NCBI GenBank assembly: GCA_028291515.1
Contig: JAQGHU010000102.1
Location: forward strand, 62,001-126,000
DNA: 64,000 bases
DNA from: Schlesneria sp.
Lineage (GTDB): Bacteria > Planctomycetota > Planctomycetia > Planctomycetales > Planctomycetaceae
Direction of reading: 5' to 3'
Part shown: piece by piece, positions 1 to 64,000 of the stretch
Layout: every line of letters begins with the position of its first letter
Position numbering within the stretch: the first letter of the stretch is position 1
Translations under genes and position numbers: made by a program
The notes under the pieces: model-generated
Told to the model about the DNA's origin: nothing
Seen by the model: the letters and a program-made list of their open reading frames with translations, nothing else
Database searches by the model: none

Positions 1-529
1 CTATCAATGGCTGGACCAGTCGATCGAGCGTTTCGCGTCCAAACCGGCGTCGCACGAAATCGGCGAGGCTTTCGTCGGCCACGTCGCCTGGAGGAACGAA
101 ATACTCCATGAGCATTCGCAGCTTGCCCCAAGGAGAAAGGATTGGTGTCGTCAGGATTGGCCAAATGGCGGATGGGCTGAGGAGCTGAAATCCCTCTGGA
201 ACGGGAACCGGACGGCCATCGAAGAGAACGTGAACTCCCCGGTATCGCGAATCAGTCGCAATAAGGCGGTTTTCGAGCCCCAGTCGCCGGCAGAGGCCGA
301 TCGCTCCGGGTTTATTCGTCAGAAAGCTATCGGCCCCTGTATCAACCAGGTAGTCGCCGATCTGCTGAGTCCCGATAATCCCACCGAGACGAGGGCCGGC
401 CTCGAACAACGTGATTTCAACTCGCGATGATTGTTTCGCAGAGAGCTCGATCAGGCGATGAGCGGCAGCTAAACCCGACAGGCCGCCACCGATGATGGCA
501 ATTCGCCGACCTGTGTCAGGATTCGTCAT
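1..529 (-). CDS. hemG: FAD-dependent protoporphyrinogen/coproporphyrinogen oxidase (3' end outside window)
   Basis: This is the N-terminal 176 residues of the FAD-type porphyrinogen oxidase (HemY/HgoX type, often named HemG), which makes the aromatic porphyrin late in haem synthesis. It opens with MTNPDTGRR and the dinucleotide-binding stretch IAIIGGGLSGLAAAHRL, followed by the family-typical VDTGADSFLTNKPG and PVPEGFQLLSP segments. The ATG at 529 lies just before the GxGxxG motif, as expected for this family. The gene lies 65 bp downstream of hemE on the same strand, which supports a shared haem role. The C-terminal substrate and membrane-association part is not in the window, so the choice between coproporphyrinogen and protoporphyrinogen as substrate cannot be made here. 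Confidence 0.9.
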   Translation of the reverse strand, partial: MTNPDTGRRIAIIGGGLSGLAAAHRLIELSAKQSSRVEITLFEAGPRLGGIIGTQQIGDYLVDTGADSFLTNKPGAIGLCRRLGLENRLIATDSRYRGVHVLFDGRPVPVPEGFQLLSPSAIWPILTTPILSPWGKLRMLMEYFVPPGDVADESLADFVRRRFGRETLDRLVQPLI

Positions 530-594
530 CGCGAGCTACCTGGACCTTAAATGCCTGGCGTGAGGAGTTGCTGAATTGTCGCGGTGACCATCTG

Positions 595-1638
595 TCACTT
601 CTGGCCCATTTCGTGGACCATCTCAACTAAAGCTTTCACATTGTCCGGCGGAACCTCGGGGAAGACCCCATGTCCCAGGTTGAAGATATGCCCAGGTCGC
701 CCTTCGGTGGCGTCAAGCACAGCTTTCGCCCGAGACCGCAGCGTCGGCAAGTCTGCCATCAGTGACACAGGATCAAGGTTTCCCTGAACGGCGACATCGT
801 GACCGACCGTTCGCCAACCATCGGCCAAGTCCACTCGCCAATCCAAGCCGAACACACTGCCGCCCGCCTCGCGAAGCATCGGCAACAGCGCTGGATTACC
901 CGTCAAGAAGTTGATCACAGGAGCGTCGGCACGAATTCCTGCGACAACTTGTTTTGTGAAGGGAAGCACATAGCGACGATAGTCGGCTGGTGACAAACAA
1001 CCGGCCCAGCTATCGAAAAGTTGAATCGCCTGACAACCCGCGTCGACCTGGGCATTGATGTAACGGACCAGGCTGCGAACCAGGCGTTCCATCAACGTGC
1101 GCCAGGCTCCTTCATCGCAGTACATCATCCGTTTGGTTGAGAGATAGTTCTTCGAACCGCCACCTTCGATGACATACGAAGCCAGTGTGAATGGTGCTCC
1201 CGCAAACCCCAGCAGTGGGATATCGGCTGGCAAATCACGTCGAATCAGCTTCACGGCATCGAATACGAACTGCAGCGAATCGACCGTTTCCAATTCATGG
1301 AATCGATCGACATCAGCCGCGGTGCGGATCGGATTGTGAATGACGGGCCCTTCACCCTTGGCATATTCCAAGTCGATGCCCATCGGCTCCAGCATCGGGA
1401 GCAGATCGGCAAACAGAATCGCGGCGTCGACACCAAGGACCCGTTGTGCCGTCAGCGTGACTTCCGCGGCCAATTCCGGCCGTTTGCACAACTCGATGAA
1501 CGTGACCTTGCTGCGAACTGCCATGTATTCAGGCAAATACCGTCCCGCTTGGCGCATGATCCAAATGGGAGTGGTATCGGTTGGTTCGCGGCGGGCGGCT
1601 TTAAGCAGTCGACAATTTTGCAGGGCAGGTGTCAGCAT
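595..1638 (-). CDS. hemE: Uroporphyrinogen decarboxylase
   Basis: HemE removes four acetate carboxyls from uroporphyrinogen III to give coproporphyrinogen III in the cytosol. The 347-residue length is normal. The first family signature, [15 protein letters not shown], lies near residues 24-38 and contains the substrate-binding Arg residues; the second, [17 protein letters not shown], lies near residue 145. GNLDP and the C-terminal FNLGHGV segment are also present. The ATG at 1638 gives the usual short lead before the first signature. It lies between the sigma-54 activator and hemG on the same strand, with gaps of 88 and 65 bp, so one transcript is plausible. Confidence 0.97.
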
Positions 1639-1726
1639 GGGGGCTCCGGAGTGAAATCGAATTGTAGCCGTGAGGTTCCCCGGCGAGTAGCGAGCCTGAT
1701 TTGATCAACGTGGCGGTCGCGAAGAT

Positions 1727-3838
1727 TCATTCGGGCAATTCGCCAGCGAGCATCTCGGCGTCATCGTCCTGCCCCGCTTCGCTCATGCCCAATTGCCGCA
1801 TCTTGCGATACAGATTGGAGCGATGTAACCCCAGCAACCGAGCCGCTTCGCTCATATTGTTGCGAACACGACGAATTCCTCGTCTGATGAAGTCTTGCTG
1901 GAACTGGTTCGTTGCTTCACTGAGCCCCAGATCCAGAGAAGGTTCATGCGACCGATTCTGATCGGGACTGAGGATGAATGCCAGATCATCTGCGGCGACA
2001 ACATCGTTCGGAGCCAGGAAGGCAACGCGTTCCATCAGGTTGCGAAGCTCGCGCACGTTCCCTGGCCATGTGTGCGCCTGCATCCGTTTCCGGGCATCAG
2101 CAGAGAGCTCCAGCTTTGGACGCCGGGCTTGAATGGCAAAACCATTCAGAAAGTGCTCGGCCAGCGCCAGGATATCCTCGGGGCGTTCGCGTAGCGGTGG
2201 CAGATCCAGCGTCACCACATTCAGCCGGAAGTAGAGATCTTCGCGGAATTTTCGAGCTCGCACCGCTTCCGCCAAATGTGCGTTTGTGGCAGCAATGACG
2301 CGAGCATTGATGGGGATCGCCTGCGAACCACCAACGCGCGTGATGACCTTTTGTTCCAACACTCGTAGCAGTTTAGCTTGGCCACCGAGACTCATGTCTC
2401 CAATTTCGTCGAGGAAGATCGTCCCCCCTTCGGCCACTTCGAACTTGCCGCGATGCATTTCCCGCGCGTCGGTGAAGGCCCCTTTTTCGTGACCAAACAG
2501 CTCACTCTCGAGAAGCGTTTCGGTGAGTGCGGCACAGTTCACCGCAATAAAAGGGCGGTCTGCTCGCGGACCTTGAAAGTGTAATGTCTGAGCAACGACT
2601 TCCTTGCCGGTGCCGCTTTCGCCGAGGATCAGTACGGGTAAATCGGTTGCTGCCAGCCGCCGAATCGTGCTGCGCATCGCCTGCATCGCAGGACTTTCGC
2701 CGATCAGCGAGACCCCCTTGGTCAGTTGCTCTGTTAACTGGCGATGCGAGCGAAGTAACGATTCGCGTTCTCGCGTGTTCTTGAGAGCAATAGCGACCTG
2801 AATCGACAGGTCATCCAGCGTCGCTTCGTCGTCGGCGGTGAAGGTTCCGTCGTTTTTGTTGATGACTTCGAAAGCACCAAGCAACTTGTGTTCGCCATCG
2901 AACAGGGGAGCACAAAGCAAATTTCGGGTCTTATAGCCGCTAGCCACGTCTACTTTTCGGCTGAATCTGGCATCGTGATAAGCGTCATCCACACGCAATA
3001 ATTTCGCAGAGTGAATCACCTCACCGACGATGCCGGTTCGATCCGAAAAACGTAGCGAGTTCCCTTCCACTCCCAGCGCGGGACAGGCAACGACTTCCTG
3101 GTGCTCGCGATCCCACAGGAAAATGCTGGCTCGGTCACATCGCAGAATTCGGACAGCCTCGCGCGCGATCAGTTCCAACAGTGGCTCAGTTTCTTGAACT
3201 GTGGAGAGCTTCAACGAGACTTTCAAAATCCCGCGAAGGCATTCAATCCGATGGTCCGCACGGCCGCGATCGGAGAGGATGTCCAGGCAAGAACCCAGCG
3301 TCCGCGCTATTCCAACCGTGAGTGGCAGGATCTCCGCGGAAAGGTGCCGCCCCACGAATGTCAAAACCCGACCGCCGCTCAGTTTGGTTCGCACGGGAAC
3401 GGCGATCAGTGTCCCAACGGCAGGGCCTTCGAGAATTGTGGAGACTCCACTATCCCGATCGAGCACGTCCGCCAGGAGATCGCGCGGAATATCCGCACTG
3501 TTCCAGCGACCGGACTGAACCGTGACGGCCCAGTTGGGGGCTCGATCAAAAAGGCCAACGCCACTGGCACCGAGTTCACCACAGATGTCCGCGAGTTGCT
3601 GCCGAAGAAAATCTTCTTCCATCGAGGCTACGGCAACAGATTCGATCAACCGCTCGATGATTCCGATCATCTGCGGAGCGTCGGAGACGGGAAACTGGTG
3701 ACTGACTTCCGACCACGCAATCCATCGGGCGGCCACGGGAATCTCACTTTCGCGGAGAACGGCACCTGCGGGATTTCTTGCGGAAACCCGAATCAACTCC
3801 ATTTCTGCCGTATTGTTGATACGAAACGGCGGAAACAC
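1727..3838 (-). CDS. Sigma-54-dependent transcriptional activator with GAF domain
   Basis: This 703-residue NtrC-type activator remodels sigma-54 RNA polymerase with ATP. Residues about 60-190 form an unassigned sensory region that looks GAF-like. A clearer GAF domain spans about 216-353. The AAA+ domain has Walker A GESGTGKE at 406-413, the sigma-54 contact loop GAFTDA at 453-458 and Walker B GGTIFLDEIGD near 471-481. A Fis-type helix-turn-helix follows near residues 645-685 (MSEAARLLGLHRSNLYRKM). There is no receiver domain, so the input is probably a ligand or redox signal at the GAF domain. The start is GTG at 3838; an ATG at 3802 (residue 13) is an alternative, and neither has a clear ribosome binding site. 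The target genes are unknown. Confidence 0.92.
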   Translation of the reverse strand: MFPPFRINNTAEMELIRVSARNPAGAVLRESEIPVAARWIAWSEVSHQFPVSDAPQMIGIIERLIESVAVASMEEDFLRQQLADICGELGASGVGLFDRAPNWAVTVQSGRWNSADIPRDLLADVLDRDSGVSTILEGPAVGTLIAVPVRTKLSGGRVLTFVGRHLSAEILPLTVGIARTLGSCLDILSDRGRADHRIECLRGILKVSLKLSTVQETEPLLELIAREAVRILRCDRASIFLWDREHQEVVACPALGVEGNSLRFSDRTGIVGEVIHSAKLLRVDDAYHDARFSRKVDVASGYKTRNLLCAPLFDGEHKLLGAFEVINKNDGTFTADDEATLDDLSIQVAIALKNTRERESLLRSHRQLTEQLTKGVSLIGESPAMQAMRSTIRRLAATDLPVLILGESGTGKEVVAQTLHFQGPRADRPFIAVNCAALTETLLESELFGHEKGAFTDAREMHRGKFEVAEGGTIFLDEIGDMSLGGQAKLLRVLEQKVITRVGGSQAIPINARVIAATNAHLAEAVRARKFREDLYFRLNVVTLDLPPLRERPEDILALAEHFLNGFAIQARRPKLELSADARKRMQAHTWPGNVRELRNLMERVAFLAPNDVVAADDLAFILSPDQNRSHEPSLDLGLSEATNQFQQDFIRRGIRRVRNNMSEAARLLGLHRSNLYRKMRQLGMSEAGQDDDAEMLAGELPE

Positions 3839-3921
3839 GCGTCGAAATGATACCGATTCGCGACAAGTTTTCCAGAGACTGACGACAGATGAAGAGACAG
3901 ATGTCGTCTAATGGATTTGAA

Positions 3922-4587
3922 CTAGCCTTGAACTTCACCTTCTTCGGTGACTGGTTGGTCATCCGAATCCGCATCCAACTCAGCCTCTGGTGGCAATTCT
4001 TCGCTGGCGATGGACTCTTTGCGCAACAAATGCATGTCCATTCCACCCGAATTCAGAACCCGGAACGGAACCCAATTCTCGGGAAGGTCAAATTCACTTT
4101 CCGTCGGAGTTCGCAGCACCATCAGCGCGTTGGGCGTCGTCAGATCATCCTTCGTCAAACGAAGTAGTGACCGATACAGAGGCGAACCTCGCTTCAATTT
4201 CTTGATCATGGCATAGGGGGGATCAAAGAAGACGACATCATACGGAAACCATCCGGCATCGCCTTGTGCTTTGAACGAGCAGCGCAGGCAGTCGACTCGC
4301 CAGCACAGCGTTTTATCCGTTACCTGCAGGGCGGTCGCGTTTTGAATCAGCAGTTCGTGAGCTCGATGGTCCTGCTCGCAGCAGACAACGCTTTTAGCAC
4401 CCCGACTCAGCGCTTCGAATCCCAACGAGCCGGTCCCCGAATACACATCCAAGACCCGCTTTCCGGGCAGAAGGTCTCGAATATGATCGAACAGTTTCAC
4501 CTTCGCACGATCTGTGATCGGACGCGTATTTTGCCCAGGATTTGCCAGCAGCTTTCGCCGCCGTAGATCACCCGCTACGATTCTCAT
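3922..4587 (-). CDS. rsmD: 16S rRNA (guanine(966)-N(2))-methyltransferase
   Basis: RsmD methylates the exocyclic amine of G966 in 16S rRNA during small-subunit assembly, using S-adenosylmethionine. The protein begins MRIVAGDLRRRKL and has RPITDRAKVKLFDHI near residue 22, the SAM-binding VLDVYSGTGSLGFEALSRGA near 45-64, and the catalytic DPPY tetrad at 122-125. The family is usually about 185-200 residues. This copy has 221, with an acidic Glu/Asp-rich C-terminal tail that is probably disordered. It is divergent from truD, with 155 bp between the two starts. Confidence 0.94.
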   Translation of the reverse strand: MRIVAGDLRRRKLLANPGQNTRPITDRAKVKLFDHIRDLLPGKRVLDVYSGTGSLGFEALSRGAKSVVCCEQDHRAHELLIQNATALQVTDKTLCWRVDCLRCSFKAQGDAGWFPYDVVFFDPPYAMIKKLKRGSPLYRSLLRLTKDDLTTPNALMVLRTPTESEFDLPENWVPFRVLNSGGMDMHLLRKESIASEELPPEAELDADSDDQPVTEEGEVQG

Positions 4588-4742
4588 TCCACCGCCTGTA
4601 CTGCCAAAGTCAGTCGCGTCAGGGCTATTTGCTGCCCCGCGAAATGCGACAATCCAAGTCGACAGCGTAGAGCGTCCCTGCCGAGACCGTCAAGGACGTA
4701 GCGACTTTCTGAAGATTTGCCCGCCGGAAATGAGAATCTTGT

Positions 4743-5879
4743 ATGAGTGATAGTTCGTCTGAATCCGTACCGAATGAGACACAAAACCCCGAGGCATCCG
4801 CATTCACACTGCCCTATTTGACGGTGGATCTGCCGGGAATTGGTGGTCGCTGGAAAGACGAACCGGAAGACTTTGTCGTCGAAGAGATTCCGGCCTATGA
4901 ACCAGTAGGAGCCGGCGAGCACCTCTTCCTTTGGGTCGAAAAGCGTGACGTTTCCGCAAACGATCTCGTTCATCACGTCGGTCGCACATTGCGCTGTTCG
5001 CCGCGGGACATCGGTGTCGCTGGCTTGAAAGATCGGCGAGCGATCACGCGGCAATACATCTCTATCCCGGCCAAGCTGGCAGCTGCAGTCCCGCAGGTTG
5101 ACACGGACAAGATCAAAGTTCTTCGCTCAGAATTGCACGGAAACAAGCTGCGCACGGGCCATCTCCGTGGCAATCGGTTCACCATCGTGATTCGCGATGT
5201 GGGTGAATCCGCCGCGGAACGAGCCGCTGCGATTCTTCGCCGCATTCAATTGATGGGGTTCCCTAACTACTACGGGAGCCAACGTTTCGGCCACAACCGG
5301 GAAACTCTGCGACTCGGCTTGGACCTGCTGACAGGGCGCAAGAAGTCGAAGGACATTCCGGGTGCTCAACGCCGGTTTTTGCTACGGCTTTCGCTTTCCG
5401 CGGTTCAATCCGATCTGTTTAACCAAGCGATTGCCGAGCGAATGACGGATGGCTTGCTTCACAAGGTTCTCTCGGGCGATGTGATGGAAGTCGTGGCATC
5501 CGGCGGGAAATTTCTCGCAACAGATGTGGCAGCCGAGCAACCACGATATGACTCGGGCGAGACCGCCGTCACGGGCCCCATGTTCGGACTGAAAATGCGC
5601 GAGCCCACCGGCAAAGCCCAGGAGTTCGAGCAGGATCTGCTCGCTCGCAGTGGTTTGGGTCCGGAACATTTCTCGAAGTACCTGAACCTGATGAACGGAA
5701 CGCGGCGATCCTATGTCATCCGTCCGGGCGAACTGGACATTAGCCCCGAGACGGACGGACTACGATTCCAATTCACGCTTCCCAGCGGCGTGTATGCCAC
5801 TATGCTGTTGCGCGAGTTCATGAAGTCCGATGACCTGCCCAGCGTCCCCGAAGCGGAAGACGGTAGCGACGAGGACTGA
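4743..5879 (+). CDS. truD: tRNA pseudouridine(13) synthase
   Basis: TruD converts U13 of certain tRNAs to pseudouridine. The catalytic motif GLKDRRAITRQ is intact with the nucleophilic Asp at residue 97, and the TruD signature NYYGSQRFG appears near residue 175. The 378-residue length fits the family. Residues 1-20 are Ser/Glu-rich and precede the conserved fold, so a slightly later start cannot be excluded, although the next in-frame ATG lies far inside the fold. The gene converges on the sulfatase gene, with 22 bp between the two stops. Confidence 0.95.
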   Translation: MSDSSSESVPNETQNPEASAFTLPYLTVDLPGIGGRWKDEPEDFVVEEIPAYEPVGAGEHLFLWVEKRDVSANDLVHHVGRTLRCSPRDIGVAGLKDRRAITRQYISIPAKLAAAVPQVDTDKIKVLRSELHGNKLRTGHLRGNRFTIVIRDVGESAAERAAAILRRIQLMGFPNYYGSQRFGHNRETLRLGLDLLTGRKKSKDIPGAQRRFLLRLSLSAVQSDLFNQAIAERMTDGLLHKVLSGDVMEVVASGGKFLATDVAAEQPRYDSGETAVTGPMFGLKMREPTGKAQEFEQDLLARSGLGPEHFSKYLNLMNGTRRSYVIRPGELDISPETDGLRFQFTLPSGVYATMLLREFMKSDDLPSVPEAEDGSDED

Positions 5880-5901
5880 GCCCGTCTCCACTTGGAAGAA
5901 C

Positions 5902-8073
5902 TCAAGGCTCTCGCAGCTCAATCACGACGCCATCAATCTTGCCCGAATAAGCGAAGGGGGCTTCATAGTCCCCGACCGCCCCGTTTTCGTCACGTCCCAC
6001 CTGTAGGCCATCGGCAGGTTGGGACACCATCGGGCCATCCAGTTTCCCGGAACCGATCTGCTTCTTGTTGGCAGTGAGCACGACTGCTCCCTTGCTCGAC
6101 AGGGTAGCTGTGATTTCTAGCGGAGCAGCGGGGAGTGCCTCTGTCGCCACAACGGTCGCAAGCGTATTTCGACGGCGAACAGCGAAGGTGAGCTTATTGT
6201 TTTTGACGTAAAGCGAATAACCGTTGGCCGTTCCGCCTTGCGCGACCAGCACCCCGTTGGGGCTGGATTCACTGACGGCCACTGCAATTGAGAGTGGCTT
6301 GTTGGCACTTCGAGGTGCCTTGCCACGCGCTAATGTGCCTCCAGACTTCAATTCGAATCGAACCGCGGGACTTCCGTCTGTGGAGTCATCACTCGTATCA
6401 GGCTGACCGTACTGTGGCTTCCAGATCCAAGGCAAGACCTTGGCTCGATGAGCCCATGATTCCCACTTGGCAGTCATTTCGCGGACTCGCTCGGGGTGCT
6501 GCGCCGCTAGATCCGCGGTTTCTGTTCGATCCACTTTCAGATCGTAGAGTTCCCAAGGCGCGGCCGGGCCTTTGGCCACCAGTTTCCAGTCACCGACGCG
6601 AATAGCTCGATTCCCTTCATGTTCCCAGTAGATTGCGTCTCGCTCGATTTTTCCGTCCCCAAAGGCGGGCACCAGGCTGCGACCTTCCAGCGGAATGATC
6701 TTTTCGCCGGCATGTTCTTGCGGATACGAGGCCCCGCTGACATCGACGCACGTCGCCATAATGTCGATCAAGTGTCCCGGTTGGTGACGCACTTCGCCTC
6801 GATTGGAAATTCGCTTCGGCCAGTGGGCGATCAAGGGCGTTGAGATTCCCCCTTCATGAACCCAATGCTTGTACTCACGAAATGGCGTATTACTGACATT
6901 GGCCCAGCCTTCTCCGTAGGCAATGTAGGTATCGCGTGGCCCAGGCATCACCTTTCGGCCGGTCAGCATGGGCCATCCATCGCGGGTCTGCTTTGGCTGC
7001 ACGGGAAGTAATACCTGGTCGGCTGCAACAACGGGCAGACTTGGCTGTACACCGCGTTCGACATTGGGTTGACGGCCTGTATTTTCAGCACATCCGCCAT
7101 TGTCCTGCAGGAACAGAATCAACGTGTTGTCCAACTGTCCCGAACTTCGCAGCTCTTCTACCAGTTCTCCAATGCCGCGATCCATGGACTCAATCATCGC
7201 TGCATACACTTCCATGCAGCGCGCTTCCCACGCCTGGTCTTGGACGCTGTCCCAGTCACCTTTGGTCGGGGTGAGTTTCCACGCGGGATCGATCAAGCCG
7301 AGTTTGCGGGCTTTGGCAAATCGAGCCTGCCGGATGGCGTCGTATCCTGCATCGTAGCGGCCGCGTTGTTTCTGGATGTCTTCCTCAAGGGCATGCATGG
7401 GCCAGTGAGCGGCCGTGTAGGCTAGGTACATGAAGAATGGTTTGTCCGCGTGGTTGCGTTGATGCTCGCTGACGAATCGTCGTGCGTGATCGCTCAGTGC
7501 CTGGGTGTAGTAGTACTGCTTGGGTTGATATTCGGGATCGGTCAGAGCAGGAATCATCGTGTTGTCGCGACACAATCCCGCCGGATCGAAGAACGTCCCC
7601 GCACCGACGATTGTGCCGTAGTAGTGATCGAAACCTCGTTGCATTGGCCAATTGTGCTTTGGCCCTTCGGGCTGCGTATGCCGCGTGACATGCCACTTGC
7701 CGGCCATGTAGTTGCGATACCCCGCGGGACGTAGCGCCTCGGCGATCGTCACGCACTGGCGGTTCAAATCGCCCCGAAATCCGTCCTGCCCACCGTCGTT
7801 CGTCATATGACCAACGCCCGCTTGATGCGGATAAAGGCCCGTCAACAAGCTCGCCCGAGTCGGACAGCAACGAGCCATATTGTAAAATTGCGTGAATCGC
7901 AGGCCATTGGAAGCGAGCCGATCCAGGTTCGGGGTCGTGATCTCGCCCCCGTAGCAGCCTAGGTCTGAATACCCCATATCATCCGACAAGATGACAATGA
8001 TGTTGGGCTGTTCGGCAGCTAGAAGTACGTTTTGAATTAGCAGCCAACCAGCCAGAAGTCGAAACTTCAGCAT
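5902..8073 (-). CDS. Secreted formylglycine-type sulfatase with C-terminal extension
   Basis: This 723-residue exported arylsulfatase-family enzyme hydrolyses sulfate esters, probably on a polysaccharide. Residues 1-20 are a signal peptide (hydrophobic LLAGWLLIQNVLLAA). The metal-binding pair DD lies at 31-32. C69-C-P-T-R73 matches the CxPxR motif in which the first Cys becomes formylglycine, and is followed by ASLLTGLYPHQAGVGH. A second metal-site segment, ILFLQDNGG, lies near residue 320. The alkaline-phosphatase fold ends near residue 570. About 145 further residues are rich in Ser/Gly/Thr/Val and read like a jelly-roll (LamG-like) module, perhaps for glycan binding; that part is inferred. 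Planctomycetes carry many such enzymes. The substrate cannot be told from sequence. Confidence 0.92.
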   Translation of the reverse strand: MLKFRLLAGWLLIQNVLLAAEQPNIIVILSDDMGYSDLGCYGGEITTPNLDRLASNGLRFTQFYNMARCCPTRASLLTGLYPHQAGVGHMTNDGGQDGFRGDLNRQCVTIAEALRPAGYRNYMAGKWHVTRHTQPEGPKHNWPMQRGFDHYYGTIVGAGTFFDPAGLCRDNTMIPALTDPEYQPKQYYYTQALSDHARRFVSEHQRNHADKPFFMYLAYTAAHWPMHALEEDIQKQRGRYDAGYDAIRQARFAKARKLGLIDPAWKLTPTKGDWDSVQDQAWEARCMEVYAAMIESMDRGIGELVEELRSSGQLDNTLILFLQDNGGCAENTGRQPNVERGVQPSLPVVAADQVLLPVQPKQTRDGWPMLTGRKVMPGPRDTYIAYGEGWANVSNTPFREYKHWVHEGGISTPLIAHWPKRISNRGEVRHQPGHLIDIMATCVDVSGASYPQEHAGEKIIPLEGRSLVPAFGDGKIERDAIYWEHEGNRAIRVGDWKLVAKGPAAPWELYDLKVDRTETADLAAQHPERVREMTAKWESWAHRAKVLPWIWKPQYGQPDTSDDSTDGSPAVRFELKSGGTLARGKAPRSANKPLSIAVAVSESSPNGVLVAQGGTANGYSLYVKNNKLTFAVRRRNTLATVVATEALPAAPLEITATLSSKGAVVLTANKKQIGSGKLDGPMVSQPADGLQVGRDENGAVGDYEAPFAYSGKIDGVVIELREP

Positions 8074-8226
8074 AAATAACTCCGAGTTAGTTGAATTTAG
8101 ATCTGGCTATTCTGCCAAACCAAAACTAGTCGTGCGACCGTCTGCTGGACAAAAACCTTCGGCCGCAGCCGAATTGGTGAAAGGTCGGCCACTTGCGGCA
8201 TGAGTGCGAGACAACACTATCGCTTT

Positions 8227-8273
8227 TTCCGATACTGAACATCAGATGTCATAATGTTCATCTCTGATTGTTC
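8227..8273 (+). promoter_or_regulatory. Candidate aceE promoter with overlapping inverted repeat
   Basis: The 376-bp gap between the divergent sulfatase and aceE genes holds no convincing gene. A -10-like CATAAT lies at 8250-8255, with a weak -35-like TTCCGA at 8227-8232. An imperfect palindrome overlaps the -10: arm GAACATCAGATG at 8237-8248 and arm CATCTCTGATTGTTC at 8259-8273. This could be an operator for the pyruvate dehydrogenase operon, or a leader hairpin. It is inferred only from position and symmetry. Confidence 0.3.
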
Positions 8274-8449
8274 CTCTCTCAGGCACCCTGTCCAGCCTCG
8301 GCTGCCGCTGCTAAAATGTAGGATCAGAGGGATCTGCTTTTATGTCGCAAATCGGCCTTTGGCGAACCCACTTCAATCTGGTAGAAATGCCGGACTCCAT
8401 TCGAAGCAATCTCGTTTGCACCATAGTTTTTGTTCAAGGCTGACAACCG

Positions 8450-11197
8450 ATGGCGACCGTCCTTTCCGCTCCCCCCGCCAATCGCCCCGCATCCTCCGCA
8501 CCTGCCACAACTCCTGCTGTGGTCAATGACGAAGTGCCCGACGTACCGGTCCTTCTTGATCCCGCCGAGGTCGATGAATGGCTGGAGTCCGTAGATGACA
8601 TCCTGCATCGTCTGGGCCCCGATGCTCTCAGCCAATTGCTGTCGCGCATCTATTCTCGCGCGCAGGGGCAAGGTGTTCCGATTGTCCCTGCGCTGACGAC
8701 TCCTTACGTCAATACGATTCCGACCGAAGCCGAGCCCGAATTCCCCGGTGACCGAGCGATCGAACGCAAGATCCGCAGCCTGGTCCGCTGGAACGCGATG
8801 GCGATGGTGGTCCGAGCGTATAAGAATTCAAACGTTGGCGGACATATCGCCACGTTCGCCTCTTCGGCGACGCTGATCGAGACGGGATTCAACCACTTCT
8901 TCCATTCGCGAACGGCCGACCATACCGGTGACATGATTTACTTCCAGGGACATTCGTCACCCGGGATGTATTCACGAGCATTCCTGGAAGGCCGTTTAAG
9001 CGAAGAGAACCTCGTTAAATTCCGTCGCGAACTGCCGCGCGGGACGGGCCTGTCTTCCTACCCTCACCCTTGGTTGATGCCTGATTTCTGGCAATTTCCT
9101 ACGGTCTCGATGGGCTTGGGTCCGATCTGTTCGATCTATCACGCTCGTTTCCTGCGTTACATGCAGCATCGCAATTTGATCGACACCTCCAAGTCGCGCG
9201 TCTGGGCCTTCCTGGGTGACGGCGAAATCGACGAACCTGAATCGCTGGGCGCGATCTCGCTTGCTTCGCGCGAGAAGCTCGACAATCTGACCTGGGTTGT
9301 GAATTGCAATCTGCAACGGCTGGACGGTCCCGTTCGTGGCAATGGCAAGATCATCCAGGAACTGGAAGGAATCTTCCGTGGCGCTGGCTGGAACGTGATC
9401 AAGCTGGTCTGGGGCGGCGAATGGGACGCTCTGTTCGATGCCGACGAAACTGGCATCCTCGTCAAAGAGCTCGGCGCAGTTGTTGACGGTCAGTTCCAGA
9501 AGTATAGCGTCGAAACCGGCGCATACATTCGCGAAGATTTCTTCGGTCGTCATCCAGACCTGTTGAAGCTTGTTGAACACCTGAGCGACGAACAATTGCA
9601 GCATCTGCGACGCGGTGGCCACGACCCAATCAAGGTCTACGCCGCCATGAAGTCGGCTGTCGATTACAAGGGAGCCCCGACGGTTATCCTCGCTCATACG
9701 GTGAAGGGATTCGGCCTCGGCCCTGAGGCGGAAGGCCGCAATACGGCTCACCAGACAAAGGGGCTTGCGGAAGACTCCCTCATCATGGTCCGCAACCGCT
9801 TTGAATTGCCGTTGACCGACGAACAGGCGAAGGCTGCCGTGTTTTATCGACCACCGGCAGACAGCCCGGAGATGAAGTATCTGCATGAGCATCGCAAGGA
9901 ACTCGGTGGTTATCTGCCAACTCGTGTTCCGACGACCGAAAAGCTGGTGATTCCTGCCGTTGAACATCTGATCGAAAAAGCCGCCTATTCGTCACGCGAG
10001 CGATCGACGACGACTGTGCTGTCGGAAACGATGAAGGCACTCATTGGTGATAAAAACATCGGCAAGCGAGTTGTGCCGATCATTCCCGACGAAGCTCAGA
10101 CATTCGGGATGGACGCCTTGTTCTCGCAGTTCGGGATCTATTCCAGCAAAGGCCAGCTTTACACGCCGGTCGATGCGGGATCTCCCAAAGCGTACAAAGA
10201 GTCGCTGACGGGTCAGATCCTGATGGAAGGGATCAACGAAGCGGGAGCGATGTCTTCGTTCGTCGCGGCGGGAACGGCATATGCCAACGTCGGCATGACC
10301 ATGATTCCGTTCTACATCTACTACTCGATGTTCGGCTTCCAACGAGTTGGCGATCTGATTTGGCTCGCCGCCGATTCACGCTGTAAGGGATTCCTCTGCG
10401 GCGGAACATCCGGTCGCACGACTCTCAACGGTGAAGGTCTGCAACACGAAGACGGTCACAGCCAGTTGATGGCGGGGACTGTCCCAAATCTGCTGGCGTA
10501 TGACCCGGCCTATGGCTACGAGCTGTGCGTGATCATTCACGATGGCCTGCGTCGGATGTATGCCGAAGGTGAAGACATCTTCTACTACCTGTCGGTGTAC
10601 AATGAAAACTGCGTGATGCCGACCATGCCAGCCGGCGTGGAAGAAGGGATCGTCAAGGGGATGTATCCTCTCGATCCGACGATCCCCGCCAAGAAGCGAG
10701 CAACACGGCCTCAGTTGTTCGGTAGCGGTCCGATCCTGAATGAAGTAGTTCGTGCTCAGAAGCTGTTGGCCGATAAGTTCGGCGTGGAAGCCGATGTGTG
10801 GAGCGTTACCAGCTACAACGAACTGAAGCGAGACGCTCAGTCTTCCAGCCGTTGGAACCGTCTGCATCCTGACCAGAAGCCGAAAGTGAGCTACATCGAG
10901 CAAGCCTTGGCTGGATTGAAGGGGCCATTCATCTCTTCCAGTGACAATGTGCAATTGGTAGCCGATCAAGTCCGGCCTTACGTTCCAGGGACTTATGTGG
11001 TCTGCGGAACAGATGGATTCGGCCGCAGCGAAACACGTGAGGCCTTGCGACGTCACTTCGAAATCGATGCCGAATCGGTGGCGTACTCGACCTTGGTTGC
11101 GCTGGCGAAGGATGGAAAATTCGACGCCAAGAAGCTGCCATCAGCACTGAAAGAGCTGGGGATTGATTCTGAGAAGGTCGACCCCGCACTGGCATGA
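8450..11197 (+). CDS. aceE: Pyruvate dehydrogenase E1 component, homodimeric type
   Basis: AceE decarboxylates pyruvate with thiamine diphosphate and reductively acetylates the lipoyl group of E2. The 915-residue single-chain form matches the homodimeric E1 of proteobacteria, not the alpha/beta E1 found in many other bacteria. The thiamine/Mg motif GDGEIDEPES starts near residue 254, and an N-terminal GGHIATFASSATL segment lies near residue 128. C-terminal signatures include NGEGLQHEDGHSQL and GTDGFGRSETR. Residues 1-30 are Ala/Pro/Ser-rich and probably flexible. aceF follows 73 bp downstream and lpdA after that, giving all three enzymes of the complex in one plus-strand unit. Confidence 0.97.
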   Translation: MATVLSAPPANRPASSAPATTPAVVNDEVPDVPVLLDPAEVDEWLESVDDILHRLGPDALSQLLSRIYSRAQGQGVPIVPALTTPYVNTIPTEAEPEFPGDRAIERKIRSLVRWNAMAMVVRAYKNSNVGGHIATFASSATLIETGFNHFFHSRTADHTGDMIYFQGHSSPGMYSRAFLEGRLSEENLVKFRRELPRGTGLSSYPHPWLMPDFWQFPTVSMGLGPICSIYHARFLRYMQHRNLIDTSKSRVWAFLGDGEIDEPESLGAISLASREKLDNLTWVVNCNLQRLDGPVRGNGKIIQELEGIFRGAGWNVIKLVWGGEWDALFDADETGILVKELGAVVDGQFQKYSVETGAYIREDFFGRHPDLLKLVEHLSDEQLQHLRRGGHDPIKVYAAMKSAVDYKGAPTVILAHTVKGFGLGPEAEGRNTAHQTKGLAEDSLIMVRNRFELPLTDEQAKAAVFYRPPADSPEMKYLHEHRKELGGYLPTRVPTTEKLVIPAVEHLIEKAAYSSRERSTTTVLSETMKALIGDKNIGKRVVPIIPDEAQTFGMDALFSQFGIYSSKGQLYTPVDAGSPKAYKESLTGQILMEGINEAGAMSSFVAAGTAYANVGMTMIPFYIYYSMFGFQRVGDLIWLAADSRCKGFLCGGTSGRTTLNGEGLQHEDGHSQLMAGTVPNLLAYDPAYGYELCVIIHDGLRRMYAEGEDIFYYLSVYNENCVMPTMPAGVEEGIVKGMYPLDPTIPAKKRATRPQLFGSGPILNEVVRAQKLLADKFGVEADVWSVTSYNELKRDAQSSSRWNRLHPDQKPKVSYIEQALAGLKGPFISSSDNVQLVADQVRPYVPGTYVVCGTDGFGRSETREALRRHFEIDAESVAYSTLVALAKDGKFDAKKLPSALKELGIDSEKVDPALA

Positions 11198-11270
11198 CTG
11201 TGGTCCGCAGCTGAATCGCAGGCACCTCGTACATCAACTATCGAACCACCGAATTCCGAAAGACTGACGA

Positions 11271-12533
11271 ATGGCGATTGAATTCAAAGCCGACTCCCTG
11301 GGCGATGGTGTGAAGAGTGGCGATGTCGCTTCGATCATGGTCGCCGCAGGTGACACGATCGAGGCTGGCCAGATTGTGATGGAAGTCGAAACGGACAAAG
11401 CGGTCCTACCGATCGAGTGCCCTCATGCCGGGACGGTGTCTCAAGTCCTGGTGAAAAAGGGGCAGACGATCAAGCCGGGTGCTCCATTGCTGTCCATCGA
11501 ACCCAGTGGTGCCCCCGCCACCAGCAAGAACGGCGGCGCGAAAGCAGCAGCGGCTGTTTCGGCGCCCGCACCGAAGTCCGCAGCTCCTGCCGCGACATCC
11601 GTGGCAACAGCGCCGCGGGCACCACTGCCAGAGTCCAATGGTCGCGATATTCCGTTCCCAGCTGGCCCCGCCACGCGCCGTCTCGCACGGGAACTTGGCC
11701 TGAATCTTTCGAACATTTCAGGAACTGGTTCGGGCGGACGAATCACGCTGGAAGATGTCGCTCGTGCTGCTGCCGGAAGCGGTGGCGGACGCGGTGTTGT
11801 CGAGCCGCCACTGCCCGACTTTTCACAGTACGGCCCGGTCGATCGCCAGGCCTACACGAAACTGCAGAAGACCGTCGCCACCAACCTCAGCTTGGCGTGG
11901 CAGCTCATTCCGCATGTGACTCAGCATGATCTGGCCGACATCACGGAAACCGAAGCGGCTCGCAAACGATTCGTCGAAACAGCACCGAAGGGTTCGCCCA
12001 AGGTCACGATGACGGCCCTCGCAATGAAGGCTGCCGTCGCGTGTCTGAAGGAATTCCCGCAGTTCAACTCCAGCTACGATTCGGCCAAGACCGAAGTCGT
12101 GTTGAAGCGGTACTACAACATCGGCGTTGCAGTCGATACGCCGAATGGCTTGGTGGTCCCAGTAATTCGCAACGTCGATCAGAAGACCGTCGTGCAATTG
12201 GCTGCGGAACTGACCGAATTGGCAGGCAAGGCTCGCGATCGCAAGCTGCAGGTCAGCGAAATGCAGGGGGGAACGTTCACGATCACCAATCTGGGTGGTA
12301 TCGGCGGCACAGCCTTCACCCCGATTGTGAACTATCCAGAGGTCGCAATCCTGGGAATGTCACGCACGCAGAAACAGTTGCAGCTGATCGATGGCGAGAT
12401 CTCCGAACGCATGATGCTGCCGTTGTCGCTGTCCTATGATCACAGAGTGGTCAATGGGGCCGATGCGGCTCGCTTCACCGTGAAGCTGGCTAACTTGCTC
12501 GCCGATGCCTTTCGGCTGCTGATTGAGTGCTGA
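11271..12533 (+). CDS. aceF: Dihydrolipoamide acetyltransferase (pyruvate dehydrogenase E2)
   Basis: This is the E2 core of the pyruvate dehydrogenase complex, which moves acetyl groups from E1 to CoA. It has one N-terminal lipoyl domain with the lipoylated Lys at residue 43 (EVETDKAV), an Ala/Pro linker at about 80-125, a peripheral-subunit-binding domain near 127-165 (PATRRLARELGL, then GSGGRITLEDV) and the catalytic acyltransferase domain from about 190. The active-site His is residue 391 in SYDHRVVNGAD. The usual HxxxDG reads HxxxNG here, with Asn at 395, a variant I recall from some proteobacterial E2p proteins. Only one lipoyl domain is present, where some homologues have two or three. 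Confidence 0.96.
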   Translation: MAIEFKADSLGDGVKSGDVASIMVAAGDTIEAGQIVMEVETDKAVLPIECPHAGTVSQVLVKKGQTIKPGAPLLSIEPSGAPATSKNGGAKAAAAVSAPAPKSAAPAATSVATAPRAPLPESNGRDIPFPAGPATRRLARELGLNLSNISGTGSGGRITLEDVARAAAGSGGGRGVVEPPLPDFSQYGPVDRQAYTKLQKTVATNLSLAWQLIPHVTQHDLADITETEAARKRFVETAPKGSPKVTMTALAMKAAVACLKEFPQFNSSYDSAKTEVVLKRYYNIGVAVDTPNGLVVPVIRNVDQKTVVQLAAELTELAGKARDRKLQVSEMQGGTFTITNLGGIGGTAFTPIVNYPEVAILGMSRTQKQLQLIDGEISERMMLPLSLSYDHRVVNGADAARFTVKLANLLADAFRLLIEC

Positions 12534-12691
12534 TCGGCAGAATCCGTTTTCACACCGACCAAGCCACTCGGTTCACGTGCCTCGCGAGACCAATTTGACT
12601 AGACTACCGGCCCGTGGTGAGGAACCATTTCCGCACCTCGGGCCGTCTTTCATGGCTTCGTACAAAATCCAGAATGAGATCGAACGAAATA

Positions 12692-14110
12692 ATGGCAGAC
12701 TTGAAGACGCAAGTACTGGTGCTCGGTGGTGGTCCTGGCGGATATCCCGCCGCTTTTGAAGCAGCCGATCACGGGTTGCAGGTCACTTTGGTCGATGAGG
12801 GAGCTCAGCCGGGCGGCGTCTGCCTGAACCGCGGCTGTATCCCTTCGAAGGCCCTGTTACACATCGCCAAACTGATCAACGAAACCCGCGAATCGGCCGA
12901 ACACGGCCTCTCTTTTGGTGCCCCAAAGATCGATCTCGCGAAGCTTCGCGAGTGGAAGAACACCGGCGTGGTGGGCAAGCTGACTGGCGGTGTCCGTACA
13001 CTCGCTCAGATGCGTGGCGTGAACCTGATCGGAGCACGTGGGACCTTCCTCGATGCGAACACCATTGAGTTGAAGTATCCCGACGGCAAGACGGACAAAC
13101 TGACGTTCGAGAAGGCAATCATCGCCACCGGTTCGTCACCAGCAGTGCCTCCAATTTTTCAGCTCGGCGATCCACGCGTGATGGATTCCACCGGTGCTCT
13201 GGAATTGGCTGATATCCCCGGTTCGTTACTGGTCGTGGGAGGTGGTTACATCGGCCTTGAGATGGGGACCGTTTATGCGGCTCTGGGTTCAAAGGTCACG
13301 GTTGTTGAATTGACTGCCGGGTTGTTGCCGGGTGCCGATCGCGACCTTGTCCGACCGCTTCAGAAGCGGTTGGAAAAGCAGCTCACTGCGATCCACTTGA
13401 ACACCAAGGTTGAAGCTCTCAAGGTGACGAAAGCTGGTATCGAAGCCACCCTCGTTGGTGAGGGTGTGACCCCGAAGCAGACTTTCGATCGCGTGCTGAT
13501 CTCCATCGGCCGACGTCCCAATAACAAGGGATTCGGCTTGGAAAACACTGGCGTGCAATTGGACGAAAAGGGCTTCATCAAAGTCGATCGGCAACGCCGC
13601 ACAAATGTCCCGCACATTCTGGCGATTGGCGACGTGGCTGGCGAACCGATGCTGGCTCACAAGGCCACTCGCGAAGCCAAGGTCGCTGCGGAAGTGCTGG
13701 CCGGCGGCCCCGCCGAGTTCGACAACATCGCCATTCCTGCGGTCGTGTTCACCGATCCAGAAATCGCCTGGGTTGGCTTGATGGAACATGAAGCGGCCGC
13801 TCAAAACCGCGAAGTCAAAGTCGTGAAATTCAACTGGGGCGCATCCGGTCGAGCGATCTCGTTGGCCCGCCCTGACGGTTTGACGAAGATGATCGTGGAC
13901 CCCAAAACAGAACGTATCCTTGGCGTGGGAATCGTCGGCGTCGGAGCAGGCGAGATGATCGCTGAAGCCGCCTTGGCCGTTGAAACAGCCGCCGTGGCCC
14001 GCGATCTAGCGGAAACTATTCACGCTCATCCAACTCTGGGCGAGACACTCATGGAAGCCGCCGAAAGCGTTTACGGTCAGGCAACCCATTCTTATCGACC
14101 CAAGCGGTAG
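12692..14110 (+). CDS. lpdA: Dihydrolipoamide dehydrogenase (E3)
   Basis: This 472-residue FAD flavoenzyme reoxidises dihydrolipoamide on E2 and passes electrons to NAD+. The FAD motif [12 protein letters not shown] lies near residues 9-20. The redox disulfide is C44/C49 in [12 protein letters not shown]. The NAD-binding [10 protein letters not shown] segment lies near residue 188, and the C-terminal HAHPTLGE carries the catalytic His. I chose the ATG at 12692 because it puts the FAD motif at the normal distance from the N-terminus; the reading frame runs upstream to 12614 but that part has no family similarity. The third gene of the pyruvate dehydrogenase unit, it starts 158 bp after aceF. 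Confidence 0.96.
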
Positions 14111-14116
14111 TCTCTT

Positions 14117-14200
14117 AAATCTGTGTCCTTCTGCGTAATCTGCGGATCATACTCTTCCGCAGATTACACAGATTTAGCAGATTAAATGCAGAAGAAGCGG
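14117..14200. repeat. Palindromic intergenic repeat, AATCTGCGGA type
   Basis: A 12-bp perfect stem, GTAATCTGCGGA at 14135-14146 and TCCGCAGATTAC at 14156-14167, encloses a 9-nt loop. It sits in a longer stretch made of related words (AAATCTGTGT, CTTCTGCG, ACACAGATTT, AGCAGATTA). The same stem sequence recurs at 56645-56677. It lies just after lpdA and could double as a transcription end, though it has no clean T tract. I read it as a dispersed repeat; copy number in the genome is unknown. Confidence 0.6.
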
Positions 14201-14248
14201 TAGCAAAGAGTATCCGTTGAATCAGTGCGCCGTATACATCATCTGATT

Positions 14249-15547
14249 TCAAACCCAAGCGACCCCGTTTGGATACGCATACGTGGCGATCGATTCCGGT
14301 AGCATTGTGATGCTGTAGCCCGGTGCAGTTGGCGGCATGTACTTGCCGTTGTTCATCACGATCGGATCGATGAAGTGTTCGTGTAAATGGCCGGCATATT
14401 CGCAGAGACGGTCATCCAGTGATCCACTGACGCTGACGTAGTCGATCATCGCTAGGTGCTGGACGTATTCGCAGAGACCGACGCCGCCCGCGTGCGGGCA
14501 AACTGGAATCCCAAACTTCGCCGCGAGTAACAGCACCGACAAGACTTCGTTCACGCCACCCAAGCGGCAGCTATCAATCTGCAAGACACCGATTGCATTG
14601 GCCTGCAAGAACTGCTTGAACATAATTCGATTCGCACAATGCTCACCAGTCGCGACTTGAATCGGTGCCACGGCCTTGGCGATCGCGGCATGACCCAAAA
14701 TATCGTCAGGATTGGTTGGCTCTTCGATAAACCAAGGCTTGAACTGAGCCAGTTCGCGAACCCATTCAATCGCGACGGGGACATCCCAAACCTGATTGGC
14801 ATCAATCATCAACCGACGATCCCAACCAATTTCCTCACGGATGATGCGGCATCGGCGAATATCATCCTGTAGATCACGTCCCACCTTGATCTTGAAGACG
14901 TTCCAACCTTGAGCCAGGCATTCGCGACAGAGCTTGCGCAGTTTGTCATCGTCGTAGCCGAGCCAGCCCGCTGATGTCGTGTAGGCGGGATATCCGTGTT
15001 GTTCGAGATGCTTGATGCGACTCGCTTTTGTGGGTTCCACTCGTTTGAGAAGAGCGATCGCCGCGTCGGGCGTCAGCACGTCGGTCAGATAGCGAAAGTC
15101 GACGCAGGCAACGAACTGTTCCGGCGTGAAATCGGCCACCAATCGCCACAGCGGCTTTCGCTCGACCTTGGCCCACAGATCCCAGACGGCATTCACAACA
15201 GCAGCGGTGGCGAGATGGATCGCTCCTTTTTCGGGGCCAATCCAACGGAGTTGGCTATCACCAGTGATGTGACGCCAGAAACCGGCCATGTCTTGAGTGA
15301 AGGACTCCAGTGTCCGACCCACAACGAGCGGCGCGAGCGCCTGAATCGCCAGACAACAGACTTCTGTTCCGCGACCAATCGTGAACGTCATCCCGTGGCC
15401 GGCCAGTTCGTCCGGGTGATCGGTCTTCAGGATCACATAAGCCGCGGAATAGTCCGGATCTGGATTCATCGCATCTGAGCCATCCAGCATGCGTGAAGTC
15501 GGAAACCGGATGTCGTGAACAGTCAAGCCGGTGATCGTCGTCGCCAT
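14249..15547 (-). CDS. Enolase-superfamily dehydratase, L-fuconate dehydratase-like
   Basis: This is a 432-residue member of the mandelate racemase/enolase superfamily. It begins ITGLTVHDIRFPTSRMLDGSDAMNPDP, the hallmark of L-fuconate dehydratases, which remove water from L-fuconate to give 2-keto-3-deoxy-L-fuconate. The catalytic base FKIKVG motif lies near residue 215, the metal ligands lie in MIDANQVW near 245 and in FIEEP near 270, and ATGEHCANR supplies the third acidic residue. The His of CPHAGGVGLCEYVQHL is the second acid/base. The ATG at 15547 is preferred over an in-frame TTG at 15565. No fucose transporter or aldolase lies nearby, so this is a stand-alone catabolic enzyme, perhaps fed by degraded sulfated fucans. 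Confidence 0.85.
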   Translation of the reverse strand: MATTITGLTVHDIRFPTSRMLDGSDAMNPDPDYSAAYVILKTDHPDELAGHGMTFTIGRGTEVCCLAIQALAPLVVGRTLESFTQDMAGFWRHITGDSQLRWIGPEKGAIHLATAAVVNAVWDLWAKVERKPLWRLVADFTPEQFVACVDFRYLTDVLTPDAAIALLKRVEPTKASRIKHLEQHGYPAYTTSAGWLGYDDDKLRKLCRECLAQGWNVFKIKVGRDLQDDIRRCRIIREEIGWDRRLMIDANQVWDVPVAIEWVRELAQFKPWFIEEPTNPDDILGHAAIAKAVAPIQVATGEHCANRIMFKQFLQANAIGVLQIDSCRLGGVNEVLSVLLLAAKFGIPVCPHAGGVGLCEYVQHLAMIDYVSVSGSLDDRLCEYAGHLHEHFIDPIVMNNGKYMPPTAPGYSITMLPESIATYAYPNGVAWV

Positions 15548-15570
15548 ATGAGATTGCCCTATCAATGGAG

Positions 15571-15600
15571 AAAGCCCGGCACATTGCGGAGCCGGGCTTT
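15571..15600 (-). terminator. Hairpin terminator after the bPH-domain gene
   Basis: A 10-bp perfect stem (AAAGCCCGGC / GCCGGGCTTT) encloses a 10-nt loop. It lies between the stop of the bPH-domain gene and the start of the fuconate-dehydratase-like gene, both on the minus strand. The run of T after the stem is short, so termination may be partial. Confidence 0.6.
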
Positions 15601-15619
15601 AGAAATCAGTGAGACCTGC

Positions 15620-16132
15620 CTATTTGCGAGCTTGAATCCGGGCGAGCGAACTGGCGACCATACCACGGGCGTCGCGCGTTTCCAGAATGACTTGTCGAAA
15701 GCGATCCGGATAGGGGATACCGCGGATCAGCATCAGGGTATCACCGCCGGCATTTGTCAGTCGAATGTCGCCGGTGCTGTAGAACGTCTGACGCGAATCA
15801 GGATCGATTGACACATCGGCGATCTGAGCGAGCGGAACAGAATCCAGCAACCGGATGCCCAGCGAGCTGACGCGATTCACCGCGCGATTCGTCACCGTAT
15901 AACGTGACCCAAACACCTTCAGCAGCAGGTAGACAGCAACACCGATCGGTGCCGTGGGAAGCGCCAGGATGTTCGAGGCCTTGATCCCCCAAATCTTAAC
16001 GGGGACGCATTCATACAATCGATTCAGGAAGTCCCCGATGGCCGTGCAGGCGATCGACGGATACATCTCTTCAACCACTGATTCAAACTGAGGGCTGACG
16101 CCCGATATCGCCTGAACTTTTTTCGTCAACAT
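15620..16132 (-). CDS. Membrane-associated bacterial PH-domain protein
   Basis: This 170-residue protein has one strong hydrophobic stretch near residues 60-80 (NILALPTAPIGVAVYLLLKVF), followed by a YTVTNRAVNRVSSLGIRLLDSVPLAQIADV segment typical of bacterial PH-like (bPH2) domains. Its role is unknown; such domains often sit on the cytoplasmic face of the membrane. I chose the ATG at 16132, preceded by GGAAG. The longer frame to 16426 overlaps the PAP2 gene and its extra 98 residues look like translated antisense. It lies about 100 bp downstream of the PAP2 gene on the same strand. Confidence 0.75.
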   Translation of the reverse strand: MLTKKVQAISGVSPQFESVVEEMYPSIACTAIGDFLNRLYECVPVKIWGIKASNILALPTAPIGVAVYLLLKVFGSRYTVTNRAVNRVSSLGIRLLDSVPLAQIADVSIDPDSRQTFYSTGDIRLTNAGGDTLMLIRGIPYPDRFRQVILETRDARGMVASSLARIQARK

Positions 16133-16238
16133 GGCTTCCGCTTCGAATCCATTTCGGAAATGGGACCGCTTGAACGAGAGAAACGATAGCCAAAGCGGGG
16201 TCAGAACTCCAGCGAACGGCGCGATGACGCCGTTGCGT

Positions 16239-16916
16239 TTACTTGGGACGTGGGTCAGGAAAACTGACTTTGTTGGAATCTCCTGCATCAGGTGCCAACA
16301 GGCAGGCGGATGCCACGCACCAGCCGACAATGGCACCGGCAAAGACATCGCTGGGATAGTGAGCGGAAACCTGAACCCGCTGCATTCCCACCAGAATTGC
16401 CAGCAGCGTGAAATACCAGCGGCCACGGGGATAATAGGCGCTTAGCATCATCGCCAAACCGACGGCTGTCGCTGAGTGGGCAGACGGAAAACTTTGCAGA
16501 TCGTTTCCGCCGGATCCGGACCACCAGCCACCAAAAGTGGCCCAGACCGTCTCGGGAAAAGCGGCCAGTCCGCGAGGTCGATACCGGATGACAAGCAGCT
16601 TGAGGAGGCTTGCAGTCAGTCCCGCTCCCAATGATCCTCCCAACAACTGCAGAGCCGAGCGCCGCCGCGGAACATCCAGAATCAGGACGCCGATCACGAT
16701 CAGTGTTGCGCCGACACCGTGGCCAAACGTTTCCACGTTCTCAAGGAGTTCGGCGAACCATCGCGGATGCTTTCCTTCCTTGGCATATCCCGCGATCGGG
16801 ACATCGATCGCGAGTGACACCAGAACGGCAATCAGCATGATGATCGGAAACGGATGCCAAAACGTTCGACGCCGTGGGGTGATCGATGTCGCTAACTCAG
16901 GTTTTGACATCGTCAT
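16239..16916 (-). CDS. PAP2-family membrane phosphatase
   Basis: This 225-residue integral membrane enzyme probably dephosphorylates a lipid phosphate such as undecaprenyl pyrophosphate or phosphatidate. The three PAP2 signatures are present: KLLVIRYRPR, PSAH (for PSGH), and RVQVSAHYPSD with the catalytic His and its partner Asp. Hydrophobic helices lie near residues 22-45, 68-85, 92-110, 155-180 and 190-210. A later Met (MSKPELATS at residue 3) could be the true start. The substrate cannot be assigned. Confidence 0.87.
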   Translation of the reverse strand: MTMSKPELATSITPRRRTFWHPFPIIMLIAVLVSLAIDVPIAGYAKEGKHPRWFAELLENVETFGHGVGATLIVIGVLILDVPRRRSALQLLGGSLGAGLTASLLKLLVIRYRPRGLAAFPETVWATFGGWWSGSGGNDLQSFPSAHSATAVGLAMMLSAYYPRGRWYFTLLAILVGMQRVQVSAHYPSDVFAGAIVGWCVASACLLAPDAGDSNKVSFPDPRPK

Positions 16917-17152
16917 TCGCCGAAATTCTCCGCTGATGAATGTGAGTTACTTCGAGGCCCCGCACCGGGAGTTTAGTCGCCGGGACCACGATGTCACAGG
17001 CTAACCTCCAGACGGTGTTAATCTGGGATGTTTGGCAGCCTGCCTGCAGGGGTTGGCAAGGAAACTTGTCTGCCATCCCGGCGGAGTCCGATTGTAATGG
17101 CTACGGAAACAAACGGACTTTTTCCGACAATACCACCGGCCCGTTTTGCTGA

Positions 17153-17572
17153 ATGAGGCAACTGGTCGAAGCGCTGGAGCGAGCCATGCCCGATCCTCAT
17201 ATGATGGAAGTTTTGGACCACGCCGCCCATGAATTGTTGATGTGGGTCGGCTTCGGCACATTGGTCGGCCTGTCAGCCAAAGCGATCATGCCTGGCCGCG
17301 ATCCCGGGGGAGCCGTCGGCACTCTGTTGATGGGGATCGCCGGAAGCTTGATTGGCTGCGGCGTACTGCTGCTGTTCGACACCGGTTTCCGCGTCACTCC
17401 GATCAGCCCACTGGGCTTTGCTGCCGGAACGGGCGGTGCCTTCCTGTTGCTGCTGTTCTTCCGCATTCTGTCGAATTCATACATCGTCGAAGCAGTCGAC
17501 GGGAAAACAAATGCGACCGGGGCCGCATCGGTGACAACGTACTATCGACGACGCGGCCGCCGCGCTGCGTGA
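17153..17572 (+). CDS. GlsB/YeaQ/YmgE-family stress-response membrane protein
   Basis: This 139-residue protein has three hydrophobic helices and the family pattern AKAIMPGRDPGG followed by TLLMGIAGSLIG. Members are small inner-membrane proteins of unknown function that are often stress-induced. It carries extra residues at both ends: a soluble lead of about 28 residues and a basic Arg-rich tail (YYRRRGRRAA). The ATG at 17186 (MPDPHMMEV) is an equally good start. Confidence 0.75.
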   Translation: MRQLVEALERAMPDPHMMEVLDHAAHELLMWVGFGTLVGLSAKAIMPGRDPGGAVGTLLMGIAGSLIGCGVLLLFDTGFRVTPISPLGFAAGTGGAFLLLLFFRILSNSYIVEAVDGKTNATGAASVTTYYRRRGRRAA

Positions 17573-17585
17573 TCGAACCGCCGCA

Positions 17586-18596
17586 CTACTTGGTTAGTTT
17601 CCAGCCATCGGGAGTCACAGCCAGACCTGTGGCTCCCTTGTGGCGATCATAGACCGCGTGCATTTCATCGATCGAATCGAAATAGCCGACGATGAAAGCG
17701 GCGCTGAATGATTCTCCCGGCTTAATCGGACGCTCGCCGAATTCCTCGATAAAGCAGACGTATCCGCGCTGGTGGCACCACGCCTCGGAAACGATGCTGG
17801 GATCAAGCGTCATCCCTGCCAGCCACGGGCCTGCTTTTCCAGTCTGGGTATCACGGATGTGATAGCCGCGAATCATCCGCTCCGGCACACCATCTCGATC
17901 GCGCCGGTAGTTCAGCTTCTGATCTGGAGCGAAACTTGTCGCGAATTCCGTCGAAGGAATGCGACCTTTGTAGCTCAGGTAGACTTCTTCAAAGCTGTCA
18001 CCATTCTTGTGCTTGATGTGGCCTGGCATATCGATTCGCAGGAACATCGCGTCACTGCCGTTGACGGCTTCGATTTTCTGCATCGAGATGAAGTAACGCT
18101 GTCCCACCGGAAAGACCAGAACCTGAGTCCACTTCGATCCTGTCTTCTTTCCAGGTGCCGCGGTGCGGTACTGAAATGACTGTCGGATCGCGACGAAATC
18201 GTTCCCGCGGATAATCTCGGGATGTAGCTCTTTGGCCTGCGTGCAGATTTGCGGACCTTCGATGCTGCGCTTCGGGGTATTGCCGTGATATTCATTGCCA
18301 AACTTGTAGACCATCTCAGCAGGCAACTGGTCTCGATAGGCGTCGTCGCTCCCTGGCTCCATGATCCAATCGGCGATATCCAACCCAAATCCCAGATCCT
18401 TCGCTCCGGTCTTCTTGTCGACGAATGATTGAGCTTTGACGCCCGTCACATAGCCCTTCTTGCGGATCGCCGCTTCCAGTTCAGGAGTCGCGATACGGAT
18501 CTCATCTTCGACTTCGGTGACTGTGTAGTCTTCGGCGAATGTGAACGGATTCGATATGGCGCACAACACGAGCGATAGCAGAATTCTCGACAGCAT
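17586..18596 (-). CDS. Secreted protein of unknown function
   Basis: This 336-residue protein has a signal peptide (RILLSLVLCAISNPFTFA, cleavage near residue 21). The rest is soluble and looks like a beta-rich fold with many aromatic and charged residues. I do not recognise a catalytic motif. Repeated phrases such as FVAIRQSFQYRT and VLVFPVGQRYFISMQ are reminiscent of planctomycete proteins found beside carbohydrate genes, but no function can be given. It lies 35 bp downstream of the PanF-like transporter on the same strand and may belong to that transcript. Confidence 0.7.
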   Translation of the reverse strand: MLSRILLSLVLCAISNPFTFAEDYTVTEVEDEIRIATPELEAAIRKKGYVTGVKAQSFVDKKTGAKDLGFGLDIADWIMEPGSDDAYRDQLPAEMVYKFGNEYHGNTPKRSIEGPQICTQAKELHPEIIRGNDFVAIRQSFQYRTAAPGKKTGSKWTQVLVFPVGQRYFISMQKIEAVNGSDAMFLRIDMPGHIKHKNGDSFEEVYLSYKGRIPSTEFATSFAPDQKLNYRRDRDGVPERMIRGYHIRDTQTGKAGPWLAGMTLDPSIVSEAWCHQRGYVCFIEEFGERPIKPGESFSAAFIVGYFDSIDEMHAVYDRHKGATGLAVTPDGWKLTK

Positions 18597-18631
18597 GTTT
18601 GCGTCCTCAGGAGGTGAGCATCGTCAAGTTG

Positions 18632-20401
18632 TCAGGCAGAGGCAGGGCGGATGTCGAAGAATCGCTTGACCAGTTCGGGGGCCGGTGGTGGTGAGACCAG
18701 GCTTCCCACAATGCCGCCGAAGATCGAGGCCAGTAGTCCCCAGATGATGGGATCGACCCCTAAGATATAGTAGGGGCGGAACAAACCTGCCGCACCGATC
18801 ATGGGATCCTCGCCGAGGAATTCGATGATGGTCTTGGCCAATTCCGCGGAGCGATGTGCTGTAGCCCAGTTCTGAGCCCAACCACACGAATAGATCGCAA
18901 AATAAACCAGGAAACCACCCAGCATCCCCGTCAGTGCCCCCGTCGCCGTCGCTCTTCGCCAGTAGCAGGCCATGATCACGGGGGCAATAAATGTGGCGGC
19001 TCCGGCAGACCCGCTCAGGACGACTAATGCTTGCAGGTACTGAGGGGGATTCAAATTGGCAAGCACAGCGATCAGTCCCACGGCCACCATCGACACGGTG
19101 GTCGCTCGACGCAATTGAGCTTCCGTCGCCTTCGGGTTGATCAGCTTCGCGTAGATATCTTCAACCAGTCCAGACGCAATGACCAACACGAAGCAACTGA
19201 CTGACGCCATGATCGCTCCGAATGGGGCGGCCAGGATCAACCCGCTGACGAACTCACCCGTGTGATAGGGGAAATCTCGGGTCACCAGCAGTGACAGTTG
19301 CGGAATCACTTCATCGGAACGCTTACCGAGATCCGGCAACAATGACCTCGCTGCAATGCAGGTCATGACCAGAGGAATGTAAATCAGGCAATTGTAGGCG
19401 CTGAGCAGAAAGATCGATTTACGCATGACCTCGGTGTTTTGAGCCGCCATGACTCGCACCATACTGGCGGGGGAGGCAAACCCGGCGAAGACCCAGACGA
19501 AGAACATTGACAGTGCCAGACCCGGCGTTAAGAATTCACGACCTGCAGTACTGTAGCCGGGGCCCATGGCGATGTCTGCTGAAGTTGCCGCGATGGCGGC
19601 TCGCGACGCCTGCTCCATACCGCCTGCCATCGGAACGGCCAGGCAGACGAGTAACATCACACCGATGACCATCATCACACTTTGAAACAAGTCGGTCCAA
19701 ACGGATGCCAGAAACCCGCCGATCAACGTGTATCCCACGACTGTTATCGAAAAGACAATGAGCCCGATGTAGTACTTCGGACTGAGCGGCAGGAGCTCAC
19801 GCAAGGCCTGCTTCCAGGTCCGGTTCGCACTCTCGATCGATTCTCCGGTCGCAGTCGCGTCCTTGGCAACGGGTGTATCATAGTCCTCGGACAAGGCGAG
19901 AATGCCGCTTCCGGGCCAAGCATGCTGCATGATCGTCGCCCCCGCTTTGAATTGGGCGAACATCGTGAACGACAGGAAGAGCATGATCAGAATTGACGCC
20001 AGCAGCCCCACGCGCGAGTCATCAAATCGGACTCTCAACAAGTCTGGCACAGTGACCGCGTTCGTTTGACGACTCAGTTGTGCCAGCCGCTTTCCGACCA
20101 CGGCAAAGCCTGTCAGTGGGACCACCATGTAGCTGCCGATCCAGACAGCGACGATCCAGCCGAAGCTATAGACCAGCGAGGGGAAACCCATGAATGTTCC
20201 GCCGCTTTGAACAGTGGCGGTCAGGGCGAGCGTCCAGGCGCCCAGGCCGCGATTGCCCAGGAAAAAGCCCTGCATGAAGTCCTGCTTTTCCATCGCTTTC
20301 TGGGCAAGCGTCCCCAGCCAGACCGAAGCTGCGATGAAAATCAGAAGTGCCGCCAGAACACCATAGCCCGGCGTTGGAACCGCAGTAACAGCAAGCAGCA
20401 T
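18632..20401 (-). CDS. Sodium:solute symporter (SSS family), PanF-like
   Basis: This 589-residue protein has about 13 membrane helices and the SSS pattern FLGNRGLGAWTLALTATVQSGGTFMGFP near the N-terminus, where the Na+ site forms. Gene order with the YhdT-like membrane protein just upstream matches the yhdT-panF pair of other bacteria, so pantothenate is a candidate substrate, but the SSS family is broad. A hydrophilic insert lies near residues 165-190. I chose the ATG at 20401 because GAGG lies just upstream of it; a GTG at 20434 would add 11 residues. Confidence 0.85.
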   Translation of the reverse strand: MLLAVTAVPTPGYGVLAALLIFIAASVWLGTLAQKAMEKQDFMQGFFLGNRGLGAWTLALTATVQSGGTFMGFPSLVYSFGWIVAVWIGSYMVVPLTGFAVVGKRLAQLSRQTNAVTVPDLLRVRFDDSRVGLLASILIMLFLSFTMFAQFKAGATIMQHAWPGSGILALSEDYDTPVAKDATATGESIESANRTWKQALRELLPLSPKYYIGLIVFSITVVGYTLIGGFLASVWTDLFQSVMMVIGVMLLVCLAVPMAGGMEQASRAAIAATSADIAMGPGYSTAGREFLTPGLALSMFFVWVFAGFASPASMVRVMAAQNTEVMRKSIFLLSAYNCLIYIPLVMTCIAARSLLPDLGKRSDEVIPQLSLLVTRDFPYHTGEFVSGLILAAPFGAIMASVSCFVLVIASGLVEDIYAKLINPKATEAQLRRATTVSMVAVGLIAVLANLNPPQYLQALVVLSGSAGAATFIAPVIMACYWRRATATGALTGMLGGFLVYFAIYSCGWAQNWATAHRSAELAKTIIEFLGEDPMIGAAGLFRPYYILGVDPIIWGLLASIFGGIVGSLVSPPPAPELVKRFFDIRPASA

Positions 20402-20470
20402 CAGGACCTCTATCGTCTCGGTGTCGGCAACCACACCCTCAGTTGTTGTCGCATCGCATCCGTGTTGCGA

Positions 20471-20734
20471 TCAGTTCTCCAGGTCGGCGTCCTTCATGAA
20501 GCAAAACGCAAAGAGTCCAGAGATCACCGTGCAGACGCCCCAGGGAACAACGATCCCCCAGAAAATCCAATCGGGAAATCCCAGGACAAACGTCAGAGTC
20601 TTGGGGTCACGACCATACCCGTAGAGACAGCAGTACCCCACACAATAGACTGTGGTGAGGAACCAGATCAGGAGTGCCGCAACGGCTTCGCGGCGTGCGG
20701 GGGCCAGCAAAGGATGTTCGTTCGGTACTGCCAT
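20471..20734 (-). CDS. YhdT-like (DUF997) small membrane protein
   Basis: This 87-residue protein has two hydrophobic helices (AVAALLIWFLTTVYCVGYCCLYG and FWGIVVPWGVCTVISGLFAFCFM) with an FPDWIFWG segment between them, as in the YhdT/DUF997 family. In many bacteria this protein is encoded directly upstream of a PanF-type symporter, as here, and is thought to act with it. The gap to the symporter start is 69 bp, or 36 bp if the GTG is used. Confidence 0.8.
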   Translation of the reverse strand: MAVPNEHPLLAPARREAVAALLIWFLTTVYCVGYCCLYGYGRDPKTLTFVLGFPDWIFWGIVVPWGVCTVISGLFAFCFMKDADLEN

Positions 20735-20901
20735 GCAAGAGACCTCTCGACGAACGGCAATGTGTGTCTGCGATCAGTTGTCGCATCAACATGGTCGAGT
20801 CTGTCGAGAAGGTCAACCGTTCCGAGGTGCAAACTCATCTCTTTAACGGTGATCCGCAATTGGCGACGGACAACGGGCGAAAATAGAGGGCGAAGAAGTG
20901 T

Positions 20902-20935
20902 TTAGCCACGGATGAAACACAGATTGAACACGGAC
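20902..20935. repeat. Single arm of a CACGGATGAAACACAGATT-type repeat
   Basis: In the 270-bp gap between yhdT and the DedA gene, the words CCACGGATGAAACACAGATT and GAACACGG lie in line. They use the same vocabulary (CACAGATT, ACGGAT) as the two palindromic repeats at 14117 and 56625, but with no opposite arm. I read it as a decayed copy. The rest of the gap holds no gene that I can see. Confidence 0.4.
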
Positions 20936-21005
20936 TTGGAGAGAAGCTGCTGTATTCGGTCATCTCACTCTCCGCGACGATATCCCTCGTGTTTTGACAG
21001 TCAGG

Positions 21006-21845
21006 TCAGCTCTCGACAGATTTTGCTGGATCGCTCAATCCGGCCGCACGCTGCTTTCGACTGGCCAGCCAGTGTGCGGCGATCTCCAATGCTGGGGGCA
21101 AGAGTGAGAGGCCGATGATAGCGAATATGACGAGTTCGAAGTGCTCTTTCACGAAGGGCCACGTGCCAAACCAATAACCCAATGGAACGAAGATCAGCAC
21201 CCACAGGATTCCACCCACGACGTTGTAGACCAGGAACAACCGGTAGTTCATCGATCCCATGCCCGCCACAAACGGTGCAAACGTGCGGATGATCGGGACA
21301 AATCGCGCCAGGATGATCGTCTTGCCGCCGTACTTCTCGAAGAAGCGGTGGGTCTTCTCGAGATGACCTTTTTTCAGGAACGGGATCTTACCGCTGAACG
21401 CATGCTCGCCGAACCAATGTCCCATCCAATAGTTGACGGTATCTCCTGCGATGGCCGCGATGATCAGGAGCGGCAGCAACCATTCGATCCGTAGTGATCG
21501 GTCTGCCGCAAAGGCGCCAGCGGCAAACAACAGGGAATCACCCGGCAGAAACGGGGTCACCACCAAGCCGGTTTCGCAGAAGATGACGCCAAACAGAATC
21601 AAATGTGACCAGACGCCATACTGCGTGACAATCTTTTTCAGCTCGTCATCAAGGTGCAGCAGAAAATCGAAGCTCCAGCGCAGGAACTCCACCAAGTTGA
21701 AACCTTGATTGGCAGCATCGACCTCATTGCCAGCCGCCAAAATCCCAAGCGGCATTGCCGAAGCGAAGGGGAGTGGGTTCACGAAAAGGCCGAAGATCAG
21801 TTGCATCGCATCCGTTGCGACCGATTCCAATCCGTTTGAAAGCAT
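21006..21845 (-). CDS. DedA/SNARE-associated family membrane protein
   Basis: This 279-residue protein has the DedA motifs GDTVNYWMGHWFG and ARFVPIIRTFAPFVAGMG (the F/Y-x-R-x-x-P-x-x-R pattern), with hydrophobic helices either side. DedA proteins are now linked to lipid-carrier (undecaprenyl phosphate or phosphatidylethanolamine) translocation across the inner membrane. An N-terminal extension of about 70 residues, partly hydrophobic, precedes the family core. I used the ATG at 21845; a GTG at 21851 has a better-spaced AAGGA, and the frame opens at a TTG at 21887. Confidence 0.88.
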   Translation of the reverse strand: MLSNGLESVATDAMQLIFGLFVNPLPFASAMPLGILAAGNEVDAANQGFNLVEFLRWSFDFLLHLDDELKKIVTQYGVWSHLILFGVIFCETGLVVTPFLPGDSLLFAAGAFAADRSLRIEWLLPLLIIAAIAGDTVNYWMGHWFGEHAFSGKIPFLKKGHLEKTHRFFEKYGGKTIILARFVPIIRTFAPFVAGMGSMNYRLFLVYNVVGGILWVLIFVPLGYWFGTWPFVKEHFELVIFAIIGLSLLPPALEIAAHWLASRKQRAAGLSDPAKSVES

Positions 21846-22004
21846 GTCCACGTTTCGTCCTTGAAAACCGAATTCCGTTGCTGGCAAAGTGAATTCATCG
21901 GTCGTGTTCCGTGAACTCTCTCTTCAGGCGAGAGCAGTCGGCATCATACCGAACAGGTCGCCTCCTGTATCCTTCAAAAGACCAACCAGCCACCGACCTT
22001 GGAT

Positions 22005-23753
22005 CTACGCGGGTTTTGTAACAGCGGCAGGTGACCGCAGTTTATTGATTTCGTTGACCAGTTTGGGAACTTCGACGATCGACGAAATGACGGCCGCAGT
22101 CAGGAAGAAGATACCGCCCACAACCAGCATCCCGCGGCGGGCCATACTGGGCCGCAATTCGGGCGGCAATAGGACGGTGTTAATCACGGCGACATGCAGA
22201 CTGCTGAATCCCAAGGCGTAGTTATACATCATCCCCGAGAAGATCAGCAGCACGTCCCCTCTGACAAAGGTCAGCATGATCAGGCCGAGGACCGCATAGA
22301 TGCAAAGCACGGCGAAGTAGAGCTTACCGATGTGCTTCGTGTCCCAATTGCGTAAAAACGGCAGTGCCGTCCAGCAGACATCGACCCACCGTCTGAGGAC
22401 TCCATCCGCGGTAGATGCCATGCTGGTCGCCAGGACCAGGAAGCCGCAAAACAGAGTCATGCACCAGAAGACATAATTCAGCGTTGGTCGACGAACTTGC
22501 GGTGCCGTGCCGTCGGTCGACTCGATCGTTGTCACCGGCCCGCCAACGGCATTGCCAACGCCTTCTGCCGTCATTGCCGCGGCTTGATACTTATCCTTCA
22601 GCTCTGTGCCGCGCGGCAAGAATTGAACGGACAGCATGCTCGGTAGGGCCAATCCCAGGAAACAGGCGGGCATCCACAGCCAGAACTGTTCGCGTTCGAT
22701 GTGCCTGACCCATTTGCCCCACCGAACCATGGAATCTTGCGTGACCTTAAACACCATCCCCACGTGCGATAGTTCAATGGCGTGGCCACCGACGATGCTC
22801 GGGATGGCACCGACATGACGCCCCATCCCCCAACCTTGCTCGCGCGTGAAGTTGCTGATGGGGGTATTCGTCAAGCCACCGTTCCCCGAGATGGCGATCA
22901 TCGAAACCAGGATGCCGATCATCGAGAGGTCAAACTTAGGCAACAATCGCCCCTGACCCCAACTGGTCGCGATATTTTCGAGCTTCGGGACATGCTTCGT
23001 TTCGCCCGGATCCTGCACTCCATCTGCGTTGATGTCTTCATCGGCAATCACGGGCACAGTCCCGAACTTGACGAATCCGGAAGAGATCTCCATCCAGGTG
23101 GATGCTTTGGAGTAGAAGACTGCGAGAAAGATCAAAAACCCCATGACCACGACAAGTTTGAAGGTCATGATCACCTTCAGCGAGTTATAGACCTTGCCAC
23201 CGATCGTGAGTGGCAGCAGGAGTGCCAGGAAGATCACACACGACAACACCGATAGCAGGAAACCATCCGTCGCAGGGATGGGTAATCGCCCCAAGTAGAG
23301 TGCCGCTGCCGGAATCGCGGCATTCGAAGCGAGATAGGGCAGGAATGATCCGCAGTCCAGCACAAGGTAAATCGCCAGCCAGAACATCGGCCCGGGCAGC
23401 GTTCGAAACTTACCGGTAAAGATCGGCTCGCCTGTGTACAGCGTGTACCGGCTGATCTCGATGTTGTAGATCACCTGCCCCAGAATGCTGAGCGTTGACA
23501 GCCACAACAGCGCCCCACCATACCTCGCCGTAACCAACGGCCCCGTCAACCATTCGCCGCCACCAATCGCAGCCGCGGCCATGACCATGCTGGGGCCGAT
23601 TAAGGCTGTCCAGTTCCGAAGCCTGAAGACTGGAGCATCAGGCAAATCTCCCCCATCCCACTGCGGCATCTGCTGCGAACCGGGATGCGGAGGGATAAAG
23701 TCCGTAGATGTGGCGGATGGCGAGGGCGTGTCCGTCATGGGTTGCTCGTTCAA
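22005..23753 (-). CDS. Nramp-related multipass membrane protein lacking the metal-site motifs
   Basis: This 582-residue protein resembles the Nramp metal-transporter fold: a first helix with GPSMVMAAAAIGGGEWLTGP and about 11-12 helices in all. The DPGN motif of helix 1 and the MPH motif of helix 6, which bind Mn/Fe in true Nramp proteins, are absent. Residues about 240-275 form a soluble insert with an EF-hand-like run DINADGVQDPGE, and another soluble stretch of about 45 residues lies near 405-450. The first 40 residues are Pro/Ser-rich. The substrate is unknown; a metal other than Mn/Fe, or an organic ion, is possible. Met6 is an alternative start. Confidence 0.75.
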   Translation of the reverse strand: MNEQPMTDTPSPSATSTDFIPPHPGSQQMPQWDGGDLPDAPVFRLRNWTALIGPSMVMAAAAIGGGEWLTGPLVTARYGGALLWLSTLSILGQVIYNIEISRYTLYTGEPIFTGKFRTLPGPMFWLAIYLVLDCGSFLPYLASNAAIPAAALYLGRLPIPATDGFLLSVLSCVIFLALLLPLTIGGKVYNSLKVIMTFKLVVVMGFLIFLAVFYSKASTWMEISSGFVKFGTVPVIADEDINADGVQDPGETKHVPKLENIATSWGQGRLLPKFDLSMIGILVSMIAISGNGGLTNTPISNFTREQGWGMGRHVGAIPSIVGGHAIELSHVGMVFKVTQDSMVRWGKWVRHIEREQFWLWMPACFLGLALPSMLSVQFLPRGTELKDKYQAAAMTAEGVGNAVGGPVTTIESTDGTAPQVRRPTLNYVFWCMTLFCGFLVLATSMASTADGVLRRWVDVCWTALPFLRNWDTKHIGKLYFAVLCIYAVLGLIMLTFVRGDVLLIFSGMMYNYALGFSSLHVAVINTVLLPPELRPSMARRGMLVVGGIFFLTAAVISSIVEVPKLVNEINKLRSPAAVTKPA

Positions 23754-23944
23754 GTTGTGGCAGCATCATCGGGAGAGGTCCGCCTTGGAGGCAGGGCGGA
23801 ACGAATCAGAGATGGTAGTCACAGACCTAGCAGGATGCGAGCATCAGCCAAGACGAATTCGTTTCGATGACGCTCTGTCCAATAACTCGATTTGAGTCGA
23901 CGGTTCAAGCAGATTAAGCAGGTTTGGCAAAATGTTTCGCGCGA

Positions 23945-26900
23945 TTAGCGCTGCGCGGGATTCTGGATGAGCGATCCCAGTTGCGTGGTCGAGCCAGCGC
24001 GGCCTAGCTTTGGTTCAATCGAGAAGATGAAGCCAGCGTTGTTCTTGCTCCAATCGTAGTTTGCTCCCAAGTGGAACAGCATCCATTCGCCGACTCGGGT
24101 GATGGTCAGCGATTGACCACGGCTTTGACCCGCCGCAATGTCGTAGGAGGCGCTCATGGTCGAGACCCACTTCGGGCTCATCGTGTAACTGTAGCTGCCC
24201 GTCAGAATCTTGCTATCCAGCGTCGCTCCCTTGATCTGCTGCACGCCAACATACGCACTACCGCGGAAGCTGCGTTGGCTCATGACGCCCAGGTTCCACC
24301 ACTGCTGACCACCTTCGAAGAAGTCATACATCGAATCGGCGATCACCGAAGTGCGGTCTCCGACATTCCAGACATAGTGCCCGCTGAACAGACCAAAATT
24401 CTGCCCGAAGTTGTCTCGATTCGGATTCGGGAAATAAGAAATCCCCAGATCCAGCAACATCCAGTCCTTGATACGTTGTCGATCTGGCGGGCCGACTTTC
24501 GTCTGCAGACGTTGGCTGATTCCCAGACGTAGCGCCTGCTGAGTATCAACGAGTTCGTTGTAAGGCGCGCTCACACTGGTCGCGGACTGAGAACGAACGG
24601 CATAGAACCGCGGATCGAACTGCGGAGGCAATGTTCCGTTGAACGTATTGGTGATGAACCGTTCGCGGAATCGTTCTTGGGCATTGTCTTCGAACTGATT
24701 CCACTGTGGGATCTCGTCCAAACTTCGACTGGCTTGGGCGTAACCATAGTCGGCATCGAGCGTCACCTTATGAGCCAGACCGTTCAAATTCAGGATATCA
24801 CTTTGGATATGAGGGAATGCTCTCCAGAAATGCAGGCTGGCGCGGACCCCGCCACGTCCATAGAGTCGATCGATCGATTGATTGGTGAAGCTATCGCTCC
24901 AGTAGGCTGCTTCGCCTAACACATAAGGTGACAGTTTCAACGGGCCCAGGTTAAACGGCGCGTCCAGTTCGTGACGAGTCATCGTCACCATGCCATTGGC
25001 ATCGGTGTAGTACGGGAGAGGGGTGAATGTATCTTGCGGATTGGTCGGAGCCGTCGCCTGATTGAGTGCCGCGTAGGCCAGCGAGGTGTGTTGACTCCAA
25101 TTGACGTAGTCGCCCAGTAGCGGAACCCCCAGCGAATTCAAATCACCGCGTGGCAACCAGGCGGTATTGTTTTCAAAGTAGTTCACGGTTGGCTGAACCA
25201 GCAACGACCAGGTCCAGTTATCCGCTGGCTTCTGTCGCAGGTACGCCATGACATCCAGGTCTTTACCTGTGTCGAAATCTTTTTCAAAGAAGCTTTCGCG
25301 GACGTTTCGGTCCGACGCCACTCCGATTTCCGTCAACAACTTCATATTGTAAGCGTCGAAGTTATGAGTGTGATTCCACTCAAAAATTCCTCGATTTACA
25401 TTTTCTGGGACTAACGTTCGACGATCAAGCCCCAGGTTGTCGACGCCACCATCATGGACGTAATACTTGATCCCTCCACCCGAATACCGATTTCCCCACT
25501 GGTCGACTCCAGAGTATTTTCCACTGGCGCCGAGTGCCGGACCGCGGTAGCTCAGGTAGTCCACCAGCAAGTTCAAGTTTGAGCTCATGCCCTCGGGTCG
25601 CTGCAATCCAAACAGAGCGTGGGCGTCCCACTTCGATCGGATCTGCGTTCCGAAGATTCGATCTTGGCCAATCTGTAAGCCCGTCAGGGGTACACCAGGA
25701 TCCTCAATCGGGGTTGAGACCTGCGGCACATAAGCGAGCGGAATGTCCCCTGCCAGAAATTGCGTTCCCTGCGCAGTCACCCAATACGATTCTCGGGGAA
25801 TGAGTTGACCGGTTGTCGGATCGACCTGTGTTCCGCTCCCCGTTGGTCGAGGTTCGAGATAGAGATCATTCGCTTGAACGCGATATCCTGGATACCCGAG
25901 TTCGCTGGTGGTGAACCACGCATTCTGAGCGTGGTACGATTTCAAGGAGTCTTGACGAATCGTTTGCGCACGAATGCGAAAGGTCACATCGCGTGACGGA
26001 ATGTAGGTCTGCAGATCAGCATCCAGAATCAGTGCTCGGTTCTCTCGAGCATCGTAGAACGCGCGTGTCGCCCGGATGACGTTGTTAACCTCCACGCCAC
26101 CCAGTTGTGGCAGCAGTGATTGCCGCCTGATAACGATGTTTCCTTCCAAGTAGAGTTGAAAGGATTGCTCGGGTCGTTGCAACATCTCGGGTGAGAACTG
26201 GCCCGACTCAGAGGCTTCGGTCCAGATGATCACGCGATCAGCGCTCAGATCGATTGCCCCGCTTCCATCCTGTCCCCCCACCGTCATTCCGTCGACCACG
26301 ACGTTCACTCCACCGGTGATCAGCGTGATCTGCTCGGGCGGAGTCGTCTTGTACGACATCTCGCTTTGAATATTGAAAGGCATCGCAATGCTGCGCGGAG
26401 AGACGCGAACTCGTCTCAATCCAGCCTGTGGTTCAAGCGGTACGTTTCGCCAACTTGGGTCCACATCGACCGGCGCGGGGATAGTCAATTGAGTCTGACG
26501 CAAAGTCGTTCGTGTGGGGCTTCCCGTTCGATCCACCGCACGGCGGTAGAGCGGATCGTCCTTGCCGGGACGATTCGGAACACGTCCTTTGACGGACAGC
26601 GACATTCCTCGATTCGATGCCAGATCAACCCACAGCGACTGTTCGCTTCGGGTCTCGGTTGGGCCTTGCAGTTCAACGCCATCTTCGAGGTAAACCGTGA
26701 CATGGCTTCGTCGATCACTACGTGATCCGCGGCCGTGCGCCCAAACGACCATGCTGTTGGCTGTGTAGACCTGATCACCCTGCACGACTCGACATGATCC
26801 GCGGAAGAGGGCAATCGTGGTCCCGTCTTCGGTCCACTCTTGCGACCAATCGGCGGAAAGTTGGATCGGGGCATCGGCAACGGCGGGCGATTCCTGAGCA

Positions 26901-27037
26901 ATCCCATAGATGCGCGGGGATATCGTCGCAACTGCGACCGCGAAAATCGCGGTACAGCACGCAACCAGCCATCCGGTTCGCAACTGGATTTGACAGCCCC
27001 GCACGGGCGCTCCCGAGTGTATTGAGTCCGAAGTCAA
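23945..27037 (-). CDS. LptD-like outer-membrane LPS-assembly protein
   Basis: This 1030-residue protein resembles LptD/OstA, the beta-barrel that inserts lipopolysaccharide into the outer leaflet. A hydrophobic export segment lies near residues 23-45 (TGWLVACCTAIFAVAVATI). An OstA-type periplasmic region follows (FRGSCRVVQGDQVYTANSMVVW near residue 80). The C-terminal 550 residues are rich in aromatic/polar alternation and in WNL, YDFFEGG and ANYDW turns typical of barrel strands. It is longer than proteobacterial LptD (about 780). The frame opens with TTG at 27037, preceded by AGGGACGG, and no closer ATG exists before the hydrophobic segment. The family fit implies an outer membrane with LPS-like lipid; the exact lipid is inferred. 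Confidence 0.82.
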   Translation of the reverse strand: MTSDSIHSGAPVRGCQIQLRTGWLVACCTAIFAVAVATISPRIYGIAQESPAVADAPIQLSADWSQEWTEDGTTIALFRGSCRVVQGDQVYTANSMVVWAHGRGSRSDRRSHVTVYLEDGVELQGPTETRSEQSLWVDLASNRGMSLSVKGRVPNRPGKDDPLYRRAVDRTGSPTRTTLRQTQLTIPAPVDVDPSWRNVPLEPQAGLRRVRVSPRSIAMPFNIQSEMSYKTTPPEQITLITGGVNVVVDGMTVGGQDGSGAIDLSADRVIIWTEASESGQFSPEMLQRPEQSFQLYLEGNIVIRRQSLLPQLGGVEVNNVIRATRAFYDARENRALILDADLQTYIPSRDVTFRIRAQTIRQDSLKSYHAQNAWFTTSELGYPGYRVQANDLYLEPRPTGSGTQVDPTTGQLIPRESYWVTAQGTQFLAGDIPLAYVPQVSTPIEDPGVPLTGLQIGQDRIFGTQIRSKWDAHALFGLQRPEGMSSNLNLLVDYLSYRGPALGASGKYSGVDQWGNRYSGGGIKYYVHDGGVDNLGLDRRTLVPENVNRGIFEWNHTHNFDAYNMKLLTEIGVASDRNVRESFFEKDFDTGKDLDVMAYLRQKPADNWTWSLLVQPTVNYFENNTAWLPRGDLNSLGVPLLGDYVNWSQHTSLAYAALNQATAPTNPQDTFTPLPYYTDANGMVTMTRHELDAPFNLGPLKLSPYVLGEAAYWSDSFTNQSIDRLYGRGGVRASLHFWRAFPHIQSDILNLNGLAHKVTLDADYGYAQASRSLDEIPQWNQFEDNAQERFRERFITNTFNGTLPPQFDPRFYAVRSQSATSVSAPYNELVDTQQALRLGISQRLQTKVGPPDRQRIKDWMLLDLGISYFPNPNRDNFGQNFGLFSGHYVWNVGDRTSVIADSMYDFFEGGQQWWNLGVMSQRSFRGSAYVGVQQIKGATLDSKILTGSYSYTMSPKWVSTMSASYDIAAGQSRGQSLTITRVGEWMLFHLGANYDWSKNNAGFIFSIEPKLGRAGSTTQLGSLIQNPAQR

Positions 27038-27676
27038 CCGTCCCTGGTGAATCTGGCCTCAGCCACGCGTTGGCTTGCGTTTCTTAAAGCCTTTCACGAT
27101 CCGCTCCGCGCATCATGAAGGGCAACCAACTCGTGACAGAACCCCGGTGGAAATGGGCCGGGAGTATATGGCAGCCCGTTTTCCAGTGTCAATTTGGGTT
27201 TACGGCAAGAAAGCAGTCAAGTTTTCGGGGCCAGTCAGCGTGATTTCGTTACCTTAACGTAACCCTTCCCACAGCTCCAAGTTCCCGCGATTCGACACAG
27301 ACCCTTCCTAGTGGCAGAATGACACAATTGTTTACTGCGTAAACTGTTGCGGCGCGGAGATCGCAATCGATACGGCGTTGGGTCGAATTATCATAAAGAT
27401 TTATTCAGAAATGACTTATGAATAGTTATGATTCGCAACGACTTCGCGGCCCAGTGCGAGATTGCCTTTCCAATCTGTGTCACGTCGCTTCATTTCTTCA
27501 GATTGCAAAGAATAACGCATTGGTTTGCAGCGACTGATCGGCAGTTCCCGCCGTGGAATTCTGATCATCCCGTGTTTTCGATGCGAATCGGAGCCGTGAT
27601 TGCTAGATTCATCACGCACGATATTGATGCTATTGCTTCAGCCAACTATCAATCTGCTTCTCCTAGATCCTTTTTT
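27038..27676. other. Gene-free AT-richer gap upstream of the DUF2752 gene
   Basis: These 639 bp separate the divergent lptD-like and DUF2752 genes. Part of it (about 27380-27430) is markedly AT-rich and is the likely promoter area. A small inverted repeat, GTTAC-N6-GTAAC, lies at 27248-27263. An open frame runs from 27428 into the DUF2752 gene, but its first 83 residues have no recognisable character. I see no RNA gene. Confidence 0.4.
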
Positions 27677-28123
27677 ATGATTCGGTTCCGACACACTGAT
27701 GGGGCTCCCATCGGAAACTTGGCACGCTCCTTACTCTTGGCGTGGGCGATGTTTCTGATTGGTGGATTTGCTTTGGCCTGGTCACTAAAGCCAGACCCTC
27801 GCGGATTCGGGACGCATCAGCAAATCGGATTGCCTGAGTGTTCGATTCGATTGCTCTTTTCGCGACCGTGCCCCGGTTGCGGAATGACGACCAGTTTTTC
27901 GCATTTCGTTCGCGGAGAGTTTGTTGAAGCGGGCCGAGTCAACATTGCTGGTCTGCTGCTGGCAACGTTGTGCGTCCTGATGATTCCTTGGTGTCTGTAC
28001 AGTGCCGTACGTGGCACGGCGTGGTTAGTCGAAGAACCGATGATGCTCTTGACCGTGTTGATCGTGGTCATTGGCAGCATCGCGCTGGTTTCATGGCTGT
28101 TGGCCATTTGGCGCAACGCCTAG
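27677..28123 (+). CDS. DUF2752-family membrane protein
   Basis: This 148-residue protein has the DUF2752 mark, CPGCGMTTSF, with Cys65 and Cys68, between hydrophobic helices (about residues 17-36, 90-110 and 120-145). The function is unknown; the paired Cys residues could bind metal or form a disulfide. I chose the ATG at 27677 because the family similarity begins just after it, although the frame is open to 27428. It precedes the lipoprotein pair by 68 bp on the same strand. Confidence 0.78.
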   Translation: MIRFRHTDGAPIGNLARSLLLAWAMFLIGGFALAWSLKPDPRGFGTHQQIGLPECSIRLLFSRPCPGCGMTTSFSHFVRGEFVEAGRVNIAGLLLATLCVLMIPWCLYSAVRGTAWLVEEPMMLLTVLIVVIGSIALVSWLLAIWRNA

Positions 28124-28191
28124 TTGTGTTGTTGCCTGGTTGAGTTCGGCGTCGCCAAGGATGGCGATGTAATCCGGCGAAGGATCGCCCT

Positions 28192-28887
28192 ATGTCCAAA
28201 CAAACATCTCAGTCGCTTATGTCCCGCCGCCTGGTCATCAAGGCTGTCGGCATCGGGCTATGTACGGCCGTCGCCTCGTCACTACCGGGTTGCTCGCTGG
28301 GTGTGATGTTTGGAAAGATGGTGATGGGTGAACCGCTCACCCCTGCCGACTTCAAGACGATGACCAAGGAAGATCTCACCAAGGGCAAGTACACCGTTCT
28401 GGTCGTTTGCTCTGCCCCCGAGTCCATCGACTCAGAGCATTCGACATTGGCCTACGATGTCATTGATGGTGTAACCCGGCGAATGAAATTGCATGGGGTC
28501 AAAGTGATCAATCCAGACCTTGTCGCCAGTTGGATCGATGATCATGGCGGGGTAGGCAGTGATCCTCAGGAATTGGCGAACGAGTTCGAGCCGGACTACA
28601 TTGCCTTCATCGAAGTCCAATCGTTCAGTTTTCGAGAGCCAAACAGCCCAAAATTGATGCGTGGCCAATCATCCGGCTATGTTCGTGCGTTCTCCGTCAG
28701 CGAAATCAACGGTCATAAAAAAGTCACCAACGTATTTATTTCGGAGTTCAACTCGACCTACCCGAAGCACACTCCGGTTTCAGAGCAAGGTCGGTCGTCG
28801 ATGATCTTCCAGAAGGAATACATGGATCGCTTCTGCGACTTGCTGGGCGAGAAATTCTACGATCATCGGCCCGGATCGGATATTTAG
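28192..28887 (+). CDS. Planctomycete lipoprotein, first of a tandem paralogous pair
   Basis: This 231-residue protein has a lipoprotein signal with a twin-Arg lead (MSRRLVIKAVG) and lipobox SLPGC. The mature part begins with a hydrophobic/Gly stretch, then a soluble domain containing YTVLVVCSAPESI, a PDLVASWIDDHGG segment, DYIAFIEVQSFSFRE and LMRGQSSGYV. The downstream gene encodes the same pattern in the same order. The alternating strand/helix texture recalls small CsgG/TolB-N-like outer-membrane lipoprotein domains, but that is only inference. I do not recognise a named family. A start at residue 10 (MSRRLV) is possible. Confidence 0.75.
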   Translation: MSKQTSQSLMSRRLVIKAVGIGLCTAVASSLPGCSLGVMFGKMVMGEPLTPADFKTMTKEDLTKGKYTVLVVCSAPESIDSEHSTLAYDVIDGVTRRMKLHGVKVINPDLVASWIDDHGGVGSDPQELANEFEPDYIAFIEVQSFSFREPNSPKLMRGQSSGYVRAFSVSEINGHKKVTNVFISEFNSTYPKHTPVSEQGRSSMIFQKEYMDRFCDLLGEKFYDHRPGSDI

Positions 28888-28938
28888 TTCCACACCCGCC
28901 GAAGTCTTCCCGATCGGAACTGCCACAGGAAAGTCTCT

Positions 28939-29622
28939 ATGTCCAAGAGTTCTGCAAATCGCCGGGTCCAGAGCAAATGGGTCTTGATCCTTGGCGGCCT
29001 GGCTTGGTGCATCCTATTCAGTGGATGCCGAGTTGGCTTGCTACTGGGTCTCCTCATCGCGGGTCCACCGACAGTTGAACCAGAATTCGACAAGCAAACC
29101 AAGGCATCCATGACGGACAAGGATGTCACCGTCGCCGTGGTCTGCTTCGCACCAACAGAGGTGCGATACAGCTTCGACAATATCGATCATGAACTCGCCA
29201 AGTACGTCGCGTTTCGTCTCGCGGAGCACAAGATTTCGATCGTTCCGCCAGACCATATTCGTGCCTGGCTGGAAGAGAACAAGGATTGGGATAAGCCCGA
29301 GGAAATCGGAGCTGCCTTCAAGTCGACGTACGTGATCTATGTCGACCTCAATGAATTCTCGTTGTTCGAAGAAGGAAGCACATCGCTGTACCGCGGCCGT
29401 TCGGAAGCGGTCGTCAGCGCCTGGAAGATGGACGATGATGGAACTGCCGAGAAGATCTTCAGTATGGAAAAGATCTCCAAGTTCCCTCAGCAGCAACCCG
29501 TGAGTGCGTCTGAGGACACCTATCCGAACTTCAAGGGCCGCTATCTGTCGCGACTCAGTGACGAAATCGGTCGGTTCTTCTACGAATACTACCTGTCCGA
29601 CGAAATCGGAGCCGGGAACTGA
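28939..29622 (+). CDS. Planctomycete lipoprotein, second of a tandem paralogous pair
   Basis: This 227-residue lipoprotein has a basic lead, a hydrophobic stretch and lipobox ILFSGC near residue 30. The soluble part matches its upstream neighbour: VTVAVVCFAPTEV, then PDHIRAWLEEN, then YVIYVDLNEFSLFEEG, then LYRGRSEAVV, then PVSASE, ending in an FFYEYY helix. The gap to the first copy is 51 bp. The pair probably arose by duplication and may form a hetero-oligomer on one membrane. The function is unknown. It converges on the FHA gene, with 33 bp between stops. Confidence 0.75.
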   Translation: MSKSSANRRVQSKWVLILGGLAWCILFSGCRVGLLLGLLIAGPPTVEPEFDKQTKASMTDKDVTVAVVCFAPTEVRYSFDNIDHELAKYVAFRLAEHKISIVPPDHIRAWLEENKDWDKPEEIGAAFKSTYVIYVDLNEFSLFEEGSTSLYRGRSEAVVSAWKMDDDGTAEKIFSMEKISKFPQQQPVSASEDTYPNFKGRYLSRLSDEIGRFFYEYYLSDEIGAGN

Positions 29623-29655
29623 TCCCACGGAAGAAACGCAGCCGAAGGTCGAACT

Positions 29656-32600
29656 CTATGCCTTTTCAGCAGGTTCGATATGCGGTTCCGTTGTCGTCTC
29701 CGGGGCGTCAACAGTCACTTCAATGGCGGCATCGGAAGTTGGCACTTCGGCAGCTTCAGGCACAGCCACATTCGCAGGCGCCGTAATTGGCTTGAACAGC
29801 TGTGACCAGGAACGATGAAACTCCACTCCGGATAGCAGCGAAGCTAATCCACAAGCTCCTGCCTTCCACATTTGGAATTCGCTTCCAAAGAGTGGCCGGG
29901 CAAAAAACCAGGTCATGGCGATCGTGGACGCCCCCAGTAGTATCCCCTTCGCGATTGTGGCATTTCGCAATTGTTGAAGAGAATGCCTGGCGAGCGCCGA
30001 GCGTGCCGACATGTGAGCCACTTTGCGGAACGATTGCAGATTCTCTCGAACCGCTTGCTTGTCCTGCTTGTGCTTCGGTTCAGCCATCAAGTGGGAACGA
30101 TCTGGCTCTGCGGGGAGCGAAAATGAAACGGTATCTTGGACGGGTGGAGTTGGTACGGGTGCCTTGTTCACAACCAGCGGTTTCGCTTCGTCGCCTCGGC
30201 TTCGAGCCAACAGGCGGGCCATAAACTCATCAACCGAATCTTGAATAGTCGAATTACTCTCAGATGGCGTTTCTTCGCCCTTCGCAGCAAGGTCATCGAC
30301 CATCGCCGCCAATTCTTCGCGCGCTACCGGAACAGTATCGCCCGTCTCCTGCGGTGACTCCGAACTTGTCTGGTCCGCCTCCACGGCGGGGAGATCGAAC
30401 AGCATCGCCAACTTCGACCGTAAGTCGTCACCGGCCTCGGTCACTACAACCGGCTTCTGTTCTGGCTCGGTCGAATCAGCCTTCAAAGCTTCCGTCACCC
30501 AGTTGGGTTGCTCGACTTTGAAAGTCTCATTCGAAGCGGCTGTTTGAGACGGCGCATTTTCAACCCACCACGACGGCAACGCTCCCGCTGTTGGAGTTGA
30601 AGCGATCTCCTCGACGGGAACACCGAACTGGCGATTGACGACTTCCATCGTTTCGTCGGCACTCAAATCCTGTTCAACAGTGAGGCTAACGTGAGGCGCC
30701 GGAGAAGCGGCAACTTCACCCGTCTCCGTTGTAACAGCTTTCCGCACCCCCTTGACCGTGGTACCGCCGGCCGATTGACGTTCAATCGACATCGCAGGGG
30801 GCTCCATCGGAATTGATGGGATCGGGACGAACGCCCCCCAAGGATCGATACCGGTCAACGGTGGTGAAAAGTCCGCTGGTGGTGCAGACGAGACAGGAAC
30901 CTCGGTGCCGAGTCCGAAAACCGTCAGGTCGCCCCAGACATTCTGGTTTTCGGTGTGCGAATTACCTTCAGAACTCGGATCGCTTCGCTCCGCCATCGTC
31001 GGATTGGAGTCATGAGGGAAGGGGGCGGGTTGCTCCTCAATCTCAACGAGGGCCGAATCGATCGTCTGCAGAACCCCAATGCGTTCCAAACTTGCATCCC
31101 ACGTCCCATCACTCGAAGCCGCAGTAGGAAGTGGCGGGAGAGGAGGGGTTTCGGAAGCAATTGCGTCGCAAGTAGCAGTCGTCAATGGCACACCTGCCGG
31201 CCACGGATCGAACGTATCGTAGCGAGGTTGGTTTACTTCGGCGTCGGTGACCTCATTGGCAATCGGATCGATGACCTGATCGGGCGATGCGATATCAGAA
31301 AGAGACTGCTGAGCAAGCTCGGTTGACAGCGGTGCAGTCGGCGCCGAGTGTTCGCTAGCAGTTGACGGTCCGTCAATCACAGCAACGAGACTACTGGCAC
31401 TTCGATTCGCTATCGAAAGCTCCAGGTACTGGCAGCGATCGAGTAGAACGTTGCGTTCTCGAATGATCGCGGCAGCATCAACTCGTGCTGTCTCCGCCCG
31501 CAAAGACTCTCGCTCGAAAATAGCTTGTCGTTGCTCGAATCCGACCTTTAACAACGCAAATTCTTCGCGTTCAATTCTCAGTCGTTCGCGTTCTTCTTCG
31601 ACTGTCGAGTACAGCGACGTTCGACGTTGGTTGTCTTGTTCGACTCGTCTGATCTGTTCTAAGCGATCAGTCATCACCAGTTGCCGTTCGTGCTCCAACT
31701 GCTGCAACGAGGTATTGAGTTCCCCCCTCTTGAGATCAATTTCTCGCTTGGCCGCATCGATTTGGCGTCGCTGTTCTGCAACCTCCAACTGGTGCTGATG
31801 CCGCTGTGCTTCAAACCGAGTTTTGAGAGCCAGAATCTCCGCCCGTTCGTTTGCCAGGCTTGCCTGATCCGCGCCGAAGTCCTTCCGGTTCTGTTCGTGG
31901 ACGACTCGAGTTCGTTGGAGTTCTGACCGCGTCGACGACAAGCGGTCCGCTTCCGTCTGCAATGTCTCGCGCTGCCGATTGATCGCCTCCGTTTGGTTCG
32001 CAACGTCACCCGCCATGCGTTGATAGGCGACTTCCCACTCTTTCCAGATCGTCAGGTGCTGAGCGTGCTCTTCGGCCAGACTGCAACGAGTCGATTCTGC
32101 AATGTCCGCGATCCGCTTGGCTTCACCTGCCAACTGCTGCTGTCGTGCATCGAGGTGTGCTTCTTGGGTTGCCAGCCGCGCTGCTCGTTCCTGCAGGTGC
32201 TCAGTATCAACCGCAACTTGTTCGACCCGGCGCAGTAACTCTTGTTCACGAGCTTGCAGAGACTGAGCCCACAAGTTGGCATCTGCCGCTAAAGGTTCAA
32301 CCGGTTGACTTACCGGCACATGGTTTAGCTCTAATTCCGCCAATCGCTGCTGAATTTCGCCCAACCGATCATCAAGTGAAACACTGGTGATACCCCGTGG
32401 ATTCTCGGAGTTTCTCGTTGATGCTTCATCCGAGCGATGCCCTTGATGATCGATGGCATGGGCACTCAGCGGCGGTACTTCAATAACAGCAAAAACCGCA
32501 TCCGTCTGCGAAATTCGCCCGTCATTTTGCGGGTTGCCGTTCCCGCTTACAGGTGTCTGCACAGGATCCGGCGTCGTAGCGACGGGCAGGTCGACGCGAT

Positions 32601-32970
32601 GAACTTGCGCGCCAGCGTCCGAATTAGTGGTCTCGAAGGCTGCGACTTCGTCCTTCGTGGCGGATCGAACCCGAAAGGTGACGGGGCCAATACTCAGACG
32701 ATCGCCTGAGCGCAATGCCATTTCGGCGATCGGGCTGTCATTCACCCAGCTTCGCGAGTCCATCGACTTCACGATCGTTCGATTCTCACCCACCATCACG
32801 ATGGCGTGTCGCGACGCGATTCCGGCAAAGCTCAGGCGAATGTCGCAGTCATCAGCGCTGCCAATCAAATGGCGTCCTGGCACCAAGGCAATGGGAAACA
32901 GGCCGCAATGACTGGGCGGTTCCAGCACGAGTGGTGCAGTGAAGTTCAGCGAGCGACGTGTGGAAATCAT
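29656..32970 (-). CDS. FHA-domain, long coiled-coil, membrane-anchored protein
   Basis: This is a 1104-residue protein. Residues about 20-110 form an FHA domain, which binds phospho-Thr peptides: GR at 32-33, the S-R-H triad at 53-55 and N78 are conserved. Residues about 210-520 are strongly charged Glu/Gln/Arg heptads, a long coiled coil. About 430 residues rich in Pro, Thr, Ser and Glu follow and are probably disordered. Near the C-terminus two hydrophobic stretches (GILLGASTIAMTWFFARPLFG and MWKAGACGLASLLSG) suggest a membrane hairpin. The start at 32970 (MISTRRS) is chosen because the FHA fold begins soon after; the frame is open to 33147. It may be a Ser/Thr-kinase-responsive scaffold at the membrane; no kinase gene is adjacent. 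Confidence 0.8.
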   Translation of the reverse strand: MISTRRSLNFTAPLVLEPPSHCGLFPIALVPGRHLIGSADDCDIRLSFAGIASRHAIVMVGENRTIVKSMDSRSWVNDSPIAEMALRSGDRLSIGPVTFRVRSATKDEVAAFETTNSDAGAQVHRVDLPVATTPDPVQTPVSGNGNPQNDGRISQTDAVFAVIEVPPLSAHAIDHQGHRSDEASTRNSENPRGITSVSLDDRLGEIQQRLAELELNHVPVSQPVEPLAADANLWAQSLQAREQELLRRVEQVAVDTEHLQERAARLATQEAHLDARQQQLAGEAKRIADIAESTRCSLAEEHAQHLTIWKEWEVAYQRMAGDVANQTEAINRQRETLQTEADRLSSTRSELQRTRVVHEQNRKDFGADQASLANERAEILALKTRFEAQRHQHQLEVAEQRRQIDAAKREIDLKRGELNTSLQQLEHERQLVMTDRLEQIRRVEQDNQRRTSLYSTVEEERERLRIEREEFALLKVGFEQRQAIFERESLRAETARVDAAAIIRERNVLLDRCQYLELSIANRSASSLVAVIDGPSTASEHSAPTAPLSTELAQQSLSDIASPDQVIDPIANEVTDAEVNQPRYDTFDPWPAGVPLTTATCDAIASETPPLPPLPTAASSDGTWDASLERIGVLQTIDSALVEIEEQPAPFPHDSNPTMAERSDPSSEGNSHTENQNVWGDLTVFGLGTEVPVSSAPPADFSPPLTGIDPWGAFVPIPSIPMEPPAMSIERQSAGGTTVKGVRKAVTTETGEVAASPAPHVSLTVEQDLSADETMEVVNRQFGVPVEEIASTPTAGALPSWWVENAPSQTAASNETFKVEQPNWVTEALKADSTEPEQKPVVVTEAGDDLRSKLAMLFDLPAVEADQTSSESPQETGDTVPVAREELAAMVDDLAAKGEETPSESNSTIQDSVDEFMARLLARSRGDEAKPLVVNKAPVPTPPVQDTVSFSLPAEPDRSHLMAEPKHKQDKQAVRENLQSFRKVAHMSARSALARHSLQQLRNATIAKGILLGASTIAMTWFFARPLFGSEFQMWKAGACGLASLLSGVEFHRSWSQLFKPITAPANVAVPEAAEVPTSDAAIEVTVDAPETTTEPHIEPAEKA

Positions 32971-33294
32971 AGTGCGAGCGTCATCCGGCCAGAAGTTCCC
33001 GGCAGGCCTCCTTGCCGCTTCGATTCTCAACACATCAACAGTATCAGTTTGAGAAACAGGGGCGCAATAACCTCTATCTCGGCAAATACCGTGAGGAATC
33101 CGTATGGTCAAAATCGGTCGCCGGATGGTGCCAACATTTGCCAACAATGGCTCCCGGTACTCCCGAAACCACTGAGATGGAAGAAGACTTCGATTCTAAC
33201 GGCTGTTCCAAACAAACCATTTCTACCGGTTTTCTCGCGCGGGCTCGGCAGGCGACGCGAATTCGCGATGCCGCGATGTTGACAAGAGAAACCG
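32971..33294. other. Intergenic gap with no recognised feature
   Basis: These 324 bp lie between the start of the FHA gene and the stop of the RNase-Z-like gene, both on the minus strand. Short overlapping frames on both strands have no family character. No hairpin with a T tract stands out. Confidence 0.4.
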
Positions 33295-34134
33295 TCACAG
33301 CCACAGCTTGAATCGATCGCGAAGTTCTGGCGGCAGCCGCTTCATCACGGCTTTCTCGATCTGATTTGTCGGATATCGGGTACTGAAGTGCATCGCGATG
33401 ATCTTCTCATTGTGGAACTTGTCAGCCCGTTCCAAAAAGTCATCCAGGTGCATGTGCCCGTACTTGTGAATTTTTTCGCGCCGATGGTCAGGACGAAAGA
33501 ACGTCATCTCGATGATCAGAATCTTGGCCTCGAACGCTAAGGGATAGGCATCTAACCCCGCCGGCGATGTGTCGCCCGTATAGCAGATCAGCGGAGTCCG
33601 CAGTTCGTGCGTCACTTCGGCCCCAGACAGTCGCAACTCACGAATCTGATCGCCATTCAGGCTTTGGTATTCAGGCTTCAGCTTACGCCGACGCTGCCAG
33701 ATCAAATAGCCGACTGAAGGGACTGTATGCGTTGTCGCGAAGACAGTTACAACGTGCTCGCGCGACAGTTCGATTTCCTGGCCATGCTTGACCGGCACCA
33801 GGTTGCAGACCATTCGTCCGCGATCCAGCTTTTGCCAGGCCTTCAGCATTTTCTCCGTCGGTTCGACGACTTCTTCGGGAAGATAGATCGTCGGCGGCTC
33901 CATTTTCATCATGCGCCGGCGAGCCACATAGACAGGCAACGACGCCATATGATCCAGATGTGAATGCGTCACCAGAAACGTCGGGACACCGATGAAATCC
34001 CAGGGGCTGCCCCCCAGATCGAAACCGATTTTCAGTTCGGGGATTCGCCAATAACTTTGGACAGCGGCGCGCGAATAGCCTTCGATCGTCAAGCCGCCAT
34101 GCTGATACGAGAGGACGGGAAGGTTTTCGAGCAT
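33295..34134 (-). CDS. MBL-fold hydrolase, RNase Z-like
   Basis: This is a 279-residue metallo-beta-lactamase-fold protein with the metal motif THSHLDH at residues 56-62, later [16 protein letters not shown] with the bridging Asp, and a C-terminal MHFSTRY His. The overall pattern resembles the RNase Z/ElaC class, which trims tRNA 3' ends, but the PxKxRN exosite arm of true RNase Z is not obvious, so a different phosphodiesterase role is possible. I chose the ATG at 34134, because the longer frame starts with TTG at 34170 and adds no conserved residues. Confidence 0.8.
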
Positions 34135-34215
34135 GAGGACTGCGACCACTAAAGAATCTTCAAATGCCAACCGGCACGAGCACCGGAAATCAAACTGGCC
34201 GCGTGACGAGACGGT

Positions 34216-35292
34216 TTAAACTCGAACCGCCTTGCCCGAAGCGATGCTCTTTGCTTCGGCGTGACACATCTTTAATGCATCGCGAGCAATCTCCGCCGAC
34301 AGCAATCGGGGAACCTCCCCGGATTTCACGGCGTCGACGGCCATCTGCAATTCAGACGTGAACGCCGCACACCACTCCGTCCCACCCTTTAACTTTGGCT
34401 GCTTCGCTTTGCCATTCGCAACGACTGTCAGCGGGCGATCGGCACACCAGTCGCCAGCGAGAGTCCCCGCACCGTAAATCAGCGTCGCCTTTTCGAGGTA
34501 GATCTCGAATCCATGCGCGAACGCCAATCCCTCGGCGGCAATCCCACCGCTGACCGCGCTTACGGCGATTGACGCATCATCATAGACATATTGAGTATGC
34601 ACATGGTTCACGCAACCCTCTTCCAGAATCCCACGCGAAAAGACTTGCTGAGGAACTCCGCACGCCAGGCTGATGAAGTGGTTGTCGTGAATGTGCAGAT
34701 CGATTCCCCACCCGCCCAGCTTTCGATAGTCGGACATGTCGCCCGACCATTTGGGGGCAGAGATCACCCGCCGAAAATGGGCGGCACGAAACTTACCATA
34801 CTTTTCCGAGGCAATGGTTTCAGCCGCAAACTTGAACTCGGGGAAGAAAGGCAAGACATGGGCTACCATCAACAGGCGGCCGGTCTTTTTCGCTACTGCA
34901 AGCATTCGATCGGCCGACTTCGGATCGAGTGCGATTGGCTTTTCGACCAGGACGTGCTTTCCAGCCTCAAGGGCGTCGATCGCGACTTGTTCGTGTCGGT
35001 CATTGGGAAGGCAAATATCGATCAGGTCAATATCGGGATCCTTGATCATCTCCCGATAGTTGTCATAGGCACCGATGTCGGTCAGATCGAGTTCTATCCC
35101 ACGTGGTCCGAAATTGCCCTGAATCGACCGCCAGTCACCAATCAACTTTTCGGGACTGCGCGCGCAGATCGTGGTGACTCCGCCGCCTTTGAGCTTCGAT
35201 CCGGTGATCCGCCCCGCATCCGTGAACTTGGTAGCCCCAGAGAAATGGGTCCATCCCATGAAGCCCAGCCCGACGATTCCGATTCGCACCAC
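34216..35292 (-). CDS. Gfo/Idh/MocA-family NAD(P)-dependent oxidoreductase
   Basis: This is a 358-residue sugar or inositol dehydrogenase-type enzyme. The Rossmann motif GIVGLGFMGWTH lies at residues 5-16, and the family EKP motif appears in VLVEKPIALD near residue 120. A second conserved region, GGWGIDLHIHDNHF near 193-206, includes the His that acts in catalysis. The substrate is not predictable; planctomycetes carry many paralogues. The start is GTG at 35292. Confidence 0.88.
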   Translation of the reverse strand: MVRIGIVGLGFMGWTHFSGATKFTDAGRITGSKLKGGGVTTICARSPEKLIGDWRSIQGNFGPRGIELDLTDIGAYDNYREMIKDPDIDLIDICLPNDRHEQVAIDALEAGKHVLVEKPIALDPKSADRMLAVAKKTGRLLMVAHVLPFFPEFKFAAETIASEKYGKFRAAHFRRVISAPKWSGDMSDYRKLGGWGIDLHIHDNHFISLACGVPQQVFSRGILEEGCVNHVHTQYVYDDASIAVSAVSGGIAAEGLAFAHGFEIYLEKATLIYGAGTLAGDWCADRPLTVVANGKAKQPKLKGGTEWCAAFTSELQMAVDAVKSGEVPRLLSAEIARDALKMCHAEAKSIASGKAVRV

Positions 35293-35849
35293 GTTCCAGA
35301 TCCTCCGCCACTCAAAACCTGAGATTTCCCTTGAAAATCGGGGCGTAGCATCAGGCTGAACGACTGGAAAGTCAAGCTGCGACGGGAGTTTAGGTGTTCA
35401 CCCGAGGACGACAGACTCTTAAGGCTTCACCCCACTCAATCGCATTTCACCATGCCTGTTTTAGAGGCACATGCTCTCGCCTGTTTTTTAAGCAGCAAGA
35501 AATGGCTGGCGCCTTGGAGCGCAACGCAGCGTCGTTACCAATTAATATGTAATGGCTTACGTTGCGGAGTTCGTCAAGCAAACAAATCACGTGTGCGGTG
35601 GCGATTGCAGTCAGTCACCCCTCGTAACGACCTGAACGAAAATTCCAGCAGCAACGATTTGCACTAGATTTCCCAGCAGGAAAGATGTTATCCTTCTGAC
35701 TACGTCGTCTGGTTGATAACACTGTTCGCATGGTGTTCATTTGGTGATGAGCTGCTGATCGGATCAGCAAGTCAATCTTCAGATCGTCGCGATTGATGGC
35801 TGCGTGCAATAAACAGGGATGCTTGTAGGACCATGAAAGGGGTGGCCGC
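35293..35849. other. Gap upstream of csrA, no gene recognised
   Basis: These 557 bp lie between the divergent oxidoreductase and csrA genes. They contain AT-rich patches near 35470-35500 and 35530-35560. A 28-codon open frame begins at 35551 but has no recognisable character. The csrA promoter must lie here or in the leader; I cannot place it with confidence. Confidence 0.35.
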
Positions 35850-36053
35850 ATGCTGGTACTTTCTCGGAAACCTGGTGAGAAGATTTTGATTGGCGAGGAT
35901 GTCACGGTCACGATCGTTCGCATTGGGCCGAACACCGTACGCATCGGTATCGAAGCTCCTCGCGCGATGAATATCGTTCGCGAAGAGTTGTGCGAACCTG
36001 CGGGACACTGTGAACGAGTCATTGAAGTCCATACGGACGAAGAACTGGCATAA
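35850..36053 (+). CDS. csrA: Carbon storage regulator CsrA
   Basis: CsrA is a 67-residue dimeric RNA-binding protein that represses or stabilises mRNAs by binding GGA motifs near ribosome sites. The start MLVLSRKPGEKILIG and the internal VRIGIEAP are the family hallmarks; the RNA-contacting Leu4, Arg6 and Arg residue near position 45 are present. The C-terminus is slightly longer than in Escherichia coli (61). An AAAGGGG run lies just before the ATG. A strong terminator follows. No flagellar gene or fliW is next to it in this window. Confidence 0.97.
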   Translation: MLVLSRKPGEKILIGEDVTVTIVRIGPNTVRIGIEAPRAMNIVREELCEPAGHCERVIEVHTDEELA

Positions 36054-36082
36054 CCAGCCCTTCGAACCGCGATACGAATTCC

Positions 36083-36120
36083 AACGGCGACGCTAGCCAT
36101 AGCGTCGCCGTTTCTTTTTT
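36083..36120 (+). terminator. Strong Rho-independent terminator after csrA
   Basis: A perfect 13-bp stem, AACGGCGACGCTA at 36083-36095 and TAGCGTCGCCGTT at 36100-36112, with a 4-nt loop GCCA, is followed by TCTTTTTT. It begins 29 bp after the csrA stop, so csrA is probably its own transcript. Confidence 0.92.
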
Positions 36121-36155
36121 GAACCCTTTAATTCAGTGAACAGCCAGCCCGAACA

Positions 36156-36185
36156 TTGAGGCGGCGATTCTTGATGGGTTACAAT
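36156..36185 (+). promoter_or_regulatory. Candidate sigma-70 promoter for the DUF1501 gene
   Basis: TTGAGG at 36156-36161 and TACAAT at 36180-36185, with an 18-bp spacer, lie downstream of the csrA terminator and about 45 bp before the ATG at 36230. Five of six -10 bases match consensus. This is a sequence match only. Confidence 0.45.
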
Positions 36186-36229
36186 CCCCGTTCTGTTTGA
36201 CAGCTCGACGTTCGCACCGGGAACCTGCC

Positions 36230-37612
36230 ATGCTTCAACTGACTGGTCGCGGAACAGCTCATACCTGCAACGGGATAACCCGCCGCGATTTTCTTCAAGT
36301 CGGCTCCCTGGGAGCCGCGGGCCTGACGATGGTCGACTTGGCCGCGATGGAAGCTCGCGCCGCCGGCAGCAAGCCAGGCAAAGATGATCGCTCGGTGATC
36401 ATGATCTTCAACCTGGGTGCTCCCAGCCAGCTCGATACGTGGGATCCGAAACCCGAAGCGCCACTGGAAATTCGCGGGCCATTTCGGCCTATTGCTACCA
36501 AGTCACCAGAAATCCAGATCAGCGAAATCTTCCCGAAGCACGCCGAACTGGCAAATCACATCTCGTTCGTCCGAAGTTGCAATCACAACGCTCCTGCGGT
36601 CCATGATGCGGGATGGCAGATGATGCAGACAGGACGGTTCTTCACTGGCGGATTGAACACGCCGCATGCGGGAAGTGTCGCTGCGTACCTCATGGGGCGT
36701 AAGTCCGACCTGCCTCCATTTGTAGTCCTGCCCGAGTTGATGGGTTCCGGAGGTGGCAATCTACCCAACGGCCAGGCCGGTGGCTTCCTGGGAAAGGCGA
36801 TGGATCCATTTGCTCTGAACGCTGATCCATCGAAGCCCGACTTTGTCGTCCCTGACTTATTGCCGCCGAAGCAGATCGGCGAAGCAAGGTTAAACCGACG
36901 CCGCAAACTGCGCGATGTCGTCGACGAGACCGTCTCTGGATTCGAGCAATCAGAGAATGCCCAACTCCTGGATAACAGTTTTCAATCGGCGTTCCGGATC
37001 ATCACCAGCCCCCAGGCGCGCGAAGCATTTGACTTGAGCAAAGAGCCGACGTCAGTTCGCGAGCGCTATGGAATGAACCGCTTTGGCCAGTGCTGTCTCC
37101 TCTCCCGACGGCTTGTCGAAGCAGGGGTGCGATTCGTGACCATCAATACTTTCTTGACGGTCTTCAATGAGGTCACCTGGGACATCCATGGGACCGCCCC
37201 CTTCACGTCGATCGAGGGGATGAAAAACATCGTTGCCCCCATGTACGACCAGGGATACAGCGCACTGATCGAAGATCTGGTTCAGCGTGGCCTGCTGGGC
37301 AATACACTGGTCTGCAACCTCTCCGAATTCGGACGAACCCCTCGAGTGAACCCCGCTGGAGGTCGCGACCACTGGCCGCAATGCTGGTCCGTCTATTTCG
37401 CGGGGGGAGGAGTGAAGGGTGGCCGAGTGATCGGTCGCAGCGATCCGATCGGCGGCTATCCAGCCGAACGGCCCGTCACACCTCCGGAAATCATTGCCAC
37501 GATCTATCACAGCCTGGGCTTCGATGTCGAAGATACGTTGCCGGGTCCGGCCGGAAGACCATTCCCGCTCACAGATTCGGGGATGAAGCCGATCATGGAA
37601 CTATTTGCTTAG
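36230..37612 (+). CDS. DUF1501 exported protein with Tat signal
   Basis: This 460-residue protein belongs to DUF1501, an alkaline-phosphatase/sulfatase-like fold that is very abundant in planctomycetes. It has a twin-arginine signal: TRRDFLQVGSLGAAGLTMVDLAAM near residues 18-41. Later hallmarks are LGAPSQLDTWDPKPEAP, SFVRSCNHNAPAVHDAGW and VCNLSEFGRTPRVNPAGGRDHWPQ. It is encoded directly before a DUF1549/DUF1553 cytochrome-type gene (56 bp gap), the usual partner arrangement; the pair is thought to act on carbohydrate or other polymers but the reaction is unknown. The ATG at 36230 sits at the normal distance from the Tat motif. Confidence 0.9.
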   Translation: MLQLTGRGTAHTCNGITRRDFLQVGSLGAAGLTMVDLAAMEARAAGSKPGKDDRSVIMIFNLGAPSQLDTWDPKPEAPLEIRGPFRPIATKSPEIQISEIFPKHAELANHISFVRSCNHNAPAVHDAGWQMMQTGRFFTGGLNTPHAGSVAAYLMGRKSDLPPFVVLPELMGSGGGNLPNGQAGGFLGKAMDPFALNADPSKPDFVVPDLLPPKQIGEARLNRRRKLRDVVDETVSGFEQSENAQLLDNSFQSAFRIITSPQAREAFDLSKEPTSVRERYGMNRFGQCCLLSRRLVEAGVRFVTINTFLTVFNEVTWDIHGTAPFTSIEGMKNIVAPMYDQGYSALIEDLVQRGLLGNTLVCNLSEFGRTPRVNPAGGRDHWPQCWSVYFAGGGVKGGRVIGRSDPIGGYPAERPVTPPEIIATIYHSLGFDVEDTLPGPAGRPFPLTDSGMKPIMELFA

Positions 37613-37668
37613 CACACTAAGCCAATTCCACGAACTCAGTGCCCGACGGATTTCTCGCTGGAAGTCTC

Positions 37669-40110
37669 ATGAAACTACTCCTCCGATTCGCGATGCTGTC
37701 TCTGACGCTGTCCGCGAGCAGTCAAGTATCTGCTTCCGATGGCCTGAACATACTTCCCGCAACCGTCCATCTGACGGGGCCCGAATCGCGACAAACATTG
37801 ATCGTTGAATCGACCGAGAGCGGTTACGCGACGGGGCAGGTTCGTGAGGTCAAGTTTTCATCTGACAACGAAAACGTCGCCAAGATCATCGACAGCGAGA
37901 TCATCCCCACCGGAAATGGAGTCGCGACGATTACAGTCACCAGCGGCGGTCGAACAGCCAGTATGAAAGTTACGGTCGATAAGTTCGATGTTGCTCATCA
38001 GTGGACCTTTCGCAACCACGTGCAATCGGTCCTTTCAAAAACAGGATGCAATTCTGGTGCGTGTCATGGAGCTGCTGCCGGGAAGAACGGATTTAAACTT
38101 TCACTTCGCGGATACGATCCCGAGGCGGACTTTTTTTCCATCACTCGACAGGCGCGCGGACGAAGGGTGGTTCCAGACGATCCGGGACGCAGCCTGATTC
38201 TGACGAAGCCGACCGGGATGATTCCCCATAAGGGGGGCGTCCGTTTCGCAGAAGATTCGCACGAGTTTCATGTCATCGCGGAATGGCTCGCTCAAGGCCA
38301 ACAAGGCCCTGCGGCAAACGATGCCAAGATCTCTCATCTCACGATTCTACCTGAAAATGCACGCCTCGTTCCTGGCACAGAGCAGCAACTGATTGTTCAA
38401 GCCCATTTCACCGACGGCCACACCGAAGATGTGACTCGCTGGGCGAAATACACATCAACCAACCACACGGTTTGCCAAGTCAATGAAACTGGGTTCATCA
38501 AGGTCACCGGAAGCGGTGAAGGAGCGGTCGTCGCGTGGTATTTGGCTCAGAACGCCACCGCCACAATCACGGTCCCGTACATCCAACAAGTTCGTGCCGC
38601 AGCTTTCACCGAAGCAAGACGGGCCAATTTCATTGACGAGTTCGTTCTGGAAAAGCTCGCAGCTCTTAATATCCCGCCGTCAGCAAGGTCCGATGACAGC
38701 GAATTCGTGCGGCGTATTTACCTCGACACGATTGGCATGCTGCCGACGATCGACGAGTCACGAGCATTTCTGGAAGACACAGATCCGGAAAAACGCCTGA
38801 AACTAATCGAGCAATTGCTGGCGCGACCCGAGTTTGTGGATTACTGGGCGTACCAATGGTCCGATCTGCTGCTCCTGACGGGGAATCGCCTGCGACCGCA
38901 AGCCGTCAAATCTTACTACCAATGGATTCGTGAGCGGGTCGCGAACAATGTTCCGTGGGACGAATTTGCCCGAGGTGTCATGCTGGCCAAGGGGAGCACG
39001 TTCGATAACGGCGCGGCGAACTTCTATGCCTTGCACCAGGATCCACAAGACATGGTGGAAACCACGTCGATGGCATTCCTCGGCATGTCCATCCAATGCG
39101 CCCATTGTCATGACCACCCCAATGAGAAGTGGACCAACGATGATTACTACGGGATGGTCAGCTTGTTTGCTCGCGTTCGAGGCAAAGGCTGGGGAGGCGA
39201 TTTCCGCGGCGGCGATGGAAATCGAGTGATCTTTGTCGACGACCAGGGGGAAGTGCTGCAGCCGCGCACAGGCAAACCACAACCACCGAAGCCTCTGGAT
39301 GGTGAGCCGATTTCATTTGATGGCTCCGAGGATCGTCGCGAACACCTGGCTCGCTGGCTGACATCTCCACAGAACCCTTACTTCGCCAAGGCCATCGTCA
39401 ATCGAGTCTGGGCCAACTACATGGGCAAAGGATTAGTCGAGAGTATCGATGACATTCGCCAGACGAACCCCGCCAGTAATGAGAAACTGTTCGCCCACCT
39501 CGCCGAGCAACTCGTGGAAAACAAGTACGATCTGAAATGGCTCATGAGAACCATCCTGCAGTCAGAGGCCTATCAGCGGTCACATCAGACCACAAAAGAG
39601 AACATCGGCGATCAGCGATTTTATGCTCATGCGTATCCACGACGGCTGAAGGCCGAAGTCTTGCTGGACGCCATCTCGCAAGTGACGGCCAGTCCCACTG
39701 CCTTCAAAGACCAGCCTGCAGGCACGCGCGCCCTGCAATTGCCCGATTCGAGTATTACCTCTTATTTTCTTGATGCATTCGGTCGTCCAGAGCGATTGCT
39801 GACATGCACTTGCGAACGATCTGATGAACCAAGCATGACTCAAGTGCTGCATCTGACGAATGGGAAAACGATCCAGGAAAAGATCGAAGCCAAAGAAGGG
39901 CGCATTACGCAACTAGTTAGCACGGGCGCGTCGTCAGCAGAGATCATTGATAATGCTTACTTGGCTGCGCTATCTCGACGTCCCACCGACGGAGAACAAT
40001 CGCGACTCTCTGCGATCCTCGACGAAACCGCCGACTCTGAAAAACGTCAGGTCATCGAAGACTTGTTCTGGAGCATCCTGACGTCAAAAGAATTCTTGTT
40101 TCAACACTAG
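37669..40110 (+). CDS. DUF1549/DUF1553 exported protein with c-type haem site and Ig-like domains
   Basis: This is an 813-residue secreted protein with a signal peptide (MKLLLRFAMLSLTLSASSQVSA). The first part reads as bacterial Ig-like (BIG2) beta-sandwich domains (VKFSSDNENVAKI, ATITVTSGG), and a second such module lies near 230-320. A SKTGCNSGACHG segment resembles the planctomycete cytochrome-like domain but is CX4CH. DUF1549 follows (DEFVLEKL, RRIYLDTIGMLPT), with a proper CxxCH haem motif (QCAHCHDHP), then DUF1553 (NRVWANYMGKGLVE, YPRRLKAEVLLDAI). It probably works with the upstream DUF1501 protein in the periplasm. The electron partner and substrate are unknown. The ATG at 37669 is chosen to give a proper signal peptide. 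Confidence 0.9.
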   Translation: MKLLLRFAMLSLTLSASSQVSASDGLNILPATVHLTGPESRQTLIVESTESGYATGQVREVKFSSDNENVAKIIDSEIIPTGNGVATITVTSGGRTASMKVTVDKFDVAHQWTFRNHVQSVLSKTGCNSGACHGAAAGKNGFKLSLRGYDPEADFFSITRQARGRRVVPDDPGRSLILTKPTGMIPHKGGVRFAEDSHEFHVIAEWLAQGQQGPAANDAKISHLTILPENARLVPGTEQQLIVQAHFTDGHTEDVTRWAKYTSTNHTVCQVNETGFIKVTGSGEGAVVAWYLAQNATATITVPYIQQVRAAAFTEARRANFIDEFVLEKLAALNIPPSARSDDSEFVRRIYLDTIGMLPTIDESRAFLEDTDPEKRLKLIEQLLARPEFVDYWAYQWSDLLLLTGNRLRPQAVKSYYQWIRERVANNVPWDEFARGVMLAKGSTFDNGAANFYALHQDPQDMVETTSMAFLGMSIQCAHCHDHPNEKWTNDDYYGMVSLFARVRGKGWGGDFRGGDGNRVIFVDDQGEVLQPRTGKPQPPKPLDGEPISFDGSEDRREHLARWLTSPQNPYFAKAIVNRVWANYMGKGLVESIDDIRQTNPASNEKLFAHLAEQLVENKYDLKWLMRTILQSEAYQRSHQTTKENIGDQRFYAHAYPRRLKAEVLLDAISQVTASPTAFKDQPAGTRALQLPDSSITSYFLDAFGRPERLLTCTCERSDEPSMTQVLHLTNGKTIQEKIEAKEGRITQLVSTGASSAEIIDNAYLAALSRRPTDGEQSRLSAILDETADSEKRQVIEDLFWSILTSKEFLFQH

Positions 40111-40487
40111 TGCTGGCGTTTCTGACTGTCGGGTCGGTTCACATCGAATCCACAACAAAACAGGCTCTTTCGCTCCTGCTTATCCGCTCCGGCAAATCTG
40201 GCCGAATGTGGGCAGTCTACCCCATCCATTCAAAGCATTTTTTCGTTGCGATCGCGATAACTTGACAATTTGTCGAAACCGTCAAGGCTTGACTTGCCGA
40301 TGAATCTGTGCTTCGGTCGCCTCCCCTCTCATCCTTCCAACCTACGCAGTATGAGATAGGAGAAATCCAAAGGCGAAGGGAACGAAGAGAAGTGTCGCGA
40401 CGAGTTACGTCATCGCGACACCCTCAATGATGCCAAAGTTGCGGAACCAGGACTTTCGACAATCCTTTGTTGAGTAACATTTTCCGC
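40111..40487. other. Intergenic gap with one perfect 9-bp hairpin
   Basis: No gene is recognisable here. GTGTCGCGA at 40392-40400 and TCGCGACAC at 40413-40421 form a perfect 9-bp stem with a 12-nt loop, without a T tract. It could be a processed RNA element, a protein-binding palindrome or a decayed terminator for the DUF1553 gene. Confidence 0.35.
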
Positions 40488-40516
40488 TTGACGCATTTTT
40501 TGAAGACCTCTAGGAT
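40488..40516 (+). promoter_or_regulatory. Candidate sigma-70 promoter for the Lys/Ala-rich peptide
   Basis: TTGACG at 40488-40493 and TAGGAT at 40511-40516 are separated by exactly 17 bp. The predicted start point near 40523 leaves an untranslated leader of about 145 nt. The leader contains a small hairpin, CACTCC at 40556-40561 with GGAGTG at 40569-40574. This is a sequence match only. Confidence 0.5.
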
Positions 40517-40668
40517 CACCTGCGTGATTGCTGCGGTAACTTAGTTTGAAGAGATCACTCCCCACTCAGGAGTGTCGCACTTTTGAGTCGCCTCTGCTTT
40601 CGGGTGCCAGAGAGGACGACAGTTCAGGACACCGGTGCCCGATGTTTTTTTCCAAAGGAGCCACGGAT

Positions 40669-40761
40669 ATGGCCGCGAAAAAAGAAGTTGCTGCTAAGAA
40701 GGTCGAAGCCAAGAAGCCTGCTAAGTCTGCAAAGGCTAAGCCAGCTGCCAAGAAGAAGTAA
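40669..40761 (+). CDS. 30-residue Lys/Ala-rich basic peptide
   Basis: The peptide contains only Met, Ala, Lys, Glu, Val, Pro and Ser, with 13 Lys, in AAKK/AKPAAKKK blocks like the C-terminal tails of histone H1-like and HU-like proteins. An AAGGAG ribosome binding site lies 8 nt before the ATG, one of the best in this window, which is notable because most genes here have a weak one. The unit has its own promoter-like sequence and terminator. I do not recognise a named family; nucleic-acid binding or chromosome compaction is plausible from charge, but a short leader peptide or an RNA gene with a chance frame is the alternative. The frame is open to 40546, but that part lacks this composition. 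Confidence 0.6.
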   Translation: MAAKKEVAAKKVEAKKPAKSAKAKPAAKKK

Positions 40762-40787
40762 ATTTCATTGAGCGAAAGCTCTTTGAT

Positions 40788-40823
40788 AAACAGGCTGGAT
40801 CTCACCCATTCAGCCTGTTTTTA
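40788..40823 (+). terminator. Rho-independent terminator after the Lys/Ala-rich peptide
   Basis: The stem AAACAGGCTG (40788-40797) pairs with CAGCCTGTTT (40811-40820) around a 13-nt loop, and the T run continues as TTTTTATTCTTT. It starts 26 bp after the peptide stop. It also sits before the stop of the converging DUF2617-like gene, so it may serve both. Confidence 0.85.
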
Positions 40824-40840
40824 TTCTTTGGCTAGAAAAT

Positions 40841-41392
40841 CTAGCGGCCGCGCAATTCAAATAGCGACTGCGTCTTGATCACCGTCAGCTGATCCGGAAA
40901 CGTGTGATAGGCATGCACCACCACACTGTGACGGCAAACTTCGGCTCGAATTAGACTTAGCGGGCCGGGACTAAAGCGGTTCGTGCCAGGGAACTCGGCA
41001 AATAAGCTGGCCTTCGCCCCGTCCGCGATAAGTTCTTCGTGTTGTCGCAGGAAGACCGACAGCGAGAACTTCTCCAGCGTGCAACAGACGTCGTAATGCA
41101 GCCCCCACTCAAAATCGACTGCCTCGGCGTGTGAACCTCTAAACCGTTGCTCGAACAAACGACCTCGACCGGAATGCGCCTCGTCTCGATCGGAAATCAA
41201 TTCCGTCACGACCTGGCCGCGGGATCGAAAGACCAGCGCGTGGCCTGCGGGGATCAACAGCACGTTCAGATCGAGATCCAGTGCTGCTAACCGAGCCGTC
41301 TTGTGAGCGCACAATAGTTCCGGATGCAACTCCCGGCCGTAGGCTCGAAAGATGAGGTTCGCAACATCGGGACGAGCGACCTTCACGTTCAT
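40841..41392 (-). CDS. DUF2617-like protein
   Basis: This 183-residue soluble protein has no signal peptide or membrane helix. It looks like the uncharacterised DUF2617 family from overall texture: an N-terminal VARPDVANLIFRAYGRELHPELL segment, a central strand-rich part (LNVLLIPAGHALVFRS) and a C-terminal HSVVVHAYHTFPDQLTVIKTQSLFE. No catalytic motif is visible. It ends 57 bp upstream of nothing shared and lies just downstream of cysI on the same strand, but a link to sulfur metabolism is only positional. Confidence 0.6.
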   Translation of the reverse strand: MNVKVARPDVANLIFRAYGRELHPELLCAHKTARLAALDLDLNVLLIPAGHALVFRSRGQVVTELISDRDEAHSGRGRLFEQRFRGSHAEAVDFEWGLHYDVCCTLEKFSLSVFLRQHEELIADGAKASLFAEFPGTNRFSPGPLSLIRAEVCRHSVVVHAYHTFPDQLTVIKTQSLFELRGR

Positions 41393-41449
41393 GATGCTCT
41401 ACACGATCTACTGCAATGGTCTGTCGGCGGCCCATTCCGACAAGGCCCG

Positions 41450-43150
41450 TTACGATGCATGTTGCAGCAGATCTTCTAGTCCTTTCCGATGACAGAAATC
41501 TCCAAACGACTCGCCAGAGTGTCGATTTGCTTTGTAGTAGTTCAAAGCAGGCGCGACAGCAGACGCGACTTCAGCTTCAGGAATCATATCTTTGTAGATG
41601 AAGGCCAGGCGAGTCCCCTGGGCATTGCCGCCCAGAAAAATTGTGTATTTTCCTAGAGCCTTGCCGACGAGTCCGATGTCCGGCGTGTAGGGTCTCGCGC
41701 AACCATTCGGACATCCGGTCATATGTACAGAAATACGATCGCTGCCGATTCCAAGCCGCGCCATCTCGACTTCCAGATGATCGATGATCCCTGGCAACGC
41801 ACGCTCGGATTCGGTAATCGACAATCCGCATGTGGGAAACGCTGGACAGGCGATCGAGTAACGCCGCAGTAGCGTCAGTTCGTGATCTTGCTTAATCCCA
41901 TGTTCGGCCAGCATCTTGGAAATATCTGCTCGATCTGCCGGGTCAATATCGCACAAGATGACCGACTGCAAAGCGGTGAGTCGGGTCTCCATTCCATACT
42001 TGTTCAGGATGGCGCGCAGTCCCGTTTTGATGCGCAGATCGCCCTCGTCCTTGATGCGACCACATTCGATATTGATCCCCAGGAACAGCTTTCCGTCACC
42101 CTGTTCGAACCAGCCGATATGATCATCGACATCGGTCACTTCGACATCACGCGGAGCGGCCAGCGGCTGACCGTAGTATTCTTCAACCTTCTCTTTGAAC
42201 CACTCCAGACCGCGATTGTGGATCAAATACTTCAACCGCGCGATCTTGCGGTCTTCACGATTCCCGAAATCACGCTGCACTTTGACTATGGCTTCTGAAA
42301 CCGCAATGACCTGCTCGGGGCGCACAAACGCCATCGGCTTTGCCAACGCGACGAAGGTCTTCTCTGCGGAGGGAGTCTTTCCCATCCCGCCACCGACCAG
42401 CACGTTGTAGCCAACGACCTGATTGTCCTCGACAATCGCCAGCAATCCTAGATCGTTCGTGTACAGATCGATGCAGTTATCCTCGGGCAACGCCAAGGCG
42501 ATTTTGAATTTTCTCGGCAAGTACAGCTTGCCATAGATCGGCTCTTCGACTGGCTTGAACTCGGCAACATTCGTTCGCTCGCCATTATCATCGGTCAGCC
42601 AAATCTCATGATAGGCTGTCGTTCGTGGCTTCAGATGCTCGGCCAATTCGGTGGCTAGCGCCTGCATTTGATTGTGTGCGGGATTGTTCTTGATCGGGGC
42701 AGGGCACGCCATCACGTTACGCTTCACGTCTCCGCACGCAGCCAGCGTCGTTAGCAACGTGTCATTGATCCCTTGCACAGCCGCTTTCAGATTCGACTTG
42801 ATGACACCATGCAACTGAAAACCTTGCCGAGTGGTCACTCGCAGCGTTCCATTGCCGTATTTGTCGCACAGATCCAGGTGATCGAGGAACTGCTTTGTGG
42901 TCACCCTGCCGCCGGGAACCGCGGACCGAACCATGAAAATGTACTGCTTCCCTTTGGCAGTCCCATCCTCTTTTTTGTCCTTGCGATGGTCGCGATCGTC
43001 TTGCTGGTAGATCCCATGCGGTTTGAGCAGTTGTTCGGAGTCCGCGCAGAATGCCGCTTCCGTCTTCAGTTCTTCGGCCAAAGTACCACGCAACTGGTGG
43101 CTGTTTTCCTTCAGAACTTCGATCTTGCTCAGCTTCAATTCCTCAGACAT
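41450..43150 (-). CDS. cysI: Assimilatory sulfite reductase haemoprotein subunit
   Basis: This is a 566-residue sirohaem/[4Fe-4S] enzyme that reduces sulfite to sulfide for cysteine synthesis. Two ferredoxin-like half-repeats are seen. The cluster-ligand pairs are C-x5-C in CPAFPTCGLS and C-x3-C in TGCPNGCARPY, near residues 435-490, as in CysI and plant sulfite reductases. Substrate-binding basic residues occur in RVTTRQGFQLHG near residue 103. No flavoprotein subunit (cysJ) is adjacent, so ferredoxin or a separate CysJ may donate electrons. A nitrite reductase role is less likely because the cluster spacing and opening sequence fit CysI. Confidence 0.93.
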   Translation of the reverse strand: MSEELKLSKIEVLKENSHQLRGTLAEELKTEAAFCADSEQLLKPHGIYQQDDRDHRKDKKEDGTAKGKQYIFMVRSAVPGGRVTTKQFLDHLDLCDKYGNGTLRVTTRQGFQLHGVIKSNLKAAVQGINDTLLTTLAACGDVKRNVMACPAPIKNNPAHNQMQALATELAEHLKPRTTAYHEIWLTDDNGERTNVAEFKPVEEPIYGKLYLPRKFKIALALPEDNCIDLYTNDLGLLAIVEDNQVVGYNVLVGGGMGKTPSAEKTFVALAKPMAFVRPEQVIAVSEAIVKVQRDFGNREDRKIARLKYLIHNRGLEWFKEKVEEYYGQPLAAPRDVEVTDVDDHIGWFEQGDGKLFLGINIECGRIKDEGDLRIKTGLRAILNKYGMETRLTALQSVILCDIDPADRADISKMLAEHGIKQDHELTLLRRYSIACPAFPTCGLSITESERALPGIIDHLEVEMARLGIGSDRISVHMTGCPNGCARPYTPDIGLVGKALGKYTIFLGGNAQGTRLAFIYKDMIPEAEVASAVAPALNYYKANRHSGESFGDFCHRKGLEDLLQHAS

Positions 43151-43495
43151 TTTCCCTCAGGCTCCGCAGTCAAATACATCACTGAAATTGGTCGTTTCGT
43201 ATCCATGTGAAGTATAGCCGGACCGCACAGGGAGGTGTAGGTGAAGGACACCGCGCACGAAGAACCTGTTCACCGGGATTGCAAATAGACACAGCAATAT
43301 CAACGCAACTGAATACAGAGCCGACAATTGCGAACAAACAACGAGAGACGAGCCGCGTTTGAATTGTCGGATTCAATGAACAGGACATCATCTCAGGGTC
43401 GCTTCAATCGACTGGCAGCCAACGGCAGTCTTGGACGATTTCTGAGACTTATCCGCATTTCATCCGTCTTCAATCCGTAGCCGCGACTGCTAAAT
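43151..43495. other. Intergenic gap with no recognised feature
   Basis: These 345 bp lie between the start of cysI and the stop of the CotH gene, both on the minus strand. Both strands hold only short frames without family character. The cysI promoter presumably lies near 43151-43250 but I see no clear boxes. Confidence 0.35.
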
Positions 43496-45388
43496 CTATT
43501 GCTTCGGCGCGTCCCGATTCGCAGGTAGCCCCGGCGGGAGACCAAAAACCCGGTTGAGGCCTGCAGCTAACTCGGCGTTTTCCAGAATGTCGTTGTTATT
43601 CTTGTCCCACTCTTTGAACCAACTCTGGAAGGCGACATTCCATTCATCGCTCGATACCAAGCCATCTTGATTGGCGTCGGTACCTCTGGCGAGCATCGGT
43701 CCCAGAAAATTTCCGGGACCAAATCCAGCGGGAGGACGAGCCCCTTGCGGAGCATTGGGAGGCGGAGGCAAAACCTCATTCAAGCCTGCGGCAATTTCGT
43801 CATTGGTCAGCGATTTATTCTTGTCTTGATCCCAATCACGGAACCATTTTTGACCGACATCAGCGAATTCGACTGCCGACACTTTCTGATCCTGATTCTG
43901 ATCGTCGACCTTGAGAAAGACACCTGCCAGAACATTCCCCGGACCGAATCCGGGACCGCCGGGACGCGGGCCACCGGGACCAAAACCCATCCCTGGTGCG
44001 CGACCTTTAGACTTGCCATCCAACTGCGCCAAGATCGATTCGCGACGCTTGGTCATAAACGTCTCTAACGGCGGCGGATTCGCAAACATTCCGGGTCCCG
44101 GCCCGCCTCTTGGGCCAGCAGGACGACTGGCCGCTTGTTTCGCATCTGCGGCAACCAGATCCTTGATGGCGGCTTGTACAACCGACAAGCTGGCTCGCGT
44201 CGACCCATTCTCACCGAAGCAGGAGTCCGTCAACTTCCGCAAATGGTCACGATAACTTCGATCGAACTCATCCCAAGCCAGCAAACGATCCAGCAATTTG
44301 TTGCTGCCAACGTGAGGGTGGCTGACACTCAGTTCCTGCAGTTGATCAACCGAGCCAGCCAGGAAGAAGGCCCCCATCGAGAGATCCATATCCCAAGGAA
44401 GAACCATCAGCTTGTTTGATGCCGGCGACAGGTACAGATAGTAGTTGTGAACATGAGTCAGAAAGCTGTCCATGTTCGACAACAGCGTATTCGCGGCCAA
44501 AAATCGCGCGAATTCATCAATATCCAGATAGGAACCAATTTCGCGTCGAAACGTCTCGTCATCGGCTTGATGAACCAGCCGCAGAGCACCAATGAATCGC
44601 CGAGCGTCGCTCTTCTTGACATTCGTTTTTGGCTCGTACCATTCGTACGCGGTCCAGTCCTCGCCCTTATACTCCAGCCCTTGAGTTCCTTCGGGCTTCA
44701 ACAGCATCCCCTTGGAAGTCTGGAAGTGCCGTTTCAAGAATGCCTTGTCGACATCCTCAACCATGGTGTACAGCCCTAGCAACTCGTGATCACATTCTCC
44801 ATCAATCGTCAACGAGATTTCAGCGAATGCCGTTCTTGGAGCAGGGACTCCGGCGGCCTGAAATACCGGATATGACAAAGCCTGCCGAACATGTGTCGGG
44901 TCCATCACGTTGTTGTGCAGGTTCAGTTGCTGCAGTCCATGAAATCGTTGATCTTCGACGAAGCGATTGAAGTCAATTTTCAGTGGGCGCTTGCGACTGG
45001 AAGCGGACATCATGTAGGTGCCGTTCCCCTTGAATCGCACCCCGATGTCCTTGAATGACTCGCCATCGAGTTCGATATCCGCCTTCACGTAGTCGAACTC
45101 AAACCCAAAGCTGCCCGGCCGGAAGCCTCCTGGTCCTTGTGGTCCCGGTGGCCCAGGCGGTCCAGGCGGTCCACCGAATGAGGGCATGCCGCCGCCAGTC
45201 GGCTGCATCGCCTTCCAATTGTCGGCCGTCAGATGCAGATGAATTTTCCAGACGCGAGTCAGCCCGAAGATGCCATCGGAATCATTGGCGGGAAGAAGAG
45301 TCTCCGGCCCCTGTGCTGAAGCAACTGCCACCAAGGCTAGAAAAAGAGAGCAACCAGTGCCAAGTCGAAACAACTGTCGCAAGGTCAT
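43496..45388 (-). CDS. Secreted CotH-kinase-like protein with collagen-like run and EF-hands
   Basis: This 630-residue protein has a signal peptide (LGTGCSLFLALVAVASA, cleavage near residue 25). A GGPPGPPGPPGPQGPGG collagen-like run lies at about 72-88. The CotH domain spans about 90-450: VRFKGNGTYM, RKRPLKIDFNRF, QLNLHNNVMDPTHVRQALSY and a catalytic-type LPWDMDLSMG. The C-terminus has a second Gly/Pro-rich stretch and four EF-hand-like calcium loops (DQNQDQKVS, DQDKNKSLT, DANQDGLVS, DKNNNDILE). CotH proteins include atypical protein kinases; the role here is unknown, probably at the cell surface and calcium-dependent. I chose the ATG at 45388, with GGGAG upstream, because it gives a proper signal peptide. 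Confidence 0.85.
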   Translation of the reverse strand: MTLRQLFRLGTGCSLFLALVAVASAQGPETLLPANDSDGIFGLTRVWKIHLHLTADNWKAMQPTGGGMPSFGGPPGPPGPPGPQGPGGFRPGSFGFEFDYVKADIELDGESFKDIGVRFKGNGTYMMSASSRKRPLKIDFNRFVEDQRFHGLQQLNLHNNVMDPTHVRQALSYPVFQAAGVPAPRTAFAEISLTIDGECDHELLGLYTMVEDVDKAFLKRHFQTSKGMLLKPEGTQGLEYKGEDWTAYEWYEPKTNVKKSDARRFIGALRLVHQADDETFRREIGSYLDIDEFARFLAANTLLSNMDSFLTHVHNYYLYLSPASNKLMVLPWDMDLSMGAFFLAGSVDQLQELSVSHPHVGSNKLLDRLLAWDEFDRSYRDHLRKLTDSCFGENGSTRASLSVVQAAIKDLVAADAKQAASRPAGPRGGPGPGMFANPPPLETFMTKRRESILAQLDGKSKGRAPGMGFGPGGPRPGGPGFGPGNVLAGVFLKVDDQNQDQKVSAVEFADVGQKWFRDWDQDKNKSLTNDEIAAGLNEVLPPPPNAPQGARPPAGFGPGNFLGPMLARGTDANQDGLVSSDEWNVAFQSWFKEWDKNNNDILENAELAAGLNRVFGLPPGLPANRDAPKQ

Positions 45389-45489
45389 GCTCCCACCAGA
45401 GACAATAAACGGTGGATCGCCGGCCGTGCCGAGCATTAAAGCCTGCACGCCGGACAGCTTCCTGGAACGGAAGAAAACAGCCAAGAAAT

Positions 45490-45562
<73 letters not shown>

Positions 45563-45612
45563 TAAGCATTATTGCTTCGGCACTTGGAGCGATTTAGAGA
45601 CCAAGAACCCAA

Positions 45613-45618
45613 ACTATA
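45613..45618 (-). promoter_or_regulatory. Candidate -10 element for tRNA-Lys
   Basis: On the minus strand TATAGT lies about 51 bp upstream of the tRNA 5' end, with a poor -35-like TTCAAT 17 bp before it. Only position and the -10 match support it. Confidence 0.35.
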
Positions 45619-45796
45619 CCCGCAACGGGGCCGAGATTGAAGCAAGTCAGCCGCTGTTCCGCAAGCCGACGAGGTGAGATGGTCACCAACAACGTTCTTG
45701 CCATGAAAGCTCGCAGATTCTCAACAACGGACCACAGTCGAAAATCTGCCGCCTCTAGGCGTCAAGCCCCTGTGACCAGAGTCGATGACCCGATAT

Positions 45797-47293
45797 TCAT
45801 TTCTGAATCTGCAGCCTGACAAAGGGAAAACCGGCGGCGCGACGGATTCCATTGAACAACGTTGGCTGATTTATCTGGCGCGGGCAACCCGCTTCGAATG
45901 TCAAAGCATCGTCTGGCGAGACGTTGGCGATTTCGACTGCCGTCCCGTCTGTCACTGTCACACCAGCCGATCGTAGCCGGGTGGCGGTGGCCGCGATGAT
46001 GGCTTGCTTCACGATGTCAGCCGAGCATTCGCCTTCGGCATTCTTTAGCGGTGCAAATTCGGTTTCACGCAGGGTTTCGACCGCCAGTACCGACTTCGCG
46101 ATCGAAAATGAATCGAAAATAAATCGTTCGTATTTGAGGGCGTTTTCAGACTCAGGATGCACCAGAGTCCCCTCGGCATCCAGGTACGCAACTTTCTTAT
46201 GAACCGTATGCCATGGCAGCGACGCAGGCTGCGCAGCAATCCGTTCCAGAAATGTGCGTTGAAAGAGATGGATTCCCGTATTTCCGGCCCGCAATTGCAA
46301 TTTGCCGTCGCGATCTTGCAACGTGCCCAGCGATTCGGGCAGGTCACTGTATTCGATCATGCGCGTACGACCGTCGATTTCAACCAGCAAACCCACGCGT
46401 TCATCGGGTGTTTGCTTGCCTACGAATTTGACCGAGACTTCAGCCGCATGTCGCAAGTGCAGTCCGATGAATGCCGGGTCACAAACGTGGACCAGCGGAT
46501 TATCCACCTGGTGATAAAACAGTGTCTCAATCCCGCGGTCCTGCAATTCCTTGAACAGACCGGCTCGCGACATTGCGAATGGCAGGCCACCGTGTCCATC
46601 AGGGTTCAGAGCCAGCGACGATTCGCTGCTCATCAGCAACTTACCCGTCGTCGAATCGAACGCAGGTACGGTCCCTTGCTGGAACAGAGAAACATTCTTG
46701 GGATCAAGGCCAAACCAATGTTGCTGTTCGAACCACTGTTCGGTCGCGACGTGGGTCGCTTCACTAGTCATGATCAGATATGGAATCTCGATCTGATACC
46801 GCTGCGAAAGGGCCAGGACTTGCTCGGCAAGCAGATGGAATAGTGATCGCCCGCTGATCGGACCGATGGGGAACATACCCTTTGGATACGAAGTCCCTAG
46901 TCGTGTCGCGACTCCGCCCGCAACGACAACAACGGCGATGCGTCCCGATTGCAGGAAATCACGCCCTTCCTCGGCCGCCTCAGACCAACTATGCCGCTCC
47001 GCAGGCGACTCGGGCCAACGAATAGAATGCGAAGGCGCAGTGACATGGCTGTCGACAGAAAGCTGTGTATCCGCGGGGGCGTGCTCCGTAGCATGGCCCT
47101 CCACGAAATCCCAATCCAACTGTGCCAATTGATGCGCCAGATGTCCTCGATCATCAGCCGACAATCGCTCCCAGAACCGCAGCACCTCTCCCTGATTGAG
47201 TTGCTGAATGTGATCGAGCAGGGCAGCGCTCAATTCATGATCGGCGCTGACTAAATTCAATCCAGTTGATTCATTGGCGACGGCGCTGCTCAT
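45797..47293 (-). CDS. UDPGP-type UDP-sugar pyrophosphorylase (UDP-GlcNAc pyrophosphorylase-like)
   Basis: This 498-residue enzyme resembles eukaryote-type UDP-N-acetylglucosamine/galactosamine pyrophosphorylases, which make UDP-sugars from UTP and sugar-1-phosphate. The nucleotide loop GGVATRLGTSYPKG lies near 126-139. PYLIMTSEATH, GNGGLP-like HGGLPFA and YHQVDNPLVHVCDP lie in the order seen in the family. A GNTGIHLF segment and a C-terminal ERFIFDSF segment are also conserved. Planctomycetes commonly have this type. The exact sugar is uncertain. The first 80 residues are helical and partly Glu-rich. Confidence 0.87.
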   Translation of the reverse strand: MSSAVANESTGLNLVSADHELSAALLDHIQQLNQGEVLRFWERLSADDRGHLAHQLAQLDWDFVEGHATEHAPADTQLSVDSHVTAPSHSIRWPESPAERHSWSEAAEEGRDFLQSGRIAVVVVAGGVATRLGTSYPKGMFPIGPISGRSLFHLLAEQVLALSQRYQIEIPYLIMTSEATHVATEQWFEQQHWFGLDPKNVSLFQQGTVPAFDSTTGKLLMSSESSLALNPDGHGGLPFAMSRAGLFKELQDRGIETLFYHQVDNPLVHVCDPAFIGLHLRHAAEVSVKFVGKQTPDERVGLLVEIDGRTRMIEYSDLPESLGTLQDRDGKLQLRAGNTGIHLFQRTFLERIAAQPASLPWHTVHKKVAYLDAEGTLVHPESENALKYERFIFDSFSIAKSVLAVETLRETEFAPLKNAEGECSADIVKQAIIAATATRLRSAGVTVTDGTAVEIANVSPDDALTFEAGCPRQINQPTLFNGIRRAAGFPFVRLQIQK

Positions 47294-47766
47294 CTTTTTC
47301 CTACTCCGCGTTCAATCATCCTGAGTCGATTCAGAGATTGCTAGTGCTTGCTCTCTGTCGTCAATCACGAAGCTCCAATCGCTGCACTGCTGGTTATTGG
47401 AAAACGCCAATTCAGAATGCCACAGGCTGATACGCAACTCCCGCGCCTGTCGGCTGTCCGGGTCGACGGTTCCAGATCCAGAAGCCTGTCGTTAGGAGCG
47501 CAGATCTCAATAATCGCAGGACCGATCGCGCATTGTGTGAACACCCGAAACTTGAAGGTTAGTCTGATGCGAGCGTCCGACCAACATTCACTTCAAGTGG
47601 ATGGCTTTCGGTCAACATGCGTACGGACTGAACGAGTTCCAGATTCAGATGTCCGAACTTCGCGCCCAGGAGATCGACGCGAACCTCACAGGAATGAGTC
47701 CAATAATGAGCAGACTCAGAGTGGGACTTGAGCATTGATTGACCGCGCCCGTCGCGACGGTTCATC
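47294..47766. other. Intergenic gap, no convincing gene
   Basis: This stretch holds two opposing frames (about 47348-47731 on plus and 47559-47768 on minus). Neither has family character, a good ribosome site or matching codon preference, so I leave both out. A decayed gene cannot be excluded. Confidence 0.35.
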
Positions 47767-47798
47767 AAAAAAAGAACTCCGGCTGCTAACCGGAGTTC
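47767..47798 (-). terminator. Rho-independent terminator after the STAS gene
   Basis: On the minus strand, GAACTCCGG (47798-47790) pairs with CCGGAGTTC (47782-47774) around a 7-nt loop, followed by seven T residues. It lies 27 bp beyond the STAS stop. Confidence 0.9.
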
Positions 47799-47825
47799 CT
47801 CTTTACCAATTCGATTTGAATCTAC

Positions 47826-48149
47826 TCAGACTTGGACTTCATGCATTTCCAGCAGCGAATCCAGCTTCGTGATCTCCAGAACTTCGCGGACATCTTGCGA
47901 GGGATTGTAGAGGTGGACCTCTACTCCCTCATTGCGAATCGCGCACAACATTCCCAGCATTCCACTGGGGATCAAACGCACACCAGTCAGATCGAAAGCG
48001 AGCGTTTGACAGTGATTTTCTCGAATCAATTGCATCAGTTCGTTGCGACATTCGGCGAGGCTTAGTCGGTCCAAGACTTCCCGGCCACCGAATCCGACGA
48101 CCGTCAACTCACCGACGTCATACACCTCCAGCTGGTTGGCCAATTGCAT
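47826..48149 (-). CDS. Orphan STAS-domain protein (anti-sigma-factor antagonist type)
   Basis: This 107-residue protein is a single STAS domain, as in SpoIIAA/RsbV, which bind anti-sigma factors in partner-switching. The strand-helix pattern fits (LEVYDVGELTVVGF, then TLAFDLTGVRLIPSGMLGML). The usual D-S-S-G loop reads I-P-S-G, so the phosphorylatable Ser is replaced by Pro. No kinase or phosphatase gene is next to it. A good GAGGAG site lies 9 nt upstream of the ATG. It probably forms a single-gene transcript, ending at the terminator just downstream. Confidence 0.85.
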   Translation of the reverse strand: MQLANQLEVYDVGELTVVGFGGREVLDRLSLAECRNELMQLIRENHCQTLAFDLTGVRLIPSGMLGMLCAIRNEGVEVHLYNPSQDVREVLEITKLDSLLEMHEVQV

Positions 48150-48621
48150 TTCAGATCACTCCTCAATTGATCAGACCTCGTTCTAAATCCGGCCGTCACA
48201 AAAAAGCTGGGGCCGTGCCAGCGAACAGTGACGATGCGATCAATTGACTGATGAAAAATATGAAATCAACAAAATGATCGCAGCGTCAAAATCACAGACG
48301 CCGCAACCGCTGTTCCGGCAATAGGAGGCAACGAGGCGATTCGCGCGTAAGCCAATATTACGAAAAAGGTTGCAGAATCAGAGTTCAGCTGCAATCGCCC
48401 AGCACTGGAGCCGATTGCGGCAAATTTGCACACAATTGGCAACAATCGGCGCAAAACAGAAGTGTCGATAATCGCATCATCGGGTCACGGCTTCCCCCAC
48501 GTATCGATGCAAATTGCAGATACTGAAAAGAATGGGCGACCTGCGATGAAAGGGCTAGTTGTGGCATTTTTTGAAAGCTCCGTCGCTGAACTCGCAGAAA
48601 AGACGCGAGTTCGCCATCGGC
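48150..48621. other. Gap upstream of the STAS gene
   Basis: These 472 bp lie between the start of the STAS gene and the stop of the DUF11 gene. No gene, tRNA or repeat is recognisable. It must contain the STAS promoter. Confidence 0.35.
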
Positions 48622-49965
48622 TTAGCGGACCCGCGCCTTGAAGCTCACCACACCACCGGTGTGAGCGGGCAACGGTTGGGTCAATTCCCAAATCAGGACC
48701 AGACTTCCTTCGCTATTGTCCTGAACCACCAACCGGCCTTCTCGGTCCGATGTGGCGCTGTCTTCGATATACGCCAGGCGCGGCGTCAAGTTGTCGGCGA
48801 TCCGAACGTGATGAACTGTGTTCGGGCCACGATTGTCATAGCGAATTGTGAACTCAACGATGTCACCTGGTTGAGCCGTATCCTTATCGGCGAGTTTGAC
48901 GACTCGCAGATCACCTGGTTTGTCAGAGCCTTTGTCATCGATCCCGACGATTGTGGCCACGTGAGCTTCATAGGTGCCCGTCATCGCGACGTCAGTCTTG
49001 GCGGCAATCACCGGATACAGTTCACGCGACCAGACCAATGAAGCCTGGATGCCGTAGTTCAACCGAGCTGCGTCGGCAGTCTCCAGCTTTCCGAACTGAA
49101 CAAACGTCAAATCCTGGTAGACATTCAGCAGCTTGTCGTGAATGGCCAGACGTTTGGCTTGCGACACGTTACCTTGAATTTGCTCACTCTCGAGACCACT
49201 GGCTCGGGACCGCACCAGCACACCGCCGGTCATCTGATTCTTCGTGTGGTTTCCAAGCTTCAAGCGAGTGTGGTACAGGTTGCTGCCGGCTGCGTGGCCA
49301 ACTCCAGCAACTTCGTCCAGGGTCATCCCTTCATGAGGTCGGCTGATCGTGCGCACTGTCGAAACACGCGGTGCATACACGCAAACGCGGTTTGTCGGAC
49401 GAACATGCTCTCTGCCAACATGGTCGGTGTACTCGGCGACGGTATCTTCCGTGTCGAGGCCGTCTCGCATGTTGCTGTCGTAGTGGACGGGGACCGAGCG
49501 ATCACCTCCGTCGCACAGGTATTCATCGGGAAACTTCTCGGCCAACGCTGTTGTTTCACAGCGACAACCCAGCATTCCTTGCGCGAATGGGTTCGGGCCA
49601 GGTGCGCCCCACCGTGGCGTGGGCGGGCATTCTGTGATCGTGAACGGTGGACAATTCGGATCGTCGACCTGCGTATGACTGACTTGAGTGACCCGATTGA
49701 TCGACTGCTGCAAAGGCCGTCGCGAGTCTGGTGATTTCTTGGCGAGGCGGACAACGCCAACAGATGATTCCGGCGATTCCGCTTGATTTCGTGGTGCCGC
49801 GGCTCGCTGAACCGGTTGGACAGAACGACCATTCGCGGGCAGTTCTCCTGCGGCGGCCAGACGCGACATGGCCTGCGGCGCCAATGCGGCAGAGCAAGTC
49901 ATCGCGAGCAGTGCCAGGGCGCTGGATTGCGAAAGCTTAGTCAGGAAGCGTGCAGGATGAATCAT
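48622..49965 (-). CDS. Exported DUF11-domain surface protein
   Basis: This 447-residue protein has a signal peptide (SSALALLAMTCSAALAPQAMS). The first 150 residues after it are Arg/Pro/Gln-rich, then a Cys-containing central region (DPNCPPFTITECPPTP, MLGCRCET) that may form disulfides. The C-terminal 90 residues match the DUF11 repeat (GDIVEFTIRYDNRGPNTVHHVRIADNLTPRLAYIE), a beta-sandwich common in cell-surface proteins. Two exported genes follow in the upstream direction on the same strand, 24 bp and about 90 bp apart, so the three may form one unit. Its role is unknown; a structural part of the cell envelope is plausible. Confidence 0.82.
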   Translation of the reverse strand: MIHPARFLTKLSQSSALALLAMTCSAALAPQAMSRLAAAGELPANGRSVQPVQRAAAPRNQAESPESSVGVVRLAKKSPDSRRPLQQSINRVTQVSHTQVDDPNCPPFTITECPPTPRWGAPGPNPFAQGMLGCRCETTALAEKFPDEYLCDGGDRSVPVHYDSNMRDGLDTEDTVAEYTDHVGREHVRPTNRVCVYAPRVSTVRTISRPHEGMTLDEVAGVGHAAGSNLYHTRLKLGNHTKNQMTGGVLVRSRASGLESEQIQGNVSQAKRLAIHDKLLNVYQDLTFVQFGKLETADAARLNYGIQASLVWSRELYPVIAAKTDVAMTGTYEAHVATIVGIDDKGSDKPGDLRVVKLADKDTAQPGDIVEFTIRYDNRGPNTVHHVRIADNLTPRLAYIEDSATSDREGRLVVQDNSEGSLVLIWELTQPLPAHTGGVVSFKARVR

Positions 49966-49989
49966 GGCGATGGGTCTGCGAAGTCAGGT

Positions 49990-50763
49990 TTAGCGACGAC
50001 CAGCAGCAACTGGCCCACGCCAGCCTGCACTGAAATCAGCTTGTTGATGAGACGCTGGTTTCAACGCCTCAGTCGGCCTTTTCACCACTCGAATCGGACC
50101 ACCTGGTCCGTAGAACGAAGGATCGGGCCGATGGGGGTCGGGGGTCCGACCGCCCATCCGAACGATGGCCATCGGACGCCCCAGCGAATCCGCCTCGGCA
50201 AGGGCATTGCGAGAAGGCTCGATGGTCGTAATCCGCTGTGTCTGATCGAGGAGCAGTTGAGGAACTCGGTCCGGTTGCTCAAGGTACAGAACCTTGGTGA
50301 CCAGTCGACCAGCGGCTGCCCACTCGAACTCTTCGATCGTGAATTCAAAGTCGATTGGAAAGTCTTCTTCGCGACCCGCAGGTGGATGCAGTCGGTCAAT
50401 CAATTCGATCGAAGGAAAGAAATCGATTCCCGAGAACTCTTCCAACCCACTGACCTTCAAACGATACATCCGGCCGACCAGCAAGCCTGCTTGTGCGGGG
50501 GCCGCCAACTCAAGGGGTCGATCCCACGATTCATAAAACGTCACCTTGCCTTCGGCAGGCAGCGTGACCTTCACCGGTTGAAATGAGCCTGGAGTAACTC
50601 GCCCAGCATTCACGGCCCATTGAGCAGCCGTCCCGGGCGGTGACATCTGGTTCAGGGGGAACTGGCGACCATCCACTGGAGGGTACTGCTGAGCCAGGAC
50701 TGATGTCCCGCAGGTCAGTAAGACCGCCAGAAGTCCCGCGATGATTGAAGAGATCTTCACCAC
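49990..50763 (-). CDS. Exported protein paralogous to the upstream lipoprotein
   Basis: This 257-residue protein has a signal peptide (IIAGLLAVLLTCGTSVLAQ, cleavage near residue 25). The rest shares a domain with the protein at 50856-52052: a GxMYRLKVSGL strand region, then PSIELID, then RLVTKVLYLE, then a C-terminal NALAEADSLGRPMAIVRMGGR. The C-terminus is Pro/Arg-rich. No catalytic motif is visible. I do not recognise a named family, but similar proteins recur in planctomycetes. It probably works with its paralogue and the DUF11 protein at the cell surface. Confidence 0.75.
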   Translation of the reverse strand: MVKISSIIAGLLAVLLTCGTSVLAQQYPPVDGRQFPLNQMSPPGTAAQWAVNAGRVTPGSFQPVKVTLPAEGKVTFYESWDRPLELAAPAQAGLLVGRMYRLKVSGLEEFSGIDFFPSIELIDRLHPPAGREEDFPIDFEFTIEEFEWAAAGRLVTKVLYLEQPDRVPQLLLDQTQRITTIEPSRNALAEADSLGRPMAIVRMGGRTPDPHRPDPSFYGPGGPIRVVKRPTEALKPASHQQADFSAGWRGPVAAGRR

Positions 50764-50803
50764 GATGTCGCCTGCTGAAGAAGTGATTTGACGCGCTGGA
50801 AAT

Positions 50804-50832
50804 CAGCCCGGCCGAAGAATTCGACCGGGCTG
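50804..50832 (-). terminator. Hairpin, possible weak terminator between the two exported-protein genes
   Basis: CAGCCCGG (50804-50811) pairs with CCGGGCTG (50825-50832) around a 13-nt loop. On the minus strand the stem is followed by ATTTCC, which is a poor T tract. It may set different expression levels for the two paralogues or just stabilise the upstream mRNA. Confidence 0.45.
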
Positions 50833-50855
50833 GTATTTTCAAGCTGATGCTTGGA

Positions 50856-52052
50856 CTAGCGAGGTTGAGCGTTGTTCCAAGCAGGATTCGACAACTCGCC
50901 CGGTGAGTAGACCGGATGCTTTTCCTTGTAGTTGATGTAGCTGACCGGAGGTGGCAGGCTGACCCCAGGTTCATGGCTGACGTCAATCAGCATGTCCTTG
51001 GTCGGCTTCGGAATGTTGTTGTTGGAACGGTTACGAACCGTGTGTGATTGCAGACTTGCTGGACCACCGAGTGGCAGATGCGTCGGTCCTGGCAGACCGA
51101 TCGGTGTACCCGTGATCGGCATACCCCAGGCTTGCATGTTCACACCCGAGATCGGAGCACCTGGATAACCAGATCCAGCCATCATCATCGCACCGGGAAT
51201 CTGTGGCGTGTACTGACCTGCTGGTCCGATTGGCATCGGAGGCATCAACTCGCCCTTGTCGCCGTCGACCTGATGCGAGACCTGATCGATGTTGTCCTGG
51301 CCCATACCGGCCATTGGTCGAGCGACTGGTCCTGCGGATCCCAGATCCTTGTTACCCATTCGCAGCACGGCCATGATCGTCCCGCGTTTGTCAGCTTCTT
51401 GAATTGGATCGACACCAGGATCAAGACGGGTCGAAACCAGAGTTTCCACATTGGCGATCGCCAGTTCCTGGTACTTTGCATCCGGTAGGTAGATGACCTT
51501 GGTCACGAAGTTGTTGCTTTCAACTTGTTCCAGGTCTTCTTCGGTGAGCTGAATCGGCACACTGTTGTGTGTGAGATAGGCTTCCGTGTTTGGATGAGTT
51601 GGATACACCTGCAAGGTTGGATACAGAGCCACTGGATCTTGACCAGCAGCATCGCGTCCTGGCAGGTTGGTGATCTTCAGACGGTAGGTTCCGCCCTGGA
51701 AGAAGTTATAGCTGGCAGGTGCCACCAATTGGTTTTCGGCATAACCATTTGGGATCAGCCAACCGATGTGCAGTCCAATTGGACCCACGAATCGGATCTG
51801 GCTTGTCGCCGGAGCCTGTGGCATTCCCATGCCGGGACCGCCAGGAGGGCAACCCCACATCCCTGGGCCGCCACCCATCGCCATCTGCGGAATCACACCG
51901 GGCCCGGGGCCATCGACCATTGGTCCTGGCCGCATCATCTGGGCGGCAGGTGGAGCGTGATACTCCCCCTTGTCAGTCAAATGACTTCCATCCATGGCGC
52001 AGCCGACGCACACGACGACGACCGTGCCTAGAGCCAGAAAGTAGTACTTCAT
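50856..52052 (-). CDS. Lipoprotein with planctomycete exported-protein domain
   Basis: This 398-residue protein has a lipoprotein signal ([17 protein letters not shown]), with Cys in the lipobox VCVGC. A Met/Gly/Pro-rich linker follows at about 35-85. The conserved domain (about 90-240) contains [70 protein letters not shown], which its neighbour repeats in shorter form. The C-terminal third is again Gly/Pro/Met-rich and ends in a basic stretch. I used the ATG at 52052, with GGAGAGGGG upstream. The function is unknown. Confidence 0.8.
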
Positions 52053-52361
52053 CGCGACCCCTCTCCGAAATAGGCACTGCGACTCGCCGCATGCAAAAGT
52101 GTTGACGTACATTCGTCAATTACTCCTGCACCAACTCGAATCGGCTGTCCCTGCCGAATCCCGTGCTCTCCACCAGCGGTCAACGTTCCGCCATGGTTTC
52201 CTGATTCATCAACCCACGCTGACCGGCTGACAGCGAGATCAACCAGTTTCTCCGTCGACCGCGACTGACAATTCCGGATACAATGACAGCCTTCAAGCGA
52301 AGGCAGTCCAGACCCGGGACTGTTCGTACTTTGGTCTGTTCTCTTTTCGGAAGGAATCGCC
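52053..52361. other. Divergent promoter gap between the lipoprotein and LolA-like genes
   Basis: These 309 bp separate the minus-strand lipoprotein gene from the plus-strand LolA-like gene. I see no gene or strong palindrome. Confidence 0.35.
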
Positions 52362-53414
52362 TTGTATCTTTGGCAAATCCGGCATATTCCGAATTCTTGG
52401 CGCAAACTCACCCGATTTTCGGTCAAACTTGCCTTTTCGCTCATGCTCGGATGGGTCGGCTGGCTGGGAATTCAGTCTCTGCTGGGGAAGGGTGGCGCTA
52501 ACTCCGCCGTAGCAATGGCTTCCGACGCGAAAAAGACACCGGATCCTGCTGTTGCAAAGGCGGCGACCGACTTCATGAAGAAGCTGCACGAATCGCTCTA
52601 CGCCCGGACCGCGATCAAGGCCGAAGTCGAGCAAACCGTTTCGATTGGAACCCAGCAGTTCCGGATTTATGGCCACTACCTCAGTAGCGGTGAGAAGTTA
52701 CGTCTTGAATACACCATCCAGCCCGACCAGGGAGTGGCCGGTTCCCTGCTCGAAATCTGCGACGGCAAAGAGTTGTGGAGCATGGTCAAGATCGCGGATA
52801 CAACCCGAGTCACCCACCGTGACGTGCAACAGATCAAGGCCGCCGTCGCGGGATTGCGAAGCACTCCGGATGTCGTCCTGACGGCCGAGTTGGGTCTGGG
52901 AGGAATCACGGCGTTATTGGCGTCACTCGAACGAACAATGACATTTGATGCGATGAAAGAGGAATCCAGCGATGAAGGCCCCCGAATGGTTGTCCAGGGG
53001 CGATGGAAACCAGAAGTCGTTGCACGCTGGCCGCGAGGCAAAGACGATTTGCTGCCAACCTATGTTCCTGACCTCGTCCGGGTCTGGGTCGATCCACAGA
53101 CGATGTTTCCGGTCCGCATTTCGTATATCAAACGAGTCCTGGAAAAGGACAAGAAGGTGTACCGGCCGATGGTCACCTTGAAGTTCAAAGCGGTGGAATT
53201 TGACACACCCGTGGACGACGAAGACTTCACGTTCACTCTTCCGCCAAAATCCGCGCCCCCTGAAGATATCACTCGGCAGTTTCTCGACCGCATGAAGAAG
53301 AGCGCGGATGACGCGACAAATGCTGCGAACGCAGCCAAAGCCGCCCAGGCAGCAGCGGCAGCGGCCGTTCCAACTCCGGCTCCTGCAACCCCCGCAGCGC
53401 CAGCACAAAGGTAG
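52362..53414 (+). CDS. Exported LolA-like protein
   Basis: This 350-residue protein has a long export signal (KLAFSLMLGWVGWLGIQSLLG). The main part reads as a LolA/LolB-like beta-fold (VEQTVSIGTQQFRIYGHYLSSGEKLRLEYTI, SLLEICDGKELWSMVKI), which carries lipoproteins or lipids across the periplasm. The C-terminal 60 residues are Ala/Pro-rich and probably flexible. The start is TTG at 52362, with AAGGA 6 nt upstream; an ATG lies at 52443 within the hydrophobic stretch. The stop is 4 bp before hemH, so they are probably translated from one mRNA. The cargo is unknown. Confidence 0.72.
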   Translation: MYLWQIRHIPNSWRKLTRFSVKLAFSLMLGWVGWLGIQSLLGKGGANSAVAMASDAKKTPDPAVAKAATDFMKKLHESLYARTAIKAEVEQTVSIGTQQFRIYGHYLSSGEKLRLEYTIQPDQGVAGSLLEICDGKELWSMVKIADTTRVTHRDVQQIKAAVAGLRSTPDVVLTAELGLGGITALLASLERTMTFDAMKEESSDEGPRMVVQGRWKPEVVARWPRGKDDLLPTYVPDLVRVWVDPQTMFPVRISYIKRVLEKDKKVYRPMVTLKFKAVEFDTPVDDEDFTFTLPPKSAPPEDITRQFLDRMKKSADDATNAANAAKAAQAAAAAAVPTPAPATPAAPAQR

Positions 53415-53418
53415 GCTT

Positions 53419-54444
53419 GTGACTGAGAACTATGACGCCATCCTCATCGTTTCTTTCGGTGGGCCGGAACAACGTGACGATGTCATCCCTTTCCTAGAAA
53501 ATGTCCTGCGCGGCAAGCCGGTTCCACGCGAACGACTGTTGGAAGTCGCCGAGCACTACTACCACTTTGATGGTGTCAGTCCGATCAATCAGCAAGTCCG
53601 GGAACTGATCACCGCCTTGCAGGCCGAACTGGCTCGCTCGGGGATCAATCTCCCTGTTTACTGGGGAAATCGGAATTGGCACCCTATGCTGGCCGATACG
53701 CTTCGCCAAATGGCCGACGATGGGATCCAGCACGCGATCGCCTTCTTCACTTCGGCATATAGCTCGTACTCGGGGTGTCGTCAGTATCGAGAAAACATCC
53801 AGCAGGCGCAGGCCGAAGTCGGTGAAAGCGCTCCGAGCGTCGACAAGCTGCGAGTTTTCTACAACCACCCCGATTTCATTGCCGCCAACGTTGACCACAT
53901 CCGCACGGCCCTGGCCAGTCTTCCGGATCATGCGAACGTGGCGTTCACGGCCCACAGTATTCCGATGTCGATGGCAGACAACTGCAACTATGTTGCTCAA
54001 CTCACGGAAACATGTCGCCTGATCGCGACCGAATTGAATGTTCCATCGGATCGTTGGCAGTTGGTGTATCAAAGCCGCAGCGGTCGGCCGACTGATCCAT
54101 GGCTGGAACCCGATATCGGTGATCATATTCGCACTTTGCACAGCAAGGGCGTCACGTCACTCGTGATTGCTCCCGTTGGATTTCTTTCGGACCACATGGA
54201 AGTCCTGTTTGACTTAGATGAAGAAGCCAAAGTGCTCTGCGAAGAGCTGGGGATGGCCATGTCCCGCGCCGCGACCGTTGGAACTCACCCCCTCTTTATC
54301 TCGATGATCCGCGAACTCATCCAAGAGCGGCTCAGCCAGACGACGAATCGTCGCGCCATCGGCTCTTTCGGTTCCAACCACGACATCTGCCCGATGAATT
54401 GCTGCCTCTATCCGGTTCCAACTGCCAGACCAGCGGCCCCTTAA
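53419..54444 (+). CDS. hemH: Ferrochelatase (protoporphyrin or coproporphyrin type)
   Basis: HemH inserts ferrous iron into a porphyrin. The 341-residue protein has the catalytic FTAHSIP with His179 and GFLSDHMEVLFDLD with Glu261. SYSGCRQYREN and FYNHPDFI resemble actinobacterial-type enzymes that use coproporphyrin III, so the coproporphyrin route is possible, but this is inference. C324, C328 and C329 near the C-terminus (CPMNCC) could bind an iron-sulfur cluster as in some ferrochelatases. The start is GTG at 53419, 4 bp after the LolA-like stop. The frame is open upstream to 53308, but that part lies inside the previous gene in another frame. Confidence 0.92.
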   Translation: MTENYDAILIVSFGGPEQRDDVIPFLENVLRGKPVPRERLLEVAEHYYHFDGVSPINQQVRELITALQAELARSGINLPVYWGNRNWHPMLADTLRQMADDGIQHAIAFFTSAYSSYSGCRQYRENIQQAQAEVGESAPSVDKLRVFYNHPDFIAANVDHIRTALASLPDHANVAFTAHSIPMSMADNCNYVAQLTETCRLIATELNVPSDRWQLVYQSRSGRPTDPWLEPDIGDHIRTLHSKGVTSLVIAPVGFLSDHMEVLFDLDEEAKVLCEELGMAMSRAATVGTHPLFISMIRELIQERLSQTTNRRAIGSFGSNHDICPMNCCLYPVPTARPAAP

Positions 54445-54872
54445 TGCTGAGTGCCGCAGGCCTTCGTTTAACCGCGTAAGCAGTCGACCCGCGCGTCGCG
54501 GCGGCCGCCAGTTCTCATTTCGATGGGACAGATGCGACCCCTCGGACTGATGACATTCTGGCATGACCCCTGTTGGCAGATCGCAATCGCAGCGGCAGCA
54601 ACCTGTTATCTTGTCGTAGTTTACGTAGCAAACTCTTGGACTCGGCTTAATCCCTACATTCGTCAAAGCCGCTGAACCAGTTCAGCTCGATTCAAGTCGT
54701 ATTGTCGGAATCGCCGATACGGACGACAGAGGATTGTCTCCACGGGTCGCCGTTGCGCAACCCGACAGATTCCGATTTCGGGAGGCGATGGCCAACCGTC
54801 ATCGTAATTCAGGGACTTGATTTGGTGCGATGCGATACCGTTCGCGGTGCAAGCATCGCCAGGAGACGCGGC
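54445..54872. other. Gap between hemH and the Ig-like gene
   Basis: These 428 bp contain no recognisable gene; short frames on the minus strand have no family character. An AGTTT-N6-AAACT inverted repeat lies near 54618-54633. The frame of the next gene is open from 54702, but similarity starts later. Confidence 0.35.
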
Positions 54873-56540
54873 ATGGATCGCCGATTGACGGCAATGCTGA
54901 TGCTGGCTGGTCTGCTCTTTGGGCAGCAGTCTGTATTCGCGGCCGCCCCACAACCGATCATGACGAATAAGACTCGTTTCCGCATCCCCTTCAAAATTGA
55001 ACCTGCGGCTCTACAGCGACTCAACGCCCGCGAGTTGCAACTGCACGTCTCGCGAGATGGTGGCGTCAACTGGGAACTCGCCCAGGCCCTACCACCCGAA
55101 TCCGCAAAATTTGAGTATCAAACCTCTGGCGACGGTGAATATTGGTTTGCAGTGAAAACAGTCGACGGTCGTAATCAGGTGCATCCACCCGCCGGCCGGT
55201 ATGAGACTGGCTTGATCGTTCAGGTCGACACCGCGGCACCAATCCTCGATCTGACGCTACAACAACTCGCTGCTGGCCGCGTTCAACTCTCCTGGAACGC
55301 CGCCGACGCTCATCTTGATCCCACGACACTCAAGCTGGAATACCTGCAACCCGGTAGCCAGGATTGGGAACCGGTAGAGGTCACGCCCAAGACGAACGGG
55401 CAGATTGCGTGGAATGTCTCGCAGCAGGGTCAGGTGAAAGTTCGTGGCACAGTCGCTGATACTGCGACAAACATTGGCAAGGGCCAAGGCCAGATGCAGA
55501 TCATTGCGGTTGGCGACCCGACACCCAAACCAAAGACTGGACGACGCGTTCCGATCGCCGAACTTGAAGATGGCCAGGAGCAAGTCTCCATCGAGAAAGC
55601 CCCTGAAAAGACTCCCGATGAAGCCCGCGCCATCACGAGTATGCCAGGCGCACGGATGCCTGCTGAGAAGTCATTGATTGCCGACACCAATGACGAGTAC
55701 CGCGGTCCCGTCATCACTCCATTTGGTGGTGCCCCATCCGCTCCGCAATCAAATATCGCAGCCGATCGGTTCGCAGCCAGCACGGTCGATACGCGACCCG
55801 AGATTACCAAAGATCGCTGGGGCGATGTGTTGGAAAACGCCGCTCCGCCAGCTCAGATGCCAGTCGCGCCCCCACTCCACAATCCACCTCGTCAGAGCGA
55901 ACATCGACGAGTCGTTAGTTCGCGCCGATTCCAAGTCGGGTACACGGTGGATGACGTCGGCCCGTCGGGAATTGGTGCGGTCGAACTATTCATCACACAA
56001 GATCATGGACGCAAGTGGTATCGCTACGGCGAAGACCCGGATCGTCGCAGCCCGTTCGATGTCGAAGTTCCGCAAGACGGCGAATATGGATTCTCGATTC
56101 GTGTTCGCAGCGGCGCCGGTCTGGCAAATGACCCGCCTCTCGCCGGAGAAGCCCCATCGATTCTCGTCGCCGTGGATCAAACTCCTCCAACAGTGGAGTT
56201 GATTTCAGCAAACCAGGGACACGGCGCGAACAGCAATCGTGTCCAAGTTCGGTGGCGAATCGCCGATGAACATCTCGCCAACAAGCCAGTCGCTGTCTAC
56301 TACTCACCGACCAAATCAGGTCCGTGGGAGGCCGTCACGGGTTGGACAGACGACAAAGGTGGCTTTGAATGGACAGTGAATCCAGGCTCGCCACCTCAGT
56401 TCTACGTGCGCGTGGTCGCTCGCGACTCGGCCGGGAATACCGCGAAAGCCGAATCGGCACAGCCGATCCTGGTCGATCTAGCCCGCCCAACAGCTCGCAT
56501 CGTTGACGTCGAGGCACCGCAGACTCTTGGACCGAAGTAG
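54873..56540 (+). CDS. Exported protein with Ig/fibronectin-like repeats
   Basis: This 555-residue protein has a signal peptide (MLMLAGLLFGQQSVFA). At least three repeated beta-sandwich-like modules occur: IPFKIEPAALQRLNARELQLHVSRDGGVNWEL near the start, a similar QVGYTVDDVGPSGIGAVELFITQDHGRKWYRY in the middle, and TPPTVELISANQ near the end. A Pro/Ala/Lys-rich linker lies between the modules. No enzyme motif is visible; an adhesive or structural surface role is likely. The ATG at 54873 is preceded by AGGAG with good spacing, and upstream frame lacks similarity. Confidence 0.75.
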   Translation: MDRRLTAMLMLAGLLFGQQSVFAAAPQPIMTNKTRFRIPFKIEPAALQRLNARELQLHVSRDGGVNWELAQALPPESAKFEYQTSGDGEYWFAVKTVDGRNQVHPPAGRYETGLIVQVDTAAPILDLTLQQLAAGRVQLSWNAADAHLDPTTLKLEYLQPGSQDWEPVEVTPKTNGQIAWNVSQQGQVKVRGTVADTATNIGKGQGQMQIIAVGDPTPKPKTGRRVPIAELEDGQEQVSIEKAPEKTPDEARAITSMPGARMPAEKSLIADTNDEYRGPVITPFGGAPSAPQSNIAADRFAASTVDTRPEITKDRWGDVLENAAPPAQMPVAPPLHNPPRQSEHRRVVSSRRFQVGYTVDDVGPSGIGAVELFITQDHGRKWYRYGEDPDRRSPFDVEVPQDGEYGFSIRVRSGAGLANDPPLAGEAPSILVAVDQTPPTVELISANQGHGANSNRVQVRWRIADEHLANKPVAVYYSPTKSGPWEAVTGWTDDKGGFEWTVNPGSPPQFYVRVVARDSAGNTAKAESAQPILVDLARPTARIVDVEAPQTLGPK

Positions 56541-56624
56541 CAGCAATTCTACGAAGCCAACGAGAGTCTTACGCCCTCCTGTCTCTCTCCGCGATTTCGC
56601 GTGAGAATGGGTTTCTCCCATCTT

Positions 56625-56697
56625 CTAATCTGTGAAATCTGCTCAATCTGCGGATCGATCTTTTCCATCCGCAGATTTTGCAGAGAGACGCAGATTA
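56625..56697. repeat. Palindromic intergenic repeat, AATCTGCGGA type (second copy)
   Basis: AATCTGCGGAT at 56645-56655 pairs with ATCCGCAGATT at 56667-56677 around an 11-nt loop, and outer words TAATCTG (near 56625) and CAGATTA (56691-56697) also oppose each other. The stem is the same as in the copy at 14135-14167. It lies in the gap between the converging Ig-like and tatA genes. Confidence 0.6.
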
Positions 56698-56744
56698 AAG
56701 AGGTGAATAGTTCTCCCCCTTCAGATCGGCGAACATCTGCAACT

Positions 56745-57035
56745 TCAGACAGTCGGCGTCGGTTCTGACGTGGGAGGCTCGAACTTAGGAGCCGTCGATT
56801 CAACGGGCTCGTCCTGTGGTGCCGGGCGCGTGGCGTTGCTTGAGTCGTGCTTGTTGTAGACCGCATCATCGACCGAATGCTCGATGCCCGCCATCCCCTT
56901 CTTGAACTCGACGATCGCCTTACCGGCGTCACGAGCCACCTTCGGCAGGTTCTTACCGAACAACAATAGCGCGATGCCGGCAACCAGCAGCATCTCCATA
57001 GGACCTAAGTTGCCAATGAATGCGATGGGAAGCAT
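56745..57035 (-). CDS. tatA: Twin-arginine translocase TatA/TatE-type subunit (longer copy)
   Basis: This 96-residue subunit of the Tat export pore has one N-terminal helix (MEMLLVAGIALLLFG), the FG hinge and an amphipathic helix LPKVARDAGKAIVEFKKG. The GPMEML opening is typical of TatA. The rest is Pro/Ser/Glu-rich. It is the second of two tandem tatA genes on the minus strand, with a 27-bp gap. No tatC is in the window. The many Tat-signal proteins of planctomycetes (for example the DUF1501 protein here) need this system. Confidence 0.9.
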   Translation of the reverse strand: MLPIAFIGNLGPMEMLLVAGIALLLFGKNLPKVARDAGKAIVEFKKGMAGIEHSVDDAVYNKHDSSNATRPAPQDEPVESTAPKFEPPTSEPTPTV

Positions 57036-57062
57036 GTTGCTACCTCCAGAGAAAAACGGTGG

Positions 57063-57263
57063 TTACTTCGTATCCGATTTTTTGGCTTCGAGATTATTGG
57101 GATCAGCCGGATCGTCTTCGCGAATCCCTTTTTTGAATTCCGTGACGCTCTGCCCCAGGGATCGCATCAATGTGGGCAGGCGACTTCCACCAAACAACAA
57201 CAGGGCTAGTCCAAAGACCAAAGCCAGTTCCATGGGACCAAGCGCAAATGCAACGGGAAACAT
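57063..57263 (-). CDS. tatA: Twin-arginine translocase TatA/TatE-type subunit (shorter copy)
   Basis: This 66-residue protein has the TatA helix (MELALVFGLALLLFG) and hinge, followed by LPTLMRSLGQSVTEFKKG. It is a paralogue of the downstream gene with the same opening (GPME). Two TatA-type copies next to each other could allow one to act like TatB, although neither has the longer acidic tail of TatB. Confidence 0.9.
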   Translation of the reverse strand: MFPVAFALGPMELALVFGLALLLFGGSRLPTLMRSLGQSVTEFKKGIREDDPADPNNLEAKKSDTK

Positions 57264-57694
57264 GACTGACTCCTTTTCCGCAAGATGTAATCTGGCAGAA
57301 ACTTGGACGGATGGTGCGACAACAAGGGCACGCGACGCAGGATGAACCTGCTATCAAGTCTAGCGTGTATCCACTCGAGTCGCCCGCGAAGAGAGCAGGA
57401 AGGATGAGCGGTCACCAAAATTGTACCCGCGCAGACTGCACTGTCAATCCGATTCGCCCAGAGCGTCGTCAATGCCTCAATTTCTGGTCATCAAAGAGTT
57501 TGCCCCGGCCTTCACACGCTTCAGTCATACTGTGGGTGAAATTGCTGCCATCCAACCAAATCGCGCAGAGCGTAATTCTGCCCCGCCTATTCCTCTGGTA
57601 ACCGACCTGCAAGATGCTAACCTTAATTGTGGCAATCTGCTCGCTCCAGATTGTATCTTCACTACCAACTGTGGCTGCCAGCGAGACGAGTGAC
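57264..57694. other. Gap between tatA and the antitoxin gene
   Basis: These 431 bp are upstream of both the minus-strand tatA genes and the plus-strand toxin-antitoxin pair. A frame open from 57614 would give the antitoxin a signal-peptide-like lead, which is unlikely to be real. No gene or clear promoter stands out. Confidence 0.35.
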
Positions 57695-57964
57695 ATGGAA
57701 TCGACCGTCAACGATCCGGCTAACGATGAGACCATTTCCAAAATCCTCAATTGGAACGAGCGTGATCGCGCTAAACTGACGTACCAACTACTGCTCAGCC
57801 TCGAAGATACGAGCAGCGAAGACACGTCTCTCTCCCGAGAAGACATTGATCGTCTGTGGGCGGAAGTAGCGCAGCGTCGACTCGCAGACTTTGATGCCGG
57901 GCGAATTGGTTGCGTGTCACGCGACGAAGCCATGCGATTGGCCCGTCGAGATCTGGCGCAATGA
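57695..57964 (+). CDS. Addiction-module antitoxin (TIGR02574 type)
   Basis: This 89-residue protein matches the small antitoxin family found beside ParE/RelE toxins: an N-terminal NWNERDRAKLTYQLLLSLED helix and a C-terminal WAEVAQRRLADFDAGRIGCVSRDEAMRLARR segment. It is expected to bind and neutralise the toxin encoded next to it, with which it overlaps by 4 bp (ATGA). The ATG at 57695 gives a proper start; a longer frame begins at 57614. Confidence 0.87.
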   Translation: MESTVNDPANDETISKILNWNERDRAKLTYQLLLSLEDTSSEDTSLSREDIDRLWAEVAQRRLADFDAGRIGCVSRDEAMRLARRDLAQ

Positions 57965-58257
57965 CCGAAGTTGTTTTCCTCGATCCTGCCTTGGCAGAAT
58001 TGCGTCAGGCGGCTCAATGGTACGACCAGCAAGAGTCAGGCGTTGGTCGTGAATTCTTGACGGCAGTAGATCAAGGGTTGAATCGCCTATTGCATGACCC
58101 GACAGCCAGGCCAATCGCTGCAGAACGCACGCACCGACAAAGTCTTGATCGGTTCCCCTTTGAGCTGCTGTATCGAATCTGTCAAACGCGAATTGAAATC
58201 GTGGCCGTGGCACACCACAGTCGTAGGCCGGGATACTGGCAAAAACGTATTCGATGA
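57961..58257 (+). CDS. ParE/RelE-family toxin
   Basis: This 98-residue protein has the ParE/RelE pattern: LDPALAELRQAAQWYDQQ, then RFPFELLYRICQTRIEIVAVAHHSRRPGYW near the C-terminus. Such toxins block DNA gyrase (ParE) or cleave mRNA (RelE); which applies is not clear. It overlaps the antitoxin stop by 4 bp, so the pair is translationally coupled. The ATG at 57961 is the obvious start. Confidence 0.88.
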   Translation: MTEVVFLDPALAELRQAAQWYDQQESGVGREFLTAVDQGLNRLLHDPTARPIAAERTHRQSLDRFPFELLYRICQTRIEIVAVAHHSRRPGYWQKRIR

Positions 58258-58280
58258 ATTCAGGGCGGGATCGAATCTAA

Positions 58281-59900
58281 TCATTTCGCACCCGGACGAG
58301 TAACAAAAAGGATCAAGTCGTCGCCGGGTGCTTGATTCACATTTGGCTTGACGCGATCGTCTTCGCCGTCTGCACCTAAGCTCTGCAGTAAGAATGCATG
58401 TCCTTCATTTTTGTAATTGAACTGCCCATCGCTGAACGGATCCCGCGGAATCTCGCTGATAAATCGGGGCGATAAATCATCGAGCTTATCGGGATATTCT
58501 CCCTTTTCCGCATAGTGAGCGGTGGCCGCGAATCCAAGCCGCAACAGCGCAATTCGAGTTTTCGCTTTCGTTTCAAATTTGACGGACATACCGATGTTGG
58601 GAAGCAAACGCGTGAAGTAGAACTGCCCAACTTTCCGTCCAAACACTTCAGGAGAATGATTTTGGGCGAACACACGTGAAACATACGTGCTCGGATCACC
58701 AAACCCCTGATTGGCGATGCGTAAATCTCGGATAAGAGAATTCAAAGCGTTATCGCGTTGCGGAAATGTTGCGGGACGCAACGCGTCCACATAGCGATCC
58801 AACTCTTGGTTGCAAAGACGCAGACATTCGTCGAATGCAATCGTCAGATTGCTATGACTCGGCACCTTCCACTTCGAAGTCACAGCATCGAGAAGTTGTA
58901 TTCGTTCTACGAAGTCGACGTTGTCTGCAATCGTTGGAAATGGAGGTAACTCGCTTAAGGCACGCTGAAATTCGAGCGCAGCGGGTGCATCCAAGTTTGT
59001 AAATCGCAGGAGCGCCGCATCACCGCGCCATGCCGTTGCATCGATCTCATAACAAACTAGACCACAGATCAAGTTGGGGGTCTGTCCCATCAGCCTGCTG
59101 AGCCGGTGGCAGGCCAGCAGATCTCGCTTCGCTTCCTCGAATTGTCCTCGTCCCATACGCAACATTGCTCGTGCGACAAGGCATTTGGCGGCGTCTCGAC
59201 TATCTTGATGCATGTCTAGTAGGATATGCAGCACCAGTTTCTCGTCGTTGTCGTCTGTCAGCATCGGGAAGTAGCAACGTGAACACTGCGTCCCTTCGAC
59301 AATGACTCGTAGCGCTGCCTCGTTGCGTTCCAACCACTCCAGGACCTGAGGAAATTGAGATCCCTCCCACGGTTGATCGATGACTTGATCGAGAACCTTC
59401 TGATCCCCTCTTTCCGCCCACTTGTCGTATCCGGGCACAAGCAGGTCAGATTCCTCGACTCCAAGAATCGCGAGGGTGCGCGCCCGCCGATTGGTTCGAA
59501 TGCCCATGCCGAGCCCGCCTCTTGCGAATAAGACTGCGGCATTGTTGTCCACAGTCATACCTTCTCTGAGGTGCTCGTTGAGCGCGGCCAGATAGTCGAC
59601 GAATCCATCTGAGTCGACAGGTGCCGTCACAAACGTTGTTTCTCGAGAGATCGTTGGAGCTTTAATCGGGCCGACTGTCGGCATCGCGTCGAGATGTTCA
59701 ACCGTCTCAGTCACTTGATCGAGATCCTGATTCCTCGCTCTCATTCCGAAGAACCAAACGGCAACAGTGACTGCAACCAAACCGGCGGCAATAATTAACA
59801 GCTTGCTTCGAGACACTTGAACTGAGCCTTGCACGTTGAAAAGATCATTGGCCTTCAATAAATTGCCGCGCCCGGAGTCGTTCGGTGTAATGGACCTCAA
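58281..59900 (-). CDS. Membrane-anchored protein of unknown function with pseudopilin-like C-terminus
   Basis: This 539-residue protein has one hydrophobic anchor near residues 33-52 (KLLIIAAGLVAVTVAVWFFGM), then a helical soluble region (about 60-440). The C-terminal 70 residues contain YPDKLDDLSPRFISEIPRDPF, YKNEGHAFLLQSLGADGEDD, a pattern seen at the end of type II secretion pseudopilins. The N-terminus is not pilin-like. I do not recognise a named family. The frame opens with TTG at 59900; GTG at 59816 is an alternative. It converges on the toxin gene, with 23 bp between stops. Confidence 0.65.
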   Translation of the reverse strand: MRSITPNDSGRGNLLKANDLFNVQGSVQVSRSKLLIIAAGLVAVTVAVWFFGMRARNQDLDQVTETVEHLDAMPTVGPIKAPTISRETTFVTAPVDSDGFVDYLAALNEHLREGMTVDNNAAVLFARGGLGMGIRTNRRARTLAILGVEESDLLVPGYDKWAERGDQKVLDQVIDQPWEGSQFPQVLEWLERNEAALRVIVEGTQCSRCYFPMLTDDNDEKLVLHILLDMHQDSRDAAKCLVARAMLRMGRGQFEEAKRDLLACHRLSRLMGQTPNLICGLVCYEIDATAWRGDAALLRFTNLDAPAALEFQRALSELPPFPTIADNVDFVERIQLLDAVTSKWKVPSHSNLTIAFDECLRLCNQELDRYVDALRPATFPQRDNALNSLIRDLRIANQGFGDPSTYVSRVFAQNHSPEVFGRKVGQFYFTRLLPNIGMSVKFETKAKTRIALLRLGFAATAHYAEKGEYPDKLDDLSPRFISEIPRDPFSDGQFNYKNEGHAFLLQSLGADGEDDRVKPNVNQAPGDDLILFVTRPGAK

Positions 59901-59919
59901 TGGACTCGAAGCACCAACA

Positions 59920-60699
59920 TCACACCCGCTGCAACACGTAAATCACGTCTTCCGTATCCGCAGTAATCTCAATCGGCCAATCGATATCGTGACGGAAGTC
60001 AAACGTCTCGACCAACCGTAACCGCGGCTCTGTCGCCAGCAGATCGAACATCTGCAAGGCCGAGTAAGTTCGGAAGGCCGTCTCATCTTCGATCCGGAAC
60101 TTCTTGGAAGGCGTGGTCACGTCGTAAGTCACGCCAATTCGCTCGACGCGCTTCTTCTGATCCAACCCGATCGACCATAAATTGGAAACCACCGACAGCG
60201 GGCCACGACTGGCGGACCAAGTCTCGGACGTGCACTGCTGCGGCGTCTTCGGGATCAAATGCAGCCCCAGCAGGTAGATCCCTCCTTTATTGAGAGACTC
60301 TGCGACACACTTCAAATGGGCTTCCGCCGTCGCTTCCGAAGGGAGATGCCGGAATGTATTGATCAGGTTGAACGCCGCGTCGTACTTCTTTTTGACCGTG
60401 AAAGCAGCCATATCCCCGACAAACGCCGTCGGTTTGAATCCCTGCCGCGCGAGCCGTGCATTGCAGTATTCGATTGCCTTTTCATTCAGATCGTTGCCGG
60501 CAACTTCGTAGCCCGCTTTGGCGAACTGAACCAGCAGTCGACCGGTTCCGCAGGCGGGCTCAAAGACTCGCTTTACAGGTCGCGACGAGTATTTCTCAAA
60601 GCATTGCTGCAGGAAGCGAAATTCTGCCGCCCAGTCTGATCCGAAAATTAAATCGTAGTACTTGGGATAGTCGTACAGATGACCGGGAATGGTTTCCAT
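59920..60699 (-). CDS. Class I SAM-dependent methyltransferase
   Basis: This 259-residue methyltransferase has the SAM motif VFEPACGTGRLLVQFAKAGYEVAGNDLNEKAI near residues 46-77 and the post-motif AFNLINTFRHLPS with its aromatic and acidic residues. It starts METIPGHLYDYPKYYDLIFG, typical of small-molecule or natural-product-type methyltransferases. The substrate is unknown. The ATG at 60699 is preferred; the frame is open to 60759, but that part overlaps a repeat. It lies 20 bp upstream of the membrane-anchored unknown, on the same strand. Confidence 0.85.
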   Translation of the reverse strand: METIPGHLYDYPKYYDLIFGSDWAAEFRFLQQCFEKYSSRPVKRVFEPACGTGRLLVQFAKAGYEVAGNDLNEKAIEYCNARLARQGFKPTAFVGDMAAFTVKKKYDAAFNLINTFRHLPSEATAEAHLKCVAESLNKGGIYLLGLHLIPKTPQQCTSETWSASRGPLSVVSNLWSIGLDQKKRVERIGVTYDVTTPSKKFRIEDETAFRTYSALQMFDLLATEPRLRLVETFDFRHDIDWPIEITADTEDVIYVLQRV

Positions 60700-60750
60700 G
60701 AGCAGACGGTTTCCTGCGGCGTAGAAAAGGGAAGACGAAGAATCAGAAGA

Positions 60751-60873
60751 TTGAAACACAGAGGCACAGAGAAAACAGAGTTAGGGAAGAAGATGCCGAG
60801 AGGCCAGGCTATCAAGTCGCCGAAGAGCGTTTCTACGATCTTCTCTGTTACCTCTGTGCCTCTGTGTTTTCAA
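60751..60873. repeat. Inverted-repeat element, CACAGAGGCACAGAG type
   Basis: A near-perfect inverted repeat: the left arm TTGAAACACAGAGGCACAGA at 60751-60770 plus GAAAACAGAG to 60780, and the right arm CTCTGTTACCTCTGTGCCTC at 60843-60862 plus TGTGTTTTCAA to 60873, frame 62 bp. The arms match over about 30 bp with a few mismatches. The element encodes no protein. It looks like a small non-autonomous mobile element or a structural intergenic repeat. Confidence 0.65.
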
Positions 60874-60884
60874 CTCTTCTCCGC

Positions 60885-61124
60885 CTAATTCCCCGACTTT
60901 GACTCTTTCAGCGAAGAACTCGCCTTCACCAATGAATCGAGCGAGACGAACCCATCAGTCGTCGGTCCCGACCCAGGCTCAGCTTGCTTCGCGCACCCGT
61001 TGCATCCCGAACCGCAGCCAGCAGTAGGCGAAGACAGCAACTTGATCAGACGACGCAACACGATGACGACCGCAATTGCGATGAACGCCACCGTCGCGAC
61101 AATCTGCCAGTTCAGTTCCGTCAC
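60885..61124 (-). CDS. FeoB-associated Cys-rich membrane protein
   Basis: This 79-residue protein has one N-terminal helix (QIVATVAFIAIAVVIVLRRL) and a Cys cluster GCGSGCNGC (C37, C41, C44) that could bind metal, as in small Cys-rich proteins found by feoB. The rest is Gly/Ser/Lys-rich. The start is GTG at 61124; the stop of the upstream dehydrogenase is 1 bp away, so the two are coupled. It lies about 1.1 kb from feoA-feoB, facing away. An iron-related role is inferred from the Cys cluster and location. Confidence 0.75.
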   Translation of the reverse strand: MTELNWQIVATVAFIAIAVVIVLRRLIKLLSSPTAGCGSGCNGCAKQAEPGSGPTTDGFVSLDSLVKASSSLKESKSGN

Positions 61125-61125
61125 G

Positions 61126-62118
61126 TTAACCCTTTTCCGACCATTTCCAGTCTGTCACACCTGCCAGATTTCGAATGCATTCTTTCGGCCAGCCACCCTG
61201 CGACAGCGAAACGATGGTTTCGGCACACATCGTCAAGGTATCGAACTGCGACTCGTGATCCAGCCCCGCCAGGTGACCGCTGAGCAGCACATTATCCATT
61301 TTCAGCAACGGACTGTCGGCGGGAAGGGGCTCGACTTCAAAAACGTCCAAACCCGCTCCGCGCAGATGTCCCGAATTCAAAACCTCGACCAATGCCTTCT
61401 CGTCAACCAATAGTCCACGAGCCGTATTGATCAGCACCGAGCCCGGCTTCATCTTCGCGAACGTCGTCTTGTTCATGATGTACTTCGTTTCCTTCATCAC
61501 CGGCAGATGCAAGGTCACGTAGTCTGAAGTGCTGAGCAAAGTATCAAAATCAACGAGTTGAATGCCCCATTGCTCAGCGAATTCTTGACTGGCATACGGA
61601 TCGAAGGCGATCACTTTCATGCCAATCCCAACCGCTCGAGTAGCGACCGCGCGACCGATCCGCCCCAAGCCCACAATCCCCAACGTCGTCCCCATGATTC
61701 GCGGCGTTGAGAAACGCTTCCAAGTACACGCACGAACAAGTTGATCACGCGAAGGGAACCCGCGGGCCACGCCGAACAGCAACGCAAACGTATGCTCGGC
61801 GACGGCATGGTGATTGACGCCAGGCGTCGTCGCGACAACCACTCGATGCTTGTCGCTGGCGGCCAGATCGATCGCGTCAAACCCCACTCCGGTTCGGGAC
61901 AGAACACGCAGCTTGGGACAAGCCGCCAGCAGATGCTCTGGCCATGGTTCTGAACCGGTCACCACCCCCACGCAATCCCGAACCAGTGGCAACAAACTGG
62001 CTGGATCGTAGAGATTCATTTCCTTGGGAGGAAGAACGACTTCGAACCCGCCCGCCTTCAAAATTGCGATGTGCGGGCCTTCTTCAGTGCTGAGAGCGGT
62101 GCAAACGACCTTTGGCAT
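61126..62118 (-). CDS. D-2-hydroxyacid dehydrogenase (phosphoglycerate-dehydrogenase-like)
   Basis: This 330-residue NAD-dependent enzyme has the Rossmann motif LGIVGLGRIGRAVA near residues 148-161 and the catalytic Arg of NTARGLLVDE near 235. The catalytic Glu lies in EVEPLP, and the His lies in LSGHLAGLDHES near 285. PGVNHHAVAEHTF is also present. Members reduce 2-oxoacids or oxidise 3-phosphoglycerate; the exact substrate is unknown. The ATG at 62118 is used, because the residues before it (frame open to 62211) do not match the family. It is divergent from feoA, with a shared 166-bp control region. Confidence 0.85.
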   Translation of the reverse strand: MPKVVCTALSTEEGPHIAILKAGGFEVVLPPKEMNLYDPASLLPLVRDCVGVVTGSEPWPEHLLAACPKLRVLSRTGVGFDAIDLAASDKHRVVVATTPGVNHHAVAEHTFALLFGVARGFPSRDQLVRACTWKRFSTPRIMGTTLGIVGLGRIGRAVATRAVGIGMKVIAFDPYASQEFAEQWGIQLVDFDTLLSTSDYVTLHLPVMKETKYIMNKTTFAKMKPGSVLINTARGLLVDEKALVEVLNSGHLRGAGLDVFEVEPLPADSPLLKMDNVLLSGHLAGLDHESQFDTLTMCAETIVSLSQGGWPKECIRNLAGVTDWKWSEKG

Positions 62119-62246
62119 AGCGCGAGCCTTCAGGATGGGATTGACTGATTCGTTCGAGGATAGGGAAACTACCCGAACAACTTCTTGACCGCCAGTCTCC
62201 CCGATCGTCATTGACAGTTTGGAATTGGAGCGACAATCGGATACTA

Positions 62247-62263
62247 TTGAGACTGAGTTTCAA
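62247..62263 (+). promoter_or_regulatory. Candidate operator upstream of feoA
   Basis: TTGAGACTGAGTTTCAA is a near-perfect 7-3-7 inverted repeat that ends 21 bp before the feoA ATG. Position and symmetry suit an iron-dependent repressor (Fur or DtxR type), but it does not match a textbook consensus. A TTGACA lies at 62211-62216 with no good -10 at normal spacing. Confidence 0.35.
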
Positions 62264-62284
62264 TCCGCGGAACCCGAGGTGACT

Positions 62285-62521
62285 ATGCTCGTCGTCCCCC
62301 TCGAAATGATGACTACCGGCGAACAAGGCCGCATTCACGCCTTGGATGGCTCGCCCGAATTCGTCGTGCGCCTGCAAGAAATGGGCCTCCGCGAAGGAGT
62401 TCCCGTTCAAATGGTCCGCGCAGGCTCACCCTGCATTCTTTCCGTGAACGATCAGCGACTGTCCCTCAGATTTGAAGACAGCACGACCGTGCTGGTGGAA
62501 TTGTTGAAATGCACACGCTGA
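62285..62521 (+). CDS. feoA: FeoA-domain protein (first copy)
   Basis: This 78-residue SH3-like FeoA protein supports ferrous iron import by FeoB. It shows the family MTTGEQGRIHALDGSPEFVVRLQEMGLREGVPVQMVRAGSP. The ATG at 62285 is chosen because the fold starts there; a longer frame begins at 62219. It overlaps the next feoA by 13 bp, so translation is coupled. The family length is about 75 residues. Confidence 0.9.
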   Translation: MLVVPLEMMTTGEQGRIHALDGSPEFVVRLQEMGLREGVPVQMVRAGSPCILSVNDQRLSLRFEDSTTVLVELLKCTR

Positions 62522-62739
62522 ACGATCTGCTAAAAGCGGGGCAACGTGGCCTGATTCTCGATGTCACTGGCGATGATGGTGTTTCCGTCCGTTTGATGGA
62601 AATGGGCCTGACCGAAGGAGCGGACATCGAATTGATTGGATTTGCCCCGCTGGGCGATCCTGTCGAATTTCGAATCCGGGGATACCGCCTCTCGCTGAGG
62701 AAAGCAGAAGCCTCCCGCGTGACCATTGATTTACTCTGA
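62509..62739 (+). CDS. feoA: FeoA-domain protein (second copy)
   Basis: This 76-residue second FeoA domain has LKAGQRGLILDVTGDD, VRLMEMGLTEGADIELIGFAPLGDP and YRLSLRKAEASRV. Two separate FeoA proteins before one FeoB are known in several phyla. It overlaps the first by 13 bp and leads into feoB, 35 bp downstream. Confidence 0.92.
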   Translation: MHTLNDLLKAGQRGLILDVTGDDGVSVRLMEMGLTEGADIELIGFAPLGDPVEFRIRGYRLSLRKAEASRVTIDLL

Positions 62740-62774
62740 CATTGCCTTCCGCCGTCTGAAAGCTCCTGCTCGCA

Positions 62775-64000
62775 ATGCCTGCCGCCCCACCTGCCGTTTC
62801 GACCCGCTCGCTCACTGTCGCCGTCATCGGTAATCCCAATACCGGTAAAAGTACGATCTTCACGGCGCTGACGGGCATGCATTCGCTGATTGGCAATTAC
62901 CCGGGTGTCACCGTCGAGAAAAAGATCGGCAACTTCCGCCACCAGCAACAGGATGTGCGACTGGTTGACCTGCCGGGTACCTATAGCCTCTCACCACGAT
63001 CACTCGACGAAATGGTGTCGGTGGAGGTTTTGCTCGGTCGCCAGGCAGAAGTCGGCCGCATTGATGCCGTTGTCTGTATCGCTGACGCATCGAACTTGGA
63101 ACGGAATCTATATCTCGTCAGCCAGGTCCTCGATCTCGGCTTGCCGACTGTCCTGGTCCTCAACATGTGGGACGTGGCCCAGTCGCGCGGCATCACGATC
63201 GATGTCGAAAAACTATCGCAGACCTTGGGCATCCCAGTCGTCCCTTGTGAAGCACATCGTCACAGACAGATCGACGCCGTCAAAGATGCCGTCCTCTCCG
63301 TTGCTGGAAAGAATGGAGTCGAATCACCTCGCGTCTTTCCTGCCGCATTTTATGACGAGGGAAAGCAACTGGGATCGCAATTGCGGGACTGGGGTGAACC
63401 TGATGTCCCCTTCTACGTCACCGAGCGATTGCTGCTGGATGTCGGCGGGCAGATTGAATCGACGTTCGCCGCCCGTTTTTCCACGCGACTGACTGAAGTG
63501 CTGGCCGCAGCGCGAGAACGCCTGAAGGCCAGTGGCTTTCGAGTTCCCGCCGCCGAAGCGAAAGCTCGCTATGCGTGGAGTCGCCAAGTCCTCACGGGAA
63601 TCATGGTTGTCCCTCAGCAACAACAGGTCACCGCCAGCGATCACCTGGATCGGTGGCTGACCCATAAAGTCTGGGGATTGACCGTCTTCGTCCTGATCAT
63701 GTTTGTGGTCTTCCAGTCCATCTCGACCTTGGCCGCACCGGTCATGCAGCTCTGCGAAATGGGTCAGCAGATCGCCGGTGATTGGGTCAGTTCGCTGATG
63801 TCTCCCGGTCCGTTCCGCAGTCTGCTGGTCGACGGCGTCATCGCCGGGGTGGGGGGGATTCTCGTCTTCTTGCCGCAGATCTGCTTCTTGTTCTTTTTTA
63901 TCGCGCTGCTGGAAGATTGCGGCTACATGGCGCGGGCCGCCTTCCTGATGGATAAACTGATGACGAAGGTGGGCCTCAGCGGCAAATCGTTCGTCCCGCT
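62775..64000 (+). CDS. feoB: Ferrous iron transporter FeoB (3' end outside window)
   Basis: The first 408 residues of FeoB, the inner-membrane G-protein-coupled ferrous iron channel, are present. The N-terminal G domain has G1 GNPNTGKS at 19-26, the switch-region segment NYPGVTVEKK, G3 DLPGTYSLSPRS and G4 NMWD. The transmembrane part begins near residue 300 (VWGLTVFVLIMFVVFQS) and includes GVGGILVFLPQICFLFFFIALLEDCGYMARAAF, a family core segment. The short, Ala/Pro-rich start is typical. The C-terminus, including the rest of the pore, is beyond the window. feoA-feoA-feoB form one unit. Confidence 0.95.
   Translation, partial: MPAAPPAVSTRSLTVAVIGNPNTGKSTIFTALTGMHSLIGNYPGVTVEKKIGNFRHQQQDVRLVDLPGTYSLSPRSLDEMVSVEVLLGRQAEVGRIDAVVCIADASNLERNLYLVSQVLDLGLPTVLVLNMWDVAQSRGITIDVEKLSQTLGIPVVPCEAHRHRQIDAVKDAVLSVAGKNGVESPRVFPAAFYDEGKQLGSQLRDWGEPDVPFYVTERLLLDVGGQIESTFAARFSTRLTEVLAAARERLKASGFRVPAAEAKARYAWSRQVLTGIMVVPQQQQVTASDHLDRWLTHKVWGLTVFVLIMFVVFQSISTLAAPVMQLCEMGQQIAGDWVSSLMSPGPFRSLLVDGVIAGVGGILVFLPQICFLFFFIALLEDCGYMARAAFLMDKLMTKVGLSGKSFVP

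Follow-up and report, generated by a model that had tools for sequence, protein, structure and literature searches.

The closest described counterparts of the protein encoded by the locus reported here are the histone H1-like protein Hc2 of chlamydiae and BpH1 of Bordetella (PF07382, NF038053), both of which consist of foldless Lys-rich repeats with a repeat-varied length. The length of Hc2 differs with the number of its repeats, and binding to both DNA and RNA has been reported for it (PMC2848022). The longer members of the protein family described below fit this pattern. By contrast, the 30-residue peptide that led to the family holds a single copy of the repeated element, and the forms of 24–35 residues are far shorter than the 165–237 residues of Hc2. 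To our knowledge, Hc2 has no pseudoknot leader. The KPAA tails of AlgP and PhaF from Pseudomonas contain Lys/Pro/Ala repeats like those found here; however, they are C-terminal tails attached to another domain, whereas the repeats described here make up the whole protein. One report describes in vitro DNA binding by peptides of KPAA repeats and finds the H1-like AlgP lying over the nucleoid when polyphosphate kinases are missing from the cells (PMC9239181).

Counterparts of the RNA that precedes the gene are known as well. The H-type pseudoknot of Escherichia coli rpsO, which encodes S15, controls a single gene and overlaps the ribosome site, whereas the pseudoknot described here ends 19–31 nt before the start codon. 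The mRNAs of the hcnA type, bound by CsrA or RsmE, carry ACGGAU in the loop of a ribosome-site hairpin, as is the case here; they differ in that here a pseudoknot lies upstream and GGA is not enriched upstream, and CsrA is a candidate binder of the leaders. The Rhodopirellula-1 motif, a structured RNA from Planctomycetes and Proteobacteria in the part of the publication available (PMC2864571), could be the same RNA as the leader. No description of the unit was found among the matches listed for planctomycete H1-like and nucleoid proteins, structured RNAs and CsrA, a search of mostly non-subscription papers, or among those listed for bacterial H1-like repeats.

Organization of the locus and its conservation in the genus

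The locus is located in a window of 64,000 nucleotides, which is the whole stretch of Schlesneria sp. DNA that was analysed. Its parts are as follows.

40488–40516, plus strand: promoter with TTGACG (40488–40493), a 17-nt spacer and TAGGAT (40511–40516), recognized by pattern match and conservation in the genus
40523–40668, plus strand: 5′ leader of about 146 nt, its start predicted 6–7 nt past the −10 element, described by covariance models R1 and R2
40556–40574, plus strand: hairpin P1, mainly a genus-level element, −7.1 kcal/mol
40587–40620, plus strand: hairpin P2 with strands at about 40587–40595 and 40609–40620, −12.8 kcal/mol
40602–40608, plus strand: 5′ strand of P3, GGGTGCC, in the P2 loop, pairing with 40634–40640
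40634–40640, plus strand: 3′ strand of P3, GGTGCCC, 28 nt before the ATG, which closes the pseudoknot by pairing with the P2 loop
40655–40673, plus strand: ribosome-site-to-start block AAGGAGCCACGGATATGGC, with AAGGAG at 40655–40660, 8 nt before the ATG at 40669
40669–40761, plus strand: ORF MAAKKEVAAKKVEAKKPAKSAKAKPAAKKK for a 30-residue H1-like peptide, supported by a frame preserved at all 14 genus loci, pN/pS and a common motif
40788–40828, plus strand: intrinsic terminator, a hairpin (40788–40820) with a T-rich tail, −16.7 kcal/mol, z −6.1

The original prediction was that the gene forms a self-contained unit and encodes a Lys/Ala peptide that resembles the tails of histone H1 or HU and has no folded domain. 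This description has been borne out, and the promoter, ribosome site, ORF and terminator are all located where they had been placed; however, the 30 residues include 12 Lys, not 13, together with 10 Ala and 2 Glu. The unit had also been considered so tight that chance was unlikely. Taken singly, the promoter matches (one found, 1.2 expected) and terminator matches (two found, 2.3 expected) are at the level of chance, and therefore the case for the unit rests on comparison, which provides it through conservation in the genus. The terminator is strong with respect to the stability of its hairpin (z −6.1) and not with respect to its match count. The fold of the whole transcript is barely above that of shuffled sequences (z −1.5; 5 of 100 as good), and 10 of 200 shuffles of P2 fold as well as the native hairpin at −12.8 kcal/mol.

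A DNA search with 40480–40830 identified the leader and peptide together in 14 of the 15 genomes of the genus, that of the studied organism included; the sole genome without the unit is 89% complete and divided into 1,560 contigs. The frame, rich in Lys and Ala (and Pro and Thr), is open in all 14 loci, where it encodes 30–67 residues despite many indels, and ends in AAGTAA, or AAATAA in L013. The median pN/pS over 78 pairs of 13 genus sequences is 0.27, with a maximum of 0.69. One pair (L008 and L011) differs by five synonymous changes and no others, and another (L001 and L003) by four synonymous and two other changes. The low pN/pS, determined in the synonymous versus non-synonymous comparison that had been proposed as a refuting test, indicates that the peptide is under selection. 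The opposite pattern, an RNA that is kept while the frame is lost, which would have refuted the original prediction, was not seen, because frame and RNA are conserved together in the 14 genomes. The low complexity of the peptide and its lack of a folded domain would be in keeping with an ORF that lies by chance on a small RNA that is itself conserved. However, the frame open at every genus locus, the synonymous bias, the ribosome site and the protein motif common to relatives make this extremely improbable, and the conservation of the frame refutes it as far as comparison allows.

The control elements are conserved as well. The −35 TTGAC, the −10 TA..AT and the block AAGGAGCCA.GGA are invariant across the 14 loci, and the alignment, inspected by eye, indicates that the terminator stem is preserved by paired changes. 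Of the 13 genomes searched in the genus, 12 contain one copy each of the pattern AGGAGCCAN{1,2}GGAN{1,2}ATGGC, which was derived from these same loci; the reversed control pattern had no matches. Among 23 loci, most with flanks of just ~1.5 kb, only L002 and L005 have an ORF in common with the 34–47.5 kb region of the window; since the neighbours in these short flanks are mostly unshared, the unit stands alone.

The surroundings of the unit include several further features. Upstream of the −35 element (window 40437–40487), AGTTGCGGAA and a TTCCGC that directly precedes TTGACG show partial conservation across the 14 genus loci, and these letters are possibly a regulator site or an upstream promoter element. 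A 14-pair inverted repeat at 40390–40423, between a PSD1/PSCyt2 gene (37639–40110) and the promoter, is terminator-like on the minus strand. The only tRNA gene found in the window, that of a tRNA-Lys with anticodon ttt (45490–45562, minus strand), is 4.7 kb from the Lys-rich gene, which is probably a coincidence.

A family of Lys-rich proteins and the distribution of its leader

Three things extend beyond what had been predicted: a protein family of 24–235 residues, a covarying pseudoknot leader and a conserved CsrA-like block from the ribosome site to the start codon. The search of relatives that had been suggested succeeds with DNA and with RNA models, whereas a protein search with the 30-mer is nearly blind. 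At E 1 it matched 4 of 81 genomes of the taxonomic family, including that of the organism itself, and it found nothing certain beyond that genome (three matches with E 0.16–0.85).

Covariance model R1 detected the leader in 55 of 170 genomes and 25 of 58 genera of the taxonomic family at E 0.1; the other 33 genera were without a match under strict filters. Twelve weak R1 rows were left out (G158, G076, G097, G028 and eight in G050; E 0.04–0.065). A Lys-rich ORF directly follows the leader in all 16 R1 loci outside the genus and in 17 of 20 further R1 loci, six of which overlap with a set of named genomes. A scan of the named genomes with the block pattern returned 61 stretches, of which 27 precede a Lys-rich ORF, all 27 in records with planctomycete names; the carriers include Pirellulales MAGs, Aeoliella straminimaris and a Blastopirellula MAG. 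The broader model R2 matched 87 of 397 genomes and 47 of 185 genera of the class Planctomycetia at E 0.01, with no match in 138 genera under strict filters. Because most genera are without a match, the unit is either not universal or diverges past the reach of the models.

The leader is closely associated with one type of gene, which follows 42 of the 49 class matches retrieved. Six of the seven misses (L198, L201–L204 and L208) are weak, with E 3.3e-4 to 6.2e-3; the seventh is L180. The leader of L180 is a good match (E 2.4e-6) and is followed by an Arg-rich ORF of 52 residues from outside the protein family. Leader matches from the family search that lack a Lys-rich gene are L124, L132 and L133. 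In L132 and L133, both from genus g53, CGGAGCCACGGACG-ATG precedes a 22-residue ORF, MAAKS[SP]A[PA]FPEELQHCHRSGRV, and the block alone matched the leader model; this is possibly a decayed copy. A search of 392 genomes of the phylum at E 0.001 returned a single match outside the class (G467), which lies in AT-rich DNA before an ORF of 13 residues that is not Lys-rich and was taken as a chance match. No Rfam 15 family matched the leader at the gathering score in the window, in the locus searched at a low threshold or in ten relatives.

The proteins encoded behind the leader are Lys-rich, of low complexity and H1-like, and range from 24 (L129) and 26 (L193) to 235 residues (L049). The counts of motifs and pseudoknots given below were obtained after removal of the non-family ORFs L059, L062, L066, L080, L090, L095, L098 and L100, of rows that duplicate another in the 80 nt upstream (such as L002, L050, L125 and L127) and of the seven class misses. 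Proteins that end at contig edges (L051, L067 and L083) and L189 were retained in the protein counts. The Lys-rich ORF of L189 ends after 15 codons and looks truncated next to the 80–82 codons of its close relatives L171, L173 and L174.

The motif [KR][ST][APTS]K[AKST][KR] is present in 73 of the 89 distinct proteins (mean of 200 residue shuffles 24.9, maximum 35) and in 31 of the 40 proteins of up to 50 residues (shuffled mean 5.0, maximum 13). The SPKK-like [ST]PK[AK] occurs in 48 of the 89 (shuffled mean 13.5, maximum 24). Although both patterns, KSxKAK and SPKK-like, were composed after the proteins had been viewed, a KS[A/T/P]KAK or SPKK-type motif is thus common to the family far above what composition provides. 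Across the 89 proteins the occurrences add up to 189, of which the 30-residue peptide contributes one, KSAKAK.

Five proteins were scanned with Pfam, and no domain reached its cut-off. The HC2 model (PF07382) had no match to the 30-residue peptide, and it scored 21.1 and 21.2 bits, below the cut-off of 40 bits, with two of four longer members. NCBIfam NF038053 likewise matched two of the longer members, at best with 21.7 bits, below its cut-off of 80, and did not match the peptide either. Elsewhere in the genomes, at a threshold of E 0.001, the HC2 model detected proteins in 9 of 21 relatives, three of them above the cut-off, and in 5 of 13 within the genus; it had no match in the organism's own genome at this threshold. 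The protein family is not the sole H1-like candidate in these bacteria.

At the level of sequence, these comparisons establish that the frame is conserved as a protein and belongs to a Lys-rich family of Planctomycetia with a pseudoknot leader. The peptide is expected to be disordered and probably binds nucleic acid, most likely DNA. It would do so through its charge (12 Lys against 2 Glu) and the KSxKAK- and SPKK-type motifs, and would help to condense the nucleoid, while the number of repeats would set the reach or affinity of the protein. Of the three roles originally proposed, that of a free chromosome-binding peptide appears to fit best, because this leader also precedes long H1-like repeat proteins that contain SPKK-type motifs in relatives; an RNA chaperone-like peptide and an mRNA-borne regulator fit less well. 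A foldless polycation of 30 residues without obvious specificity could equally bind RNA or polyphosphate, and might act on RNA, ribosomes or polyphosphate instead of DNA, as an RNA chaperone or an organiser of polyphosphate or storage granules. SPKK motifs are binders of the DNA minor groove, and their recurrence among the relatives speaks against such a function, as does the literature, in its available parts, by joining SPKK, the minor groove and histone H1. Precedents are the RNA binding and translational repression reported for Hc2 (PMC2848022) and the localization of AlgP to polyphosphate granules (PMC9239181). Action on targets other than DNA is considered quite unlikely.

The pseudoknot in the leader

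Leaders from the genus contain four helices, P0, P1, P2 and P3, the last of which is formed by GGGURCC in the loop of P2 and a downstream GGYRCCC. In the 14 genus sequences, P3 is paired in 100% of the cells of the alignment, and P1 in 90.0%, although two subclades are shifted relative to each other in this alignment. P0 and P1 are doubtful outside the genus: alignment A2, made to fit both helices, has them paired in 79.7% and 91.5% of its lettered cells, respectively, but many of its rows are gapped at these places. P2 and P3 persist. P2 covaries in the same family alignment, which was fitted to this helix as well.

Evidence for P3 is provided by alignment A4 with its 87 leaders; from the 89 distinct ones, L011 and L012 were omitted as near copies, and L169 replaced L069. 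The model that produced A4 included the pairs of P2 and excluded those of P3, the usual letters of P3 being known to it. P3 is paired in 95.6% of 589 cells, 73 of which are doubly changed, counted as sequences and not as independent events. All seven pairs have changes on both sides, and none of 500 shuffles reached any of five measures. Registers slid from the true one are paired in 34–56%. The variants of P3 include GGGTGCC/GGTGCCC, CGAGTGCC/GGCACTCG, CGAGCACC/GGTGCTCG, GGATGCC/GGTATCC, TTGGGTC/GACCCAA, TGATGCCC/GGGCATCG and AGCGCCCA/TGGGCGCT. The family alignment agrees less strongly, with 95.1% of 305 cells paired and three of seven pairs doubly changed.

A direct scan for pseudoknots led to the same structure in most leaders of two sets. 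In one set, 37 of 51 leaders beat all 50 of their dinucleotide shuffles. Among leaders from the class search, 28 of 42 did so, four of the 42 being repeats from the set of 51; the mean score of the 42 is 39.0, versus 22.9 for the shuffles. These numbers supersede an earlier, looser scan, in which 34 of 62 rows, non-family ORFs among them, beat all 20 shuffles. Detection was weak or failed for L114, L116, L128, L052 and L054 in the first set and for L161, L176, L178, L181 and L196 in the second. The scan gave no structure for L114 and another structure for L116 and L128, although inspection by eye reveals a shorter pairing, GGTGC/GCACC, in these leaders. The pseudoknot of the Schlesneria locus is not significant by itself, as 3 of 50 shuffles are as good, and is supported by comparison only. 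Judged by covariation, the leader is an H-type pseudoknot in most members of the family, and, with few exceptions, the 3′ strand of P3 ends 19–31 nt upstream of the start codon. This position corresponds approximately to the upstream edge of the initiating 30S subunit.

It is likely, on these comparative grounds, that the leader controls translation, and it would thereby govern the synthesis of a sticky protein. A conserved pseudoknot near a ribosome site is also what a small-molecule riboswitch would present. However, the alignments of 46 sequences (A3) and, as inspected by eye, of 87 sequences (A4) contain no conserved unpaired pocket: the invariant and nearly invariant letters are confined to P3 or to the ribosome-site block, with more letters fixed within the genus. 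The leader matches no Rfam family, and a riboswitch is very unlikely. Visual inspection revealed no alternative pairing that would hide the ribosome site. Since 5′ structures can protect mRNA, the leader might stabilise the transcript of a highly expressed gene or enhance its translation without any regulation, which would agree with the conservation of both promoter and terminator in the genus. A covarying pseudoknot that is found across the class, at a nearly fixed distance and almost exclusively before one type of gene exceeds the needs of protection, and a structure free of regulation is an unlikely explanation.

The ribosome-site block, candidate regulators and significance

The segment between the ribosome site and the start codon, AAGGAGCCA[A]CGGA[T]TATGGC, is almost fixed across the leaders, which is unusual for a spacer. 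Within the block at 40655–40673, GCCA and TGGC can close a loop that holds CGGATA. A GGA is present in the spacer of 75 of 89 leaders, compared with 35 of 159 control ORFs (mechanically selected, at least 120 residues long and with a GGAG site, from the same DNA), a count that is partly built in because the block belonged to the search pattern and models; of the 38 distinct leaders found through the class search alone, 27 contain it. ANGGA occurs in 70 of the 89 spacers. According to predicted folds, the GGA is unpaired within a small closed loop in 66 of the 75 leaders, typically with GCCA/UGGC around CGGAUA. Further upstream, GGA is not enriched (123 occurrences, below the shuffled mean of 155.6) and ANGGA occurs 40 times (shuffled mean 33.4, maximum 47); in this respect the leaders are unlike CsrA targets with multiple sites.

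In the part of the source available, CsrA binds A(N)GGA in a ribosome-site hairpin and is conserved in Planctomycetes (PMC10729762). The leaders present A(N)GGA in the loop of such a hairpin, with the bias of their selection. The ACGGAT of the block has the same letters as the hcnA ribosome-site hexaloop ACGGAU, which is bound by RsmE with an approximately tenfold lower affinity when extra letters separate loop and stem, as described in the accessible part of the study (PMC4005645). A csrA gene is located at 35850–36053 of the window (plus strand). CsrA is multi-copy in these bacteria, with 6–17 matches per genome in all 27 planctomycete genomes tested and 10 in that of the organism itself; csrA is also present in all seven tested genomes without a leader match in the R2 search, which, like the low number of GGA upstream, counts against CsrA.

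The block contains two GGA motifs, one of them in the hairpin loop, and a CsrA-type repressor bound there could cover the ribosome site; the stem of this hairpin would include the UG of the start codon. CsrA is a tentative candidate for the regulator of the leader. The other likely regulator would be the peptide itself, acting by feedback on the pseudoknot: free H1-like peptide would bind the pseudoknot and block initiation, such that synthesis stops once the DNA is saturated. The leader is almost exclusive to Lys-rich H1-like genes, which is consistent with such autogenous control. In the wide alignments, the base pairs covary and the letters that are unpaired and not part of the ribosome-site block are variable, a pattern to be expected if the binding protein recognizes shape and charge. 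However, the length and composition of the peptide vary widely between species, whereas the architecture of the RNA is constant, and autogenous control is regarded as somewhat unlikely.

The explanation preferred here, with fair probability, is that the locus is a single-copy, self-contained gene for a minimal nucleoid-binding H1-like peptide, the translation of which is set by its leader, possibly through CsrA or feedback. A broader proposal, put forward with more reserve, is that a class-wide cis-regulatory pseudoknot couples the translation of a linker-histone analogue to the state of the nucleoid, through repressors of the CsrA type or free peptide.

Condensed nucleoids are a trait of planctomycetes. 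A tomographic study of Gemmata from 2012 reported, in its available part, no histone homologue and only HU proteins, and considered that the identity of the particles on the DNA needs further study (PMC3440768). If the broader proposal is true, the family would be a candidate for the unknown condensing agent of planctomycete nucleoids, and its members of down to 24 residues would represent the smallest RNA-regulated chromosome-packing protein. We know of no smaller one. The family is easily missed, because its proteins are short, of low complexity and nearly invisible to protein searches; however, it can be found through its RNA, and the leader thus provides a handle for finding and naming these genes. 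The lengths of 24–235 residues offer a natural series of repeat numbers, and the leader makes it possible to test directly whether bacteria set the dose of a chromatin protein at the level of its mRNA. The restriction of the leader, with few exceptions, to such genes hints at a chromosome-packing protein that is controlled through its mRNA.
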